Source: an uncultured Aureispira sp.
Lineage (GTDB): Bacteria; Bacteroidota; Bacteroidia; Chitinophagales; Saprospiraceae
Assembly: GCA_905480485.1 (NCBI GenBank)
Contig: CAJQQM010000014.1
Span: 52,802-116,801 of the forward strand
Length of the DNA stretch: 64,000 bases
Direction of reading: 5' to 3'
Every line of letters begins with the position of its first letter. The first letter of the stretch is position 1. Positions 1-64,000 of the stretch are shown one piece after another. Position numbers and translations under genes: made by a program. The notes under the pieces were generated by a model. It was not told where the DNA came from, did no database searches, and saw only the letters and a list, made by a program, of their open reading frames with translations.

Positions 1-843
1 TGTTTTTTTGTGCATCCAACCACGTATATTATCGGAAAATCTTGGAATCAAGACCTAAACGATGCACATGTTAATTGGCGAACAAAAGTTTTACCGATTC
101 GCTATCAGGCACTAACCTTCAAGAGTTCCTGTAATTTATTTATTCCTAAATATCGTCAAGCAATTTTTTATGCCTTTAAATCCATTCAATCTACAGGAAA
201 AAAGGCCCTTGATTTAGCCTACCAAGATGTTCGGAGGGCGTTTTACAGTTATCTCAAGCGACATAATAAAGGAAAGCCTTTTATTCTTGCAGCCCATAGT
301 CAGGGGGCCTTTCATGGTCAACGGCTTTTGGCCGAAATAATGCAGGATTCAGTACTAAAAAAACAACTTATAGTAGCTTATCTTCCAGGATGGCCTGTAC
401 AAAATCAATTTCTCCAAGCCAACGATATACCTGTATGTTCTACAGCACAACAAACTACTTGTATGGTATCTTGGAACACGGAATCAGCAAACGCTAACTT
501 TAGTTTGGTCGAACAATTTGCTCCCAATAGTTCAGTGGTATGTATTAACCCCCTTAGTTGGCGTTCGGATGAGCAATATCAAGCCAAAGAAGCGAACAAA
601 GGAGCATTGCAGCCCAATAAGCGCACTAAAAGAGATGAAATTATATTGTATTATTGTGATGCAAAAGTAGTCAACGGCGTGCTCCAAATCAATCCGCCAA
701 GCAATCAGGCTGCCCTTCAAATGCCAATGGGCAGAGGCAATTATCATTTATACGATTATAATTTTTTTCATCAAAACATTAAACTAAATATAGCGGATCG
801 AATTCAATCCTATTTTGAAGGCATTTCTATTGCCACTCCTTAA
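1..843 (+). CDS. DUF3089 alpha/beta-hydrolase-like protein, 5' end outside the window
   Basis: The reading frame is open to the left edge. The three codons before the GTG listed by the ORF track (Cys-Phe-Phe) continue naturally into VHPTTY, the usual opening of the DUF3089 domain, so the real start lies upstream and this is a C-terminal part of about 280 residues. Visible family motifs are WNQDLNDAHVN, PKYRQA and the nucleophile-elbow-like AAHSQGAFH, whose Ser is the presumed catalytic residue. DUF3089 proteins are alpha/beta-hydrolase relatives with unproven substrates. The phosphatase gene starts 65 bases downstream. The family assignment is by motif recognition; the function is inference. 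Confidence 0.8.
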   Translation, partial: CFFVHPTTYIIGKSWNQDLNDAHVNWRTKVLPIRYQALTFKSSCNLFIPKYRQAIFYAFKSIQSTGKKALDLAYQDVRRAFYSYLKRHNKGKPFILAAHSQGAFHGQRLLAEIMQDSVLKKQLIVAYLPGWPVQNQFLQANDIPVCSTAQQTTCMVSWNTESANANFSLVEQFAPNSSVVCINPLSWRSDEQYQAKEANKGALQPNKRTKRDEIILYYCDAKVVNGVLQINPPSNQAALQMPMGRGNYHLYDYNFFHQNIKLNIADRIQSYFEGISIATP

Positions 844-908
844 AGTCTTAACAAGCATGTATTAAAGTATATCCAGAATGTGTATCTTTAGTTAACAATA
901 CAAACAAT

Positions 909-2288
909 ATGAAAACCAATCGAAGAAATTTTCTCAAAGCAATGGCATCTGTAAGTCTTGGGTTCTCAGGCCTAAAGACGTTCGCAGCTACTGCCGAAAC
1001 GCATCGTTTGGTCGAAGGATTTGGTCCTTTACAGGCACAAGGGATTTTGAAATTGCCCGCCGGATTCCACTTCAAAATCATTGCTAAAAAAGGAGCTTTA
1101 ATGGACGATGGTTTATTGTTGCCGGGCAGGGCTGATGGAATGGGTGCCTTCGAGGCTTCTAAGGGGCGTGTTTTACTGATTCGCAACCACGAAAATTCAC
1201 CTGGCTATTTGGTCGATTCACCATTTGGATATCAGAACGAACACCTAGCCAAGGTTCAAAAGGGCAAATTATTTGATGATGGTTACGGGAAATACCCTCA
1301 TTTGGGCGGTACTACTACAAGTATTTACAACGAAAAAACACAGGAGGTAGAATACTGTTTTATGAGTTTATCCGGAACGGCACGAAATTGTGCAGGAGGT
1401 ATTACGCCCTGGAGGTCTTGGCTTAGTTGCGAAGAATACACCCTTGGAAAAGATAAAACACACGCTCGAAAACACGGCTATGTTTTTGAAGTCCCCGCCA
1501 CCGAAAAAAAATACCTAAAGTACCCTGTGCCTTTACGTGCGATGGGGCGTTTTAATCATGAAGCAGTTGCCGTTGACCCTCAAACCGGAATTGTTTATCT
1601 GACGGAAGACCGACACGAGGGGCTTTTTTATCGCTTTATACCAAAGGTTAAAGGGCAATTACATGAAGGAGGTCGTCTACAGGCTTTGGCCTTTGTTTGG
1701 AAAGAAAAGATGGATACGCGAAATTGGCAGAAATCTTCAGTAAAACCATCTACTCGATATGCTGTTCGTTGGATTGATTTAGACAATGTAGACGGTGAAA
1801 AAGATGATTTGAGATTTAGGGGGCACAAAAAAGGAGGCGCTGTTTTTGCACGTGGTGAAGGAATATGGTTTGGCAACAAAGAGTTGTATTTTGCTTGTAC
1901 CAATGGAGGGAGAACCAAAACGGGGCAATTGTTTAAATATATCCCAAGTCGATACGAAGGTCAGGCAAAAGAAAACAATGCTGCCTATTACCCACGCTTA
2001 GAATTATTTGCAGAACCCAACAATACTAAGCTGCTTCGCTATTGCGACAACCTAACAATCGCACCTTGGGGAGATGTTGTCTTTTGTGAAGATGGCTTGC
2101 ATCCACGTATTTTTGGAATTACCCCCAAAGGTAATTTTTATCAAATAGCCGAAAATATAGGTCATTTATCCGAATTTGCAGGGCTTTGCTTTTCGCCATC
2201 GGGCAAAACACTTTTTGTAAATATTCAAGTACCTGGTCTTACCTTGGCTATTACCGGAAATTGGAGTCACTTAAAGACTGATTCATGA
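909..2288 (+). CDS. PhoX-family (DUF839) phosphatase with Tat-type signal
   Basis: 459 residues. The N-terminus NRRNFLKAMASVSLGF carries a twin-arginine motif followed by a short hydrophobic stretch, so Tat export is likely. PhoX/DUF839 hallmarks are RNHENSPG, GGTTTSIYN, NCAGGITPWRSWLSCEE (this Cys region helps bind iron in characterised PhoX enzymes), KHGYVFEVP and FNHEAVAVDPQTGIVYLTEDR. PhoX enzymes are Ca/Fe-dependent periplasmic or surface phosphomonoesterases that scavenge phosphate; substrate and activity here are inferred. The stop overlaps the start of the next gene (ATGA), so the kinase-like gene is translationally coupled to it. A TATCTTTA box at 883-890 resembles a -7 element, but no good -33 was seen. 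No Pho box was recognised. Confidence 0.85.
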   Translation: MKTNRRNFLKAMASVSLGFSGLKTFAATAETHRLVEGFGPLQAQGILKLPAGFHFKIIAKKGALMDDGLLLPGRADGMGAFEASKGRVLLIRNHENSPGYLVDSPFGYQNEHLAKVQKGKLFDDGYGKYPHLGGTTTSIYNEKTQEVEYCFMSLSGTARNCAGGITPWRSWLSCEEYTLGKDKTHARKHGYVFEVPATEKKYLKYPVPLRAMGRFNHEAVAVDPQTGIVYLTEDRHEGLFYRFIPKVKGQLHEGGRLQALAFVWKEKMDTRNWQKSSVKPSTRYAVRWIDLDNVDGEKDDLRFRGHKKGGAVFARGEGIWFGNKELYFACTNGGRTKTGQLFKYIPSRYEGQAKENNAAYYPRLELFAEPNNTKLLRYCDNLTIAPWGDVVFCEDGLHPRIFGITPKGNFYQIAENIGHLSEFAGLCFSPSGKTLFVNIQVPGLTLAITGNWSHLKTDS

Positions 2289-3250
2289 AACCCACTTTCG
2301 AACACTATCCAGCATTTTTAGAACACTATCAAGTTGATATTACACAATCACTCGACCCGGCTAATTTTGGTTCGGTTTACAAGGCTGTTGACAAAAATGG
2401 GAACAGTTTAGTGGTCAAATCAGTTGAGATACATCCTAATTATGATATAGGTCTTTACAGCAAACGGTTTCAGGGTTCTCAGTTGATTCAACACCCTAAT
2501 TTGTTGGCATATCACGAATTTTTTGAATTCAAAGGGGAGATGATTACTCAAGTGGTGACGATGCCTTATCGGTCAATGGGCCCCCTTAGCGAACAGCATG
2601 ACTTGACCGACGCAACCAAAAAATTAATTATTGATCAAATAATTGATGCGCTTGACTACCTACATCAGCATGATATGGTGTGGCAAAACTTATCGTCCAA
2701 ACATGTTTTACTTCAATTTATGTATGGCAATCATATCCCTCAAATTATAAATTATGGCAATCAAATGCCCATCCCTCTAGCCTATTTCGCCGATTATGAA
2801 TACCTTGCCCCTGAACAATTTGACCCGCATTATACACCCGATTCAAGAAGCGATATATGGGCCTTTAGTGTGTTGATTTATAAAGTTTGGACCGGGCGAT
2901 TACCCTTTGGGCAAAAATCGGCTACCTTGCCCAATTCAAAAATAGAAGCACGGATTTTGGGAGATTGGACACCAGGATTGTTTGAAAATATTCCAGAACC
3001 TTATCGAAGCATCGCTCAAAAAGGGTTAAAACGAAAAAAAGATAGTCGATGGAACAATTGTGGAGAAATTATTGCTGTAATAAAAAACTACCAAGCAAAA
3101 AAACAGTTTATAGAACCGGTAGTTGTCTCAACAGCGACTACTGAACAGCGGATTATAAGACGAAAACCGAATCGTCCGATTAATTGGTGGTTGGTGTTGT
3201 TGTTTTTAGCAACAGCGGCCTTATTAGGATATTGGGTAAATCATTTGTAA
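2285..3250 (+). CDS. Tail-anchored protein kinase-fold protein, probable pseudokinase
   Basis: 321 residues. Residues about 10-270 follow the Ser/Thr kinase fold: a glycine-loop remnant NFGSVYKA, the beta-3 lysine in VVKSV, YLAPEQF (APE motif), SDIWAFSVLIYKVWTGRLPF (helix F) and a late Arg in KKDSRWNN. The catalytic loop reads HDMVWQNLSSKHVLL where HRDLKPxN is expected, and the metal-binding DFG reads NYG, so both catalytic aspartates are missing. The C-terminus has one hydrophobic segment (WWLVLLFLATAALLGYWV) after a basic stretch, suggesting a tail anchor with the kinase domain in the cytoplasm. It overlaps the PhoX stop by 4 bases and lies just ahead of the PorP/SprF-like gene and gldK. 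Kinase fold is confident; loss of catalysis is inferred from the residues. Confidence 0.8.
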   Translation: MKPTFEHYPAFLEHYQVDITQSLDPANFGSVYKAVDKNGNSLVVKSVEIHPNYDIGLYSKRFQGSQLIQHPNLLAYHEFFEFKGEMITQVVTMPYRSMGPLSEQHDLTDATKKLIIDQIIDALDYLHQHDMVWQNLSSKHVLLQFMYGNHIPQIINYGNQMPIPLAYFADYEYLAPEQFDPHYTPDSRSDIWAFSVLIYKVWTGRLPFGQKSATLPNSKIEARILGDWTPGLFENIPEPYRSIAQKGLKRKKDSRWNNCGEIIAVIKNYQAKKQFIEPVVVSTATTEQRIIRRKPNRPINWWLVLLFLATAALLGYWVNHL

Positions 3251-3300
3251 TTTTTTAGACCTTGACTTTGCTTTCTGAGAATTCATTGTTATTATTAAGT

Positions 3301-4275
3301 ATGAACTGCATTAAACTAACATTATTAAGTACCCTGATATTATTGATATCAAATTCTGTGCAAGCCCAACAACCTGCTCAGTATTCTATGTTTATGCTCA
3401 ATAAATATCAGTACAATAATGCATACAATGGTCTCGATGAATCCTTGTCACTTACGGGTGTTTTTAGAAAACAATGGGTGGGCTTAAGTGGCGCCCCTCT
3501 CAACGTAAATTTCAACGCGCATTTACCTATAGAATACATAAGCAGTGGTGTGGGGCTTGGTTTTGAATATGATGTTATAGGGGCCTACAAAAATCTATCG
3601 GTTCGTGCTTCGTACAGTTACATACTAGATTTTGGCAAAAGTGGCAAGTTGTCGCTTGGTGTAGCCGGACGTTTTTTGCAAAAAAACCTTGATGGTACTA
3701 AATTGCTAACGCCCGACGGAGACTATGAATCTGGCATCAACCACAACGACCCAATTGTGCCGGTTGCGAATGAATCGGGAACTTCTTTTAGTTTTGATGC
3801 CGCGGCTTACTACAAACATAAGTTTTTTGAGCTCGGTATTGCTGCGATCAATTTGACACAACCCACCTTACAATTCGCAACAGATGCCCAAGTTAGGTAC
3901 AATCGTGCCTATTTTTTGAATGCATCAGGAACGATCAAATTAAACGATAAATTTGATTTACTTCCTTCTTTCTTGCTCAAAACTGATTTTGTAAAATTTC
4001 AGCCAGAATTGGCCTTGCTGCTAAAGTGGAATGATACCGTCTTTGGGGGCGTCGCGTATAGGGGATATGACGTTCTTTCTACGGATGCATTCGTTTTTAT
4101 TGCTGGAATGCAAATTACCCCTAATCTACTACTCGCCTATTCCTATGATTTGTCTATTGGAAGCCTAAATTCTTACAATAGTGGCTCTCATGAGGTTGTC
4201 TTGAATTACAATCTTAACAAAAAAATTGGAAAAGAAATTCCCTCTAAAATTATTTTTAACCCAAGGTTTTTATAA
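3301..4275 (+). CDS. PorP/SprF-family type IX secretion system membrane protein
   Basis: 324 residues from the ATG at 3301. The ORF track starts 13 codons earlier at a TTG, but the ATG gives a clean signal peptide (MNCIKLTLLSTLILLISNSVQA, then QQPAQYSMFML). The mature start QPAQYSMFMLNKYQYNNAYNG and the following FRKQWVGLSGAP are typical of the PorP/SprF family, predicted outer-membrane beta-barrels. Members help T9SS secretion, and SprF-like members are needed for export of B-type CTD cargo such as SprB. It sits directly upstream of gldK. It may be cotranscribed with the phosphatase and pseudokinase, since the gap after the kinase stop is only 50 bases. Confidence 0.85.
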   Translation: MNCIKLTLLSTLILLISNSVQAQQPAQYSMFMLNKYQYNNAYNGLDESLSLTGVFRKQWVGLSGAPLNVNFNAHLPIEYISSGVGLGFEYDVIGAYKNLSVRASYSYILDFGKSGKLSLGVAGRFLQKNLDGTKLLTPDGDYESGINHNDPIVPVANESGTSFSFDAAAYYKHKFFELGIAAINLTQPTLQFATDAQVRYNRAYFLNASGTIKLNDKFDLLPSFLLKTDFVKFQPELALLLKWNDTVFGGVAYRGYDVLSTDAFVFIAGMQITPNLLLAYSYDLSIGSLNSYNSGSHEVVLNYNLNKKIGKEIPSKIIFNPRFL

Positions 4276-4442
4276 TTTCACAAAAAATATTTTAAAAGTT
4301 TGTGATTGCAGATAATATCGACATTAAATTTGTCGTTACTATTCAAGCACATTTCTTTTAGATGTTAAATCTATAAATTAGATTGGTTTGAGGCATCTGA
4401 AATGTCGGATGTTGCCTTGTCTGACAAGAAATACGCCTTTTA

Positions 4443-4474
4443 TTTGATAACTAACTTAAATAAAACTATATTTA
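4443..4474 (+). promoter_or_regulatory. Bacteroidota-type promoter ahead of gldK
   Basis: TTTG at 4443-4446, 20 bases, then TATATTTA at 4467-4474. This fits the TTTG-N19-21-TAnnTTTG consensus with one change at the last base. Transcription would start near 4480, leaving a leader of about 60 bases before the gldK ATG at 4542. Confidence 0.55.
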
Positions 4475-4541
4475 CGGCTGCCTTTCGAGAATATGGTTAT
4501 TGTTCTTTTAAAGAAAACGGTTTAAAAACACGGGTGCGAAC

Positions 4542-5804
4542 ATGAAAAAACAAAATTTAGCAATTTTATTTGTCGCGTTATTCTTTGCCTCTTGTGCAAA
4601 GCTAGACAGCGGACAATTGATCGGTGTACAAGACAGACCCGATTGGAATCCTATTCAGCCATACGGTATGCAATATGTTCCTTCAGGTACCTTGCACATT
4701 GGGCCAAGTGATCAAGATGTCAACCATGCATTGGTTCAACGTCCAAAACAAATCTCTATTCAAGGGTTTTTTATGGATGATACAGAAATCACCAACAATG
4801 AATATCGTCAGTTTGTCAATTGGGTACGAGATTCAATTGCTCACATTCAGTTAGGTCATACTAGAGAATATCCCGGTGGAGTTCAAGGTGTTGATTGGGA
4901 ACAAGAAATTAATTACGAGCCGGGTGGTGACTTAGACGCCATGTTTTACCAAGGAGATGAGCAATTTGGCGGACAACGCAATTTAGACGTACGTCAACTC
5001 GTGTTTGATTACCAATGGTATGATTGGAAAAGCGCCGCACAAGACTTCTCTTGGGCTGACGATTACAATAGAGCATCTAAAGAAAAACACAACCGTTCAG
5101 ATTATATCAAAAAGGATGCTACACGCATTTATCCTGATACTTTGGTATGGGTTAGAGACTTTACCTACTCTTATAACGAACCAATGACTAGAAACTACTT
5201 CTGGCACCCTGGTTTTGATGATTACCCTGTTGTAGGTGTTGCCTGGAAACAAGCTAAAGCTTTTTCATATTGGAGAACGAATCTATGGAATGGTTTCGAA
5301 GAAGTGAATACAGAAGACTTTAGATTACCTACAGAACACGAGTGGGAATATGCTGCTCGCGGCGGACGTGAATTAGCGCCGTTTCCATGGGGTGGATACT
5401 ATGTCAGAAATACCAAAGGATGTCTCTTGGCAAACTTTAAGCCTGGACGTGGTGATTACCCTGCCGATGGTGGTTTATATACCGTAAAAGCAGATGCTTA
5501 TTTCCCGAACGATTATGGATTGTTCAACATGTCAGGTAATGTAGCTGAATGGACTTCATCGGCTTACTACGAAAATGCTTATTCTTTCTTGCACGATTTA
5601 CAACCTGATATCCGTTTTGACGCACAAGAAGAAGATCCTTCTGCTTGGAAAAGAAAAGTTATTCGCGGTGGTTCATGGAAAGATATTATGTATTTCATGC
5701 AAACGGGTACGCGTCATTGGGAATTTCAAGATACAACCAAGTGCTACATTGGCTTCCGTAACGTATTGACTTTCCTTGGTCGTTCGATGAACGATTTTAA
5801 CTAG
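4542..5804 (+). CDS. gldK: Gliding motility/T9SS lipoprotein GldK
   Basis: 420 residues. The N-terminus MKKQNLAILFVALFFASC is a lipoprotein signal with the lipidated Cys at residue 18. The rest is the formylglycine-generating-enzyme-like (SUMF1/FGE-sulfatase) fold typical of GldK/PorK: MQYVPSGTLHIGPSD, FFMDDTEITNNEYRQFV, YPVVGVAWKQAKAF, FRLPTEHEWEYAARGG, NMSGNVAEWTSSAYY and VIRGGSWKD. GldK forms a periplasmic ring with GldN attached to the outer membrane above the GldLM motor. gldL follows after 300 bases that contain a strong hairpin. The order K-L-M-N matches the standard T9SS operon, so the assignment is secure. Confidence 0.95.
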   Translation: MKKQNLAILFVALFFASCAKLDSGQLIGVQDRPDWNPIQPYGMQYVPSGTLHIGPSDQDVNHALVQRPKQISIQGFFMDDTEITNNEYRQFVNWVRDSIAHIQLGHTREYPGGVQGVDWEQEINYEPGGDLDAMFYQGDEQFGGQRNLDVRQLVFDYQWYDWKSAAQDFSWADDYNRASKEKHNRSDYIKKDATRIYPDTLVWVRDFTYSYNEPMTRNYFWHPGFDDYPVVGVAWKQAKAFSYWRTNLWNGFEEVNTEDFRLPTEHEWEYAARGGRELAPFPWGGYYVRNTKGCLLANFKPGRGDYPADGGLYTVKADAYFPNDYGLFNMSGNVAEWTSSAYYENAYSFLHDLQPDIRFDAQEEDPSAWKRKVIRGGSWKDIMYFMQTGTRHWEFQDTTKCYIGFRNVLTFLGRSMNDFN

Positions 5805-6104
5805 GAATTACTACCTACCTAGATAGTTCCTAAATCCTTCCCCTCAAATGCTAGATTTATTTAGACGTGTTGTTTGTCTGACAACACGTCTAAATATCTA
5901 ACTCTCGCATTTTTAGTTGTTTATGAAGTTTTTTTTGAGCTTTAAAATAAAAAGTTTTACTAAAAGTGTTACCTTTCTGTAAAATTGTATTATAATTACA
6001 AAAGTTTTTGGAAAAGGATGTTTTGCCTGGCAAGACTTCACCCGAAATCTTTCTAGAGACCCTTTATTTTTTATTTATATAACCTTTTTAAATTATTTAA
6101 AATC
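5805..6104 (+). other. 300-base gldK-gldL intergenic region
   Basis: AT-rich gap. It holds a 16-bp perfect hairpin near its start (see terminator entry) and no convincing ORF. TACCTTTC near 5970 resembles a -7 box, but no TTTG is suitably placed, so a separate gldL promoter is possible but not shown. Confidence 0.5.
5858..5896 (+). terminator. Perfect 16-bp hairpin between gldK and gldL
   Basis: TATTTAGACGTGTTGT pairs perfectly with ACAACACGTCTAAATA around a 7-base loop (TTGTCTG), 54 bases after the gldK stop. No clean T-run follows directly, so it may act as a terminator, a partial terminator or an mRNA-stabilising or processing hairpin. Confidence 0.6.
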
Positions 6105-6851
6105 ATGAGTTTCATACATTCGCCTAAGTTCGCATATGTAAAAAACCTTATCATTGGTGTTGGAGCATCAGTTGTACTTGTAGGAGCACTGTTCAAAATT
6201 CAGAGTTGGCCATTTGCATCTGAGATGCTTACTGTTGGTCTTCTAACTGAAGCTTTCCTTTTTATTATGCTAGGAGTACTTCCTCCACACAAAGATTACT
6301 ACTGGGAACAATTATACCCTGGTTTAGATGTTGCTGGTGCTGATATTGCGATTACTAGTGGCCCAGTTGATTCTGCTACAGGTCCTTCTGTATCTGAGCA
6401 AAATGAAGCCTTAATCGAAGCTGTTAACGGAATGAAAGCAGCTGTTTCTCCACTTGAAAATCAGCAAACCCAAATGGTTTCTGAACTACAAGGAATGTCC
6501 AAAACGATGAAAAGCCTCGATATATTCGCAGGTCTTGATTTCGATGATGTAGGTAAAATGACGAAAGAAACAGGTAAATTTGTTTCTATCCTTTCAAACG
6601 CTATCCAAAATGTTGCTGATTCTGCAGAAGACGTAAATGTTTATAGAGAAGAGTTGACTAAATTAAACGGTAACTTGACGGACATGAACAAAGTATATGG
6701 TGGTGTAGTTACTGCTATGGAAGGTGTTAACGAAGTTGCTGCATCTGCGGCAGTTGTTAAAGAATACTCTGACAAATTAACTGAATTGAATGGTAATTTG
6801 GCAAGCATTAATAAAGTATATGGTGGTATGCTATCTGCTATGAAAGGATAA
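6105..6851 (+). CDS. gldL: Gliding motility/T9SS motor protein GldL
   Basis: 248 residues. Two transmembrane helices near the N-terminus (about residues 14-33 and 41-59) are followed by a long cytoplasmic region with helical repeats (ELTKLNGNLTDMNKVYGG, then KLTELNGNLASINKVYGG). The segment GALFKI...GLLTEA contains Lys31 and Glu49. These match the membrane-embedded Lys and Glu of characterised GldL that are implicated in using the proton motive force. GldL pentamers surround the GldM dimer helices to form the rotary motor. Only one gldL is present in the window, although gldM and gldN are each duplicated. Confidence 0.95.
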   Translation: MSFIHSPKFAYVKNLIIGVGASVVLVGALFKIQSWPFASEMLTVGLLTEAFLFIMLGVLPPHKDYYWEQLYPGLDVAGADIAITSGPVDSATGPSVSEQNEALIEAVNGMKAAVSPLENQQTQMVSELQGMSKTMKSLDIFAGLDFDDVGKMTKETGKFVSILSNAIQNVADSAEDVNVYREELTKLNGNLTDMNKVYGGVVTAMEGVNEVAASAAVVKEYSDKLTELNGNLASINKVYGGMLSAMKG

Positions 6852-6872
6852 TCCTTTTTATTTTAGATAGTT

Positions 6873-6925
6873 CCTCAGACTTATTTGTACAATACAATTC
6901 TAAAAAATAATCTGAGGGTTTTTAT
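6873..6925 (+). terminator. Terminator-like hairpin between gldL and gldM
   Basis: CCTCAGA (6873-6879) pairs with TCTGAGG (6911-6917), followed by GTTTTTATTTG. The loop is long at 31 bases, so termination is likely to be partial. It lies 21 bases after the gldL stop. Confidence 0.45.
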
Positions 6926-6951
6926 TTGTTAATCATAAAAATTATTAAAGC

Positions 6952-8589
6952 ATGTCAATTCCTAAGGAACCAAGACAGTTGATGATTAATCTGATGTATC
7001 TGGTTTTAACCGCGATGCTTGCATTAAATGTATCAGCTGAAATTATAAACGCTTTTTTTATGCTCGATAAGGGTATAGATAAAAATAACAAGATTGTAGA
7101 GCACGCCGTTGAATCTGTTGTCTCTGGCATGGAAGAAACTGCCAAAACAAAGGTTCAGTATCAGCCATTGGTCGAAAAAGCCAAAGGTGCGAAAGATATT
7201 ACCAGCGGGTTCCACAAATATATAGATGAACTCAGAAACCGAATGGTAGAAGAGTCTGGAGGCGCCTATACGCTAGAAGACGCAACTGCTCAAGGCCATC
7301 CTGAATTAGAAGGTAAGCCGATGGGTAAAAAGGATAAAGATACTCCACAACGTATCTTTGTATCAGGTGATTACGGTAGCGAAAAAAAGGAGCCTCAAGG
7401 GGCTATTTTAGCCGATAAAGTCACTAAATTACGAAGTGCATATTTGGAATATGTATCTAGTTTGTGGGATGATGGTGGTATCAAAGGTACTATCTTTGCC
7501 GACCCTGACAAGAAGGCTGAAGCTATGAAAGAATTGGAAGCAGAGATGACACTTACTTCTGATGAAAAGTATAATCCGAAGAATCACGAAGGTAAAATAT
7601 GGGCTGAATATACATTCGGTCACATGCCTGTTGCTGCGGTGTATCCTATGCTTCGTAAGTTTCAGAATGATGCACGTACTTCAGAAGCTGCTGTTGTCAA
7701 CTTCTTAGCTTCTCAGATGGGTAAGTTGGAGATGAATTATGACAAATTTGACGTATTTTCACAATCAGCTAAGCCTTATATCCTTTTGGGAGAGACTTAT
7801 GAATCTGAAATTGCATTAGGTGCCTATTCATCTCAGGCTAAGTTCTCTGTATCCGTAGGAGGCAGATCACTTAAAATTGTAGATGGTAAAGCCAAGTATT
7901 CTGCAAGTGGTTCATCTGTCGGGCAGAAAACATACTCTGCTAAAATTTCTGTTTACAATCCGTTGACTGATGAGACTGAATCTTTCACAAAAGAGTTTTC
8001 TTACGAAGTAGGGCAACCTTCTGTAAACGTTTCTGCCGACAAAATGAACGTATTCTACATAGGTGTAGATAATCCTGTTACTGTTGCAGCAGCTGGAATC
8101 ACTTCATCTAACATGTCGGTATCTTTTACGGGATGTAAGAAAAAATCTCAGAAAAGTACTAGCTACGTTATTACGGCAGACAAGCCTGGTGAAGCAACTA
8201 TTAATGTGAAAGACAAATCCAATGGAAAAAGTTTTCCTTTCAAGTTTCGTGTAAAACGTATTCCGGATCCTGTAGTTCGTATGGGTAGAAAAACAGATGG
8301 TTTGATTGGTTCAGGTGAAATGAAAGCACAACCTGGTCTAATTCCATTTTTGGATAACTTTGATTTTGATGCTAAATGTCAAGTACAATCATACACGATG
8401 TACTACACGCGTAAGCGTCAAGACCCTGTTGAAATTGAAGGACGTGGTGGTCGTTTTACCGGAAAGGTATTGCAAGCTATCCGCGCTGCCAAACCATCCG
8501 ATCAGTACGCTTTTACTAACGTAAAGGCAAGATGCCCGGGTGATAAAGCTGCTCGTCGTGTAAACGGTCTAGCATTTAAAGTAAAATAA
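6952..8589 (+). CDS. gldM: Gliding motility/T9SS motor protein GldM (copy 1)
   Basis: 545 residues. The N-terminus MSIPKEPRQLMINLMYLVLT begins the single transmembrane helix (about 11-32) that sits inside the GldL pentamer; Arg8 corresponds to the conserved Arg just before the helix in other GldM proteins. The long periplasmic part contains the expected repeated beta domains, for example SVNVSADKMNVFYIGVDNPV and the C-terminal stretch FKFRVKRIPDPVVRMG...FDFDAKCQVQSYTMYYTRKR. GldM spans the periplasm and contacts the GldK/GldN ring. Its first 36 residues are identical to those of the second copy at 9827. Confidence 0.95.
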   Translation: MSIPKEPRQLMINLMYLVLTAMLALNVSAEIINAFFMLDKGIDKNNKIVEHAVESVVSGMEETAKTKVQYQPLVEKAKGAKDITSGFHKYIDELRNRMVEESGGAYTLEDATAQGHPELEGKPMGKKDKDTPQRIFVSGDYGSEKKEPQGAILADKVTKLRSAYLEYVSSLWDDGGIKGTIFADPDKKAEAMKELEAEMTLTSDEKYNPKNHEGKIWAEYTFGHMPVAAVYPMLRKFQNDARTSEAAVVNFLASQMGKLEMNYDKFDVFSQSAKPYILLGETYESEIALGAYSSQAKFSVSVGGRSLKIVDGKAKYSASGSSVGQKTYSAKISVYNPLTDETESFTKEFSYEVGQPSVNVSADKMNVFYIGVDNPVTVAAAGITSSNMSVSFTGCKKKSQKSTSYVITADKPGEATINVKDKSNGKSFPFKFRVKRIPDPVVRMGRKTDGLIGSGEMKAQPGLIPFLDNFDFDAKCQVQSYTMYYTRKRQDPVEIEGRGGRFTGKVLQAIRAAKPSDQYAFTNVKARCPGDKAARRVNGLAFKVK

Positions 8590-8619
8590 TTTCAGATTTT
8601 TTGAGATTTATAAAATACT

Positions 8620-8666
8620 AATTGGTTGTTTTGCGTTATATTTACGCAAACAACCAATTTTTTAAT
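8620..8666 (+). terminator. Strong terminator-like hairpin between gldM and gldN
   Basis: ATTGGTTGTTTTGCGT (8621-8636) pairs with ACGCAAACAACCAAT (8644-8658) with a single bulged T, followed by a T-rich run (TTTTTTAATTTTA). By sequence it is a good intrinsic terminator, which is unexpected inside a gld operon. Confidence 0.65.
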
Positions 8667-8701
8667 TTTATTTTTTGTTAATACTCAAAACAAATTTACT
8701 G

Positions 8702-9595
8702 ATGAATTTATATCAGAAATCTATACAACGCTTTTTCTTAGGTCTAGTACTTATTGCAGGAACTAATTTTTCTGTGATGGCACAGCCCGAGAATGAAACT
8801 AATACAAACGTTACAGAATCAGGTAACACAGATGAAGCACGTCCAAGAGACAATTTCTATGATCGCTATTTATACACGGAGAAAAGAGTCGTCACCTACG
8901 ATTTTATTCACGAGAAAGATGTATTTTGGGAAAGAAGAATATGGAGATTGATTGATATACGTGAAAAAATGAATCATCATTTTGGGTATGACAAAGAAGG
9001 AGAGTCTTTTATCGAAATTCTTTTGCAGCATGCTAAAGACGGTGACATTACCTTGTATCATGTATTTGACGATGAATTTACCCAGTCAATGACGCAAGAA
9101 GAAATGCAAAATATTGGTAGTTCTGTGGATACGATTATCACCTTCGATCCTGAAACATTTGAAGAAATAATTCAAGTAGTAGTCAATGATTTAAATCCTG
9201 ATGATATCAAGAAATATCGTCTCAAGGAAGTTTACTTTTTTGATGAAGAAAAGTCAGATTTAGATGTCAGAATATTGGGTATTGCACCTATTATCGATCG
9301 TGTTGATGATAACGGTAATTTTTTGAATTCAGGTCCTATGTTTTGGGCATATTACCCAGAACTACGTGATGTTTTAGCACGCCACGAATCTTTTAACCCA
9401 CACAATGACGCCGCAAGGATGAGTTGGGAAGATGTGTTTGAGGCTAGACTTTTTTCAAGTTATATTATCAAAGAATCGAATGTTTACGACAGAAGAATAA
9501 AAGATTACAAAACCAATCCTATGGATATGCTTTTGGAATCCGATAAATTAAAAGAGCAAATCTTCCATTTTGAGCACGATTTGTGGTCATACTAA
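8702..9595 (+). CDS. gldN: Gliding motility/T9SS protein GldN (copy 1)
   Basis: 297 residues from the ATG at 8702, nine codons inside the ORF-track call. This start gives a signal peptide ending near SVMAQ. Family motifs are RDNFYDRYLYTEK, DFIHEKDVFWERRIWRLID, LKEVYFFDEEKSDLDVRILGIAP and FWAYYPELRDVL. GldN joins GldK in the periplasmic ring of the T9SS. It follows gldM after a strong hairpin and is followed by another terminator and then the second gldM. A second GldN lies at 11568. Confidence 0.93.
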   Translation: MNLYQKSIQRFFLGLVLIAGTNFSVMAQPENETNTNVTESGNTDEARPRDNFYDRYLYTEKRVVTYDFIHEKDVFWERRIWRLIDIREKMNHHFGYDKEGESFIEILLQHAKDGDITLYHVFDDEFTQSMTQEEMQNIGSSVDTIITFDPETFEEIIQVVVNDLNPDDIKKYRLKEVYFFDEEKSDLDVRILGIAPIIDRVDDNGNFLNSGPMFWAYYPELRDVLARHESFNPHNDAARMSWEDVFEARLFSSYIIKESNVYDRRIKDYKTNPMDMLLESDKLKEQIFHFEHDLWSY

Positions 9596-9614
9596 GATAA
9601 GCCGTCAATAATTA

Positions 9615-9650
9615 AACGCCAACTTGTACAACAAGTTGGCGTTTTTTTTT
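9615..9650 (+). terminator. Intrinsic terminator after gldN copy 1
   Basis: AACGCCAACTTGT pairs perfectly with ACAAGTTGGCGTT around a 3-base loop and runs straight into a T-run of nine. It is a textbook terminator 19 bases after the gldN stop and separates the KLMN set from the second MN pair. Confidence 0.85.
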
Positions 9651-9826
9651 GGACCAAAGTGTAACTTTTTAAAAAAGACGTGTTATTCAATTAAATGCAT
9701 TTATGCTTGATGCTTCTGTCAAGTACACCCTACGAAGTCAATCAATAACAATAGCGAGTCCTACAAGGGGGTTCTAACAAAAATTCAGCTGTATTCATAT
9801 CGATTAACTAACAAAAAAAATAAATT

Positions 9827-11440
9827 ATGTCGATACCTAAAGAACCAAGACAGCTGATGATTAATCTAATGTATTTGGTGCTAACGGCTATGTTAGCGCT
9901 GAATGTTTCCGCTGAAATTATTAATGCCTTTTTTGCCTTAGATAAAGGCAACAACACGGCTATGCAAATTGTTAATCAACAACTCGATGAAACCGAAAAG
10001 AGTTTGGATGATTTGCTGGCAGACACCTCTAAATATAGATTTCGACCTATTGCAGCAGCGGTAGATGATGTACGGGAATTATCGGAATCTTTTATCAATT
10101 ATGTCCAACAACTTAGAGATAAGTTAATCGATGCGGGAGGCAACCGAAACGGTCTTATCGATGCTGCTGATTTTATAGACAACCAAGGACAACAAATACC
10201 AAAAGGTAAGAAAAACAAAGATATTGCTACCAGAATATTGGTCGAAGAATCTAACGGGGACTTACTCGAAAATGAAATCAGAAAAGTTCGTAGCAAGTAC
10301 ATCCAAATTTTTACTCAATTGTTGACCAAACACGGTCGACAGTTTGACCTAAAAGAACGTGAAATCAAAAATCGAATAGAAGCGATTAAAAAAAGTCTTA
10401 CGCTAACTGTCGGGGAGGAATGGAAACAAAGTGATAAAAAAAGTTGGGCTGATTTTAAATTCAGACAAATGCCCTTGGCGGCAGTACTGCCTTTATTAAG
10501 TCAAATTCAATCAAATGCTAAGAGCGCTGAAGCGACCTTAGTAAACGATATGGCCCTGCTTTCTGGAGGAAGGGTCATTGATTTTGATGCCTTCTTTCCA
10601 GTTATAAATGCCAAAAAAGCCTACGTTATTAAAGGAGAGCAATTTCAGTCAGAAATATCGATTGGCACCTATAGTTCGCAAATCAACCCTGAGGATATAA
10701 AATTAAAAGTGAATGGAATAGCCTTGAAGGTAGATAAAAACGGTAAGGCTATATTTAATCAAGCGGCAACTGGACAAGGTAAAAAGACCCTTCGTCTAAG
10801 TTGTGAGGTCAAAAATCCACTAAGCGGTAAAGTGACAAAAGGGGCTTCTATATTCGAGTATGAAGTAGGTATGCGTTCAGCAACTGTGTCGGCCGACAAA
10901 ATGAATGTATTTTATATCGGCGTAGACAATCCTATAACTGTATCCGCTTCTGGTGTGCCGTCCAATCAACTGAAGGTAACCATAAAAGGAGGTGAAATGA
11001 TTGGTAAAGGTGCTAAACGGGTGGTCCAAGTGACTCAGCCAGGAATAGCGACTGTTACCTTATCGGGTGGAGGTCTAGAAAGAACGGAATTTAAATTCAG
11101 AGTAAAACGGATTCCTGACCCAATTGTAACTATAAGTGGCAAAACCGATGGCATCATGAAATCCGGCAAATGGAGAGCTCAAATAGGCTTAAATCCCGAG
11201 CTAAAGAATTTCGATTTTGGGGCGCGTTGCAGTATTCAGTCTTACACCATGTATTATACCCCTAAACGCAAAGATGTTGTCAAATTACGTGGCGAAGGTT
11301 TGCGATTTAAAGGAGATATACTCAAGTTTGTCCGAAAAGCTAAACCCGGCGATCAGTATTTATTTACGGATGTTAAATGTAAATGCCCTAGTGATGTTGC
11401 AGGCAGAGATGTAAATGGTCTGGTATTCAATATTAAATAA
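9827..11440 (+). CDS. Second GldM paralogue
   Basis: 537 residues. The first 36 residues (MSIPKEPRQLMINLMYLVLT and on to the end of the helix) are identical to GldM copy 1, while codons differ and the periplasmic part has diverged. It keeps ATVSADKMNVFYIGVDNPI and the end FKFRVKRIPDPIVTISG...FDFGARCSIQSYTMYYTPKR. Full length with no frameshift argues for a working protein. The strict conservation of the membrane helix suggests it also fits into GldL, of which there is only one local copy. A typical terminator precedes it, so it probably has its own promoter, though none was clear in 9651-9826. Confidence 0.92.
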   Translation: MSIPKEPRQLMINLMYLVLTAMLALNVSAEIINAFFALDKGNNTAMQIVNQQLDETEKSLDDLLADTSKYRFRPIAAAVDDVRELSESFINYVQQLRDKLIDAGGNRNGLIDAADFIDNQGQQIPKGKKNKDIATRILVEESNGDLLENEIRKVRSKYIQIFTQLLTKHGRQFDLKEREIKNRIEAIKKSLTLTVGEEWKQSDKKSWADFKFRQMPLAAVLPLLSQIQSNAKSAEATLVNDMALLSGGRVIDFDAFFPVINAKKAYVIKGEQFQSEISIGTYSSQINPEDIKLKVNGIALKVDKNGKAIFNQAATGQGKKTLRLSCEVKNPLSGKVTKGASIFEYEVGMRSATVSADKMNVFYIGVDNPITVSASGVPSNQLKVTIKGGEMIGKGAKRVVQVTQPGIATVTLSGGGLERTEFKFRVKRIPDPIVTISGKTDGIMKSGKWRAQIGLNPELKNFDFGARCSIQSYTMYYTPKRKDVVKLRGEGLRFKGDILKFVRKAKPGDQYLFTDVKCKCPSDVAGRDVNGLVFNIK

Positions 11441-11567
11441 ATGCAAATTTGACTGTAGAGGGCAGCGATGTTGAATAGAATCGGATTGCTGTTCCCTTTA
11501 TGGTCTTTTTAAAGCTTTCATAGTTCAATTATAGGCTCTAATAATTTTAAAATTTAAACTATAAATC

Positions 11568-12416
11568 ATGAAAAAAATAACCTGTCTTGCTCTCATTATG
11601 GGAAGTCTTTTATCCGTCGCTTATGCTCAAAATAATCTGACCGAATCGGGTAATACCCCGCAACAAACCCCTAGAGACAATTTTTACAACCGCTATTTAC
11701 ACAAAGAAAAAAAAGTAATTGATCATGATTTTATCCATGAAAAAGATGTTTTTTGGGAAAAAAGAATTTGGCGTTTGATTGATATTCGCGAAAAAAGGAA
11801 TCACATATTTATGAATCCAATTCAACCCTTTGTGATGGTGTTGATTAATAGTGCTATTAATGGAGATGTGACCTTGTATCATGCCCTAGATGATGCTTTT
11901 TCGAATGCAATGACAGACGAAGAACGGAACTCAATACTGTACAAAAAAGATACAATTTGTACCTTTGATCCAGAAGATTTTTCTGAAATATGTGTACCGG
12001 TCATCAATGAGTTTAACCCCGAAGATGTTCAACAGTTTCGTCTAAAGGAAGTGTATTATTTTGACGAAGAAACATCGACTATGGATGTACGAATCTTGGG
12101 TGTTGCTCCGATTATTGAACGGTATGATGAAAATGGAAATTTTTTAAATTCTGGGCCTTTGTTTTGGGCCTACTATCCTGAATTAAGGAAGGTCTTGTCC
12201 AAGGTTGAAGTTAAAAATGATTTTAATGATGCAGCTCATTTTACCTGGGAGGATATATTCGAAGCAAGGTTGTTTTCGAGTTATATCATCAAATCATCCA
12301 ATATATTAGATAAACGTCTAAAAGATTCTTATTCCAGTCCAATGGCTATTTTATTAGAGGCCGAACAAATCCAAAACAAGCTTTTTTATTTTGAGCACGA
12401 TTTGTGGACCTACTAA
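11568..12416 (+). CDS. Second GldN paralogue
   Basis: 282 residues with signal peptide MKKITCLALIMGSLLSVAYAQ. It matches copy 1 across PRDNFYNRYLHKEKKV, DFIHEKDVFWEKRIWRLID, LKEVYYFDEETSTMDVRILG and FWAYYPELRKVL. GldN duplicates are known in other Bacteroidota (gldO in Flavobacterium). Here it is paired with a duplicated gldM, 127 bases upstream, which is less usual. It is followed by a terminator at 12430. Likely role: an alternative ring subunit working with the second GldM. Confidence 0.92.
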   Translation: MKKITCLALIMGSLLSVAYAQNNLTESGNTPQQTPRDNFYNRYLHKEKKVIDHDFIHEKDVFWEKRIWRLIDIREKRNHIFMNPIQPFVMVLINSAINGDVTLYHALDDAFSNAMTDEERNSILYKKDTICTFDPEDFSEICVPVINEFNPEDVQQFRLKEVYYFDEETSTMDVRILGVAPIIERYDENGNFLNSGPLFWAYYPELRKVLSKVEVKNDFNDAAHFTWEDIFEARLFSSYIIKSSNILDKRLKDSYSSPMAILLEAEQIQNKLFYFEHDLWTY

Positions 12417-12429
12417 GTAGGGAATCAAG

Positions 12430-12464
12430 GGTCTTAGATGCAGTAGGCACCTAAGACCTTTTTT
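12430..12464 (+). terminator. Intrinsic terminator after the second gldN
   Basis: GGTCTTAG pairs with CTAAGACC, with three further base pairs toward the loop after one mismatch, followed by TTTTTT. It closes the gld locus. Confidence 0.75.
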
Positions 12465-12571
12465 GTTGGATAAATACCGTCCTTTTTCGGGGACAGAACT
12501 AAATTTACTATCGAAAAATTGTATCTTTAATTTAATGCAACTAAACAATAGTATGTCTAGACTACAAGCGT

Positions 12572-15418
12572 ATGATTATTCAATTCGGACTTAATATAGA
12601 AGACCGCTGTTTTCCTTCCTCCATACAGAATCCCGAAAAAGTAGATCGATTTTTTGGTGTTCAAGGATTCCTTTCCTGGTTAGAAAAACAACTTGGTATT
12701 CGGATGCCCGATCGGCATGATTATCTCAGAATCGAACAATACAGACAAGCATTGGCCCTTTATTCCAAAATTGATACAGGGGCTTTTTATATCCCCTCTT
12801 TTCAATCAGATGCTATAGGTACTGCCAAGGCGATGTTAGAAAGAAGAGATGAATTGTTATTAGCAGCTTGGGATTTTGAATCTAAAGAAGCGACTCCCGC
12901 TCGGTTAAAGGTTCTAGCAGGAATCGAACGGCTAATCAAAACAGCGGAAGATATCGAGCTTTATGATGGTTTTGCGGAACGCTTTAATCGGGTCATGCAG
13001 TTGTTGCCGATGCTTGCTTTACCTTTACAGAAAGTTTACCTCAACGAACCCTTAAGATTGCTACCTATATATTTGCAGGCATTGTTCGAACAGCTTCGAA
13101 GTTTGATGGTAGAACTAGTAGAAATCCCTACTGCTCATTATTTGTCTGATCAAATAAGTGATCTAGAATATTTCAAAAGACGCTTATTGAAATTAGAGTG
13201 TCCGGTACAGCCTTTACAAAAAGACGGAAGTATTGTGATCCTTAAGAGCAAACGAGAAACTTATGCCGCCGAATACTTGACGCGCTTGTTTAGTTCGAAT
13301 CCAGTCTATAGGCCTCTATGTCTGATTGCCGACAAAAATAGAGCGCTCGACAATTGTTTAATCGAAAACGGTATGCCGAGTTTAGGAATTATGTCAGCTT
13401 CGATTGCACGGCCTACGCTACAGATTCTAAAGCTAGTGAGTACTTTTTTGTGGAAACCAGTAAATCCTTACAAAATATTAGAATTTGTAAGTTTACCCAA
13501 TACACCGATTCATCCATTTTTAGCGCGGTCTGTCGCTAGGGTTATGGCCGAAAAACCAGGTTTATTTAGCAACGAATGGAACCGAATGGTGCGACAGTTT
13601 TTTGAATATTATGAAACGAAAATAACTGAGCAGCCCGACAATAAAGAGCAATATGAAGATGAACGAATGGAGGCACAGCAACAATATTCGTTTTGGTTTA
13701 ACCGAAAACGGTTTGATTCAGCCAAATCAGCTCCCAAAAAAGAAATAATAACCCTCTTTCAATATGTTTTTAGTTGGGCGAGTAAAACCCTCGACAAAAA
13801 CATCAAAAACATTGAGTTTTATCAACAGCAAATTGAAAACCCGGCCACTACGCACACTGATTCAGAACGGTATGCTCAAAAAATTGCTAATTTAATCAAT
13901 AAACAACCCGCAATAGAAAGTCTTCGTCAGCAAACCGACAACCTACTTCAGGTATTGAACGCACTGCCTACAAGCGATACTTTTTTAAGCCCTTTACGTT
14001 TGGATAGAATGGTTCGGACGATTAACGAACCTGCCGCTATTCGTTTTCGAGCCGAGGAAGCGGGGCATTTACCTTTTGTTCATCATTCGAGTGCTATTTT
14101 GAGACCAATTCCTTCCGTGCTTTGGTGGAATTTTGTAGACAGTGAACGCAAAGCAAATTTTTCGAAATGGTACCCTTTGGAACGGCAGTATTTTAGTCAG
14201 CTTGGGCTTCAGCTAGACAGTCCTAGTGCCGAAAACTCAAGTTTATTGTGGCAACGAATACAGCCTTTTATCAAGACCCAAAAGCGTATAGTTTTGGTGG
14301 TCCCCGAATCTATAGATGGTAAAGAACAGATCGCTCATCCACTTTGGGGCGATTTATGTGCCGTTTTTGGTGAATCTGCCATGGATGCGATTACCGTGGA
14401 CTTAGAACGTCAGTCGAATATAGAATTTTTGAATCAATATTATCAATTGCCTCGCTATGTTTCGCTTCAATCTGTTGATTTGGCAAGACCGAAGGCCTTT
14501 ATTCAATTAGAAAAATTAGATCATTTAAATTATCAAACGGCCTCCTATACAAGCTTAGATGCCTTGTTGTACTATCCCTATCAGTGGTTGTTTAATTATC
14601 AAACCAAGTTTCGTAAATCGGCTATTTTAAGCGTAACCAGAGATCGTCGTTTGATGGGTAATCTAGCACATAGCTTATTTCAAAATTTATTTACAGCGGT
14701 CAAGCAATCTAGTGAAAGCTGGAATAAAACTACTTTGTTGAATTGGATCGATGCGAATGTACCTAGCTTATTCGAAAAAGAAGGAGCTGTCTTGCTCATG
14801 TATGGTATGGAGCCAGAAAGAGTGGGTTTTGTAAATAAAATCAAACAAGCTGCTTGGGCACTTTTGTCGGCGATTCAAAACAACGGTTGGTCAATTGCCG
14901 ATACCGAACTAAGGGTAGAAGGAAAAATGGCTGGGCAGGCGATCAAAGGTTTTGTTGATTTAGTTTTGGAACGAGGCAGAGAAAAGCTTATTGTAGATTT
15001 GAAATGGGGAGGTTATAATTATCGAAAAGAACAGTTAAAAAATAATACCGATTTACAATTGGTTATCTATTCTAAACTATTAGCTGATTCATCTGGATGG
15101 GCACATACGGCCTATTTTATTATCGAAAAAGCTTGTCTATTAGCTAGAAATAATCAAGCGTTCAAGGAAGCGGAGGCTTTAAATGATGCGCAAGATTTTA
15201 GGGAAGTACACCAACATATTTGGACAACGATTATCAAAACCTATCATTGGCGTATGCGACAAATCCAAGATGGTTTAATTGAAGTGCGAACTCAGGATAC
15301 GTTTGATGAATTAGAGGCGCTTGTAGAAGCCGAGGAAGAGACGCTAGAACTCTTGGAGATGAAACGAGAAGGGGCCAAATTTGACGACTTTAAAGTACTG
15401 ATTAATCGCATAAAATAA
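12572..15418 (+). CDS. PD-(D/E)XK nuclease family protein (AddB/RecB-like)
   Basis: 948 residues. The C-terminal third carries a RecB-type nuclease signature: RLMGNLAHSLFQNLF (the usual G-x-x-x-H motif), then KGFVDLVLERG...LIVDLKWGG giving the D...DxK core, then a Q-L-x-x-Y-like motif in DLQLVIYSKLL. No Walker A motif was found in the N-terminal part, so it resembles the AddB-type partner of a helicase-nuclease more than a helicase. No UvrD/AddA-type helicase is next to it in this window. The start at the ATG 12572 gives MIIQFGLNIEDRCFPS; no better upstream ATG is in frame. Likely role is DNA end processing, by family inference. Confidence 0.75.
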   Translation: MIIQFGLNIEDRCFPSSIQNPEKVDRFFGVQGFLSWLEKQLGIRMPDRHDYLRIEQYRQALALYSKIDTGAFYIPSFQSDAIGTAKAMLERRDELLLAAWDFESKEATPARLKVLAGIERLIKTAEDIELYDGFAERFNRVMQLLPMLALPLQKVYLNEPLRLLPIYLQALFEQLRSLMVELVEIPTAHYLSDQISDLEYFKRRLLKLECPVQPLQKDGSIVILKSKRETYAAEYLTRLFSSNPVYRPLCLIADKNRALDNCLIENGMPSLGIMSASIARPTLQILKLVSTFLWKPVNPYKILEFVSLPNTPIHPFLARSVARVMAEKPGLFSNEWNRMVRQFFEYYETKITEQPDNKEQYEDERMEAQQQYSFWFNRKRFDSAKSAPKKEIITLFQYVFSWASKTLDKNIKNIEFYQQQIENPATTHTDSERYAQKIANLINKQPAIESLRQQTDNLLQVLNALPTSDTFLSPLRLDRMVRTINEPAAIRFRAEEAGHLPFVHHSSAILRPIPSVLWWNFVDSERKANFSKWYPLERQYFSQLGLQLDSPSAENSSLLWQRIQPFIKTQKRIVLVVPESIDGKEQIAHPLWGDLCAVFGESAMDAITVDLERQSNIEFLNQYYQLPRYVSLQSVDLARPKAFIQLEKLDHLNYQTASYTSLDALLYYPYQWLFNYQTKFRKSAILSVTRDRRLMGNLAHSLFQNLFTAVKQSSESWNKTTLLNWIDANVPSLFEKEGAVLLMYGMEPERVGFVNKIKQAAWALLSAIQNNGWSIADTELRVEGKMAGQAIKGFVDLVLERGREKLIVDLKWGGYNYRKEQLKNNTDLQLVIYSKLLADSSGWAHTAYFIIEKACLLARNNQAFKEAEALNDAQDFREVHQHIWTTIIKTYHWRMRQIQDGLIEVRTQDTFDELEALVEAEEETLELLEMKREGAKFDDFKVLINRIK

Positions 15419-15443
15419 GGGCTGCCTTGTTCTGAATAAACAG

Positions 15444-16166
15444 ATGAAAAAAAGACACACTAAACATATTGGCTTGTCTGCTTTAACTATCTTTTTTTGG
15501 GTAGTAATTCTATTGTCAGTCTTCAAAATGGCAACAATTGCCTATCCATATTTTATTCCTCCTTTTCCTACAGATATAGATTTTTTAATGTCAAAGCAGT
15601 GGCTCGTTGACAACGGTTATTGGATGACGGCTTTTTATATTCATATATCGAGTTCTGTGGTAGTTATCGCTGCAGGAATTAGTCAGTTTTCAAGATATTT
15701 CTTGACAAATTACCCCCTGATACATCGAAAAGTCGGCAAAGTATATGTAGCTTTAATCTTGTTTGTAGCTGCTCCTTCAGGCTTATTTATGGCCTTTTAT
15801 GGCAACGGAGGTTGGCCGGCTCGATATGCCTTTATAATTCAAGCCTTGCTGTGGTGGGGATTTAGTTTTAAAGCTTATCAGACCATTATTAATAAAGATG
15901 TAGAAGGTCATTGCCGATTTATGATTAGAAGTTATGCACTCACCCTTTCAGCTATTTCTTTACGGGCAGCCACTTATTTGGTTTCTTATTGGAAACTGAA
16001 AGAGGGTATTGATTGTCCAAATCCAGCTTATACATTAATATGTTACCCCACTTTTTATATTTTATTGGCTTGGATGAGTTGGATAATTAATCTGTTGATT
16101 GCGGAAGCCATGCTTTGGGCGGGGATTGTCGGGTATTATATTCCCTTTCAAAAACTTGATAAATAA
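15444..16166 (+). CDS. DUF2306 multi-pass membrane protein
   Basis: 240 residues with about six to seven hydrophobic segments. DUF2306-like features are the early loop FLMSKQWLVDNGYWMTAFYIHI, the HRKVGKVYV segment after the third helix, GNGGWPARYAF, and GHCRFMIRSYALTLSAISLRAATY. The family has no proven function; conserved His and Arg residues near the membrane suggest a redox or haem-linked role, which is speculative. It starts 25 bases after the nuclease stop and ends 20 bases before the phosphatase gene, so the three genes may form one operon. Confidence 0.75.
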   Translation: MKKRHTKHIGLSALTIFFWVVILLSVFKMATIAYPYFIPPFPTDIDFLMSKQWLVDNGYWMTAFYIHISSSVVVIAAGISQFSRYFLTNYPLIHRKVGKVYVALILFVAAPSGLFMAFYGNGGWPARYAFIIQALLWWGFSFKAYQTIINKDVEGHCRFMIRSYALTLSAISLRAATYLVSYWKLKEGIDCPNPAYTLICYPTFYILLAWMSWIINLLIAEAMLWAGIVGYYIPFQKLDK

Positions 16167-16186
16167 TTAATTTAATTCGAAAATAA

Positions 16187-16639
16187 ATGAAAAAAATATT
16201 GATGGTATGTTTGGGGAATATCTGCCGTTCGCCTTTGGCTGAAGGTATTCTAAAAAGGAAACTGATAGAAAATGCAAAGGACTGGGAAGTAGATTCTGCC
16301 GGAACCTCGGCTTATCATCAGGGGGCATTGCCCGATGATCGGTCAATTGTAATTGCTGATGCATATCAGTTAGATATTCGCGATCAACGTTCTAGAAAAG
16401 TTAGGCCAGAGGATTTGAATTATTTCGACCATATTTTTGCGATGGATAGTAGCAATTATCAAGATTTGGTGGCCATTTGTAATGATGACCATCAACGCGC
16501 CAAAATAATGATGATTATGAACATGGCAGAACCCAATTTAAACATAAACGTACCCGACCCCTATTGGGGTAATGATGGATTCGACCTGGTTTATAAGATG
16601 TTAGATAAAGCCTGCGAAGCAATCGTTCATAAGCTTTAG
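16187..16639 (+). CDS. Low-molecular-weight protein tyrosine phosphatase
   Basis: 150 residues. The P-loop VCLGNICRSP (C-x5-R-S) lies near the N-terminus at about residues 8-15 and the general-acid loop VPDPYWG is near the C-terminus, both diagnostic of LMW-PTPs. Such cytoplasmic enzymes remove phosphate from tyrosines (often on polysaccharide-synthesis kinases) or from arginines. No tyrosine kinase is adjacent. The gene converges on fabG, with stops 7 bases apart and a small hairpin (GGTATGT/ACATACC) across the junction. Confidence 0.93.
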   Translation: MKKILMVCLGNICRSPLAEGILKRKLIENAKDWEVDSAGTSAYHQGALPDDRSIVIADAYQLDIRDQRSRKVRPEDLNYFDHIFAMDSSNYQDLVAICNDDHQRAKIMMIMNMAEPNLNINVPDPYWGNDGFDLVYKMLDKACEAIVHKL

Positions 16640-16646
16640 GTATGTT

Positions 16647-17387
16647 TTACATACCTCCACTACAATTGAGGGTTTCTCCAGTAATATAACTCGATAGTTC
16701 AGAAGCTAAAAACAAAGAAATATTGGCAATTTCTTCTGTAGAACCAAAGCGTTTTAGTGCAGTAGCTTGAATCATTTGGTCTTTTATCTTTTCATCGAGA
16801 ATACCCGTCATGTCCGTTTCAATAAAACCAGGTGCGATAGCGTTACAGCGGATATTTCTAGACCCAACTTCTTGTGCCACTGATTTGGTAAACCCAATTA
16901 CACCTGCTTTAGAAGCTGCATAATTAGCCTGTCCGCCATTGCCTTTTATACCTACAATAGAAGATATATTGATAATAGAACCTCCTCTAGCTTTTAGCAT
17001 AGGACGCATGATGCATTTAGTGAAGTTGAAAACAGATTTAAGGTTGTTGTTCATTACATCATCCCAATTATCTTCAGACATACGCATGAGCAAATTATCT
17101 CTTGTGATGCCAGCATTGTTGACTAATACATCAATTTTACCAAAAACTTTTAGCACATCAGCAATAAGTGTTGTTGTTTGCTCTAAAGAACTCGCATCCG
17201 ACTTAAATGCTTGCACTTTTGTACCATATACTGAGGCCTGTTCAACAATTTTGTTGGCTTGTTCTTCCGAAGAACGATAGGTAAATGCTACATCTGCACC
17301 TTGTTCTGCAAATTTTTTGACGATGCCAGCACCTATGCCTCTTGACCCTCCTGTAATAATGGCAACCTTGTTCTCTAAAAGTTTCAT
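16647..17387 (-). CDS. fabG: 3-oxoacyl-[acyl-carrier-protein] reductase FabG
   Basis: 246 residues, a classical SDR. The NADPH-binding TGGSRGIGAGI is at the N-terminus, followed by NNAG, the catalytic Ser of IINISSIVG, YAASK (Tyr and Lys of the active site) and the FabG-type end ITGETLNCSGGM. It reduces 3-oxoacyl-ACP in fatty-acid elongation. Length and motifs match housekeeping FabG. It is transcribed alone on the minus strand with a good promoter at 17485-17492. Confidence 0.93.
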   Translation of the reverse strand: MKLLENKVAIITGGSRGIGAGIVKKFAEQGADVAFTYRSSEEQANKIVEQASVYGTKVQAFKSDASSLEQTTTLIADVLKVFGKIDVLVNNAGITRDNLLMRMSEDNWDDVMNNNLKSVFNFTKCIMRPMLKARGGSIINISSIVGIKGNGGQANYAASKAGVIGFTKSVAQEVGSRNIRCNAIAPGFIETDMTGILDEKIKDQMIQATALKRFGSTEEIANISLFLASELSSYITGETLNCSGGM

Positions 17388-17484
17388 AAAAAGTTATAAT
17401 TTTAAATGGGATATTATAATGTTATGTTTGGTTGAACCCATCTTAAGGGCAGCTTTAAAATGGCTTTTTAGTAGGTTCAATGCA

Positions 17485-17492
17485 CAAAGGTA
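17485..17492 (-). promoter_or_regulatory. -7 box of the fabG promoter
   Basis: On the minus strand the sequence reads TACCTTTG, an exact TAnnTTTG, about 100 bases before the fabG ATG. A TTGTTA about 20 bases upstream is a fair -33. Confidence 0.5.
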
Positions 17493-17587
17493 CAAACTTA
17501 ATTCTACCTAGCTAACAATTAGTCAGATTAATGAAATAAATTAGTAAACGAAGCTAAAACAGCGTATAAATTCAATTTCAAAAATCA

Positions 17588-17612
17588 AAAAAAAGGAGGG
17601 CTACCCCCCTTT
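17588..17612 (-). terminator. Orphan terminator-like hairpin between divergent promoters
   Basis: AAAGGAGGG pairs with CCCCCCTTT apart from one A-C mismatch. On the minus strand it is followed by a run of eight Ts, the shape of an intrinsic terminator, yet no minus-strand gene lies to its right. It could block antisense transcripts from the lpxD side reaching fabG. Confidence 0.35.
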
Positions 17613-17671
17613 CAACTAAATGTATTTGATTCATATCTAAACTATATTAATTTCAATTCGGGATGCTAGGC

Positions 17672-17701
17672 TTTTAAATTATCTGACTTTTATTATATTT
17701 G
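17672..17701 (+). promoter_or_regulatory. Promoter of the lpxD-family gene
   Basis: TATATTTG at 17694-17701 matches TAnnTTTG exactly; TTTTA at 17672 serves as a fair -33. The ATG follows 16 bases after the box, so the leader would be very short. Confidence 0.5.
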
Positions 17702-17717
17702 TACAAATTACAGATTT

Positions 17718-18698
17718 ATGAAACTAAAAATGCCTGTATCTGTTTCGGATATTGCCGCCTTGATTGATGCTGAAATTGTCGGTGACCCAACGGTGAAGGT
17801 TACTTATTTAAGTGAAATTCACAAGGTAGAAGCGGGCAGCTTGATGTTTGTCGACAACGAGAAATATTATGCACAATCTATTTACTCGGCGGCTTCTGCT
17901 ATTATTATTGACAAAGTAGTAGATTGCCCCACCGAAAAGGTCTTATTGATTGTAGACGAACCCTTTGAAGCCTACAATAAACTAGCCTTGCATTACAGTC
18001 CATTTGTGCCTGTAACTGCAACAATTAGCCCAACAGCTATTATAGGGGTCAATACTATTCTAGAACCTGGTGTAGTCTTGGGGAACCATGTTACGGTAGG
18101 GGACAACTGCCTTATCAGAGCTAATACTGTGTTGTTAGACAACACCAAGGTAGGTAACAATGTGATCATCCACGCAAATAGTTCTATTGGTAACGATGCT
18201 TTTTATATGAAAAAACAGCCTGATGCTTCTTACAAAAGGTGGCATTCAATTGGGCGTGTGATAATAGAAGATAATGTAGAAATCGGCGCCTGTTGTACCA
18301 TAGATAAAGGTGTTTCGGGCGATACCATAATTGGAGAGGGTACTAAAATTGATAATTCTGTACATATTGGTCACGGTGTGTGTATTGGCAAGCATTGTTT
18401 GATGGCTGCACAAGTAGGAATAGCTGGAAAAACAATTATTCAAGACCACGTAACGATTTATGGACAGGTGGGTATATCTAAGTCTTTGGTGGTAGGAGAA
18501 GGGGCTACTTTGTTGGCTAAGGCAGGCGTGCCTAAGTCCATTCCTGGGGGTAATAAAGAGTACGTAGGAATACCGGCAGGTGAATCTCGATCAAAATTTA
18601 GAGAAATGGTAGCACTCCGACAACTCCCCGACCTCATCAAAAAAGTAAATGAAATCTACGCTGCATTGTTTAAAAATAAAAAGGAAAATAAGACCTAG
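17718..18698 (+). CDS. LpxD-family UDP-3-O-acylglucosamine N-acyltransferase
   Basis: 326 residues. An N-terminal uridine-binding-like domain (to about 100) is followed by many left-handed beta-helix hexapeptide repeats. The segment [14 protein letters not shown] holds the His expected for catalysis in LpxD. LpxD adds the N-linked acyl chain in lipid A synthesis. Many Bacteroidota carry two LpxD-like genes, one beside lpxC/fabZ and lpxA and a stand-alone one. This copy is stand-alone, with DYFYMKK-type replaced by [16 protein letters not shown] before the repeats, so it may be the second, less-characterised paralogue. For that reason no symbol is given. Confidence 0.85.
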
Positions 18699-18767
18699 AG
18701 TTTTATGGCAAAGATTTTGAACTGTAGCAGCTGTATACCTTAATTAATTAATCAAAAATCATATCTA

Positions 18768-19259
18768 ATGAAAAAAATCACAAATCTTTTAGGTCTATTA
18801 ATGGTCGTATGCTTGTTCACTACCGCTACGACTGCTCAAGTTTCGGTTAATGGAAAAGATTGTTTGGGCGTTTGGAAAACAGTAGATGACGAAACCGGTA
18901 GAACTAAATCACATGTTGAAATTTTTAAGAAAGGGAATAATTATCACGCTAAAATAATTAAGCTTTTGGATCCTCAAACCCTCAAAGATAGTGGAGAAAA
19001 ACGCTTTGAAGATATCAAATGCGATAAATGCCCCTCAGATCATGGCAAAGACCAAAGTATGATAGGATTAGAAATGGTTTGGGATATGTATAAAAGTTCT
19101 GATAAGTGGAAAGGAGGCTCTATAATGGATCCCAAAAAAGGGAAAGTTTATACCTGTACAATGTGGATGGACGACAGCGATGCAAAAGGAAATACCTTGA
19201 TGGTTCGAGGTTGGGTCGCTATGTTTTACCGCACTCAGACATGGTATCGTATAAATTAA
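18768..19259 (+). CDS. DUF2147 exported protein
   Basis: 163 residues with signal peptide MKKITNLLGLLMVVCLFTTATTAQ. The mature part opens with CLGVWKTVDDETGRTKSHVEIFK, the standard DUF2147 opening, and later has CDKCPSDHGKDQSMIGLEMVWDM and MWMDDSDAKGNTLMVRGWVA. The family is predicted to form a small lipocalin-like barrel in the periplasm; its ligand is unknown. It ends at a strong two-way terminator shared with the convergent odhB. Confidence 0.85.
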   Translation: MKKITNLLGLLMVVCLFTTATTAQVSVNGKDCLGVWKTVDDETGRTKSHVEIFKKGNNYHAKIIKLLDPQTLKDSGEKRFEDIKCDKCPSDHGKDQSMIGLEMVWDMYKSSDKWKGGSIMDPKKGKVYTCTMWMDDSDAKGNTLMVRGWVAMFYRTQTWYRIN

Positions 19260-19270
19260 TAATGCAGCAT

Positions 19271-19310
19271 CAAAAAAAAAGTCTATCTCTTTCGAGATAG
19301 ACTTTTTTTT
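19271..19310. terminator. Bidirectional terminator between DUF2147 gene and odhB
   Basis: An A-run plus GTCTATCTC pairs with GAGATAGAC plus a T-run around a short loop. It serves both convergent genes; the odhB stop codon is inside the T-run. Confidence 0.85.
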
Positions 19311-20559
19311 ATAAATCAAGTAGCAATGTTACAGGATCTTCGAGCAGTTTTTTGACCTTTACTAAAAAGGTAACGGATGAACTACCATCGATAATACGAT
19401 GATCATAGGATAAAGCTAGATACATCATAGGACGAATCTTTACTTCTCCATTTATTGCCATCGGACGTTGTTGAATCGTATGCATTCCCAAAATTGCAGA
19501 TTGAGGTTCGTTGATTATCGGCGTGCTCATCATCGAACCAAATACGCCACCGTTAGTGATGGTAAAGGTACCGCCCTGCATTTCTTTTAGCGTAAGACTT
19601 CCTTCTCTTGCTTTTACGGCCAATCCTTTGATAGCCGATTCTATTTCTGCAAAATTAAGCGCTTCTACGTTTTTGACGGGAGGAACTACCAAACCTGTCG
19701 GCGTAGATATAGCGATAGATATATCCACATAATCGTGGTATATAATGCTTTTTCCGTCGGCACCAATTTGTGCATTAACTCCAGGCATCTCCATTAATAC
19801 TTTTGCGCAGGCCTTCGAGAATAGCGACATGAAACCAAGCTTAATTCCGTATTTTTCAACAAACTTCTCTTGGTATTTTTTACGCATAGCCATTATTTCG
19901 GTCAAATCTACCTCGTTAAAGGTTGTCAGCATCGCCGTGTTGTTTTTGGCAGAAACCAAACGGGAGGCAATTGTACGACGCATTCGACTCATTTTTTCTA
20001 CCCTCGTTGCTCTGTTCAAGCTGTTGCTAGGCGCCGCTGTTACGAGCTTTTCTTCGGCCTGTACAGCAACTTTGTTTTTATTCGATGATTGTAGAATTGC
20101 TTTTTCGACATCTTCTTGTGTAATCCTGCCATCTTTGCCAGTCCCTACTACTTGGTCGGCGGTCAAGCCATTTTCTTTCATGAGCTTTTGTGCTGTCGGC
20201 GAAGGGTGACCGCTTGCATAGCTTTCGCTGCTGACTTTTGATGCTACTGTTTTTTCGGGGGCAGGTTCATTTGATGGACTAACCGGACTAACTGTTTCGC
20301 TAGGTTTATTATCGGCTACAACGCTTGTGTCGATTTTGGCATATACCTGACCAATTGCGATATCATCGCCTTCAGCAGATACCCAGATTAATTTACCTGC
20401 TTTTTCGGCAGGCACTTCAACAGTGGCTTTGTCTGATTCGAACTCACAGATTATTTCGTCAAGTTCTACGTAGGCGCCATCTTCTTTTAACCAAGAAGAA
20501 AGGGTTACTTCAGCGATAGATTCTCCAATTACAGGAACAACTAATTCAATGATGCTCAT
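19309..20559 (-). CDS. odhB: 2-oxoglutarate dehydrogenase E2, dihydrolipoyl succinyltransferase
   Basis: 416 residues from the ATG at 20559. The ORF track starts 17 codons earlier, but [17 protein letters not shown] is the normal E2 start. Domains: lipoyl domain with the lipoylated Lys44 in [11 protein letters not shown]; a Ser/Pro/Glu-rich linker; a peripheral-subunit-binding domain ([14 protein letters not shown]...GRITQEDV); and a C-terminal acyltransferase core ending in [16 protein letters not shown] with the catalytic His. It transfers succinyl groups to CoA in the TCA cycle. The E1 gene, usually just upstream, is not in this window. Confidence 0.92.
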
Positions 20560-20662
20560 ATTTATAGCGTGAAATGTTTGAATTTTGATTATAATAATGC
20601 TTTTATGCAATACAAAAATTATCAGAAAGTGAAATAGTATCTCTAGTTTGTATTTATTATTT

Positions 20663-20670
20663 TACATTTG
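20663..20670 (+). promoter_or_regulatory. -7-like box ahead of asnB
   Basis: TACATTTG is an exact TAnnTTTG 41 bases before the asnB ATG. The nearest upstream TTTG is only 12 bases away, so the -33 is poor. Confidence 0.35.
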
Positions 20671-20711
20671 TTGTAACATGGACTTTGTTTTAGGCTTAAT
20701 CAGATAAAAAG

Positions 20712-22631
20712 ATGTGTAGAATAACCGGATTTTGGGATTTCAATTATCGGCAAAACTATTCGATAAAGGACTGTCTTGTTGCGATGAGAGATTGTCTACA
20801 ACATGGAGGTCCGGATAGTGCAGGAGCTTATTACGAACCCCAAAAACAATTAGCGTTAGGGCATCGTAGATTGTCTATCTTAGATTTATCGGCAGCGGGC
20901 GATCAACCCCTTTACCTCGATCAATATGTTATTGTTTTTAATGGAGAAATCTATAATTTCAAGGCCATCAAGGAACAGTTAATACAAGTAGGGGCGAGGT
21001 TTCAGAGCGACAGCGATACCGAAGTGATTTTACATGCTTACAAACATTGGGGCCTTGAAATGATGCATCATTTCCGTGGTTTTTTTGCCATTGTTGTATA
21101 CGATACAATGCTCAAAAAGCTACTGCTGATACGCGATCGGATGGGAGTAAAGCCATTGTATTGGTATTTCAAAGACGGTCTGTTTTTGTTCGCATCCGAA
21201 CTAAAGGCGTTTCATCAACACCCGTTATTTGACAAAACCATAAACAAGGATGCCCTTTCACTGTATTTGCAGCAAGGCTATATTCAACAGCCACACTGTA
21301 TTTTCAAATACGCACACAAATTGCAAGCAGGGGCTTATCTGAGCCTTGATGAGGATGCGCAGATTAGTATCAAAAGCTATTGGTCCGTCGATAATTTATA
21401 CCAGCAATCTCCAATTAGTCAAGCCTCTGAAGCCGATTTGACCGAAGAGCTTGAGGCTGTATTGTCCGAAAGTTTTGAATTAAGAATGGTGGCGGATGTG
21501 CCGGTGGGTACCTTTCTGTCGGGGGGGATTGATTCTTCTCTGGTTACGGCTTTGTTACAAAAAAAGCAAGGTAGGCAACTCAAAACATTTACGATTGGCT
21601 TTGAACAAGAGGCTTATAATGAAGCACATCATGCTCGAGAAGTAGCACGACATCTAAAGACAGACCACACCGAATTTATCTGTACCCAACAAGATTTTGA
21701 ACGGGTGATTCCCCTGCTAGCGGATATGTATGACGAACCTTTTGGCGACAGTTCGGCTATTCCTACTTATTTAGTATCAGAAATGGCCAAAGACCATGTC
21801 ACCGTTAGTCTTTCTGCCGATGGAGGAGATGAACTGTTTGGCGGCTATACCAAGTATGAAATCACCCAAAATTTTTATCCTAAAATAAAAAAAATGCCTG
21901 CTTGGAGTCGCAAGACATTACAGTCTCTTTGCAGCGGAATTGATCCACTATGGCTAGAACGTAATAGTCATCGTATTCCAATCCTAAAGAATTATAAAAA
22001 TATCAGCAATAAATTTCCCAAATTGCTAAATGCTTTGGCATCCGAGAATAGTCTTGATTTTTTTAACAGAGCATCAAGCTATATTAGTCAAGACGATTTG
22101 CGAAAATTGTACCCGCATTATGTACCGAGGTTTAGTACCAATACAGCTCCGAAAAATGATCAAATGATTTCCTATTGGGGTATGGTTGATATTCAAACAT
22201 ATCTAGAGGGAGATATCCTGACCAAAGTTGATCGTGCAACAATGGCGGTTGCATTGGAAGGGCGCGACCCTTTTTTGGACCATAAAATTGTTGAATTTTC
22301 ACTCAAGCTATCCGATCATCACAAAATTAGACAACAGACGACCAAATACTTATTACGTAAGATTTTATATAAATACGTACCCCAAAAGTTGATCGAGCGT
22401 CCTAAACAAGGGTTTTCTATTCCTGTGCAACAATGGTTAATGCATTCCCTAAAAGATAGCTTATTAGCTCTTTCGAGCGATCAGGATTTTATACAATGTT
22501 TTGAATTTAATTCCCTAGAGCTTCAGCAAATAATTCAAAATTTTTTAAAACAAAGACAATACATCAATCCACATTTTATATGGTTTTTGTATACTTTGTA
22601 TCAGTGGTATTTGCGTTGGATCAAAAAATAA
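20712..22631 (+). CDS. asnB: Asparagine synthase (glutamine-hydrolysing)
   Basis: 639 residues. The N-terminal glutamine amidotransferase domain begins MCRITGF with the nucleophile Cys2, followed by GHRRLSILDLS and FNGEIYNF. The synthetase half has the PP-loop FLSGGIDSSLVTAL, then EPFGDSSAIPTYLVS and SADGGDELFGGYTKY. The class makes asparagine, but homologues of this length in polysaccharide loci may amidate sugars. A UDP-hexosamine epimerase gene follows 63 bases on, so a surface-glycan role is possible. Confidence 0.9.
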   Translation: MCRITGFWDFNYRQNYSIKDCLVAMRDCLQHGGPDSAGAYYEPQKQLALGHRRLSILDLSAAGDQPLYLDQYVIVFNGEIYNFKAIKEQLIQVGARFQSDSDTEVILHAYKHWGLEMMHHFRGFFAIVVYDTMLKKLLLIRDRMGVKPLYWYFKDGLFLFASELKAFHQHPLFDKTINKDALSLYLQQGYIQQPHCIFKYAHKLQAGAYLSLDEDAQISIKSYWSVDNLYQQSPISQASEADLTEELEAVLSESFELRMVADVPVGTFLSGGIDSSLVTALLQKKQGRQLKTFTIGFEQEAYNEAHHAREVARHLKTDHTEFICTQQDFERVIPLLADMYDEPFGDSSAIPTYLVSEMAKDHVTVSLSADGGDELFGGYTKYEITQNFYPKIKKMPAWSRKTLQSLCSGIDPLWLERNSHRIPILKNYKNISNKFPKLLNALASENSLDFFNRASSYISQDDLRKLYPHYVPRFSTNTAPKNDQMISYWGMVDIQTYLEGDILTKVDRATMAVALEGRDPFLDHKIVEFSLKLSDHHKIRQQTTKYLLRKILYKYVPQKLIERPKQGFSIPVQQWLMHSLKDSLLALSSDQDFIQCFEFNSLELQQIIQNFLKQRQYINPHFIWFLYTLYQWYLRWIKK

Positions 22632-22665
22632 TTTAACGCACAGTACACATCATCAAATTACTTTG

Positions 22666-22673
22666 TATTTTTG
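22666..22673 (+). promoter_or_regulatory. -7-like box ahead of the epimerase gene
   Basis: TATTTTTG matches TAnnTTTG 21 bases before the ATG at 22695; no clear -33 was seen. Confidence 0.3.
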
Positions 22674-22694
22674 TGTTTAAACTAAATACATACT

Positions 22695-23696
22695 ATGTAC
22701 GAACAGGCTTATCATTCTGAATCCCTATCCAATAAAACAATTTTAATTACTGGTGGGGCAGGCTTTATTGGGTCCAATATTGTAGAATACTTATTGAAAC
22801 ATCAAGTCGGTGAAGTTCGGGTGCTCGACAATTTTCTTACGGGCTTTAAATCCAATGTGCAGCTCTTTCAACCTTATTCTAATTATCGATTTATAGAAGG
22901 GGATATTCGCGATTTGGAAATCTGTAAAAAAGCATGTGAAGGGGTCGATATCGTTTGTCATCAGGCGGCTTTAGGTTCGGTGCCGAGGTCTATTAAAGAA
23001 CCTTATGCCACTACTGCCCACAACGTCGACGGCTTTGTCAATATGGTTTTTGCTGCCGCTCAAAATGGTATTAAGCGTTTTGTTTATGCCTCTTCCTCCT
23101 CTGTTTATGGCGACGAACCTAACTTGCCCAAAAAGGAAGAACGTATTGGGCGGGCCTTGTCTCCTTATGCAATATCTAAGCGGACCAATGAATTATTTGC
23201 CGCTAATTTTGCCGATTTATATCAAATGGAGTTTGTAGGGTTTCGGTACTTCAATGTGTTTGGGCCAAGGCAAAGCCCTGAGGGCGCTTATGCTGCTGTA
23301 ATACCTTTGTTTGCCGACGCTTGTATTCGTAATACGGAAGTATATATAAATGGTGATGGTGGGCAAACTAGAGACTTTACATTCGTAGAAAACGTAGTTC
23401 AGATAAACATTAAAGCCATGCTAACCAAGCATCAGGAGGCTCTCAATCAGGTCTATAATGTGGGATGTGGTGGCCGTTTTTCGGTTAAGGAACTGTTTGA
23501 AGGCGTTAGAGAAGGGGCGGCAGTACCGCACAAAAAAGCAAGGTATCGCGCAGCTCGCGCAGGAGATATTCGCGACTCACAGGCCGATATTTCAAAGGCT
23601 ATTGCTTTGTTGGACTATCAGCCTGCGTTTGGTTTCAAAGAAGGACTCAAAATTACAGTTGAGTACTTCAAATCTCTGAATGCCACAAAAGCTTAG
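22695..23696 (+). CDS. UDP-hexosamine 4-epimerase-like SDR (WbpP/TviC type)
   Basis: 333 residues. The extended SDR motif ITGGAGFIGSNIVEYLL binds NAD, SSSSVYGDEPNLPK and SPYAISK supply the Ser and the Tyr/Lys catalytic residues, and RYFNVFGPRQSPEGAYAAVIP plus YINGDGGQTRDFTFVENVV are typical of WbpP-like UDP-N-acetylglucosamine C4-epimerases. These make UDP-GalNAc (or the uronic form) for surface polysaccharide. It sits between asnB and a secreted beta-helix gene that starts 20 bases later, suggesting cotranscription. Exact substrate is inference. Confidence 0.85.
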   Translation: MYEQAYHSESLSNKTILITGGAGFIGSNIVEYLLKHQVGEVRVLDNFLTGFKSNVQLFQPYSNYRFIEGDIRDLEICKKACEGVDIVCHQAALGSVPRSIKEPYATTAHNVDGFVNMVFAAAQNGIKRFVYASSSSVYGDEPNLPKKEERIGRALSPYAISKRTNELFAANFADLYQMEFVGFRYFNVFGPRQSPEGAYAAVIPLFADACIRNTEVYINGDGGQTRDFTFVENVVQINIKAMLTKHQEALNQVYNVGCGGRFSVKELFEGVREGAAVPHKKARYRAARAGDIRDSQADISKAIALLDYQPAFGFKEGLKITVEYFKSLNATKA

Positions 23697-23716
23697 TTTA
23701 AGTCAATCAAAAAACT

Positions 23717-25480
23717 ATGAAAGTTGCAATTTACATGGGAGTAATTTGTCTGTTTTTGAGCATTGAGTTATCTGCTCAGACGCTTCCACAGGTACGTTCT
23801 GTCGACTGGACGCTTGCAGGGCTTACTGAAAATGCTATTGCGGGCTTAACGGTTGTTGATATGTCTTTGTATCCTTTTGTAGCGGATGGCAGTGTGTCGA
23901 ACGACCTTGTTTTGGCCAATTTTATGAGTAGTTTTGGTGGGCAAGGGGCTGTTTTGCAATTTCCTAGTGGTGTTTTTTTATTCAATTCAAGTATACAGTT
24001 ACCCTCTGGCTTTGTAATCAAAGGAAGGGGGGCGGATAGTACCGTATTTAGAATGGATTTGGCAGGGAATGGTCATGCGTTTGATATTTCAGGAAATCTT
24101 GGCAACGATACAAGTGCTCTAAAGCTAAGTGCCTTTAAAGATTCAAGCTTTATTGAGCTGTGGAATACCGCTTCATGGTTGCCGGGCGATTGGATCCGAC
24201 TTCGACAGGATGATGCAGACTTGGTAAGCTCTTCCTGGGCTGTGGGTACAGTGGGGCAGATTGTCAGAATTGACAGTATTGCGGGCAATAGGGTATACCT
24301 AAATGCTCCTTTGAGAATGGAATATTCTCTTTTGAGAAATCCCTATGCTCAAACGATTCATCCTGTACGCAATGTGGGAATAGAGTGCCTCAAAATTGAA
24401 CGAATCGACGACGCCGCACCTCAACAGGCTTGTAATATTCAATTCCGCTATGCTATTGATTGTTGGATAAAAGGAATAGAGTCTGAAAACTGTACCTTTG
24501 CCCATGTTAAAGCTGAATTTTCCTCTAATTTATATATCGCAAAATCTTATTTTCATCATGGTTTTGATTACGGCGGCGGCGGCAGGGCTTATGGTGTTGT
24601 TTTTCAGTTTGCAACAGGCGCTTGTTTGGCAGAGGATAATATTTTTGAACATTTGAGGCATTCTATGTTGTTGCAGGCAGGTGCTAACGGCAATGTGTTT
24701 GCTTATAATTATTCCTTTGATCCTTTTTGGTCTTCAACACCATCCGATGCTGCAGGAGATATTGTCTTGCACGGCAACTATGTTTATGCTAATCTTTTTG
24801 AGCAAAATATTTGCCGAAATATTGTCATTGATAATTCGCATGGTCCTAATGGTCCGTTCAATACATTTTTCCGCAATCGAGCAGAGGGCTATGGCGTATT
24901 TTTTAGCGCATCCAATTCACCCAATCAAAACTTATTGGGTAATGATATTACAAATACTTCTTTTCCTTATAGTTTTGCCAATTACACCATACAAGGAACA
25001 GGGCACTTTATGCACGGAAACAATAACAAAGGAACAATTGTACCCACGGGTACGGCAAGCTTGGTAGATTTGAGTTATGCTTACAATAGTCAACCTATTT
25101 TTGTCTCATCGGCCGACTATGCCAAAATTGGGACGCCTAACAACCCTGGAGTGGGGGACATTCCTGCTAAATTCCGATTCGCATCCAATTCTATTTTTAG
25201 TAGTTCTTGTACTAGTATTTTTGCTACCACTCAACAAACAGAGGCTACAGCTGTGCTACGTATATTCCCCAATCCTGTAAAAAGCAGCCTCTTTGTTGAA
25301 ACTAAAAAGAGGATTGATAGAATAGCTCTATATAATGAATTTGGATCTCTACTCAAGGAAAGAACCCTCAATAATTATTACGGAACGGTCAGTTTAGAGG
25401 GTTTGTCAAAAGCGGTATACCTACTTAAATTTAGCTTTAAAGATGGTTCCTTGCAGTGGCGTAAAATTATTAAGAGTTAA
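23717..25480 (+). CDS. Secreted beta-helix protein with T9SS type A sorting domain
   Basis: 587 residues with an N-terminal signal ending near ELSAQ. The body resembles right-handed parallel beta-helix (pectate-lyase-like) proteins: GGQGAVLQFPSGVFLF, LPSGFVIKGRGADSTVF, NIVIDNSHGPNGP. The last 75 residues (ILRIFPNPVKSSLFVE...GLSKAVYLLKFSFKDG...RKIIKS) are a T9SS type A C-terminal sorting domain, so it is probably exported by the Gld/Por system and may be anchored to surface polysaccharide. The enzymatic activity, if any, is unknown; polysaccharide binding or cleavage is the natural guess. It probably shares an operon with the epimerase. Confidence 0.85.
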   Translation: MKVAIYMGVICLFLSIELSAQTLPQVRSVDWTLAGLTENAIAGLTVVDMSLYPFVADGSVSNDLVLANFMSSFGGQGAVLQFPSGVFLFNSSIQLPSGFVIKGRGADSTVFRMDLAGNGHAFDISGNLGNDTSALKLSAFKDSSFIELWNTASWLPGDWIRLRQDDADLVSSSWAVGTVGQIVRIDSIAGNRVYLNAPLRMEYSLLRNPYAQTIHPVRNVGIECLKIERIDDAAPQQACNIQFRYAIDCWIKGIESENCTFAHVKAEFSSNLYIAKSYFHHGFDYGGGGRAYGVVFQFATGACLAEDNIFEHLRHSMLLQAGANGNVFAYNYSFDPFWSSTPSDAAGDIVLHGNYVYANLFEQNICRNIVIDNSHGPNGPFNTFFRNRAEGYGVFFSASNSPNQNLLGNDITNTSFPYSFANYTIQGTGHFMHGNNNKGTIVPTGTASLVDLSYAYNSQPIFVSSADYAKIGTPNNPGVGDIPAKFRFASNSIFSSSCTSIFATTQQTEATAVLRIFPNPVKSSLFVETKKRIDRIALYNEFGSLLKERTLNNYYGTVSLEGLSKAVYLLKFSFKDGSLQWRKIIKS

Positions 25481-25531
25481 CAATCAATAATATAGTACTT
25501 AAGAAGCAAAATTATTAAAAGTTAACTCTTA
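25463..25531. repeat. Near-perfect 19-base direct repeat and 11-bp inverted repeat at gene end
   Basis: AAAATTATTAAGAGTTAAC (25463-25481, spanning the stop codon of the beta-helix gene) recurs as AAAATTATTAAAAGTTAAC at 25508-25526, 18 of 19 identical. In addition TAAGAGTTAAC (25471-25481) pairs with GTTAACTCTTA (25521-25531). This may be the transcription end between two convergent genes. Confidence 0.6.
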
Positions 25532-25555
25532 TCATTGTTGGACGATTTATAAAGC

Positions 25556-26425
25556 TTACTTAGAATAGCGTATCATGTATTCTTTTAAGACGCTCCTTTT
25601 CTTTTTTTCTGCATCAAATTCTTTTAACAGGCTTGGATTGTCTTTTATCAAACTTCGAATCGTTGTTTTGTTAAGCTGCATAATCGCGCCGGTCTCTTTG
25701 TGTAGAACATAACAAGCATCATCGTCTACTGCAGCAGCTAGTGCTGCCCTTCCTGTCACTGCTAATACCATCTCACCGTCAGGGTCGGCTATTTCGTAAA
25801 AATAGTATTTGCCGAGGTCCTCTAATTTGACAAATGCATTATCAGGCGTGCGAATAAACTTATCAACTCCGTTGCTTATACCATAACAAAGTGCCGATTC
25901 TTTTTTATTTTCGAAGCGATAAACAAGGCCTTTTTTCGTTTTTCTTTCTAATAACATAATATCCTTAAAAATGGCATTTTCATTGTTCATATCTTGTAGA
26001 CTATTAAATAAGCCAAAACTAGATGCTTCGTTCTTTTGAAAATAAATAGCTATCATTGCACAAGCTTTTTTCTTTGTTCCAAAATCAATCGTAAAGTCAT
26101 ACTCTTTGCTTTCCTCTACTTTAATAAAATACTTTCTAACCTTCTTTTTTTTGTTGAGAACCGCTACTTTTTCAATAGCTTGATTTGTACAAGTCAAACT
26201 ATAGTTTTTGATATCCTGATTGGCATTTAAAAGGTATAGAACGTATTGGTTCCCCTTATTCAACAAAAGTTTTAAGCTTTCTGCACCTTCGCTGTGTAGT
26301 TCTTGATGAACTAAATGCTCGCCCTCGCATTGTTCTTTTATCATTTCCTCAGCATAGATAGAACATTGTGCTTGAGTTTGATAAAAGGATAATAGCAGCA
26401 GCACTATATTTATTAGATTTTTCAT
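25556..26425 (-). CDS. Unrecognised exported protein in the sigma/FecR operon
   Basis: 289 residues. The N-terminus MKNLINIVLLLLSFYQTQAQ is a signal peptide; the rest is Lys/Glu-rich with several Cys (CSIYAEEMIKEQCEGEH near the start) and no sorting domain. I do not recognise a family. It starts 27 bases after the FecR stop, so it is the third gene of the ECF sigma operon and may be a target or partner of the signalling pair. A middle segment (FTIDFGTKKKACAMIAIYF) could be a beta-rich domain, by eye only. Confidence 0.7.
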   Translation of the reverse strand: MKNLINIVLLLLSFYQTQAQCSIYAEEMIKEQCEGEHLVHQELHSEGAESLKLLLNKGNQYVLYLLNANQDIKNYSLTCTNQAIEKVAVLNKKKKVRKYFIKVEESKEYDFTIDFGTKKKACAMIAIYFQKNEASSFGLFNSLQDMNNENAIFKDIMLLERKTKKGLVYRFENKKESALCYGISNGVDKFIRTPDNAFVKLEDLGKYYFYEIADPDGEMVLAVTGRAALAAAVDDDACYVLHKETGAIMQLNKTTIRSLIKDNPSLLKEFDAEKKKRSVLKEYMIRYSK

Positions 26426-26452
26426 GTCGGTAAATTTTTAAGTGATTGGAAA

Positions 26453-27421
26453 TTATGAACAATCTTTACCTGATATTGTAATCACATTGCCGGCATTCGT
26501 AATTTCAAAGTTCAGTTCAGACTTTATAGCGTTTAAGATGTTATCAATACTTTTAGTTTTGAAAGTACCTGTAATCTCGCAATATGCGAGCTGACGATCA
26601 TCAAGAGTTACTTTTACATGGAAATAGCGTTCTAGTACATCCGTAACTGTAGCTAAAGGAATATGATCAAAAATAAATTCTCCTGTTAGCCAAGCTAGAT
26701 AATTGTTGTTGGTGTTTGCTGCAGCAAATACCATCTTGCTAGATTTGTGCACCGAACAGTAGTTACCTTCGGTAACTAATAAGGATAATCCGTCTAGATT
26801 GCTATTGTCAGCTACTTTTACACTTCCATGTTTTACGGTAATTTCTACACTTTCTGCCTCTTTTTCAGCTTTGATATTGAATGCTGTAACTTGTTCTACG
26901 CTTATAAGTGCATTATAAGCTAATACTTTTATTGAATCCACTAAACTTGTTTCCAAGAAAGCTTCTCCCTCTACGATAATGGTATTTTCTTGCTTCCCAA
27001 ATGTAGCAGGGTAGCTAATTTTACAATTTTTATTTAACCAAATAGTCGTGTGCTTATTTAGGTGAATTTTTTGAATAGAATCTGTGTTGTTGTAAAAAAC
27101 CAACTGCTTTGTTGGATTTTTGATAGGAGCTTCCTTAGAGGTATTGAAATAAAATAGTCCAATAACAATCGAAACCAATAACGTCAATAAACCCAGGAGT
27201 ATTCCTTGAATCTGTCGGTTGTTTGACGACCTTATTGTCTGTTCTTTAAAGTAATCTTTTTGCTCCGATGTAAAATGTGCGAACATAGCTTGAGCATATC
27301 TAAAATCAGCGTGAACGGTATCTTGCTGTTCAAAATACCTTCTTAACAGGCTTTCTTCCGAAACAGTAGTGGCACCGTCTAGATATTTTTCTAAAAGTTG
27401 TTGTATTTTATTGTGTTCCAT
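26453..27421 (-). CDS. FecR-family anti-sigma factor
   Basis: 322 residues. The cytoplasmic N-terminal helix region (LEKYLDGATTVSEESLLRRYF) is followed by one transmembrane helix (about residues 73-92, ILLGLLTLLVSIVIGLFYF), the periplasmic FecR domain (LNKHTTIWLNKNCKISYPATFG, VEGEAFLE) and a C-terminal DUF4974-like part (FDHIPLATVTDVLERYFHVKV). FecR proteins hold an ECF sigma factor at the membrane until a signal arrives, usually through a TonB-dependent receptor. It overlaps the sigma gene by 14 bases. No SusC/D or TonB-dependent receptor gene follows, which is unusual. Confidence 0.9.
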   Translation of the reverse strand: MEHNKIQQLLEKYLDGATTVSEESLLRRYFEQQDTVHADFRYAQAMFAHFTSEQKDYFKEQTIRSSNNRQIQGILLGLLTLLVSIVIGLFYFNTSKEAPIKNPTKQLVFYNNTDSIQKIHLNKHTTIWLNKNCKISYPATFGKQENTIIVEGEAFLETSLVDSIKVLAYNALISVEQVTAFNIKAEKEAESVEITVKHGSVKVADNSNLDGLSLLVTEGNYCSVHKSSKMVFAAANTNNNYLAWLTGEFIFDHIPLATVTDVLERYFHVKVTLDDRQLAYCEITGTFKTKSIDNILNAIKSELNFEITNAGNVITISGKDCS

Positions 27422-27914
27422 GATTCATAATTTTGATCATTTGCTTGCGAATGGTTTTTCTTGCTCTAGAAAGATTCATTCGTATAGCTGTTGTTTTCAT
27501 CTCAGTAATATTTTCAATTTCTTCAAATTCTAATCCCTCAATATCTCTAAGATGAATAATGAGTTGTTGCTTAGGGGGTAGGTTGTTGATTAATTGTTTG
27601 GCTAATTCAGCTAAATCTTTGGTTTCGTAGGGTATATTATCTAATATAGTGCTCGTTGTATGCTTGAATTCTGTCGCAAATTTTTGTTGAACAATACGAT
27701 GTCTAATTCTGTCCGTACAAATATCTTTTGCCATTTTGAGGGACAAAGCAACTATACTACGAAAACGACCAAGCTGATGTCTTTTTTTCCATGTTTTTTC
27801 AAATACTTCTTGGGTAACATCTTTAGCTTCTTCTTCATTTTGAAGCAGTCGGTATGCCAATCGGCATATTTTGTTTTTTAGTTCTACAGAATAGTTGTTT
27901 ATTTCTCCCTTCAT
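27408..27914 (-). CDS. ECF-subfamily RNA polymerase sigma factor
   Basis: 168 residues. Region 2 includes RLAYRLLQNEEEAKDVTQEVFEKTW and region 4 includes LPPKQQLIIHLRDIEGLEFEEIENITEMKTTAIRMNLSRARKTIRK, the expected helix-turn-helix. It directs polymerase to a dedicated set of promoters and is presumably held inactive by the FecR protein encoded next, whose start it overlaps. A TACATTTT at 27938-27945 (minus strand) faintly resembles a -7 box. Confidence 0.9.
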   Translation of the reverse strand: MKGEINNYSVELKNKICRLAYRLLQNEEEAKDVTQEVFEKTWKKRHQLGRFRSIVALSLKMAKDICTDRIRHRIVQQKFATEFKHTTSTILDNIPYETKDLAELAKQLINNLPPKQQLIIHLRDIEGLEFEEIENITEMKTTAIRMNLSRARKTIRKQMIKIMNHGTQ

Positions 27915-27968
27915 ACCCTAAAGCCGATTATGTTTTAAAAATGTAACATCTTAAAGTAGATTTTTTTA

Positions 27969-27999
27969 TTTTTTTCATAATATAGTTTGTATATCTTTG
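27969..27999 (+). promoter_or_regulatory. Promoter of the PepSY-like gene
   Basis: TATCTTTG at 27992-27999 matches TAnnTTTG exactly; a T-run about 19 bases upstream can act as -33. It lies inside the ORF-track call starting at 27987, showing that the real start is downstream at 28059. Confidence 0.5.
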
Positions 28000-28058
28000 C
28001 CCTGCAATCATTAAAACACTATTTCAATAATACAATAACAAATACAAAATTAATCGAG

Positions 28059-28457
28059 ATGAGTAAGTTATATGTTCCAAATGAAATTCTAAGAGTCTTT
28101 AAAGAATATTATCCCGATGTTAATCTCAGTGATGTTGAGTGGGGATGGGAGGTGCCGGCTAAAATTTATGAAGCATCTTTTGATAATGGAGAGGTTGATT
28201 TTGAAGTTGAAATTACCGTAACAGGTCATGTGTTGTTGTCCGAGGTTTCTATGGATTTAGAGGACGTCCCTGAATTGGTTTTGAAGGCAGCTAATGCTAT
28301 GTTTGAAGACCACAGTATAGAAGAGGCAGATATGATTCAGTACAGTAACGGAGATATATCCTACGAATTGGCCCTCAAATCAGCCGATAACGGCGAGGCC
28401 TTTGAAGCGCATTTTAGAGACGACGGCTTGTTTTTAGCCAAAGGCTATGATTTGTAA
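28059..28457 (+). CDS. Small PepSY-like protein
   Basis: 132 residues from the ATG at 28059 (MSKLYVPNEILRVFKEYY). No signal peptide. The sequence is acidic and shows a duplicated pattern seen in PepSY-like proteins: F-K-E-Y-Y-P-D-V with W-E-V-P-A-K-I-Y-E-A-S-F, and later MFEDHSIEEADMIQYSNGDISYELAL followed by GEAFEAHFRDDG. The likely fold is the alpha/beta PepSY-like type found in Bacteroidota; function unknown. It lies between the sigma operon (divergent) and recG (convergent, 5 bases apart). Confidence 0.6.
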   Translation: MSKLYVPNEILRVFKEYYPDVNLSDVEWGWEVPAKIYEASFDNGEVDFEVEITVTGHVLLSEVSMDLEDVPELVLKAANAMFEDHSIEEADMIQYSNGDISYELALKSADNGEAFEAHFRDDGLFLAKGYDL

Positions 28458-28462
28458 TCTAC

Positions 28463-30577
28463 TTAGCTGATTAAGCCAAAGCCATGCGTTTTTTGAGTCA
28501 GTTTAAGATACTTTGACAAAACTTGATGTTCTGCTAGATTCAATTGAGGGTCTTTTGCTAATATCTGTTGTGCAATCGTACGTGCTTGTCTTAGCATGGC
28601 ACCGTCTTGCACAATATTGGCAAGCTTAAAATTGAGTACGCCCGACTGTTGAGTTCCTTCGATATTGCCAGGGCCCCTAAGTTTTAGGTCTGCTTCCGAA
28701 ATTTTAAATCCATCGGTCGTTTCCGTCATGGTTTGCATGCGAAATCGACCATCAGAGGATAGTTTGAAGCCTGTCATTAGGATGCAATAAGCATCGCCTC
28801 CGCCACGTCCTACTCGTCCACGTAATTGGTGGAGTTGGGCTAGGCCAAATCGTTCGGCGTTTTCAATGACCATTATGCTTGCATTCGGAACATTTACCCC
28901 AACTTCAATGACAGTGGTAGCCATTAGGATTTGGGTTTCACCTCGAGCAAAACGATCCATTTCCATTTTTTTGTCTTCGGGTTTTTGACGTCCGTGTACG
29001 ACCGAAATTTGATATTTAGGCTTTGGGAATTCACGTTCGATGGCAACAAAACCTTCCATCAAATCTTTCACCTCACTCAGTCCTTCGTACTCAGATTCTT
29101 CGATTAAGGGATAGACAATATAAACCTGATGTCCTTTGGCAATTTCGCGTTTCATCTGCCCAAAAGTCCACAAGCGCTGACTTTCAAATTTATGATAGGT
29201 CGTAATCGGTTTTCGGCCAGGGGGCATTTCGTCGATTACCGAGACATCTAAATCACCATAGGCGGTCATTGCCAATGTTCTTGGAATAGGCGTTGCTGTC
29301 ATTACAAGAATATGAGGCGGGTTTAACTTACTTTTACGCCACATTTTAGCGCGTTGAACAACCCCAAAACGATGCTGTTCGTCTACCACGACCATTCCCA
29401 AGTTCTTAAAGACAACAGGGTCTTCTATCAGGGCGTGTGTCCCGATAAGAATATCTATGTTTCCTGCCGCTAAATCCTCTAGCAGGGATTTTCGTTTTTT
29501 GCCTTTAACAGTACCTGTAAGAAGCTGAATATTTAAATCAAGCCCATCGGCCATTTCAAGAATAGAACTTAAATGTTGTTGTGCTAAGATTTCAGTAGGG
29601 GCCATTAGGGCTGTTTGAAAACCGTTATCAAGGGCAATTAACAAACTCATAAATGCCACAATTGTTTTCCCGCTTCCGACATCTCCTTGCAAAAGACGGT
29701 TCATTTGATGTCCTGTAGCCATATCGGCACGAATTTCTTTGAGGACTCTTTTTTGGGCACCAGTAAGTTCAAATTTTAAGTTATTATGATAAAAACGGTT
29801 GAAATGCTCTCCAATTACCTTAAAGATATAGCCTCTAATGCCGATTCTTTTTTGTTGTTTGCTACGCAGCATGCGTAATTGCATAAAAAAGAACTCTTCA
29901 AATTTGATGCGTTGCGCTGCTTGTTGTTGTTGTTGTTTGTTGTGTGGGAAATGTATAGCAAGCAAAGCCGAATAACGGTCGATTAGATGTAATTGCTGAC
30001 GAAGGTAAAGTGGGAGGGATTCCTCTATAGTAGAACGACTAGGATGGATTTTCAGAAAAAGGTTTTTCATGATCGTGGAAATGCCTTTACTATCCAAACC
30101 TTTTGCTTTTAGTTTTTCGGTGCTGTGATAAACCGGCGATAAAGTGGGCGCTTTATCTTTCTGTTCGGGCTTTACTAGACTAATTTCAGGGTGAACAATA
30201 CTTTTTCTTTGATTAAAAAAAGTTGGTTTACCATAAACAATATATTCTTTTCCAACGGCAAGCTTTTGAACCCAGTGTAGGCCTTTGAACCAAGTCAGTT
30301 CAAGGCTGCCGCTTTGGTCTCTAAATACACCACTTAAACGTCTTTTTCTCCCTTCTCCTATGCTATTTATAGTACGCAATACCCCTTTTATCTGTACGTA
30401 TTCGCTTTCGTCTTTGATATCCTTAATGAGGTGGAATTTTGTTTTATCAACATAGCGAAAGGGATAATGCTGCAAAAGCTGATGATAGGTAAATATACCG
30501 AGTTCACGCTTTAATATATCAGCGCGAAGGGTTCCTACACCTTTTAGGTATTCGATTGATTTGTTAAAAAAATTCAT
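28463..30577 (-). CDS. recG: ATP-dependent DNA helicase RecG
   Basis: 704 residues from the ATG at 30577 (MNFFNKSIEYLKGVG, the usual RecG opening); the ORF-track start 17 codons upstream lacks family similarity. The N-terminal wedge/OB domain (YHQLLQHYPFRYVDKT) is followed by helicase motifs: Walker A LQGDVGSGKT, DEQH box VVDEQHRFG, TATPIPRTLAM, GRVGRGGG. It remodels stalled forks and Holliday junctions. A local Gln run (NKQQQQQAAQ, from a CAA/CAG-type repeat) precedes the KFEEFFFMQ segment. It is probably transcribed from near 30600; a terminator for the upstream gene lies at 30692-30728. Confidence 0.95.
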   Translation of the reverse strand: MNFFNKSIEYLKGVGTLRADILKRELGIFTYHQLLQHYPFRYVDKTKFHLIKDIKDESEYVQIKGVLRTINSIGEGRKRRLSGVFRDQSGSLELTWFKGLHWVQKLAVGKEYIVYGKPTFFNQRKSIVHPEISLVKPEQKDKAPTLSPVYHSTEKLKAKGLDSKGISTIMKNLFLKIHPSRSTIEESLPLYLRQQLHLIDRYSALLAIHFPHNKQQQQQAAQRIKFEEFFFMQLRMLRSKQQKRIGIRGYIFKVIGEHFNRFYHNNLKFELTGAQKRVLKEIRADMATGHQMNRLLQGDVGSGKTIVAFMSLLIALDNGFQTALMAPTEILAQQHLSSILEMADGLDLNIQLLTGTVKGKKRKSLLEDLAAGNIDILIGTHALIEDPVVFKNLGMVVVDEQHRFGVVQRAKMWRKSKLNPPHILVMTATPIPRTLAMTAYGDLDVSVIDEMPPGRKPITTYHKFESQRLWTFGQMKREIAKGHQVYIVYPLIEESEYEGLSEVKDLMEGFVAIEREFPKPKYQISVVHGRQKPEDKKMEMDRFARGETQILMATTVIEVGVNVPNASIMVIENAERFGLAQLHQLRGRVGRGGGDAYCILMTGFKLSSDGRFRMQTMTETTDGFKISEADLKLRGPGNIEGTQQSGVLNFKLANIVQDGAMLRQARTIAQQILAKDPQLNLAEHQVLSKYLKLTQKTHGFGLIS

Positions 30578-30691
30578 TACGGCTATCGGTTCAATAAATA
30601 AGTTCTTATATGCACTTTTATTGTTCACACAATATAATAAAATATTAAAAATAATAGTAGTCTTTAGATCCTATTGAATCGCTTGAACCAT

Positions 30692-30728
30692 CAAAAAAAA
30701 CACCTTTTGACAAAAGGTCAAAAGGTGC
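30692..30728 (-). terminator. Intrinsic terminator of the secreted-protein operon
   Basis: CACCTTTTGAC pairs perfectly with GTCAAAAGGTG (5-base loop); on the minus strand it is followed by a T-run of eight. It lies 39 bases beyond the stop of the 595-residue secreted protein. Confidence 0.85.
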
Positions 30729-30766
30729 ATCTTACTTATTATGAATATTATGAAAGTATGAAATAT

Positions 30767-32554
30767 TTATCGTCTGATAGGATAGCTATATTCTAGCCCT
30801 TCTACCCGTACTAGGTAAAGTTGATTTTTAGGGATTTTATGAATCGAAATCCTATGATTTGATTGCCCAGCACTCAAAAGACCTTCTAGTACTATGCGTC
30901 CACTTATATCGGAGATTTGAATTCGTTGGTTTTTTGGTAAAACAGTATTTGTTTCTAAAACTAAATCATCTAATTGTGTGTAAACCTTAATCGCTTCTTT
31001 GTTTTCGACAGAATTAATACTATTAGCATCAGGTACTACGTTCAAACGGAATCTATTTTCATTGTCGTTTGGACTCCCTACAAATTGGTAGAGACCTTGA
31101 TTCAGAATCTGACTTGTCGAAAGTTGTTGGTCTTCTAAGATTAAGATAGTTCCTGCCGGAAAATTCGTAAACTCACTAATTTGTATGGAGTAGGTTCCTG
31201 CAGTGGACACCTTAAAGTGTAAAGGTATTAGGTGATTACTTGCACCTAAATCACCCAATGAATTGATACTAAGGGTGTGTTGGCCAATCTTAGATGCTAA
31301 AATAATTTCATCGCTTTCGTCAGAAGGCAGAAAATATGCATCTAGTTGAGGGTCAAAAGAATTATTAGCATACTGATTAAACGTAAGAACCGTTTCAATT
31401 TTTTTGCCTAGTCCCGATAATTCCAATCGACTGATAGGGTCGTTATTGCTGTTTTTTAGAAAAATACTTGAAACAATATCTGGGTCAGTTACCCGCATGC
31501 TGTTGTCTAGATTAAGGGTGCAATTAGCACTTGTTCGTAACCAAAAACCTTGCATCGAAGGAATGATGGCATTGTAATTAGCAGGATTCGAGATGCCGTT
31601 TATATAGCTAATATAAGTTGATGTATTGGGGTCCCACCGATACATGCCATGGGCTACAGCACTTGGGGCAGCAGCAATCATAGCGTTATAGTCGATAGGG
31701 GCTGCGTATGGGTTTCCAATAAAGTTCCATCCTTCCGGACTGTATGGCCCATTTGTATTGGACGAAACCGGAATACTGTGGGTGAAAGTCATAGGAATAG
31801 GAACAGTACCATTGTTGATAGGACCATTGATATCAATAGTTTTACCACCGTTTGTATTAAACCAAAAAGTAAAACCTTCTCCTGCTTCCATCGGATGACT
31901 CAAGGAAGCGGGTGCACGCCAACGCATAGCAGCAGTAGTTGCTGTATTTGTCTCATCGTAATAATAAACATGCGGGGATCCTCCAGATAAATTCAATGGG
32001 AAATCGTCTGCAAGTTCTTGAATACTTGCATTGTTTGTAGGTGCACTAATAAAGTGATGCCCGTTGCCGGTGCTAATGTGACGTTGAACTTCAAAATCAC
32101 CTAAGGTATTTCCTCCATTGTGGTGCACTAAAGCGGTTTGATTGGCATCCGATTCTAGGACTATATTTTTGCCGTTGGTATCAAAAGTAGCACCGCTGTT
32201 TATTTTAAGTAATCGACTAACGGAGCCATGATCAGCAGCGCGAACAGTACCGGTAGTACTAATTTCTAAATTTTGTAGAACACCAATATAAGCATCTGTA
32301 TTGCTTGTGCCGTTCATCAGAATGGTTCCACTGATACTACCGAGGTTCTGAAGCAAACCGTCTAAGGCAATGATTCCTTCGTTACTAAGATTATTGTTAA
32401 TCGTTTTATTATGAAAACCACCTGATTTTATTTTTACAAGGGTATTTTGTTTGACCTTTAAATAGGCTCCTTTTACGAGCAAGCCTTGTGCAACAACAGA
32501 TGTAGTTGCTATTGTTAGGCCTACCAAAAGACTGAATGATTTTAAATATTTCAT
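30767..32554 (-). CDS. Secreted protein with T9SS type A sorting domain
   Basis: 595 residues from the ATG at 32554, which gives signal peptide MKYLKSFSLLVGLTIATTSVVAQ; the ORF track runs 56 codons too far upstream, into the preceding gene. The mature protein begins with a repetitive adhesin-like beta region (GGFHNKTINNNLSNEGIIALDG, LQNLGSISGTILMNG), then FEVQRHISTGNGHHFISAPT and a GWNFIGNPYAAPIDY motif common in large T9SS cargo. The end (IKVYTQLDDLVLETN...RIQISDISGRIVLEG...YLVRVEGLEYSYPIRR) is a type A CTD. The function is probably surface display or adhesion. It follows the DUF1566-like gene after 34 bases. Confidence 0.8.
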   Translation of the reverse strand: MKYLKSFSLLVGLTIATTSVVAQGLLVKGAYLKVKQNTLVKIKSGGFHNKTINNNLSNEGIIALDGLLQNLGSISGTILMNGTSNTDAYIGVLQNLEISTTGTVRAADHGSVSRLLKINSGATFDTNGKNIVLESDANQTALVHHNGGNTLGDFEVQRHISTGNGHHFISAPTNNASIQELADDFPLNLSGGSPHVYYYDETNTATTAAMRWRAPASLSHPMEAGEGFTFWFNTNGGKTIDINGPINNGTVPIPMTFTHSIPVSSNTNGPYSPEGWNFIGNPYAAPIDYNAMIAAAPSAVAHGMYRWDPNTSTYISYINGISNPANYNAIIPSMQGFWLRTSANCTLNLDNSMRVTDPDIVSSIFLKNSNNDPISRLELSGLGKKIETVLTFNQYANNSFDPQLDAYFLPSDESDEIILASKIGQHTLSINSLGDLGASNHLIPLHFKVSTAGTYSIQISEFTNFPAGTILILEDQQLSTSQILNQGLYQFVGSPNDNENRFRLNVVPDANSINSVENKEAIKVYTQLDDLVLETNTVLPKNQRIQISDISGRIVLEGLLSAGQSNHRISIHKIPKNQLYLVRVEGLEYSYPIRR

Positions 32555-32588
32555 ACGGACGGATTTTAACTGTTTAGGTAACAAAAAA

Positions 32589-33695
32589 TTAGAAGCTTCT
32601 GACTGCTCGTACATTTTTTCGTTTGTCTTTACCGTCGTTGTGCATATTGTTATTGCTAAAGTGTAAGTGATAAGATTTATCAGCAGAAGTTTCGGTAGAG
32701 GTGTAATATTCAACATTACCAAAACTAGTATTGAGAGTCATACCTCCTGTTGGCCCATATTGCGAATGATTATAGAGTTCCTGAATCTCATCTTGACTAG
32801 GTAGAAACCAATCATTGTAGGTGATGCCCCCGACTGTAATGCTGTAATTGTTACATAATTCGGCTGCTATACCTGCTGTGCTGCAAGTTGAAAGAATCAA
32901 TGCAGTATTATTAGCACCATCTCCTATAGCTGGGCCTGTTCCGTTAAGAGTACCTTTGCACCCATATTCTGTATCTTTATTAGAACTATTCAGATCTACA
33001 TCTGATACAATAAGTCCGTGTTGTACATTAGGATCATATCCCGGATCACCATTTTGTAATATATAAAAGACAGTACCTCCCTGAAAGTTGTCACCGATGG
33101 CAACAGTAGGGAAATTAGTCGTAAAGTTGACTTGGCTACCATAAGAAGTACCTATGCTATTGGTAGCATAAGCTTTTGCATAATAGGTAGTGCCCGATAA
33201 TAGATTGCTAAGATTAGCATTATACGACCCTGTTCCCGAACCACTTGTAACAGAGTTGTCGTTTATTGTTGGATTAGGAGAGGTGCTGTAACAAATGCCA
33301 CGAGCGTTAACAGTAGCACCACCGTCTGAATTTACAATTGCGCTTATATTGGCACCGTTGTTTGTAACAGAGGTGACAGCAACCGTACTAACGGAAGCAA
33401 TAGTTGCAGTGGTAGAAATACCTTGGACATACATCCATTCAGTACCATTGTGATAGTAGAAACCAATATTAGCATCGGTTTGAAAAACCAAAAGCCCGAC
33501 TGCTGGAGCGTTTATGGTATTGCGTTGAGATGCTGTCATTCTAGGTATCAAAACACCCCTATCAGTCGATTTGACATCAAGCATTGCAGAATTATCCGGG
33601 TCAGAGTTGTCGTTGTTGATGGCAACCCCTGTAGAATTTTGAGCGGCGAGTTGAAAGGATAGGAAACAGGGTAATAAAAATAATATGATTTTCAT
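32589..33695 (-). CDS. Exported modular protein with DUF1566/Lcl-like C-terminal domain
   Basis: 368 residues with signal peptide MKIILFLLPCFLSFQLAAQ. The start of the mature part (NNDNSDPDNSAMLDVKSTDRGVLIPRMT) is the tail-fibre-like motif frequent in Bacteroidota surface proteins. A fibronectin-III-like stretch follows (GATVNARGICYSTSPNPTI...GTTYYAKAYATNSIGTSYG). The end (GGTVFYILQNGDPGYD, ITYNDWFLPSQDEIQELYN, YYTSTETSADKSYHLHF, RKNVRAVRSF) is DUF1566/Lcl-like, a C-type-lectin-related fold. There is no T9SS CTD. It is probably coexpressed with the CTD-bearing gene downstream. Confidence 0.75.
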   Translation of the reverse strand: MKIILFLLPCFLSFQLAAQNSTGVAINNDNSDPDNSAMLDVKSTDRGVLIPRMTASQRNTINAPAVGLLVFQTDANIGFYYHNGTEWMYVQGISTTATIASVSTVAVTSVTNNGANISAIVNSDGGATVNARGICYSTSPNPTINDNSVTSGSGTGSYNANLSNLLSGTTYYAKAYATNSIGTSYGSQVNFTTNFPTVAIGDNFQGGTVFYILQNGDPGYDPNVQHGLIVSDVDLNSSNKDTEYGCKGTLNGTGPAIGDGANNTALILSTCSTAGIAAELCNNYSITVGGITYNDWFLPSQDEIQELYNHSQYGPTGGMTLNTSFGNVEYYTSTETSADKSYHLHFSNNNMHNDGKDKRKNVRAVRSF

Positions 33696-33705
33696 GATTT
33701 TTTTT

Positions 33706-33743
33706 TAAAAAAAAAGACCTAATTTGAAGGGGGAATTAGGTCT
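33706..33743 (-). terminator. Terminator after the PID-CTERM-like gene
   Basis: AGACCTAATT pairs with AATTAGGTCT (9-base loop), and on the minus strand it runs into a T-rich stretch. It lies 13 bases past the small gene's stop and just before the DUF1566-like gene, so it may reduce read-through into that gene. Confidence 0.75.
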
Positions 33744-33756
33744 AATCTATGTTGTT

Positions 33757-33939
33757 TTAAATTTCTTCTTTTTTGAGTTTTTGTGCACCATAGCCTACAG
33801 CTGCAACTACCAATACAGATAATCCAGCATCAATCGGTACGCCTGGAGGAGGAGGAGGAGCAGCAAACAAAATTGGGGTAACTACAAAAATAAGGGCGAC
33901 TGTTAATGCAGCCTTGATTATAAGATTGGATAAATTCAT
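33757..33939 (-). CDS. Minimal PID-CTERM-like small membrane protein
   Basis: 60 residues from the ATG at 33939 (MNLSNLIIKAALTVALIF); the ORF track begins 12 codons earlier. After a signal peptide ending near ILFA, the mature part is only APPPPPGVPIDAGLSVLVVAAVGYGAQKLKKEEI. Pro-rich PPPPPG-x-PID followed by a glycine/alanine transmembrane helix and basic tail is the pattern called PID-CTERM in Bacteroidota, thought to be a sorting signal. Here there is nothing else in the protein. It could be a small membrane-anchored peptide or a sorting tag without cargo. No exosortase-like gene is visible in the window. Confidence 0.7.
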   Translation of the reverse strand: MNLSNLIIKAALTVALIFVVTPILFAAPPPPPGVPIDAGLSVLVVAAVGYGAQKLKKEEI

Positions 33940-34247
33940 GACGATATATTTAAATTTTTTGCTAATATTTAACAACTATTACTATTCAAAAACGATTCCT
34001 TTGTTTAATGTGTTGATAATCAGTGCCTATTTGTTGTTTAAATATCCCTATTTTAGATTTTTTCTCTTTTGTGGAATCGGACTTGAGTTTTTTTTGTTTT
34101 AAATTAATGGAATTGTTTAATCAAGAATCGTTTTTGTACCAACTGTGTACGCACACTATTTAATTCATATCTAATTATTAGTCCATTTGGCTTAGTTTGA
34201 TTAATTTAGCCCCTACTTTCATAGCTTAAATAGAATAGAATCAAAAA
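33940..34247. other. 308-base intergenic region with a 12-bp inverted repeat
   Basis: AT-rich. CAAAAACGATTC at 33987-33998 has its exact inverse complement GAATCGTTTTTG at 34125-34136. TTTG occurs at 34196-34199 ahead of TACTTTCA at 34214-34221 (spacing 14), a poor promoter for map. No ORF is supported. Confidence 0.5.
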
Positions 34248-35042
34248 ATGTCGAAGGAAGCAATAATATTCAAAACAAAAGAAGAAATAGAACTCATGCG
34301 CATGAGTGCCCAATTGGTTTCAAAAACCTTAGGTATTATCGCCGAACATATAGAACCAGGTATCAGTACACTTGCCTTGGATAAATTGGCCGAAACCTAT
34401 ATAAGAGATCATGGTGGGACGCCTGGTTTTTTGGGCTTGTATGATTTTCCCAATACCTTATGTATGTCGCCCAATGCACAGGTAGTGCACGGAATTCCTA
34501 CCGATAAGCCCCTTGAAAATGGGGACATAATATCAGTAGATTGTGGTGTTTTGATGAATGGATTTTACGGCGATCATGCCTATACCTTTGAAGTGGGCGA
34601 AGTTAGTGCAGCAGTAAAACAACTTTTAGAAGTGACCAAAAAAAGCTTATACCTTGGTATCGAACAATGTAAAGCAGGGAATCGTATCGGAGATATTGGG
34701 CATGCTATTCAAAATTATACCGAAAGTTTTGGCTATGGTGTTGTGAAAGAATTAGTAGGACATGGCTTAGGCAGAACAATGCACGAAGAACCACAAGTGC
34801 CCAATTATGGTAAAAGAGGCAGAGGCAAACTTCTTAAGAACGGAATGGTACTTGCCATAGAACCAATGATAAATATGGGGACGGCCAAAATTCATCAATT
34901 AAACGACGGGTGGACCATATTGACTAGAGACCGTCTTGCATCGGCACATTTTGAACACGACGTAGCTATTGTTGATGGACAACCCGATATACTATCAACT
35001 TTTGACTATATATACCAAGCGCTAGAACGTAAAAAAGCTTAA
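34248..35042 (+). CDS. map: Type I methionine aminopeptidase
   Basis: 264 residues, M24 family. The metal ligands of the pita-bread fold are visible: the two Asp in ISVDCGVLMNGFYGDHAYTF, His in VGHGLGRTMHEEPQVP, and Glu in MVLAIEPMINMG and in ASAHFEHDVAIV. It removes the initiator methionine from new proteins. The start EAIIFKTKEEIELMR is the normal type I opening without N-terminal extension. The LptF/LptG-like gene follows after 90 bases. Confidence 0.95.
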   Translation: MSKEAIIFKTKEEIELMRMSAQLVSKTLGIIAEHIEPGISTLALDKLAETYIRDHGGTPGFLGLYDFPNTLCMSPNAQVVHGIPTDKPLENGDIISVDCGVLMNGFYGDHAYTFEVGEVSAAVKQLLEVTKKSLYLGIEQCKAGNRIGDIGHAIQNYTESFGYGVVKELVGHGLGRTMHEEPQVPNYGKRGRGKLLKNGMVLAIEPMINMGTAKIHQLNDGWTILTRDRLASAHFEHDVAIVDGQPDILSTFDYIYQALERKKA

Positions 35043-35132
35043 GAGTCCTTTTAAAAAGGAGTCGAAAATTCCGACAATACTAAAAGTGGCGCGGCAAAAC
35101 ATTATTTTTTTATTCATAATCTATCCTCTTAA

Positions 35133-36695
35133 TTGAAGAAAATTGATTTGCTCCTTATCAAAAGTTTTGTCCTACCCTTAATAATATGGACATTGGTTGC
35201 TATGTTTATTTTCAATATGCAATTCTTATGGAAGTATATTGATGATATTATAGGAAAAGGGCTAGACTTGTCTATAATTTTAGAATTATTATTCTATCAA
35301 TCCCTAGCCATGATTCCAAGGGCAATGGTTTTTGGCGTTTTAATTGCTTCGGTAATGACATTGGGCAATTTAGCGGAACATTATGAATTGGTTTCGATGA
35401 AAAGTGCCGGACTTTCACTGTTTCGCATCATGTTGCCTTTGCTGTTCTTTGCTGCTACTTTGTCAGTAATATCTTTTGTTTTTTCAAATCTACTGATTCC
35501 GGTAACTGCCCTTAAGTTTAAATCTACCTTACACGATATACGCAAGCAAAAACCTGCCTTGAACTTTGACGAGGGGCAATACAACAACGATTTTAAAAAT
35601 GTATCTATTTATGTTGGCCAAAAAAATAAAGATGGGCGGGTTTTGGAAGGCTTGAAAATTTATGACCATACCGTTGCCGGCGGGTATAAAGGGCAAACTA
35701 ATGCTAAAAAAGGTGGCTTATACTATTCAAAAGATACTATCCACCAAAAAGTCAAACGGCAGATTCAAGATAGTGTAGTATACCAAGACACTGTCATTAA
35801 TCGTTCGTTTTTGGTGGTAAAACTGTCGGATGGTACGCGTTATGAAGAATTAGAAGCCAAGCCCGAAAGGCCAACAGCTTACCCCTTTATGCAAATGAAT
35901 TTTAAGACTTATACCACCCTCTTTGATTTGAGTGAATTTGAGTTTAACGAAACGAACGAAAATTTATTTAAAGGACATTATAGTTTGCTGACAGCAAAAC
36001 AACTCTTGAGGGCAATGGACTCTCTTTACAATAAAAGAGTACAACGGTACACCGTTCTTAAACGAAACGCGGATGCTCTATTTCAATTTAGAAGAGAAGG
36101 TATTGTTCGTACGGATACGAGTGTGCTGCCCCCTGAACGTTATTATAAAAGCTATATCCCGCCAACTTTAACAGCTGATTTGCCTAGTGTCGATACTAAT
36201 TTTGTAAAAATGGGAGCTTGTATTCCTGCGAGTAAAAAAAGTTATATTTATCAGCGCGCCATAGGGTTTTGTCAAAACATCAAAGGCCAAGCACATGGTT
36301 TGGCACAATATCTCAAAACCAACAAACGCATTCATGTTGAACATGAAAATGAAATTCACCAAAAATTTTCATTTGCTTTTGCCTGTCTTTTGTTTTTGTT
36401 TATTGGGGCACCGATGGGGGCTATTATACGAAAAGGGGGGTTTGGTTGGCCAATTTTGGTTGCTATCATCTTTTTTATGTTATTCTTTGTCTTGTTTTTG
36501 GTTGGCAAAAACCTGGCAACCAATTTAGAGATTACTTGTTGGATTGGGTCTTGGCTCCCTAACCTTGTTTTGTTACCCTTTGGATTGTTTTTGACCTACA
36601 AAGCGTTTAACGATTCAAGGGTTATTTATTTCGATAAGTTGATCGCTTTTTTTAGATCAATAGCCTCAAAAGAAAAACGGCTGATTAAAAAATAA
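35133..36695 (+). CDS. LptF/LptG-family lipopolysaccharide export permease
   Basis: 520 residues. Start is a TTG at 35133: the codon directly before it is TAA, and no in-frame ATG occurs until about residue 24, inside the first helix, so TTG is forced. The N-terminus (LPLIIWTLVAMFIFNMQFLWKYIDD) and FGVLIASVMTLGNLAEHYELVSMKSAGLSL are typical of LptF/YjgP. Helices 4-6 lie after about 410 (FACLLFLFIGAPMGAIIRKGGFG). The long periplasmic jellyroll is in between. With LptB it pulls LPS from the inner membrane. PAP2 follows after 7 bases. Confidence 0.88.
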   Translation: MKKIDLLLIKSFVLPLIIWTLVAMFIFNMQFLWKYIDDIIGKGLDLSIILELLFYQSLAMIPRAMVFGVLIASVMTLGNLAEHYELVSMKSAGLSLFRIMLPLLFFAATLSVISFVFSNLLIPVTALKFKSTLHDIRKQKPALNFDEGQYNNDFKNVSIYVGQKNKDGRVLEGLKIYDHTVAGGYKGQTNAKKGGLYYSKDTIHQKVKRQIQDSVVYQDTVINRSFLVVKLSDGTRYEELEAKPERPTAYPFMQMNFKTYTTLFDLSEFEFNETNENLFKGHYSLLTAKQLLRAMDSLYNKRVQRYTVLKRNADALFQFRREGIVRTDTSVLPPERYYKSYIPPTLTADLPSVDTNFVKMGACIPASKKSYIYQRAIGFCQNIKGQAHGLAQYLKTNKRIHVEHENEIHQKFSFAFACLLFLFIGAPMGAIIRKGGFGWPILVAIIFFMLFFVLFLVGKNLATNLEITCWIGSWLPNLVLLPFGLFLTYKAFNDSRVIYFDKLIAFFRSIASKEKRLIKK

Positions 36696-36702
36696 ATGAA
36701 CT

Positions 36703-37392
36703 ATGATAAAGGATCAACTTGATACTTCGTCGGACTCTTTTTTGAACGCAAATATTGTCTATATTTTGCCTTATTTTGTGCTGTGGTCGGCGGCTGTTTT
36801 TTATTTGTTCAACGGTGGAGAAAGAGGGGATGTTATTCAGTTTTTTGCACGCCATCGATCGACCAACAGTAATCATTTTTTTGTATTCTGTTCGAGTCTT
36901 GGAGAGGCATATGCTTATATCATAGCCATTATTGGTTTTTTGTTTGTTGCCTATTCTAAGAGTATAGCCTTTTTATTAAATGCCCTGTTTGTTTTGATAT
37001 TTAGTGGCGCTTTGAAATGGCTATTTCGTCACGAACGTCCTGTTCGTTATTTTAATGATTTATTAGAAGCTCCAGATTTGGCGAATTATATTTCAGATGT
37101 ACCATTACATCAGGGATGGACAACAAGTTTCCCTTCCGGACATACAACCTCTGCATTTGCGTTCTTCTCCCTTTTAGCTTTTTTTATGCCCCGTGCATCA
37201 GGCAAGTTATTATGTCTATTATTGGCTGTTTTGGTGGCCTGTTCTAGAATGTACTTGGTACAGCATTTTCTTAAGGACATTGCTGCAGGTATGATTACAG
37301 GAGGGGGTGTTGCGTTGATAGTATTTGCCATCCACCAAAAAATAGCACAAAGCGTAGAGGGGCATTTGCCAAGGCCAAAACACCTTAACTAA
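36703..37392 (+). CDS. PAP2-family membrane phosphatase
   Basis: 229 residues with about six transmembrane segments. All three PAP2 motifs are present: KWLFRHERP (K-x6-RP), FPSGHTTSAFAFF (PSGH) and SRMYLVQHFLKD (SR-x5-H-x3-D). Members remove phosphate from lipid substrates such as undecaprenyl pyrophosphate or lipid A. It starts 7 bases after the LptF/G-like gene, probably in one operon, so a lipid A or undecaprenyl-carrier role is plausible. Confidence 0.92.
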   Translation: MIKDQLDTSSDSFLNANIVYILPYFVLWSAAVFYLFNGGERGDVIQFFARHRSTNSNHFFVFCSSLGEAYAYIIAIIGFLFVAYSKSIAFLLNALFVLIFSGALKWLFRHERPVRYFNDLLEAPDLANYISDVPLHQGWTTSFPSGHTTSAFAFFSLLAFFMPRASGKLLCLLLAVLVACSRMYLVQHFLKDIAAGMITGGGVALIVFAIHQKIAQSVEGHLPRPKHLN

Positions 37393-37393
37393 A

Positions 37394-37415
37394 AAATGAG
37401 GCCGAAGCCTCATTT
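37394..37415. terminator. Bidirectional terminator between PAP2 and SPFH genes
   Basis: AAATGAGGC pairs with GCCTCATTT around CGAA, flanked by A and T runs, in the 34-base gap between two convergent genes. Confidence 0.75.
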
Positions 37416-37426
37416 ATATGGTATGA

Positions 37427-38410
37427 TTACAAGATGTTGTCAATATTTTTGTCAATATCCAAAATGCTTTTTTCTTTTTCCGCAAAGGACAAATCATGAA
37501 TTGATTGTTGGCGCTCTTTACTCAGTTCTGATATTTTATCAGCCATCAAATTGCCTTCCATCAATTGTTGTTGAAGGTTTTGAAGATTGCCTGGAGAATA
37601 AGGTACAATGATAGAACTATTTTTCTCACCTATTTCTTTGATCGTGTCATAATGCTGCGTCAATAAGACAAATTGCATAATTTCGATGGGTGAAACGCCT
37701 TGTAAGGTATTGCTAAAATCCTCAACAGAATCGGCAAAACCTTTAATGATAGCTAATCGCTGTTCAGCGACACCTTCCCCTTGCAGTCGTTTTGATTCTT
37801 TGTCGGCTTCAGCGTCTAAAATTTTAGCAATTTTACGACCTTCTGAATCTTCGGTAATTGCTTCTTTGTTGCGCTTGGCAGCATTGATTCTATTCATAGA
37901 TTCCTTAACTAGGGCGTCGGGGTCGATGTCCGTGATTAAGGTCTTTACGATTTTGTACCCGTATTTGTCCATATGTTCTGAAAGTTCTGCCTTCACGGCT
38001 GTCGCGATATCGTCTTTGCGAGAAAAGACATCGTCAAGGTCAAGCTTTGGTACTTCAGCCCGTACGGTATCAAAAATATAAGAGGAGATCTGTCCATAAG
38101 GGTCATCTAATTCATAAAACGCTTCTTGTACTTTGTTTTTCATGATTTGAACATGTACCGAAACTTGTAATTTGACAAATACATCATCGTTGGTTTTTGT
38201 TTCAATCTGAATATCTAATTGCTGTACTTTTAGGTTAACCGTACCCGAAACAGATTCTAAGAAAGGGATGCAGAAGTTGATGCCGGGATGTAGGACGCGA
38301 TTAAAACTACCCAATCGCTGAACAATTTTAGCAGTCTTTTCTTGGACGATTTTGATGGTCGAAAAAAGAACAAAAAATAAGAAAAGACCAATGGCAATGG
38401 CTGGATACAT
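37427..38410 (-). CDS. SPFH/band 7 (stomatin-like) membrane protein
   Basis: 327 residues. One N-terminal helix (MYPAIAIGLFLFFVLFSTI) is followed by the SPFH domain (VQRLGSFNRVLHPGINFCIPFLESV, LDIQIETKTNDDVFVKLQVSVHV, GYKIVKTLITDIDPD) and a helical tail rich in Ala/Lys/Glu (INAAKRNKEAI, LDAEADKESKRLQGEGVAEQRLAII). Such proteins form large cage-like membrane rings and often work with FtsH or NfeD partners; no NfeD gene is adjacent. Length and motifs are normal for the family. Confidence 0.9.
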   Translation of the reverse strand: MYPAIAIGLFLFFVLFSTIKIVQEKTAKIVQRLGSFNRVLHPGINFCIPFLESVSGTVNLKVQQLDIQIETKTNDDVFVKLQVSVHVQIMKNKVQEAFYELDDPYGQISSYIFDTVRAEVPKLDLDDVFSRKDDIATAVKAELSEHMDKYGYKIVKTLITDIDPDALVKESMNRINAAKRNKEAITEDSEGRKIAKILDAEADKESKRLQGEGVAEQRLAIIKGFADSVEDFSNTLQGVSPIEIMQFVLLTQHYDTIKEIGEKNSSIIVPYSPGNLQNLQQQLMEGNLMADKISELSKERQQSIHDLSFAEKEKSILDIDKNIDNIL

Positions 38411-38571
38411 ATGTAGTATTATTTAAAGGTGATAAAATGACACGAAAGCGATAGGCTAACAAAAAAAAATTGGTATTTTTAGTTTGATGAAGTTGAAAAA
38501 AAATTAAATTCAAGCTTTACCAATATACTAATTAATGCTATAAATAGCTTTAGAGTTCCCAAATTGTTTAA

Positions 38572-38874
38572 ATGATGCGTTATTTTTTATTCATTCTTTC
38601 GTTGACTATCCTAATGTGGGCTTGTTCGAATGCCCCTCAAAACTCCGGTATAGTAAATGGTAAATCCATCTTTATGTCTAAGTGCATTACCTGTCACGGG
38701 GCTAATGGACGCATGGGTTTAAACGGAGCAGTAGCCTTGCCCGATTCAGATTTAACCTTGTCTCAACGGATGACTGTTGTGGACAAAGGCCGTAAAATCA
38801 TGCCAGCATTTAACGCTATTTTAAGCCAAGAAGAGATAGAAGCTGTATCCAAGTACACCCTCACGCTCAAATAA
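38572..38874 (+). CDS. Small monohaem cytochrome c lipoprotein
   Basis: 100 residues. The N-terminus MMRYFLFILSLTILMWACS is a lipoprotein-like signal. The haem site is CITCHG at about residues 38-43, and a distal Met ligand is probably in KIMPAFNAILSQEEIEAVSKYT, the class I cytochrome c pattern. It would carry electrons at the membrane outer face. A deacetylase gene starts 6 bases later. Confidence 0.9.
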   Translation: MMRYFLFILSLTILMWACSNAPQNSGIVNGKSIFMSKCITCHGANGRMGLNGAVALPDSDLTLSQRMTVVDKGRKIMPAFNAILSQEEIEAVSKYTLTLK

Positions 38875-38880
38875 ACGGCT

Positions 38881-39504
38881 ATGTTCTACACAGTACAAAC
38901 TCCGCAGTTTATTCAGCATCTTCTTAGTGGGCTTACCTGGTTTTTGCCTTCCGCATCGGGCAAACGTTTGTATTTAACGTTTGACGATGGTCCGATACCG
39001 GAATTGACGCCTTGGGTTTTAGCGCAACTAAAAGCCTATAATGCCAAAGCAACTTTTTTTTGTGTGGGGGCCAATGTTCAAAAACATCCAAGTATTTATC
39101 AATCTATTCTTGATCAAGGACATGCTGTGGGTAACCATACGTTTAGTCATTGCAACGGTTGGAAAAAATCGGCTAATTTGTACCTGGAAGAGGTGCAACA
39201 ATGCTCTAAGTTTGTACAATCTAATTTATTCAGACCTCCTTACGGGAAATTAACGCCTAGGCAATATCGACGCTTGAAAAAACAGTACAATATTATAATG
39301 TGGGATGTTATAGCCGGCGATTTTGATGCTCGGCTAAGTGCTCAACAATGTTTAGAAAATATATTGAATAATGCTAAAAGTGGGTCGATAGTTGTCTTGC
39401 ACGACAGCCTAAAAGCTAAACAGAAATTAATCGAAGTATTACCGCTAGTGCTTGCGCATTATCAACGGCAAGGTTATGCATTTGATTCTATAGTTTTACC
39501 CTGA
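38881..39504 (+). CDS. Polysaccharide deacetylase (NodB homology)
   Basis: 207 residues. NodB motifs in order: YLTFDDGPIPELTPWV (motif 1, catalytic Asp and metal Asp), GNHTFSH (metal His pair), FRPPYGKLT (motif 3), MWDVIAGDFD (motif 4) and VVLHDS (motif 5). It removes N-acetyl groups from peptidoglycan or exported polysaccharides. The last 31 bases overlap the end of the minus-strand membrane protein gene. It shares its operon with the cytochrome gene. Confidence 0.92.
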   Translation: MFYTVQTPQFIQHLLSGLTWFLPSASGKRLYLTFDDGPIPELTPWVLAQLKAYNAKATFFCVGANVQKHPSIYQSILDQGHAVGNHTFSHCNGWKKSANLYLEEVQQCSKFVQSNLFRPPYGKLTPRQYRRLKKQYNIIMWDVIAGDFDARLSAQQCLENILNNAKSGSIVVLHDSLKAKQKLIEVLPLVLAHYQRQGYAFDSIVLP

Positions 39505-40871
39505 TTTTTTTTGGCATCAAGCATAATTATCAATGCGGTAATATAGAAGGGTAGGCAAGGTATTTTGTAACGCGCAAGGGCTCCAAAATTAAAGGCCGTG
39601 AACCCCACACAAAAAGCGAAAATAATCGAGAAGGTTAGGCAAAACAGAATAACAGGATTGGATAGGCTGATTCGGACGATGTTAAGAATGCCTACTTTGA
39701 AAAAGACATAAATAGTAAAGCCCAGCGTAACAAATGCTTCCAACACGGAGGGAAGTAAAATTAATTTTTTGGTTTCCCATAAAAAAGGTCTAAATAGGGT
39801 TACGATTACTGCCTTTGGAAATACGCGCAATAAGCCCGACATAGACGGATCAATGTCTCCAAGATCATAGCCACTTCCTCCATCTCTTTCCGTGCTCAGT
39901 TTTAGCCACCACTGCACTTTGTTGGCTTCTTCCAAAAAACCTTCTAGTGTAAATTGGCTGTAGGATTCTCCTAGTTTCTGAAGGGCAAATAATCCAACTG
40001 CGGCCCCCGTAATAAAAAATAAAGGACTTGCTACCTTACGTAAGATAGAGTTACGTATTTTATTTTTGTACATAAAAAATATCCACAACAACGAGGCAGG
40101 TGCTATCGATGCAAAAACATAAATTTTGATGCTTTGCATCAGAAAAGTACCGAATAAGATTAAAAATACGGAACGAAGAACCTTTTTTTGTTTACTAATG
40201 AATAAGTAGTAAATGCCATTTATAAACAGACCTAGGCCAGCCAATACGATAGAATCTTTCATAATGCCCGTGCCCCAAAAGCATAATGAAGGAAGAAATA
40301 AAATAGGAAAGGCCAAGGTGCGGTGTAAGTGCGGATATAAGTTGTAAAAGACTCTATAAATCCCCCAACATCCCATGAAACTTACAAAAGTAATGGCAAA
40401 AGAAGTTCCTATATAGGTTCCGAGCCCAAAGGGGCTCATAAATGCCCCTAGTTTGATAACCATTGCCTCTTTTGGTTTGGTAAAAATCCCTCGATAGGTC
40501 AGATAAGAATGTGTAGACAAATCCCAATCATAAAAATCTTTAAAAATGATTTCATAAGCAGCGCCTGGATTACTAAACAGGGCATTAAAGGTGTCATTGA
40601 TCCCGAAATAATAAAAGTAAGTATCGCCATAACCATAATAATATTGGTACATAAAAGCGGATAGAAGGGCGCCGACAAGGCGTATAACAAGGGCAGGCAT
40701 AAAATAGCGATACACAACCGACCCTTTGTAATGTTTGTTGCGAAAACGCAGCGCGATAAGCACCCACATCAATATGAAAAAGGGGAGGAGTATATAGTCA
40801 GTACTAAAAATTATTTGCCATACAACTAAGAACATAAAACTAAAGATGTATTTTGTGCCAAAGGCTTCCAA
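39474..40871 (-). CDS. Multi-pass membrane protein, unrecognised
   Basis: 465 residues with roughly 10-12 hydrophobic helices. No family was recognised with confidence. An early extracytoplasmic loop reads YGYGDTYFYYFGINDTFNALF, and a later loop is KLSTERDGGSGYDLGDIDPSMSG. Length, helix pattern and the neighbouring deacetylase and GT4 glycosyltransferase suggest a polysaccharide polymerase, ligase or GT-C-like enzyme; this is inference. It converges with the deacetylase (31-base overlap) and diverges from the glycosyltransferase with a 28-base gap, so promoters there must overlap. M13 is an alternative start. Confidence 0.7.
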   Translation of the reverse strand: MEAFGTKYIFSFMFLVVWQIIFSTDYILLPFFILMWVLIALRFRNKHYKGSVVYRYFMPALVIRLVGALLSAFMYQYYYGYGDTYFYYFGINDTFNALFSNPGAAYEIIFKDFYDWDLSTHSYLTYRGIFTKPKEAMVIKLGAFMSPFGLGTYIGTSFAITFVSFMGCWGIYRVFYNLYPHLHRTLAFPILFLPSLCFWGTGIMKDSIVLAGLGLFINGIYYLFISKQKKVLRSVFLILFGTFLMQSIKIYVFASIAPASLLWIFFMYKNKIRNSILRKVASPLFFITGAAVGLFALQKLGESYSQFTLEGFLEEANKVQWWLKLSTERDGGSGYDLGDIDPSMSGLLRVFPKAVIVTLFRPFLWETKKLILLPSVLEAFVTLGFTIYVFFKVGILNIVRISLSNPVILFCLTFSIIFAFCVGFTAFNFGALARYKIPCLPFYITALIIMLDAKKNQGKTIESNA

Positions 40872-40899
40872 ACAGACGATAATAGTTAAAGATACTAAA

Positions 40900-42021
40900 A
40901 TGGTAAAGAATCAGTTGAAAATTGCTATTGTTCTTAATACAACTTGGAATATTTATAATTTCAGGTTGGGCTTAATCAAACAACTGATAAAAGAAGGACA
41001 TCAGGTTTTTGCTGTTGCACCCACTGATGATTATGTAGAAGAAGTTGAGGCTACAGGCTGTAAACATATTGCCTTAAAACATTTATCACGAAAGGGGGTC
41101 AACCCGCTTAAAGATTTGAGGCTTTGTTTCGAACTGTATCAGTTGTATTCCAAGCAGCAGTTCGATTATATTTTACATTATACCATCAAGCCCAATATTT
41201 ATGGTACAATAGCAGCTGGATTTTCGGGACGCAAATCGATGGCAACGGTTACGGGCTTAGGCTATAGTTTTATGAAAGAGGGCTTCGTGCATAAAATTGT
41301 CAAAAAGCTGTATGCTTTTGCTTTTCGGTATTCAGATAAAGTTGCTTTTCAAAATAGAGATGATTTAGCATTGTTTACCCAGTTGAATTTAAGTACTGTC
41401 TCTAAGTCTATTCTAATTAAAGGTTCGGGGGTAAATACTTCTTTTTTTAGTCCTATGCCTAAAAATAGGAATGAACAGGGGCCTGTTTTTTTGTTTGTAG
41501 GTCGTCTATTGTATGACAAAGGAGTTCGAGAGTTGTTTGAGGCAGCAAAAATTTTGAAGCAAAGTGTAGCGATTGCTCAGGTTTGGGTAGTCGGTGCAAT
41601 TGACAAAGGCAACCCTTCGGCAATTACAGACAAACTAGTACAGGAGTATGTACAGAAAGATATTATCAACTATATGGGGCAATCAGATGATGTTCGCTCG
41701 ATTATGAGTAATGCAGATGTCGTTGTGTTGCCTTCGTATCGAGAGGGGCTTCCACGTGTTATGCTCGAAAGCCTTTCGATGGCCAAACCTGTAATTACGA
41801 CGGATGCACCAGGCTGTAAAGAAACAGTTATACATCAGCATAATGGATGGATGGTGGCAGTTGCCGACGCGGCTGACTTGGCGAAGGCTATGATAGCCAT
41901 GGCCAAGATGCCTAAAGCAATGTTAGAACAAATGGGAGCAGCAGGGCGAACGATGGCATTAAAAGAGTTTGATGAACATGTTATTATTGACCAATACCTA
42001 CGTATAATAGCTGATATCTAA
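40900..42021 (+). CDS. GT4-family glycosyltransferase
   Basis: 373 residues from the ATG at 40900 (MVKNQLKIAIVLNTTWNIYNF); the ORF track starts 18 codons upstream, overlapping the divergent gene's start. The N-terminal domain has the YILHYTIKPNIYGTIAAGFSG segment typical of GT4 enzymes such as PglA; the C-terminal GT-B domain has GPVFLFVGRLLYDKGVRELFEA and the E-x7-E motif in YREGLPRVMLESLSMAKPVI. It likely transfers a sugar to an undecaprenyl-linked glycan at the cytoplasmic membrane. Acceptor and donor are unknown. Confidence 0.9.
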   Translation: MVKNQLKIAIVLNTTWNIYNFRLGLIKQLIKEGHQVFAVAPTDDYVEEVEATGCKHIALKHLSRKGVNPLKDLRLCFELYQLYSKQQFDYILHYTIKPNIYGTIAAGFSGRKSMATVTGLGYSFMKEGFVHKIVKKLYAFAFRYSDKVAFQNRDDLALFTQLNLSTVSKSILIKGSGVNTSFFSPMPKNRNEQGPVFLFVGRLLYDKGVRELFEAAKILKQSVAIAQVWVVGAIDKGNPSAITDKLVQEYVQKDIINYMGQSDDVRSIMSNADVVVLPSYREGLPRVMLESLSMAKPVITTDAPGCKETVIHQHNGWMVAVADAADLAKAMIAMAKMPKAMLEQMGAAGRTMALKEFDEHVIIDQYLRIIADI

Positions 42022-42051
42022 AAAAAAATGCCAGTCGAAACTGGCATTTTT
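42021..42051. terminator. Bidirectional terminator between GT4 gene and clpC
   Basis: AAAAATGCCAG pairs with CTGGCATTTTT around TCGAAA, in the 39-base gap between convergent genes. Confidence 0.85.
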
Positions 42052-42060
42052 AAATTTTGA

Positions 42061-44607
42061 TTATTTTTTACTCGTTTTTCGCTTCTTTTTAACATTGATG
42101 ATCACATTTTCATCTTCTCCAAGGGAGGCAATAAGCGTACTGCCTTCTTTTAGACTTTCTTTGTTGTTAAGAATGTATTCCGCAAGTGGGTCTTCCAAGT
42201 ATTTCTGAATAGCCCTATTGAGCGGACGTGCCCCAAATTGAGGGTCATAGCCTTTGTCAGACAAAAATGCTTTGGTCTTGGCGTCAAGTTCTAGCGCATA
42301 GCCCAATTCTTTGATTCTTCCAAAAAGGTCTTTTAAAGTTATATCAATAATATCAAAAATGTTTTCTTTATTAAGACTATTAAAGACGACTATATCATCA
42401 ATTCTATTCAAGAATTCGGGTGAAAAAGTACGTTTTAGGGCGCCTTGAATAACCATTTTAGCATTTTCAACAGTACTTTCAGATCGGGTTTTTGTATTAA
42501 AACCTACTCCTTGTCCAAAATCTTTCAATTTTCGAGCCCCGACATTTGAGGTCATGATGATCAATGTATTTTTAAAATCAACTTTTCTTCCCAAACCGTC
42601 CGTCAGTTGGCCATCATCTAATACTTGCAACAAGATATTAAAGATATCTGGGTGTGCTTTTTCGATTTCATCCAAAAGAATAACAGAATAGGGCTTGCGT
42701 CTAACTTTTTCGGTTAATTGTCCACCTTCTTCATAACCTACATAGCCCGGAGGCGCCCCGATAAGTCGACTTACGGCAAATTTCTCCATGTACTCACTCA
42801 TGTCAATTCGGATTAAAGAATCTTCAGAAGTGAACAGTTTACGCGCCAATACCTTTGCTAGTTCTGTCTTACCTACTCCAGTTGGGCCCAAGAAAATAAA
42901 GGTTCCAATAGGTTTGTTCGGATCTTTTAAGCCCACTCTATTTCGCTGAATGGCTTTTGTTACTTTAACAATTGCTTCTTCTTGGCCTATCACTTCACCT
43001 TCAAGATCATTGGTCAAGCTCAATAATTTTTTGCTTTCGTTTTCGGCAACACTACTTACAGGAATCCCCGTCATCATCGATACTACTTCAGCAATATCTT
43101 CTTCTTCTACAGGATAGCGTTTGGTTTTGGATTCCTCATCCCACTGCTTTTTGGCTTGCTCTAACTGACGAATTAACTTAGATTCTTTGTCGCGATAATT
43201 AGCTGCCTTTTCGTATTCTTGGTCTCGAACAGCTTGATTTTTATGTTCTTTGGTCGTTTCGATTTCATCTTCTAACTGAACAATATGCTTCGGAACGTGA
43301 ATGTTTTTGAGGTGTACACGTGCACCTACTTCGTCCATTACGTCAATAGCTTTGTCGGGTAGGAAACGGTCAGAAATATATCGAGCACTGAGTTTTACAC
43401 ATGCTTCGATAGCGTCTTGAGAATAGATTACATGATGAAACTCTTCGTATTTTTCTTTAATGTTACTCAAGATGTGAATCGCTTCTTCGGGTGTAGGAGG
43501 CTCAATGATCACTTTTTGGAAGCGTCGGTCGAGAGCACCGTCTTTTTCAATGTATTGACGGTATTCGTCTAAGGTAGAAGCACCTATACACTGTAGTTCA
43601 CCTCTAGCTAAAGCGGGCTTGAATATGTTAGAGGCATCTAATGATCCGGTGGCACCGCCTGCCCCAACAATTGTATGTATCTCATCGATAAACAAAATGA
43701 CATCTCTAGATTTTTCTAATTCTGTCATGATTGCTTTCATTCTTTCTTCAAACTGACCTCTGTATTTAGTGCCCGCTACCAAAGCGGCCAAATCAAGCAT
43801 AACAATACGTTTGTTGAATAGTGTACGCGATACTTTACGTTGATAAATACGAAGTGCCAAACCCTCAACAACAGCAGTTTTACCAACTCCAGGTTCGCCG
43901 ATCAAAATAGGGTTGTTTTTCTTGCGACGGGAAAGGATTTGAGAAACGCGTTCAATTTCTACCTCGCGACCAATAATAGGATCGAGTTTTGACTCCTCAG
44001 CCAATTTGGAAATATCTCGTCCAAAATTATCAAGTACCGGTGTATGCGACTTGCTTTTGCCACGACTCCTAGAGCTACTTGATCCACTATCACCTTCACG
44101 CATTTCATCATCTTCTTCAAATTCGTCAGGAACATCTGAAGTGATATCAGGATTGATTTCGGTGCCCACATATTCGAGTTCCGTCTTGAAACTTTCGTAG
44201 CTTACGTCAAATTGTAGCAGTACTCGTGCCGCTAAGTTGTCTTTGTGTTTCAAAACCGAAAGTAAGATGTGTTCAGTACCGATAATTTCGCTTTTAAGAA
44301 GCTTAGCTTCTAAAAAAGTTACCTTTAATACTTTTTCGGCTTGTTTCGTCAGGGGCAAATTGCCAATATTATAAGAAGTAGGCAATTTGTCTGACTGATT
44401 GTTTATAGAATCTTCTATAGCTTCGGAAAGTTGCTTAGAGTCTATGTGAAGCGATTCTAGGACACGGACAGCCAAGCTACTCGGTTCTCTCAGTACCCCA
44501 AGAAGCAAGTGTTCGGTGCCGATATAATCATGGCCAAACTTGAGCGCTTCCTCTCTAGAGTGAGAAATAATCTCTTTGACCTTTGGTGAGAATCTGTTGT
44601 TAGGCAT
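42061..44607 (-). CDS. clpC: ATP-dependent Clp protease ATPase subunit ClpC
   Basis: 848 residues. The two-repeat Clp N-domain (residues 1-150, with [11 protein letters not shown] and [11 protein letters not shown]) is followed by an acidic, Ser-rich linker (about 155-190), a first AAA module (Walker A GEPGVGKT at 237-244), a UVR-like coiled-coil ([20 protein letters not shown]) and a second AAA module (GPTGVGKT). The ClpP-docking tripeptide is probably VGF in GQGVGFNTK. It unfolds and feeds proteins to ClpP. A -7 box and an inverted repeat lie just upstream. Confidence 0.95.
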
Positions 44608-44634
44608 ATTTTATGAATATTATGAGTTATTTAA

Positions 44635-44699
44635 ATTTCTAATAATGTTATTTAACAAAGATATTAATTTAAAACATTTCTAATAATTTTGTTAAATAA
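44635..44699. repeat. Direct and inverted repeats overlapping the clpC promoter
   Basis: ATTTCTAATAAT occurs twice (44635-44646 and 44676-44687). TTATTTAACAAA (44648-44659) has its exact inverse complement TTTGTTAAATAA at 44688-44699. The left inverted arm overlaps the -7 box of the clpC promoter, so these could be a regulator-binding site. Confidence 0.5.
44656..44663 (-). promoter_or_regulatory. -7 box of the clpC promoter
   Basis: On the minus strand the sequence is TATCTTTG, an exact TAnnTTTG, 48 bases before the clpC ATG. The -33 region has no clean TTTG. Confidence 0.5.
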
Positions 44700-45104
44700 T
44701 TTACGGCTATTCGCATTAAATAGAATTGATCGTTTAATTTTAAATTTTATTTAATTTTATGCTACTATTAAAACATAAAAAGTAGATTATGGTTGAGTAT
44801 TAATGGTATAGGAGTATGATTAACTAAATGATTTGTGTAGCAAAGTTGCTGATTTATTTATCCCCTAAAATAGTGCCAAGCTAAATTTTGTGGTTTTTGT
44901 AGAAAAATCATTACATTAGCTTCTGTGACACTATGATTTTAAAAGGATTTATTTTAGACTGGCATCTAAAATATTGCATTACAGATAATTAAATAAACTA
45001 TTGGCTCAAATGATCGCTTTATTATCTTGTTACACTTAACTGTTTAATACAGTTGGACCTTGATTAAAAATTAACAAATAACAGAATTAGAAATAGAACT
45101 ATTT

Positions 45105-45503
45105 ATGAAGTACTCAGTAGACAAAAAGGATGATTACGCTGTCTTATCCCTCGGTGAAGAGAATTTAAATTCACTAAAAGCACCTGATTTAAAAGCAGAA
45201 TTAATCGTTTTGCACAATGCGGGTATCAAAAATTTGATTATGGATCTGTCTCAGACAAAATTTGTAGATTCCTCGGGCTTGAGTGCCATTTTGACAGGAA
45301 ATCGATTGTGGGCTGAATCAGGAAATGAATTTGTTTTGACAGGTTTAGTGCATCCAAGTGTTAAAATGCTTATCACTATATCACGATTAGATTCAGTTTT
45401 GACGATCAAAGATTCGCTTTCCGAAGCCGCTAAATTTGTGATGATGGCGACGCTCAAAAACGAATTAGGTGCCGATGTGCTTAAGTCAGAAGACGAGGAA
45501 TAG
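45105..45503 (+). CDS. STAS-domain anti-sigma-factor antagonist-like protein
   Basis: 132 residues. The STAS fold is indicated by a first beta strand (DDYAVLSLGEENLNSLKAPDLK) and the signature loop LIMDLSQTKFVDSSGLSAILTGNRLW, where the Ser in DSSGL is the residue phosphorylated in SpoIIAA-like proteins. Such single-domain proteins pass partner-switch signals to sigma factors or other enzymes. No anti-sigma kinase gene is adjacent. The acidic tail (ADVLKSEDEE) is extra. rnz follows after a strong terminator. Confidence 0.88.
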   Translation: MKYSVDKKDDYAVLSLGEENLNSLKAPDLKAELIVLHNAGIKNLIMDLSQTKFVDSSGLSAILTGNRLWAESGNEFVLTGLVHPSVKMLITISRLDSVLTIKDSLSEAAKFVMMATLKNELGADVLKSEDEE

Positions 45504-45527
45504 TTTTAGATTACACTTTAAGTAGCA

Positions 45528-45568
45528 ACAAAAGCCATTTGACTTAAACCCAGTCAAATGGCTTTTGT
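45528..45568 (+). terminator. Intrinsic terminator after the STAS gene
   Basis: A 17-bp perfect stem (ACAAAAGCCATTTGACT with AGTCAAATGGCTTTTGT, 7-base loop) begins 25 bases after the stop. It has an A-run/T-run pair within the stem and no long T-tail afterward. rnz begins 21 bases beyond it. Confidence 0.7.
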
Positions 45569-45588
45569 GATTTGTAAATACCTGAATA

Positions 45589-46491
45589 ATGACGAGCGAA
45601 TTAACAATTTTGGGGACAGGGGCAGCTATCCCTGCTTTTGGTCGGCATCTTACGGCACAAGTTTTTAGGCAGGGGTCCTTTGTTTGTCTAATTGACTGTG
45701 GCGAGGGGACTCAGATGCAGATGATGCGATATGGCATTAAAATGCATAAGATTGACCATGTTTTCATCAGTCATTTACACGGCGATCATTTTTTTGGATT
45801 GGCGGGCTTTCTGATGACCCTGGACTTGCAAGGACGCAAAAAAACGATGCACATCTTTGGTCCTGCCGAACTAAAAAATATCATTAAAGCCCAACTAATC
45901 AATTCATTATCGTACGAATTAATTTTTTATACAGTTGAGGCCAACCATTATCACTTAATTTACGAAAATTCAATTATTCAGGTATTTGCTTTGCCTATGC
46001 AGCATCGAATTGCTTGTACAGGCTTTTTGTTTGAAGAAAAACAAGCCTTGCCTAATATTTTAAAGGCCCAGATACAAGCGTACGATATTCCTTATCAATT
46101 CATCGATGCTATCAAAAAAGGAGCGGGGTTTAGGGCCCAAAATGGACAGTACATACCGCACGAATCTTTGGTCTTGCCTGCATCAAAACCGCTTCGCTAT
46201 GCTTTTTGTTCCGATACCGCTTACCAAGAAGCTTTGCTGCCTTACCTGCAAGGAGTAGATTTGTTGTACCACGAGGCTACATTCATGCACGAGAAACTAC
46301 ATTTAGCGACCAAGACAGGTCACAGTACTGCTTTGCAGGCAGCACGATTAGCTAAGTTGGCAAAGGTTAAAAAACTACTAATTGGGCACTTTTCAGCAAG
46401 GTACCAAGATGTTAGGCCCTTGCTAGCAGAGGCAAGGGCGCACTTCAAAGCGAGCTTTTTAGCCGAAGAAGGAGCAGTTTTAGCGCTTTAG
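45589..46491 (+). CDS. rnz: Ribonuclease Z
   Basis: 300 residues, metallo-beta-lactamase fold. ILGTGAAIPAFGRHLTAQ is the RNase Z opening, DCGEGTQMQMMRYGIKMHKIDHVFISHLHGDHFFGL carries the zinc-binding HxHGDH motif, and AFCSDTAYQ and HYEATFMHE-like YHEATFMHE plus GHFSARYQD supply later ligands. It trims the 3' ends of tRNA precursors. Length matches the short-form bacterial enzyme. Confidence 0.93.
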   Translation: MTSELTILGTGAAIPAFGRHLTAQVFRQGSFVCLIDCGEGTQMQMMRYGIKMHKIDHVFISHLHGDHFFGLAGFLMTLDLQGRKKTMHIFGPAELKNIIKAQLINSLSYELIFYTVEANHYHLIYENSIIQVFALPMQHRIACTGFLFEEKQALPNILKAQIQAYDIPYQFIDAIKKGAGFRAQNGQYIPHESLVLPASKPLRYAFCSDTAYQEALLPYLQGVDLLYHEATFMHEKLHLATKTGHSTALQAARLAKLAKVKKLLIGHFSARYQDVRPLLAEARAHFKASFLAEEGAVLAL

Positions 46492-46544
46492 TCCTAAATA
46501 AGTGTTTTGCTAAGGTGCCCTTATTAGTGGTGTGTTTACTTAGG

Positions 46545-46679
46545 TTATAGGCAGGTTTGCAGCCATTTTTTTAGCTTCTTCTTGGCTTGAGGTGCTTCTT
46601 TAAATCTTTTATAAGATATGCTGCAATTTGTAAAACTGCAGCACATGTAGCAACGGAACTTGCAGTGCAGGCAGCCCAT
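46545..46679 (-). CDS. Candidate 44-residue cysteine-rich protein
   Basis: The ORF begins MGCLHCKFRCYMCCSFTNC, with seven Cys in the first 19 residues, and ends with a Lys-rich tail (KKKLKKWLQTC). It is too short for the ORF track and has no signal peptide. On the minus strand a TAAATTTG (exact TAnnTTTG) lies immediately before the ATG, but no -33 was seen. Local base use is more G/C-rich than the surrounding intergenic DNA, which weakly favours a real gene. A metal-binding role would be a guess; the ORF itself is uncertain. Confidence 0.3.
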   Translation of the reverse strand: MGCLHCKFRCYMCCSFTNCSISYKRFKEAPQAKKKLKKWLQTCL

Positions 46680-47176
46680 TTTAGTCAAATTTAATTTTAG
46701 ATAAATTGACCTTTTTTTGTGTTTTTCTCCTCTCTGCCGCTAGTTTAAAAAATAATAGCTAAAACAACTAATTATCCTTACAAGGAAACAAAAATTAAAT
46801 CTAGAACAAATGCAATGTTATTAGATTTTTGAATTAAAAAAGAGGATTCAATAAATCCGTTAAGATTATTTGAGAATAATCTAAAAATACAGGGTTACCT
46901 TCAATAATTACCACCATTAAATATATAAATTAACGAAGAAGAAAGTGCTTTAGGAAGCTTTGGGTCAATCCTCTACTTTGATTTTATTGGGTTTAACAAA
47001 TACAAAAAATTAGAATTTTAACTGCCTAGTGTATTATTAAGCACAAAATAGTCTTTACAAGTCTAAAAGTTTAGAATATTTATTATCTTGTTTAATGCTT
47101 TTTATTGAGCTATTTAGCTTAATTCTTCAATATTTTACCCTCTATTACTGTTTATATCGAAAACTAATTGTAGAAA

Positions 47177-47209
47177 TTTTAAGAATGTGCTGAAATGTGT
47201 TTATTTTCG
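47177..47209 (+). promoter_or_regulatory. Possible promoter of the HYR giant gene
   Basis: TTTT at 47177-47180, 21 bases, then TATTTTCG (47202-47209), a TAnnTTTG variant, leaving a leader of about 27 bases before the ATG at 47243. It also lies within the ORF track's extended start, supporting the later ATG. Confidence 0.35.
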
Positions 47210-47242
47210 CCCCTTGATTGGCACAGAAAACTATATACAAAT

Positions 47243-50200
47243 ATGAAAAACAAATTTACCAAGTCGCTTTTTAGTAAATTGTTCGCGACGACTTTGATTT
47301 TGCTGGTAGCATTTCAAACAAATGCACAAACAACCAACAATCAAACGGTAGTTCAAAAATGCTACAACGGCCCTACTGTTAGTAGCGCTAATACCTTAGG
47401 AACTTTATTGCCCGGCGTCAATTTTGTGTCGGGTGTTGACATACCTGCGGGCCACAAAGTGGTAGATGTTATAGTAGAGATTGTTTGGTCAAAAACAGAC
47501 GATGGTTCCTGTACTCCTATCACAGGAGTACCTCCCGATCTAACCGATGTGGGCTTTCAAATAAAAGACCCCTTTGCTGCACCGCAATACCTAGCGGTTT
47601 CCGATGCGGTAGCGGGTTTGTTAGGAGGGAGCTTGTTGCCCACCTTTACTGATTTGACGGGATTTAATCCTAATGTCATTAGTGATGTAACGGTTTTTAC
47701 GGATGCGGTCAATTCTAGTTTTCCTCTAGATCCGACAGATTCCGCTAATGATACCATATCCTCCAATAATTCGACCGCTGTTTTAGATTCTTATGTTGGT
47801 CAGGACCCTTACGGTACTTGGCAAGTAGGTTTGGTGGACGATGCTCCGGGGACAGGGCCTGCTTTGTGTATCGAATCCTATTGTATAACACTTGTTACTT
47901 GCGATTTTGATACGCTTGTGGCTAGTTGTAAGGCTAATTCAACCGTTGCTCTAGATCCGGCTACCGGTACTCATACGCTTAATTTTTTCGACTTAGACAG
48001 TATTTCTGATGTTTCATGTATCGTCAAAGATATTACTTTTTCTACACCTACTGTAAGTTGTGCTGATATAGGGGTGCCCGTTTTAGTTACAATGACTTTG
48101 CAAGACAAACTAGATAGTACAGCCACTTGCCAGTCTTTGGTTACCGTGGTAGATACCACTGCTCCAGATATTCCAGATTGTAGTTTATTTCCAACACCAT
48201 TTACAACAATTTACTTGGATGCAACGGGTGTAGATACAATATTTGCTTCTCAAATAAACATGACAGATGCCTGTGGGCCAATTACCAAAGAGGTGCGTTC
48301 ATTTGCGAGCCCGACCTACGGCAACGCTGTAGGGTTCAATTGTACGAGTGCAGCAACGCCTCAGCAGTTTTTTGTTAGGGGTACGGATGGAAGTGGCAAT
48401 CAAAATGAGTGTATTCTTGTAGTGACTGTTTTGGATACTTTTCCTCCGGTGGCAGTTTGTGGTAGCGATACAGCCTTTGTTGGAAGTGGTCCTGTAACCG
48501 TTTCAGGAAACAGTCTTGATGCGGGTTCCTTTGATGTCTGTCCGCCAATAATAGATCGTTGGATCGGGGCGCAGTTTAATCCTAATCCTATTTATAGTTG
48601 TGCTGATTTAGGGATCGATACAGTTGTTTTGGTTGTGTCCGATCCATCTGGTAATATCGCTTCTTGTGATTCTGCAGTTGTGTTTATAGTCGATACGGTT
48701 GCACCGATTGCAGTTTGCCAAAATTTCACCCTTAACTTAGATGCTTCAGGTAATGGAACATTATTGCCTACCGATATTGATGGTGGTTCTTCTGATATCT
48801 GTGGCATTGACAGCTTAGATGTCAACGGAGGTTCTAGCTTAGTTTTTGACTGTTCGCATGTTAATGCACCACAAACAGTAACCCTTAATCTTTATGATGT
48901 TAGCGGAAACACCAACTCTTGTACTGCAGATGTGACCGTAGTAGATGTTACTCCTCCGACCCCTATCTGTCGCAACTTCACGCTTTATCTTGATGCTGCA
49001 GGAATTGCAACACTTTTTGCAGATAGTCTTAACAACAATTCAACTGATCTTTGTACGGGGACTTTTCTTGATTTTTTGATAGCAGGAAGTAATACTGCAT
49101 CCTTTAGCTGTAATGATATCGGACTAAATGTCACCAACTTAACGGTGCTTGATTCTTTTGCTAACAGTGCTACCTGTCCATCTAATGTGACGGTACTTGA
49201 CACTTTTAGCCCTATTGCGAATTGTTTAAGCCCTACTGTTTATTTGGATGCATCTGGAAATGTGAATGTGTTTGCCTCGGATATCAGTGCCGGTAGTTCA
49301 GACAACTGTACCGTTGTCGATAGTTCTGTTAATGTTTTAGGGAATAGTTCTGTAGCTTTTGTATGTTCTGCTATTTTTACACCTCAATCTGTTACACTCT
49401 TAGTGGAAGATTCAGAAGGTAATGTTGGAACTTGTGCAACTACGGTGAATGTTGTCGATACGTTTACCCCGGTTGCTATTTGTAACGCATCATATACTGC
49501 TGTTTTGGATGCTTCGGGTAATGCACTTGTTTTGCCAACCGATATCGACAATGGTTCGACGGATAATTGCGGCTTGGTAGAATACTTAATTAACGGATTC
49601 ACCGCACAGAATTATACTTGTGCTGATGTAGGTTCTATCAATGCTATTCTGACGGTCAGAGATTCTTCTGGTCAAACGGCTAGCTGTCCTACTACTATCA
49701 ATATAGTAGATAACATACCTCCTACTGCTGCATGTCAAGTAACAACTGCCTATTTAAATGCAGCTGGTACGGTAGTGATAACACCAAACGATGTTTTAGC
49801 TTTTCCTGCTACCTCAGATAACTGTTCAACCATTAATTCTACTTTCGCAGGTGGGTCGAGCACTCAATCTTATACCTGTGATTCTGTAGGTGTCAACACG
49901 GTAGATTTGGTGGTTAGCGATGCTTCAGGTAATTCTGCAACTTGCCAAACAACGGTAACTGTGTTAGATACAATTAGCCCAACTGCAAGTTGTTCGCCGG
50001 TACCATATACAGTTCAAATTGACGCAAGTGGTCAAGGTTTTGTAGTGCCATCTAATGTAGATAATGGCAGTTCTGATATATGTGGTATTAGTTCTATATT
50101 GGTCAATAGTGTCGATACGTTCTTCTACTCTTGTGCCGATGTCGGCAATACGGCGGTAACTTTATCTGTTCTCGATGCCTCTGGCAATCTGAGTACCTGT

Positions 50201-53200
50201 GTCGCCAATATTGTTGTCAACGATCCAATTAATCCCACAGCAATATGCAAAGATACTACGGTATACCTCGATGCGACTGGGACAGCAACTGTTTTTGCTG
50301 CTCAGATAAACAATGGCAGTTTTGACAATTGTCCAGCTTTAACATTGACCATTAATGGTTTACCCTCTTTCAATTATAACTGTAGTTCAGTTGGTACTAA
50401 CACGGCCTCTTTGGCAGTGACGGATGCCGGCGGCAATGTAAGCCTCTGCCCCGCTAATATTACGGTTTTAGATACTATTACCCCGGTAGCTAATTGTGTA
50501 ACTCCTGGTTCACTTAATATATTCCTGGACAACACTTGTTTTGCCTCTGTTCCTGCGCTTTCATTTAATAATGCGAGCTCGGATAACTGTGGGTCATCAT
50601 TAACCTATTCAGTTGCAGGTTTGCCTAACGCTACTTTTACTTCAGCCAACTTGCTGTCTAATCCCAATCCAGTAACACTAACGGTTTGTGACGGTTCGGC
50701 CAACTGCAGTACATGTGCTACTACTGTAATTGTACAGGATACTACTTCACCTGTCGTAATTTGCAAATTAGATACGGTTCAGTTAGATGCATTGGGTAAT
50801 GCAATTGTATTGCCTACCAACATTAACGATGGAAGTATCGATAATTGTAGTTCTCCTTCTTTGACAATCAATGGAGGATTATCGACGACGCTTACCTGTG
50901 CCAATCTTGGCCCAAATTCGGTCACGTTGACAGCAACGGACCCAAGTGGTAATTCGTCATCTTGCGTAACAACCGTACTTGTTGAAGACCTAACCGCTCC
51001 GAATGCTTCTTGTAATGCCTCTGTTACGGTTATTTTAGATGCTTCAAGTAATGGGGCACTTACTCCAGCAGAGGTCAATCTTGGTAGTTCCGATAATTGT
51101 ACTTTAGCTTCACTAACCTTGTCCAAAACATCCTACAACTGTGGCGATATTCCAGGTAATCCTCACACAATTACTATGGTGGCAGCCGATCAAAGTGGCA
51201 ACCTTGATAGTTGTACTGTACAGGTATCTGTTTTAGATACTGTCGATCCTGTTGCTTTGTGTATACCTGGCAACCTCAATTTATCATTAGTGGGTTCTAC
51301 GGTGTCTACTACGGTAGCTGCTGTCAATAATGGTAGTACCGATAACTGTGCAATCCAGTCAATCTCATTGAGCCAATCAAGCTTTGATTGTAGTGATATA
51401 GGAATCAATAACGTTACCCTAACCGTCGAAGATTCAAGTGGTAACATTGGTACTTGTTTCGCAACTATTAATGTCGTTGACAATACCAATCCTGTGGCTT
51501 TCTGCAATAGTCCAACTGTTGCTTTAGATGCAACGGGGACCATTCAAATAGCAGCGACAGACTTAGCCCTTCCTGGAAGTTTAGACAATTGTAGTCTTTC
51601 AACAATTCTGGTTGAAGGGGTTGACACACTAACCCTAAGCTGCGCTAATTTAGGAGTCAACTTGCTCAATGTATTTATCCAAGATCCAAGTAGCAATAGT
51701 GCTACCTGCCAATCAACGGTTAACGTTGTAGATGGTGTTAATCCGATTGCAAACTGTGTAGTCGCACCGATCAATTTATTTTTAGACGCTAGCGGTATTG
51801 CCACAATAAATCCAGTTGATTTAGATGCGGGTTCAACGGATAATTGTGCTATAGTAAATTATGCTATTTCGCAAGATACTTTCAGATGCGGCGATGTGAT
51901 ATCAAGCCCCAATACTGTCGTGCTTACAGTAACCGACGTAAGTGGTAATACAGACAACTGTTCTGCTTCTGTAAATGTTAGTGATACGATACGTCCCTCT
52001 ATGGCTTGTGCGCCATCAACAGTTGTTATGCATCTAGGTTCAAGTGGCTTGGCTACTATAATAGCAGATTCTTTTGATAATGGAACTTCGGATGCTTGTG
52101 GTTTGGCAAGTTTAGTATTTACCGGAGCGCCAAACCCTGTAACCTGTGCCGACTTAGGAGTTAGTCCGATAACCTTAATTGCCACAGATGTAAATGGAAA
52201 TATAGATTCTTGTACTACCTCTTTAACGGTTTTAGATACAGTACCACCTACCTTGGTTTGCAACAATATTTCAATTAATTTAGATGCCCTTGGTTCAGCC
52301 ACTGTTGATGCGTCAACATCAGGACTCTACTCGATGTCGGATGCCTGCGGGGTACCTTCATTGACACTAGACGGAGGGGCTTCTGTGCTTTATGATTGTA
52401 CAAACTTAGGCCCCAATTCGATTACGCTTGTTGCTACGGATGGAAGTTCCAATTCGTCTACTTGTGTGGCCGTAATTACGGTTAATGATATTACCGCCCC
52501 GGTGGTTACTTGTGCTTCTAGTATTCAGGTTTTAGACGCACTTGGTAGCTTAGCGATCGATCCTGCTTGGTTAAATACCTCGGTCGTAGAAGCTTGTGGT
52601 ATTGATTCTATTTATACGAGTCCAGATACTTTTGATTGTTCTAACGTAGCTCCTTTTAATACGGTAACCTTATTTGTTGTTGATGCGAGTGGTAATGTAG
52701 GGTCTTGTGCCGGAAACATAGAAGTGTTAGATACTACTGCCCCCACTATGCTTTGCAATGATACAACTATTTGTTTGACCGGTGGCTTTGTCAGTGTAGC
52801 TGCTACAGATATTGATGGAGGTTCGTTCGATGCTTGTGGAATGTCTCCTGTTTTATCGATTAATGGTTCTAACAATGTTATTTATACTTGTGCAGATATT
52901 GGGCCTCAAGTGGCCACTTTACAACGACAGGATGTACATGGTAATACCAATACCTGTACGGCAACAGTTACGGTCCAAGACTGTACGGCTCCGACAGCGG
53001 TTTGTCAACCGTCAAATTATATTGTTCAAGTTTCTTCAGTCGGTTTTGTTTCTGTACAAGCATCTTCTTTAGATTTTGGAAGTTTCGACGACTGTGGCAT
53101 TGATCCAAATGGTTTTAAAGCCAACGGTTTGGATAGTTTGATCTACAGTTGTGCCAATGTGGGTATACCCGATACTGTAGTATTGACGGTTGCCGATATT

Positions 53201-56200
53201 TTTGGCAATACGGCTACTTGTACAACGGTAATAGAAGTGATCGATATTGAAAATCCAATTGCTAGATGTGGCGGTCCGGTAAATGCTGTTTTGTCAGCAA
53301 GTGGTACGGTTACGATAGCTGCATTCAGTATAAATGCAACATTACCCTCAACACCTAGTAGTGACAACTGTGGAATCGCTTCCTATTTGATTAATGGTCA
53401 GGCCAATTACGCTTATGATTGTACGGCTTTAGGTTCGAATACAGCTGTATTGACCGTAACCGATTTGAGTGGCAACAGTGATACTTGCCAGGCTATCGTT
53501 AATATTTTAGACAATACACCACCTACGGCATCCTGTTTGTTTTCCGCCAATATCACCTTGAATCAGGCAGGAGTTGCAACATTATCGGCCGATACATTAG
53601 TGCTGTCTACTTCAGATAATTGCGGTATAGATTCTATACTTGCCAACGGTCAGCAAGTGCTTAGCTTTGGATGTTCAGATATTGGAAACAATGTTATCAA
53701 CGTAACTGTAATTGATTCCTCGGGCAATCAATTCGTATGCAACTCAATTGTTAATGTATCGGATAATACATCGCCGGTTGCAATATGCCCTACTGCCCCG
53801 ATTCAGGCTTTTTTAAATGGGTCAAGTTTTGTATATGTAACGGCTAATGCAATTGACAGTGCGAGCTTCGACAACTGCGGGATTGAATTCTATCAAATTA
53901 ACGGTACAGATTCTGTACTTTATAACTGTAGTCAGATTGGACAGTTTCCAACGGCAACTCTAACTGTTATTGATTCTTTTGGTAATTCAGATGTATGCAC
54001 AGCAACAATTGAGGTGCTCGATGCCATACCGCCGGTTGCAATTTGTAATAGCTTTACGGTTACTCTTGGCTTAGATGGTACAGCAAATGTACTTCCTAAT
54101 GCGATTGATAACGGAAGTTTTGATAATTGTGGAATCACTAGTTATTTGATTAATGGTAATTCTGTAGAAACATTTAACTGTACCAATGTAAATACAGTCA
54201 ACTTAGTAGTGCTAACCGTAATTGATAATTATGGTAATCAAAGTTTCTGCACCGATACGGTAACGGTTGTAGACGCAACAGCACCTCAGGTTCAATGTTC
54301 TGGAGCACCGGTTGACTTTTACCTCAATGCAAGTGGATTCGTCACAGTAGATCCTCAACAGCTTGCTACCGCAACCGATTCATGTTCTGTAGTCAATTGG
54401 CTTATCAATGGATTGCCAGATTCTACTTTTGATTGTTCACAAATTAATATCACACATTTCGTTGAAATTAGAGTCGAAGATCCTAGTGGCAATTTTGCCA
54501 CCTGTAATGCTTTTTTAAATGTAATTGATTCTACTCCTCCAGTTTCTAATGCTTGTCAGTCCAATTTAACCATCGCCTTGGATTCTTTTGGATTAAATAC
54601 ATTGACCGGTGCGGATATTAGTTTTTTCCCCACCGATAACTGCTCGATTGTAGATACATTAATTAATGGTCAGACAAGTATTACTTATACTTGTGACAGT
54701 GCAGCCTTACAACAACCACTGACGGCTGTTCTCACGTTGACAGACCCATCAGGGAATCAAAGTACTTGTGTAACGAGTATTAACTTAGTAGACAATATTT
54801 CACCTGTAGCGTTGTGTAACGACACTTTGTTTAATGTACAATTAAATAATCAAGGAATTGTAACGGTTCTACCTTCTACCATTAACAACGGAAGTTATGA
54901 CGCTTGTTCACCATTAACCTATTTAATAAATTCTCAGCCATCACAGACATTTGATTGTACCAATATTGCTACTTCATTCAATGCTACAATTTTGACTGTA
55001 ATTGATGCTAATGGTAATTCAAGTACTTGTCAGTCTTACTTAGAAATAGTAGACAATCTTCCTCCAACCGTCATTTGTAACGATACTACAATTTATATTT
55101 CAGGAAGTTCTGTTACTTTAAATGCAACGGGAATTGATGGAGGTTCTTTTGATAATTGTTTTATTGGTAGCTATTCATTTAGCAACGGTGCTACAACAAG
55201 AACCTTTAGTTGTTCGGATACCGGGCAAATTTCAGTAAATCTTATCGTTACAGATATTTATGGTAATGTAGATTCTTGTACAGCTATAGTTACGGTACGT
55301 GATTCTACTCCTCCCTCTATTAGTTGTAATCAGATTACGGTTGACTTGACAGCTTCACTTCAAGCAGTTTTAGCATACAACACTCCATTTTCTGCCCTAA
55401 ATGTTGGTAGTGCCACAGACAACTGTAGTTTGGTTTCTGTTGATATATCTCCTTCTGTAATTACATGTACCGACGTTGGGAATGTGCCATTTACTTTAAC
55501 AGCAACGGACGCCTCTGGAAATGTAGCTGTCTGCCAGGATACTGTAGTGGTTATCTTAGATAGGCCAACTATATTAACTCCAACACAAGATACTGTGCTT
55601 TGTGAAGGAGAAGATTTATCCTTTACTTCCTCCATTCCTTCGAATGGTATCAACTACGATTTGTATTGGGTAAATCCAGCATCTGACACCTTGAGTACAA
55701 CTACTTCAGCTTCGGATTCAAACCTAACGATAACCAATGAGGGATACTACACTTTTATAATGGAGCCTCAGAATGGTACAGGCTGCCCTTCATTAGATTC
55801 TATTTATGTTGACATCAACGAGGTGCAACCACCTGTTTTGACGGCATTACAGCCATGTGACGGTGACTCTACGGTCATTAATCTAGCAAATGCAAATACT
55901 TATGTAGGTTCTTCAATTACTTATGTTTGGTATTTTAATGGCAATCAAATATCGGGCAATAATATTGACTCCCTGCTTCTAGCGGATATGTCTGTATTGG
56001 ATAGTGGTACTTACTCGATGGCAATTACAGTTACTGAAGGGCCTGCTACCTGTTATGATAGTTCAGCTGTAGCTTTGACAATAGACGTACTTGATTTGCC
56101 TGACGCGCCTGTACCAACGGCTAATATTCCCTGTGACGGAGATTCCTTAAGACTGCTCAACAATGCACCGGGCTTTAGTTATGCTTGGGATGGTCCACTC

Positions 56201-57157
56201 GGATTTTTATCTTCAGATGCTGAACCTATCTTGACAAATATAACACAAGCCCAAGCAGGTACCTACAGCCTTACAATAACGGATGCCAATAACTGTTCAA
56301 ATGCTGCAACCGTTTCGGTATCGATATTGCCAACACCACAACAGCCTAGCCTATTGTATACGCAACCGCTTTGTTTTGGTGACCTACTAGAACTAACGGA
56401 CAGTGCTAGTTACATAAGTGGGCCTTTAGCGTTTTATTGGGAAAACCCAGCTGGAGGAATTGATACTACATCAATACCACAACTTTTGTTGGCAAATGCA
56501 GCTACGGGCACTTATATGCTAACCGTTTCTATGAATGGCTGTCTTTCAGAAACAGGTGATACGGTTGTAGTAGATTACGAACCTTTCCCTTCAGGAACAG
56601 ATGATTCTTATACAATTGTGTTTAGAGATTCACTGGTAGCTGCCGATATTGTGCTAAACGATAATCCTACAAGTAATGGATACATTGTGGTACTAATTGA
56701 TAGTGTTGATGGAGGTACTGTTCAGAACAATGGAGACGGCACAATTACTTATCGCCCGCGTTCAGGATTCTTTGGATTAGATACCTTAACCTACGCTTTG
56801 TGTGATGCACTGTGTACCAACAATTGTGATACAATGTCGGTATTCATCGAAGTAACTTCGGATTTTGAATGTTTTGTACCAAACGGTATATCACCGAACG
56901 GTGACGGGGTTAATGATAACATGAATATTACTTGTAAAAATGATTATCCTGATGCTGTTTTACAGGTGTTCTCAAGGTGGGGGACTCAAGTGTACGAGGG
57001 TTCAATGACAGGCTTTGATGGCACCTTTAACGGCAATGATTTACCGGATGGAACCTACTTCTATTTCTTGAAGCTGAATGATGCTAGTAATACTCCTGGG
57101 TCTGAACCGGGGCGTAATGGAGACGAATACACCGGCTTTATTATGTTGCAACGATAA
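47243..57157 (+). CDS. Giant HYR-repeat surface adhesin with T9SS type B sorting domain
   Basis: 3304 residues from the ATG at 47243, which gives signal peptide MKNKFTKSLFSKLFATTLILL...TNAQ (29 residues); the ORF track runs 16 codons too far upstream. Residues about 35-215 look like a proprotein-convertase P/Homo B-like domain (DPYGTWQVGLVDDAPG). About 30 HYR-type repeats follow (residues about 220-2772). Then come Ig/PKD-like segments (YVWYFNGNQISG, TYSMAITV), a cadherin/Big_9-like domain (GTITYRPRSGFFGLDTLTY) and the B-type CTD (CFVPNGISPNGDGVNDN...QVFSRWGTQVYEG). It would be exported by the T9SS and act in adhesion or gliding. No sprF-like partner gene is adjacent. The gene has no frameshift. 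Confidence 0.9.
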   Translation: MKNKFTKSLFSKLFATTLILLVAFQTNAQTTNNQTVVQKCYNGPTVSSANTLGTLLPGVNFVSGVDIPAGHKVVDVIVEIVWSKTDDGSCTPITGVPPDLTDVGFQIKDPFAAPQYLAVSDAVAGLLGGSLLPTFTDLTGFNPNVISDVTVFTDAVNSSFPLDPTDSANDTISSNNSTAVLDSYVGQDPYGTWQVGLVDDAPGTGPALCIESYCITLVTCDFDTLVASCKANSTVALDPATGTHTLNFFDLDSISDVSCIVKDITFSTPTVSCADIGVPVLVTMTLQDKLDSTATCQSLVTVVDTTAPDIPDCSLFPTPFTTIYLDATGVDTIFASQINMTDACGPITKEVRSFASPTYGNAVGFNCTSAATPQQFFVRGTDGSGNQNECILVVTVLDTFPPVAVCGSDTAFVGSGPVTVSGNSLDAGSFDVCPPIIDRWIGAQFNPNPIYSCADLGIDTVVLVVSDPSGNIASCDSAVVFIVDTVAPIAVCQNFTLNLDASGNGTLLPTDIDGGSSDICGIDSLDVNGGSSLVFDCSHVNAPQTVTLNLYDVSGNTNSCTADVTVVDVTPPTPICRNFTLYLDAAGIATLFADSLNNNSTDLCTGTFLDFLIAGSNTASFSCNDIGLNVTNLTVLDSFANSATCPSNVTVLDTFSPIANCLSPTVYLDASGNVNVFASDISAGSSDNCTVVDSSVNVLGNSSVAFVCSAIFTPQSVTLLVEDSEGNVGTCATTVNVVDTFTPVAICNASYTAVLDASGNALVLPTDIDNGSTDNCGLVEYLINGFTAQNYTCADVGSINAILTVRDSSGQTASCPTTINIVDNIPPTAACQVTTAYLNAAGTVVITPNDVLAFPATSDNCSTINSTFAGGSSTQSYTCDSVGVNTVDLVVSDASGNSATCQTTVTVLDTISPTASCSPVPYTVQIDASGQGFVVPSNVDNGSSDICGISSILVNSVDTFFYSCADVGNTAVTLSVLDASGNLSTCVANIVVNDPINPTAICKDTTVYLDATGTATVFAAQINNGSFDNCPALTLTINGLPSFNYNCSSVGTNTASLAVTDAGGNVSLCPANITVLDTITPVANCVTPGSLNIFLDNTCFASVPALSFNNASSDNCGSSLTYSVAGLPNATFTSANLLSNPNPVTLTVCDGSANCSTCATTVIVQDTTSPVVICKLDTVQLDALGNAIVLPTNINDGSIDNCSSPSLTINGGLSTTLTCANLGPNSVTLTATDPSGNSSSCVTTVLVEDLTAPNASCNASVTVILDASSNGALTPAEVNLGSSDNCTLASLTLSKTSYNCGDIPGNPHTITMVAADQSGNLDSCTVQVSVLDTVDPVALCIPGNLNLSLVGSTVSTTVAAVNNGSTDNCAIQSISLSQSSFDCSDIGINNVTLTVEDSSGNIGTCFATINVVDNTNPVAFCNSPTVALDATGTIQIAATDLALPGSLDNCSLSTILVEGVDTLTLSCANLGVNLLNVFIQDPSSNSATCQSTVNVVDGVNPIANCVVAPINLFLDASGIATINPVDLDAGSTDNCAIVNYAISQDTFRCGDVISSPNTVVLTVTDVSGNTDNCSASVNVSDTIRPSMACAPSTVVMHLGSSGLATIIADSFDNGTSDACGLASLVFTGAPNPVTCADLGVSPITLIATDVNGNIDSCTTSLTVLDTVPPTLVCNNISINLDALGSATVDASTSGLYSMSDACGVPSLTLDGGASVLYDCTNLGPNSITLVATDGSSNSSTCVAVITVNDITAPVVTCASSIQVLDALGSLAIDPAWLNTSVVEACGIDSIYTSPDTFDCSNVAPFNTVTLFVVDASGNVGSCAGNIEVLDTTAPTMLCNDTTICLTGGFVSVAATDIDGGSFDACGMSPVLSINGSNNVIYTCADIGPQVATLQRQDVHGNTNTCTATVTVQDCTAPTAVCQPSNYIVQVSSVGFVSVQASSLDFGSFDDCGIDPNGFKANGLDSLIYSCANVGIPDTVVLTVADIFGNTATCTTVIEVIDIENPIARCGGPVNAVLSASGTVTIAAFSINATLPSTPSSDNCGIASYLINGQANYAYDCTALGSNTAVLTVTDLSGNSDTCQAIVNILDNTPPTASCLFSANITLNQAGVATLSADTLVLSTSDNCGIDSILANGQQVLSFGCSDIGNNVINVTVIDSSGNQFVCNSIVNVSDNTSPVAICPTAPIQAFLNGSSFVYVTANAIDSASFDNCGIEFYQINGTDSVLYNCSQIGQFPTATLTVIDSFGNSDVCTATIEVLDAIPPVAICNSFTVTLGLDGTANVLPNAIDNGSFDNCGITSYLINGNSVETFNCTNVNTVNLVVLTVIDNYGNQSFCTDTVTVVDATAPQVQCSGAPVDFYLNASGFVTVDPQQLATATDSCSVVNWLINGLPDSTFDCSQINITHFVEIRVEDPSGNFATCNAFLNVIDSTPPVSNACQSNLTIALDSFGLNTLTGADISFFPTDNCSIVDTLINGQTSITYTCDSAALQQPLTAVLTLTDPSGNQSTCVTSINLVDNISPVALCNDTLFNVQLNNQGIVTVLPSTINNGSYDACSPLTYLINSQPSQTFDCTNIATSFNATILTVIDANGNSSTCQSYLEIVDNLPPTVICNDTTIYISGSSVTLNATGIDGGSFDNCFIGSYSFSNGATTRTFSCSDTGQISVNLIVTDIYGNVDSCTAIVTVRDSTPPSISCNQITVDLTASLQAVLAYNTPFSALNVGSATDNCSLVSVDISPSVITCTDVGNVPFTLTATDASGNVAVCQDTVVVILDRPTILTPTQDTVLCEGEDLSFTSSIPSNGINYDLYWVNPASDTLSTTTSASDSNLTITNEGYYTFIMEPQNGTGCPSLDSIYVDINEVQPPVLTALQPCDGDSTVINLANANTYVGSSITYVWYFNGNQISGNNIDSLLLADMSVLDSGTYSMAITVTEGPATCYDSSAVALTIDVLDLPDAPVPTANIPCDGDSLRLLNNAPGFSYAWDGPLGFLSSDAEPILTNITQAQAGTYSLTITDANNCSNAATVSVSILPTPQQPSLLYTQPLCFGDLLELTDSASYISGPLAFYWENPAGGIDTTSIPQLLLANAATGTYMLTVSMNGCLSETGDTVVVDYEPFPSGTDDSYTIVFRDSLVAADIVLNDNPTSNGYIVVLIDSVDGGTVQNNGDGTITYRPRSGFFGLDTLTYALCDALCTNNCDTMSVFIEVTSDFECFVPNGISPNGDGVNDNMNITCKNDYPDAVLQVFSRWGTQVYEGSMTGFDGTFNGNDLPDGTYFYFLKLNDASNTPGSEPGRNGDEYTGFIMLQR
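47904..55560 (+). repeat. About 30 tandem HYR-type protein repeats
   Basis: Units average about 85 codons and follow a pattern like D-x-x-P-P-V-A-x-C ... LDASG ... GSxDNC ... DSSGNxxxC ... VxVxD, with usually four Cys per unit. Units differ strongly in protein and DNA sequence, so this is an old, diverged array rather than a recent expansion. One unit (residues just before TFTPVAICN) and the tenth unit deviate in spacing. Confidence 0.85.
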
Positions 57158-57182
57158 TCTTTAGACAGATAAATAAAACTAT

Positions 57183-57214
57183 AAAAAGGTCAGGATTTAC
57201 TCCTGACCTTTTTT
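57183..57214 (+). terminator. Intrinsic terminator after the HYR giant gene
   Basis: AAAAGGTCAGGA pairs perfectly with TCCTGACCTTTT around TTTAC, followed by more Ts, 26 bases after the stop. Confidence 0.85.
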
Positions 57215-57260
57215 GATGTCTAGGTGTCCTCGAGTCTATTTTAAAAATTATGAGTAATTT

Positions 57261-57291
57261 TTTGAATAATAGTATATTGTGATTATCTTTG
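57261..57291 (+). promoter_or_regulatory. Promoter of rpsA
   Basis: TTTG at 57261-57264, 19 bases, then TATCTTTG at 57284-57291: both elements match the Bacteroidota consensus exactly. The leader would be about 75 bases. The box is inside the ORF track's extended N-terminus, confirming the ATG at 57372. Confidence 0.7.
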
Positions 57292-57371
57292 CAATCGCTT
57301 TTCTGTGTCCTGTTGGTCCGAAAAGTAGTGGAAATTTATTTTTTAACCTTTTAAAACAAGTGTTCCTTATT

Positions 57372-59333
57372 ATGGATAATCTTGAAAACGAAAACAACGA
57401 AAACGTTGTTGAAAATGAAAATAGCGGACAAGTCGTTGAAAATAACGAAACTGCCGTTGAAACTGTAGTAGAAGCTACAGCTACAATTGTAGAAACTGCA
57501 TTTGATGATTTTGATTGGGATAAAGGACCTAAAGGAGTTCTTAATTATTCTGACAATGAAATTGAGCAGTTTGAGCAATTATACAACTCTACACTAAGTT
57601 CTATCAAAGAATTTGAGATAGTAGCCGGTAAAGTTGTTTTTATTACTGATTCAGATGTAGTTTTGGATTTAAACTGCAAATCAGATGGATTAGTATCAAA
57701 AACAGAATTTCGCGATATGCCTGACCTAAAAGTAGGGGATGTTGTAGAAGTATATGTTGAAACGCAAGAAGACAAGCGTGGGCAATTAGTTTTATCTCGT
57801 CGCAAAGCGAAATTACTGAATGCATGGTCGAATATTGTCGATTCTTACGAAACAGGTAGAGTCGTTAAAGGTACCGTTATCAGCAAAACCAAAGGTGGTT
57901 TGATTGTAGATATAGACGGGCTTGAAACATTCTTGCCAGGTTCTCAAATTGACATTCGCCCTATCATCGATTATGATTCCTACGTAGGCAAAACAATGGA
58001 GTTTAAAGTTGTTAAAATCAACGAATCCATTAAGAATGCTGTTGTATCGCACAAAGCACTTATCGAAAGTGACTTGGAAGAACAACGTCAAGCTATCATA
58101 TCTAAATTAGAAAAAGGTCAGGTACTTGAAGGTACTGTCAAAAACTTGACAGACTTTGGTGCTTTCTTGGATTTAGGTGGTGTCGATGGTCTACTTTATA
58201 TCACTGATATTTCTTGGGGAAGAATCAAACACCCTAGTGATGTACTAGAGAATGGTCAGAAATTGAACGTAGTTGTTTTAGATTTCAACGATGACAAAAA
58301 ACGTATTTCTCTTGGCTTAAAACAATTACAACCACATCCGTGGGATGTTTTAGAAGAAGACATGCTTCCTGGTTCAGTCGTTAAAGGTAAAATCGTTAAC
58401 ATTGAAGATTATGGTGCATTCTTAGAGGTTACACCAGGTGTTGAAGGGCTTATTCACGTATCTGAGGTTTCTTGGAGTTCTCAGCCAATCAATTCTCGTG
58501 ACTTCTTTAAAGAAGGTGATGAGTACGAAGCTAAGATTGTGACCATCGATCGCGAAGACCGAAAAATGTCTTTAAGTTTAAGGAAATTACAAGAAGACCC
58601 ATGGTCAAAAATCGAAGAAAAATATCCTAAAGGTTCTGAACACAGTGGAGAGGTCAAAAACCTTACACCTTATGGCGTATTTATCGAATTAGAAGAAGGG
58701 ATAGGTGGAATGATTCACATTTCAGATCTTTCTTGGACCAAACGTTTTGCACACCCTGCTGAATTCACTAAAGTAGGTGAATCTTTAAAGGTAACTATCT
58801 TGGAAATCGACAAAGACTCTCGCAAACTTTCTTTGGGCCACAAACAGCTAGAAGAAAATCCGTGGGAAACTTTTGCAGATGTATTCCCTGAAGGTTCTGT
58901 ACACGAAGCTACTATTTTGCGTCGCGATGACAGAGGTGCTATAGTTCAATTACCTTATGGTCTTGAGGCTTTTGCTCCAATTCGTCACATCAAGAAAGAG
59001 GATGGTACTTTAGCTGAAGTTGAAGAGCAGTTACTATTTAAAGTAATCGAATTTAACAGAGACGACAAGCGTATTTTGGTATCTCACTCTCGTTATTATT
59101 CTGATGCTAAGCGTGATGCCGAAACGGCGGACAAAAACGCAGTAAAAGCGCAGAAGAAAGCAACTCAAAAAACGATGAATAAGGTTAACTCAAACAATGA
59201 GAAATCTACATTCGGTGATTTGAGTGCATTTTCTCAACTCAAAGAGCAGTTGCAGAATGAGGAGAATGAAGCTAAAAAAGCAGCGTCTAAAGTTGAAGTT
59301 AAAAATGATAAAGCTGCCGAAGAGGAAGAATAA
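57372..59333 (+). CDS. rpsA: 30S ribosomal protein S1
   Basis: 653 residues from the ATG at 57372 (MDNLENENNENVVENENSG); the promoter at 57261-57291 rules out the ORF-track start. An acidic, Asn/Glu-rich N-terminal extension of about 55 residues precedes S1 repeats, with clear units such as GQVLEGTVKNLTDFGAFLDLGG, GSVVKGKIVNIEDYGAFLEV and GSEHSGEVKNLTPYGVFIELEEG. S1 brings mRNA to the 30S subunit. The Lys/Ala/Glu-rich tail (KDAETADKNAVKAQKKATQK and on) is variable among relatives. Confidence 0.93.
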   Translation: MDNLENENNENVVENENSGQVVENNETAVETVVEATATIVETAFDDFDWDKGPKGVLNYSDNEIEQFEQLYNSTLSSIKEFEIVAGKVVFITDSDVVLDLNCKSDGLVSKTEFRDMPDLKVGDVVEVYVETQEDKRGQLVLSRRKAKLLNAWSNIVDSYETGRVVKGTVISKTKGGLIVDIDGLETFLPGSQIDIRPIIDYDSYVGKTMEFKVVKINESIKNAVVSHKALIESDLEEQRQAIISKLEKGQVLEGTVKNLTDFGAFLDLGGVDGLLYITDISWGRIKHPSDVLENGQKLNVVVLDFNDDKKRISLGLKQLQPHPWDVLEEDMLPGSVVKGKIVNIEDYGAFLEVTPGVEGLIHVSEVSWSSQPINSRDFFKEGDEYEAKIVTIDREDRKMSLSLRKLQEDPWSKIEEKYPKGSEHSGEVKNLTPYGVFIELEEGIGGMIHISDLSWTKRFAHPAEFTKVGESLKVTILEIDKDSRKLSLGHKQLEENPWETFADVFPEGSVHEATILRRDDRGAIVQLPYGLEAFAPIRHIKKEDGTLAEVEEQLLFKVIEFNRDDKRILVSHSRYYSDAKRDAETADKNAVKAQKKATQKTMNKVNSNNEKSTFGDLSAFSQLKEQLQNEENEAKKAASKVEVKNDKAAEEEE

Positions 59334-59357
59334 ATTCTTTTTAGCTGAGTCATAATA

Positions 59358-59390
59358 CAAAAGGCAACTACTTAATAGTAGTTGCCTTTT
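59358..59390. terminator. Bidirectional terminator between rpsA and the LUD gene
   Basis: AAAAGGCAACTACT pairs with AGTAGTTGCCTTTT around TAAT, with T-runs on both strands, between convergent genes. Confidence 0.85.
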
Positions 59391-59391
59391 T

Positions 59392-60018
59392 CTATGTAGC
59401 TTCGGTCATAAATACATAGAGTGCTATTGGGCCGTGTGCTCCGTTCACTAGTGTTTTTTCAATATCTGCAGTTTGACTATTGTTCGATGCAATATTGAGC
59501 ATAGAAGGTAGGTCATCAGCTCTTAACGACTGCAAAGACAGTATATCTTTCAAATCAGAAACTACTTGATTGGTGGTGGCAATAACAATATGAATGTCAG
59601 GTAAAATAGATAAAGAGCGTCCTGCTTCACTTGCGCTACTCAAAAAGACAGAACCTGTACGAGCAATCAAAGCCTCGCAGCTAGTTATACCAACGGTGGC
59701 ATCCGAAAACTTACTCGGGTCGTCGCTGTATTTTAAGTCATAATGCCTCAATAAATTACCGAGTTGCTTGTTGGCACAGGCGACCGATTCCCATTTGTTC
59801 TGATGCAACAGAACGGATAGCTGCTGAGCTAAATCTGCAAAAGTATCTCCATACACAAATTTGCCGCCGTTATCGGTAAAAGATTGTGCAAATTGTATCA
59901 CTAAGTCCTCTTCTTCAGATAGGCTATAAATCGGCTCTTTATTGGGTATATAAGGGTCTTTGACTGCTGACTTTACTTGCCTAAGGCGCTTAAGTATATT
60001 ATTTCTAGAGTCTTTCAT
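59392..60018 (-). CDS. LUD-domain protein (LutC/YkgG-like)
   Basis: 208 residues. LUD-type segments are GKFVYGDTFADLAQQLSVLL, VGITSCEALIARTGSVFLSSASEAGRSLSILPDIHIVI and the Gly-rich end KTLVNGAHGPIALYVFMTEA. LutC is part of the lactate-utilisation complex in other bacteria, but single LUD genes next to ftsH are widespread in Bacteroidota and their job is not clear. It follows ftsH on the minus strand after 86 bases that contain a terminator-like hairpin. Confidence 0.85.
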   Translation of the reverse strand: MKDSRNNILKRLRQVKSAVKDPYIPNKEPIYSLSEEEDLVIQFAQSFTDNGGKFVYGDTFADLAQQLSVLLHQNKWESVACANKQLGNLLRHYDLKYSDDPSKFSDATVGITSCEALIARTGSVFLSSASEAGRSLSILPDIHIVIATTNQVVSDLKDILSLQSLRADDLPSMLNIASNNSQTADIEKTLVNGAHGPIALYVFMTEAT

Positions 60019-60042
60019 ACGATAAAATTATAAATTAATCCA

Positions 60043-60084
60043 TAAAAAAAATCTGAACCCCATAGATTTTATGAAGTTCAGATT
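60043..60084 (-). terminator. Terminator-like hairpin after ftsH
   Basis: AATCTGAAC pairs with GTTCAGATT (17-base loop), and on the minus strand a T-run follows. It lies 21 bases past the ftsH stop, so LUD may be only partly coexpressed. Confidence 0.65.
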
Positions 60085-60104
60085 GATTTAATGCAGCGCT
60101 TGTT

Positions 60105-62111
60105 CTAAAGAATTTCTGTCTGATCGTCGCTGTCTTGTAAGGTGTCTACACCGTTGTTGTCGCCCGCTGCTTTCTCTCCGTCTTTTTCGTCAGGGATGTA
60201 GTCATAAGGTCTTTTTCCAATGAGAAGTTCTACATCTTTACGCAATAGTACTTCTTTATCTAACAATTCGGAGGCCAATAGCTTCAACTCTTTTTGTTTT
60301 TCTTTAAGTAATTGCAAGGAACGTTTGTATTGCCCATCTATCACACTTCTAATTTCTTGATCAATTAGTTGGGCTGTAGCCTCTGAATAAGGTTTAGCAA
60401 ATTGGTTGTTTTTCATCATCTCATAATAAGAAACATTTCCTACTTTGCTGTTCATACCATAAATAGTGACTAAACTATTGGCTATTTGAGTAACACGGTC
60501 CAAGTCGTTCTGTGCACCAGTAGAAACCTCACCAAAAATGATCTCTTCAGCAGCCCTTCCCGATAACAATCCACATATTTGATCCAACAAATGTTGTTCA
60601 GGGACAATGTTCTTCTCTTTTGGTAGGTATTGTGCATAACCAAGGGCTGTTAAACCACGAGGTACGATAGTTACCTTAACCAAAGGATGTGCATGTTCAA
60701 GGTACCAACCACTGATAGCATGTCCGGCTTCATGATAAGCTATCACGCGTTTCTCTTCTGGAGAAATCAATTTATTTTTCTTCTCTAAACCACCAATTAC
60801 TCGGTCAATTGCTTTGTTAAAGTCGTCCATTCCCACATGACTTTTGTTGAATCGAGCTGCAATTAGTGCGGCTTCGTTACAAATATTGGCTATTTCTGCG
60901 CCGGCAAATCCAGGCGTTTGTGTAGCCAATGTTTTTGCATCAACGTCATCGGCAATTTTGATGGGTATAAGGTGTACTTTGAATATTTGTTCTCTACCCA
61001 TCAAATCTGGTTTTCCAATTCCAATCTGACGATCAAAACGGCCAGGTCTCAGAAGGGCAGGGTCAAGAATATCAGGACGGTTGGTAGCTGCTACCAAAAT
61101 CACACCTTTATCCGTACTAAATCCATCCATTTCTACCAAAAGTTGGTTTAGGGTGTTTTCTCTTTCGTCGTTACCCTGCATGGAGTTACGCCCTCTAGCA
61201 CGGCCTATTGCATCAATCTCATCGATAAACACGATACAAGGCGCTTTTTCTCTAGCTTGACGAAACATATCTCTTACTCTAGATGCACCTACTCCAACAA
61301 ACATTTCGACAAAGTCAGAACCAGATATACTAAAGAAAGGTACAGCAGCTTCTCCTGCTACCGCTTTTGCTAGCAACGTTTTACCGGTGCCCGGAGGGCC
61401 TACCAACAAGACTCCTTTTGGAATTTTACCTCCAAGGGCAGTATATTTTTGAGGAGAACGTAAAAAGTCAACAATTTCCATCACTTCTTCTTTGGCTTCA
61501 TCTAAGCCAGCAACATCTTTGAAGGTTACGTTTACTTTAGAATCCTTGTCAAAAAGTGTCGCCTTTGAGCGGCCGATATTGAATATTTGGCCGCCGCCGC
61601 CGCCACCGCCGCCGACGCGACGCATAAAGAAAATCCAAATTCCTATTAATAAAACAAAAGGGAAAAGCCAAATAATTATATTGGCCAATGTGCCGCGAGT
61701 ATCGGTGCTGACAAGTAAGTCTTTTCCATCCGGGTTTTCTTTCAAAAACTCTTTACGTGCCTCATCTACTTTGGTATCAAATGTCTCTAGAACTACAAAG
61801 TTTTGTTTGTAGTGCGGCCCCGTGTTCGGCGTTCCGATAGTTGAGGTGGAAACCTTTTTGTGCCGTTGTAATTTAAGAACATTTGGGTCGATGTATATTT
61901 CAGCATATGAACCGGGTTCGTCTTTGTTAATTATGACAATTTTTTGAACATCCCCTTTTTTGATTAATTCCGTCAATTCAGACATAGGTATTTCAGGTAG
62001 TGAACCTGTCATACTAAATAAATTGAGCGAAATCAGTACAACGGCAATAATGGCATAAAACCAATAATAATTAAATTTTGGTTTGTTATCGTTTGATTTC
62101 TTTTTTTCCAT
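60105..62111 (-). CDS. ftsH: Membrane-bound ATP-dependent zinc metalloprotease FtsH
   Basis: 668 residues. Two membrane helices (about 15-34 and 143-163) flank the periplasmic domain. After a run of eight Gly (167-174) comes the AAA module with Walker A GPPGTGKT (238-245), the pore and second-region segments [17 protein letters not shown] and [11 protein letters not shown], and the zinc site HEAGH at about 460-464. It degrades damaged membrane and cytoplasmic proteins. The acidic C-terminus ([26 protein letters not shown]) is extended. Confidence 0.95.
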
Positions 62112-62188
62112 TTTTTGAATTTTATAACCCCAACAATATATTTGGGGAATATTTAGTTTACTAGTTTAGTTGAGCAAATTGCCCGATA

Positions 62189-62584
62189 TTAATCCTCGAG
62201 ATTGTTGTATTTTGTTATTTGGGCATCATTCCAAAGGTCTTCGAGGTTGTAAAAAGCACGTTTCTCTTTAGAAAAAACATGGACGACAACGTTGAAATAA
62301 TCGATTAACATCCAACTATTGCCTTGCTTACCCTCCGCATGAAAAGGTCGTAAGCTAGTTTTTTCAAATACTTTTTTTTCGATGTTGTTGATGATACCAA
62401 GCATTTGTGTGTTAGAGGTAGCGTGGCAAATGATGAAAAAATCATTATTAGCCATTTCGATGCCTCTTAAATCATAATTTACTATATCTTTGCCTTTAAT
62501 ATCTTGAATAGAATCTATGATAATATTATTCAGAATTTCAGCCGAATTTTCCTCCTTTTCTACAGCGCTATTTTTGTTGTTCAA
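62189..62584 (-). CDS. rsfS: Ribosome silencing factor RsfS
   Basis: 131 residues. The family core IIDSIQDIKGKDIVNYDLRGIEMANNDFFIICHATSNTQMLGI and GKQGNSWMLIDYFNVVVHVFSKEKRAFYNLEDLW matches RsfS/DUF143. It binds ribosomal protein L14 and stops subunit joining when nutrients are short. It ends 77 bases before ftsH and is probably transcribed with it. The short acidic N-terminal extension (EKEENSAEILNN) is unremarkable. Confidence 0.92.
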   Translation of the reverse strand: MNNKNSAVEKEENSAEILNNIIIDSIQDIKGKDIVNYDLRGIEMANNDFFIICHATSNTQMLGIINNIEKKVFEKTSLRPFHAEGKQGNSWMLIDYFNVVVHVFSKEKRAFYNLEDLWNDAQITKYNNLED

Positions 62585-62710
62585 TGGTTGAAAAATTTGT
62601 GATAAATATTAATGAAATAAATCATAAAAGGGTGCAAACAAATAAATACTAATGCTGCTGCACCAAAATCAATAAGATAAACATTTTAGGTCAAACCCTA
62701 AATTCAATAC

Positions 62711-63487
62711 ATGAATCTTTTAAACCCTAACAGTCTTTTTGTTGGTAAAGTTGCAAAATTTATAAAAAATATAGACTCTACTAATTCATATGCTAAAAAC
62801 TTACTTTCAAAAAGTAATCCAATTGATGGAACTGTCATTTGTGCGGGGAATCAGCAGGCAGGCAGAGGACAAATTGGCAGTGCTTGGCAGTCTGAAGCAG
62901 ATAAAAACTTACTTTTATCAATAATTTTATTGCCCAAGTTTTTGCAGGCCTCACAACAGTTTATGCTCAGCAAGGTAGTTTGTTTGGCGGCTACCGAATT
63001 GTTGTATTTTTTGGGAATTGACCAAAATGATGTTTGGATAAAATGGCCTAATGACTTGTATGTAGGCGACTTGAAAATAGGAGGGATTTTAATAGAAAAT
63101 CAATTAAAGGGGCATTACTTACACAATTCGGTAATTGGTATAGGCCTAAATATCAATCAGTCTCTATTCGACCCGTCATTGGCAAATCCCACTTCAGTAT
63201 TACTTCAAACAGGACAAAATAACCCAATAAATATTGTACTCAAGCGCTATTGTGAACTTCTAGAACCTTATTACCTGCAATTAAAAGCTACGAACTACAA
63301 GCCTATAAATCAAGCGTATTTGGAAAGATTACTTGGCTACAAAAAGTGGAGGTATTTTTATCTAAAAAGGACTGAACATCGAATACGGGCCCAAATAATT
63401 GGTGTCCATGAAAGTGGTCAGCTGTGTTTGCAAACCGAGCATAAACAATTGTATTGTTCGCTCAAAGAAATTGTCTTCGAGTTTTGA
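62711..63487 (+). CDS. birA: Biotin--[acetyl-CoA-carboxylase] ligase
   Basis: 258 residues, without the N-terminal DNA-binding domain, so it is a class I ligase. Key segments are IDSTNSYAKNLL, the nucleotide-binding loop AGRGQIGSAW (Gln where many relatives have Arg), WIKWPNDLYVGDLKIGGILIE and SVIGIGLNINQ. It attaches biotin to carboxylase carrier proteins. It is divergent from rsfS, which matches the common Bacteroidota arrangement birA | rsfS-ftsH. Confidence 0.92.
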   Translation: MNLLNPNSLFVGKVAKFIKNIDSTNSYAKNLLSKSNPIDGTVICAGNQQAGRGQIGSAWQSEADKNLLLSIILLPKFLQASQQFMLSKVVCLAATELLYFLGIDQNDVWIKWPNDLYVGDLKIGGILIENQLKGHYLHNSVIGIGLNINQSLFDPSLANPTSVLLQTGQNNPINIVLKRYCELLEPYYLQLKATNYKPINQAYLERLLGYKKWRYFYLKRTEHRIRAQIIGVHESGQLCLQTEHKQLYCSLKEIVFEF

Positions 63488-63495
63488 GCTGTTTA

Positions 63496-64000
63496 TTAGT
63501 ACAAAAAGGGTAGGAGTTTAGGCGTTGAGGAACGGTAGGGTTCAAAGGTGTTTAGATGCCCGTAGTTTTTCTTAGCAAGCTTTTGCAGAATCGGGATACC
63601 ACTAATTCGAACCAATAAGATAATTATCCACAATGGTCCAATAATACTTAGCCATTCCCATGCATTTAGATGCGCCGCACAACCTACAAAAATACCACAC
63701 CAAAAAAGTATTTCTCCACTATAGTTGGGGTGCTGAACGATCTTCCACAAGCCACTTTGTATGAAAAGGCCTTTATTATTGGGGTTTCGACGGAAGCGAA
63801 ATTTTTGGAAATCTGCAATGCTTTCGATGATTAATCCGAGTATAGCAAGCTCAAAACCAAATAGGTGAATGGTTTTGATAGCATCGATGTCTTTGTCAAA
63901 GACACAAATTAGGGGTAATGAGATAACTAAAATACTTATGGTTTGAAGCAACCAAAAACTACCAATACGTCTCCAGTTTTTTCGTATTTTGTCAAAGCGT
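63496..64000 (-). CDS. DUF1295/steroid-5-alpha-reductase-like membrane protein, 5' end outside the window
   Basis: The frame continues without a stop past the TTG used by the ORF track at 63951 to the right edge, encoding RFDKIRKNWRRIGSFWLLQ before it, so this is the C-terminal part (about 167 residues here). Features: several hydrophobic helices, QKFRFRRNPNNKGLFIQSGLWKIVQHPNYSGEILFWCG (the DUF1295/isoprenylcysteine-methyltransferase-like signature) and a C-terminal LLVRISGIPILQKLAKK. The family reduces lipid or steroid-like double bonds or methylates; the substrate here is unknown. It converges with birA, 8 bases apart. Confidence 0.82.
   Translation of the reverse strand, partial: RFDKIRKNWRRIGSFWLLQTISILVISLPLICVFDKDIDAIKTIHLFGFELAILGLIIESIADFQKFRFRRNPNNKGLFIQSGLWKIVQHPNYSGEILFWCGIFVGCAAHLNAWEWLSIIGPLWIIILLVRISGIPILQKLAKKNYGHLNTFEPYRSSTPKLLPFLY

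Follow-up and report, generated by a model that had tools for sequence, protein, structure and literature searches.

A tail-anchored pseudokinase conserved beside the type IX secretion genes in one clade of Saprospiraceae

We analyzed a stretch of 64,000 nucleotides from an uncultured Aureispira sp., hereafter referred to as the window, and focused on a gene for a kinase-like protein with an uninterrupted reading frame (ATG start, TAA stop, 321 amino acids). The gene lies between a PhoX-family gene and the type IX secretion system (T9SS) genes, the first of which, porP/sprF-like, starts with an ATG at 3301 (Table 1). The preliminary description had placed an intact gene for a tail-anchored protein ahead of a PorP/SprF-like gene and gldK. 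All of this is borne out: the PF11751 and TIGR03525 matches lie directly downstream, the gene is also intact in relatives belonging to four genus codes, and the protein has a single C-terminal transmembrane (TM) helix (residues 301-320), with such a tail in all 15 complete orthologs.

Table 1. Features of the pseudokinase locus, with window coordinates
Feature	Position	Strand	Evidence
PhoX-family gene, Tat-like signal, ATGA overlap with pseudokinase gene	909..2288	+	PF05787 5e-76; upstream in 10/17 clade genomes
Tail-anchored pseudokinase gene, 321 aa	2285..3250	+	PF00069 1e-18; AlphaFold2 pLDDT 93.9; orthologs in 17/17 clade genomes
Codon of kept beta-3 Lys45	2417..2419	+	K in 16/16 orthologs
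Degenerate catalytic loop W133QNLSSKH140, replacing HRDLKPxN	2681..2704	+	Asp in 0/16 orthologs, in 27/27 of the nearest kinases; invariant Q134 and H140
N156-Y-G158 at DFG position	2750..2758	+	N 15, Q 1, D 0 of 16; Y157 16/16
Basic segment ahead of the TM helix, with the C-terminal tail anchor, R289-L321	3149..3247	+	15/15 complete orthologs; helix in model
porP/sprF-like gene, immediate downstream neighbour	3301..4275	+	PF11751 3.4e-56; TIGR03519 6.9e-64; adjacent in 16/16 testable genomes
gldK/porK	4542..5804	+	TIGR03525 1.2e-165
gldL/porL, inner-membrane motor	6105..6851	+	TIGR03513 1.4e-36
gldM/porM	6952..8589	+	TIGR03517 7.4e-72
gldN/porN	8675..9595	+	TIGR03523 8.8e-53

Comparison with the Pkinase profile PF00069 gave a match over residues 27-257 (68.1 bits, gathering cut-off 31.7), and the AlphaFold2 model, built from an alignment of 16 orthologs and 27 related kinases, showed a two-lobed fold of the Hanks kinase type and a separate C-terminal helix. 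A model from 8 orthologs alone reached a pLDDT of only 59 and was set aside; the model retained leans on the active kinases in its alignment, and its fine pocket geometry was not trusted. Foldseek returned protein kinases throughout the listed matches (top PDB E-value 3.7e-15; best TMt 0.80 among those listed). The protein is laid out as a kinase-like domain (residues ~10-270), a low-confidence linker (~271-295) and its one hydrophobic helix at the extreme C terminus, which is preceded by the basic segment RRKPNRP. A basic stretch stands before this helix in every complete ortholog (n = 15), only 1-5 residues follow the helix in the orthologs, and inspection of the sequence revealed no signal peptide. 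Given the basic segment ahead of the helix, the positive-inside rule predicts an N-in orientation, with the kinase-like domain in the cytoplasm, anchored to the inner membrane.

We then compared the catalytic motifs in an alignment of 43 sequences, comprising 16 distinct orthologs and the 27 nearest kinases. The replacement of HRD by WQNLSSKH and of DFG by NYG can be read directly in the window protein, as first described, and so can the retained beta-3 Lys, APE and helix-F motifs (K45, A175-P-E177 and D190-I-W192), of which Lys45, APE and Asp190 are kept, together with Arg255, in all 16 orthologs. The described loss of both catalytic aspartates proved general: the catalytic Asp (position 135), the DFG Asp (156; Asn in 15 orthologs and Gln in one) and also the alpha-C Glu (61; Arg in the window protein) are present in all 27 nearest kinases and in no ortholog, while the Mg-binding Asn (140) is His in all 16 orthologs and Asn in all 27 kinases. 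WQN is the form of the loop in the window's genus. Three losses go beyond the preliminary description, namely the alpha-C Glu, two Gly-loop glycines (24 and 26, gone in 16/16) and a shortened activation segment, the distance from the DFG position to APE being 19 residues in every ortholog vs 24-28 in the nearest kinases, a difference of 5-9 residues. No ortholog has the HRD Asp, DFG Asp, alpha-C Glu and Gly-loop of an active Ser/Thr kinase, and canonical phosphotransfer is predicted to be impossible for this kinase-like fold. The recurrence of these losses in 16 distinct orthologs rules out chance or sequencing error. A kinase fold without catalytic motifs is thus conserved across the orthologs, and pseudokinase status is strongly supported.

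An active enzyme whose catalytic residues have migrated, as in WNK kinases, would explain why the beta-3 Lys, APE and the helix-F Asp remain intact; such an enzyme is extremely improbable here, as across the 16 sequences no conserved Asp was seen close to the catalytic loop or to NYG and the Mg-site residue is invariably His. The altered pocket is itself conserved, with K45, Q134, H140, Y157 and G158 invariant and N156 present in 15/16, and the invariance of Q134, H140 and Y157 together with K45 indicates that the old pocket is still constrained. It might therefore have been repurposed, via K45, Q134, H140 and N156/Y157, to bind a nucleotide or another ligand or to catalyze a non-canonical transfer, and so to sense or modify a T9SS or envelope partner. 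The C-spine positions A43 (Ala in 14 orthologs, Val in 2) and L142 (16/16) are kept, which is compatible with this, and SelO and SidJ are atypical kinase folds that perform other reactions (PMC12599244). However, ATP binding is usually abolished once the alpha-C Glu, both metal-site residues and two Gly-loop glycines are gone, and pseudokinases diverged in all three motifs are nearly always without such binding (PMC12599244), although the VAIK Lys is kept here. We consider such repurposing distinctly unlikely.

We further examined how widely the gene is distributed. In whole-genome searches, each of the nine genomes examined from the window's genus code yielded an ortholog, where a peptide-pattern scan of contigs had recovered one relative only, and a profile search added eight genomes from three other genus codes (206-392 bits); one of the four genus codes is taken to contain Saprospira grandis WHT. 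Orthologs are thus present in 17/17 genomes of one Saprospiraceae clade. No further ortholog was found among the 398 Saprospiraceae genomes sampled, in which the other genomes scored at most 136 bits with the genus profile vs at least 206 for orthologs, and none appeared in samples of 299 genomes from the order and 396 from the phylum. A 195-bit match in another family of the order (G527) was rejected, since it proved to be a regular kinase with HRDLKPHN and DFG motifs, encoded at a distance from T9SS genes. GldK identity delimits the same 17 genomes (75-96% to the window GldK; all others at most 73%). The 16 distinct orthologs group together on one branch, separate from the active kinases, with 100/100 support, and dN/dS is 0.04-0.17 for close pairs, so that this is a maintained protein under clear purifying selection. 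We take it as the first example of a pseudokinase family specific to this clade. A kinase gene decaying toward loss could be suspected from the missing catalytic residues and from an evolution faster than that of PorP and GldK. This reading is largely refuted, and has next to no probability left, given genes intact in 17 genomes of four genus codes, the low dN/dS and the invariant replacement residues.

Genomic linkage to the T9SS is strict. In 16/16 genomes in which the contig continues, from all four genus codes, the pseudokinase gene stands directly upstream of porP-gldK-gldL-gldM-gldN on the same strand, and the order pseudokinase-porP-gldK is unbroken wherever visible; one genome (G357) was left out of the count because its contig ends inside the pseudokinase gene. 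Surveyed in this way, the relatives at the same locus likewise lack both aspartates, and none has an HRD or DFG Asp. When window open reading frames of at least 150 aa were compared with S. grandis-type loci (tblastn), only the pseudokinase, porP and gldK/L/M/N matched, which places the pseudokinase in the conserved block and not in its flanks. Outside the clade, no kinase was found in ~4.7-6.7 kb examined upstream of 16 other Saprospiraceae T9SS loci, 15 of which contain porP-gldKLMN; in most of them a DUF255/YyaL-like thioredoxin-type gene (named by eye from sequence) precedes porP. As these outgroup loci have no kinase upstream of porP, the gene was probably gained once, beside porP, in the ancestor of the clade. 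Taken together, conserved linkage to the core T9SS genes is strongly supported across the clade, and comparative genomics establishes a conserved, T9SS-linked pseudokinase family for which a role in the system is a reasonable inference.

The gene could also be a neighbour by history, selected for another membrane or envelope function and staying in a conserved block, perhaps sharing expression without contact. We regard this as rather unlikely, though it draws on several observations: the linkage reflects one ancestry, the spacers to porP range from 5 to 274 bp (the L039 value, taken from a stop placed slightly off, being approximate), and PhoX, which is not known to act in the T9SS, is often found at the locus as well. 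Against it, PhoX has been lost from the locus repeatedly while the pseudokinase-porP junction was never broken, and the block common with S. grandis-type loci consists of the pseudokinase and T9SS genes only. The coupling to a phosphatase gene, which had formed part of the original argument, holds as to the ATGA overlap and fails as a functional argument. PhoX carries an RRNFLK Tat-like signal and is therefore probably exported, acting outside the cytoplasm; it adjoins the pseudokinase with variable spacing in 10 genomes and was not found in the flank examined in the other seven. With a linkage looser than that between pseudokinase and porP, PhoX as a partner phosphatase was set aside.

The T9SS drives secretion and gliding, and control of the GldLM motor at its cytoplasmic face is so far poorly understood. 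The outer membrane carries PorP, a membrane protein, and GldK, a lipoprotein, whereas the motor in the inner membrane is built from GldL and GldM (PMC12421860; established knowledge). A kinase-like domain facing the cytoplasm at the inner membrane would thus have within reach, among core T9SS parts, only GldL, with its large cytoplasmic domain, and the TM helix of GldM, which makes GldL the most likely direct partner. The earlier reading of a membrane sensor or scaffold for T9SS assembly is putative and fits this anatomy. In our proposal, the clade-specific pseudokinase would have no catalytic role; at the cytoplasmic face of the GldLM motor it would serve as a docking scaffold or allosterically regulate the assembly or activity of the motor, in the manner of EssB/YukC in the type VIIb secretion system (T7SSb). 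We regard this role as the likeliest of the readings considered, though evenly balanced between right and wrong. In its favor are the unbroken linkage, the place in the block shared with S. grandis-type loci, universal presence in the clade, loss of the aspartates, monophyly, dN/dS, TM tail and kinase-free outgroup loci. On the other side, the linkage is one ancestral event in one clade, so that the 16 loci are not independent, the porP spacers (5-274 bp) make co-transcription no more than possible, the pseudokinase evolves faster than PorP and GldK, and other T9SS lineages work without it, which makes it at most accessory. Clade-specific changes in GldL comprised two fixed differences only, with no convincing signal of co-adaptation; the counts for all five proteins (GldK 7, GldL 2, GldM 1, GldN 3, PorP 1) are confounded by one shared branch and were not used.

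EssB/YukC of the T7SSb offers the closest working analogue: it is a TM pseudokinase without ATP binding that serves as a hub for the interactions of a secretion machine (PMC9600267, PMC12599244). Like the window protein, this Firmicutes protein is encoded among secretion-machine genes and has, ahead of its single TM helix, a pseudokinase domain in the cytoplasm, with a degenerate Gly-loop and a short activation loop (PMC9600267, PMC12599244). In contrast, EssB belongs to a different secretion system and phylum, has lost the VAIK Lys that is invariant here as Lys45, and continues into an extracytoplasmic domain where the orthologs, encoded beside T9SS genes, end 1-5 residues after the helix. 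No EssB entry occurred among the best 50-60 PDB matches listed in sequence and fold searches, all of which were generic kinases, and EssB was compared by description. EssB also meets the FHA domain of EssC, whereas no FHA domain was found in the window genome, and an FHA readout as in EssC or FhaA was discarded. Serving as allosteric partner or decoy of an active kinase is a common role of eukaryotic pseudokinases. The same role beside an active Hanks-type kinase is very unlikely here and was rejected: in the window genome, which is 96% complete, neither a close active paralog nor an FHA domain to read phosphopeptides was found. The three other PF00069 matches above cut-off in this genome are large proteins of a different type, with the motifs VLVDxKPDN and VDxDS. 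Large kinase-like proteins of the window's genome (L032, L033 and L034), likewise unlike the pseudokinase in type, carry VLVD[MLF]KPDN and VDxDS motifs.

Other known families resemble the window protein in part. The MviN pseudokinase domain of Mycobacterium (ActPs3) is likewise degenerate in all catalytic motifs, membrane-linked and tied to an envelope process (PMC12599244), but its family occurs mostly in actinobacteria, as a fusion with a transporter-like protein that is read by FhaA, none of which was seen here. ActPs1-3, GLW, CP1, DYD and DLHK are also bacterial Hanks-fold pseudokinases, GLW with a C-terminal TM region (PMC12599244); the window protein, with WQN, a kept Lys and NYG at the DFG position, is set apart from them by review descriptions only. 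The review of bacterial pseudokinase families leaves Bacteroidota unmentioned (PMC12599244). PorK/GldK is a precedent within the T9SS for an enzyme fold (formylglycine-generating enzyme, FGE) repurposed as a structural hub (PMC12421860), although it is an outer-membrane periplasmic lipoprotein of the universal core with an unrelated fold. Nearest in sequence are Ser/Thr kinases of the Hanks type from Saprospiraceae and its order, which share 17-26% identity with the window protein; these 27 keep HRD, DFG and the alpha-C Glu and fall on a separate branch.

No paper on a T9SS-linked pseudokinase was found in the open literature searched, with subscription papers outside the search. The T9SS takes part in predation in Aureispira (review of PorKN structure, PMC12421860), and S. 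grandis, a predator, glides and hunts by ixotrophy (PMC10508125). Linkage throughout a marine clade that includes predators suggests an unrecognised accessory part or regulator of the T9SS, and a clade-restricted pseudokinase fixed beside the motor genes is a concrete candidate for GldLM control. More tentatively, and with somewhat less than an even chance, the protein may be an undescribed inner-membrane pseudokinase subunit of the T9SS motor, confined to the Saprospira clade, with an EssB-like role in gating or assembling GldLM, in which case two unrelated machines would have recruited dead kinases independently.

Several minor features of the motor genes were also recorded. The window GldL has 248 aa with an internal C-terminal repeat (LNGNLTDMNKVYGGVVTAM / LNGNLASINKVYGGMLSAM); the GldL of other clade members has 202-211 aa and no such repeat. 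A second gldM-gldN pair follows gldKLMN at window positions 9827-12416 (TIGR03517 1.2e-67, TIGR03523 2.5e-47). After gldM2, short open reading frames in L042 (L042:16406-16801 and 16808-17545) match only the C-terminal, D4-like and GldN-binding part of GldM, with similar matches in L041, L043 and L045, and these short frames start with hydrophobic export-like segments.
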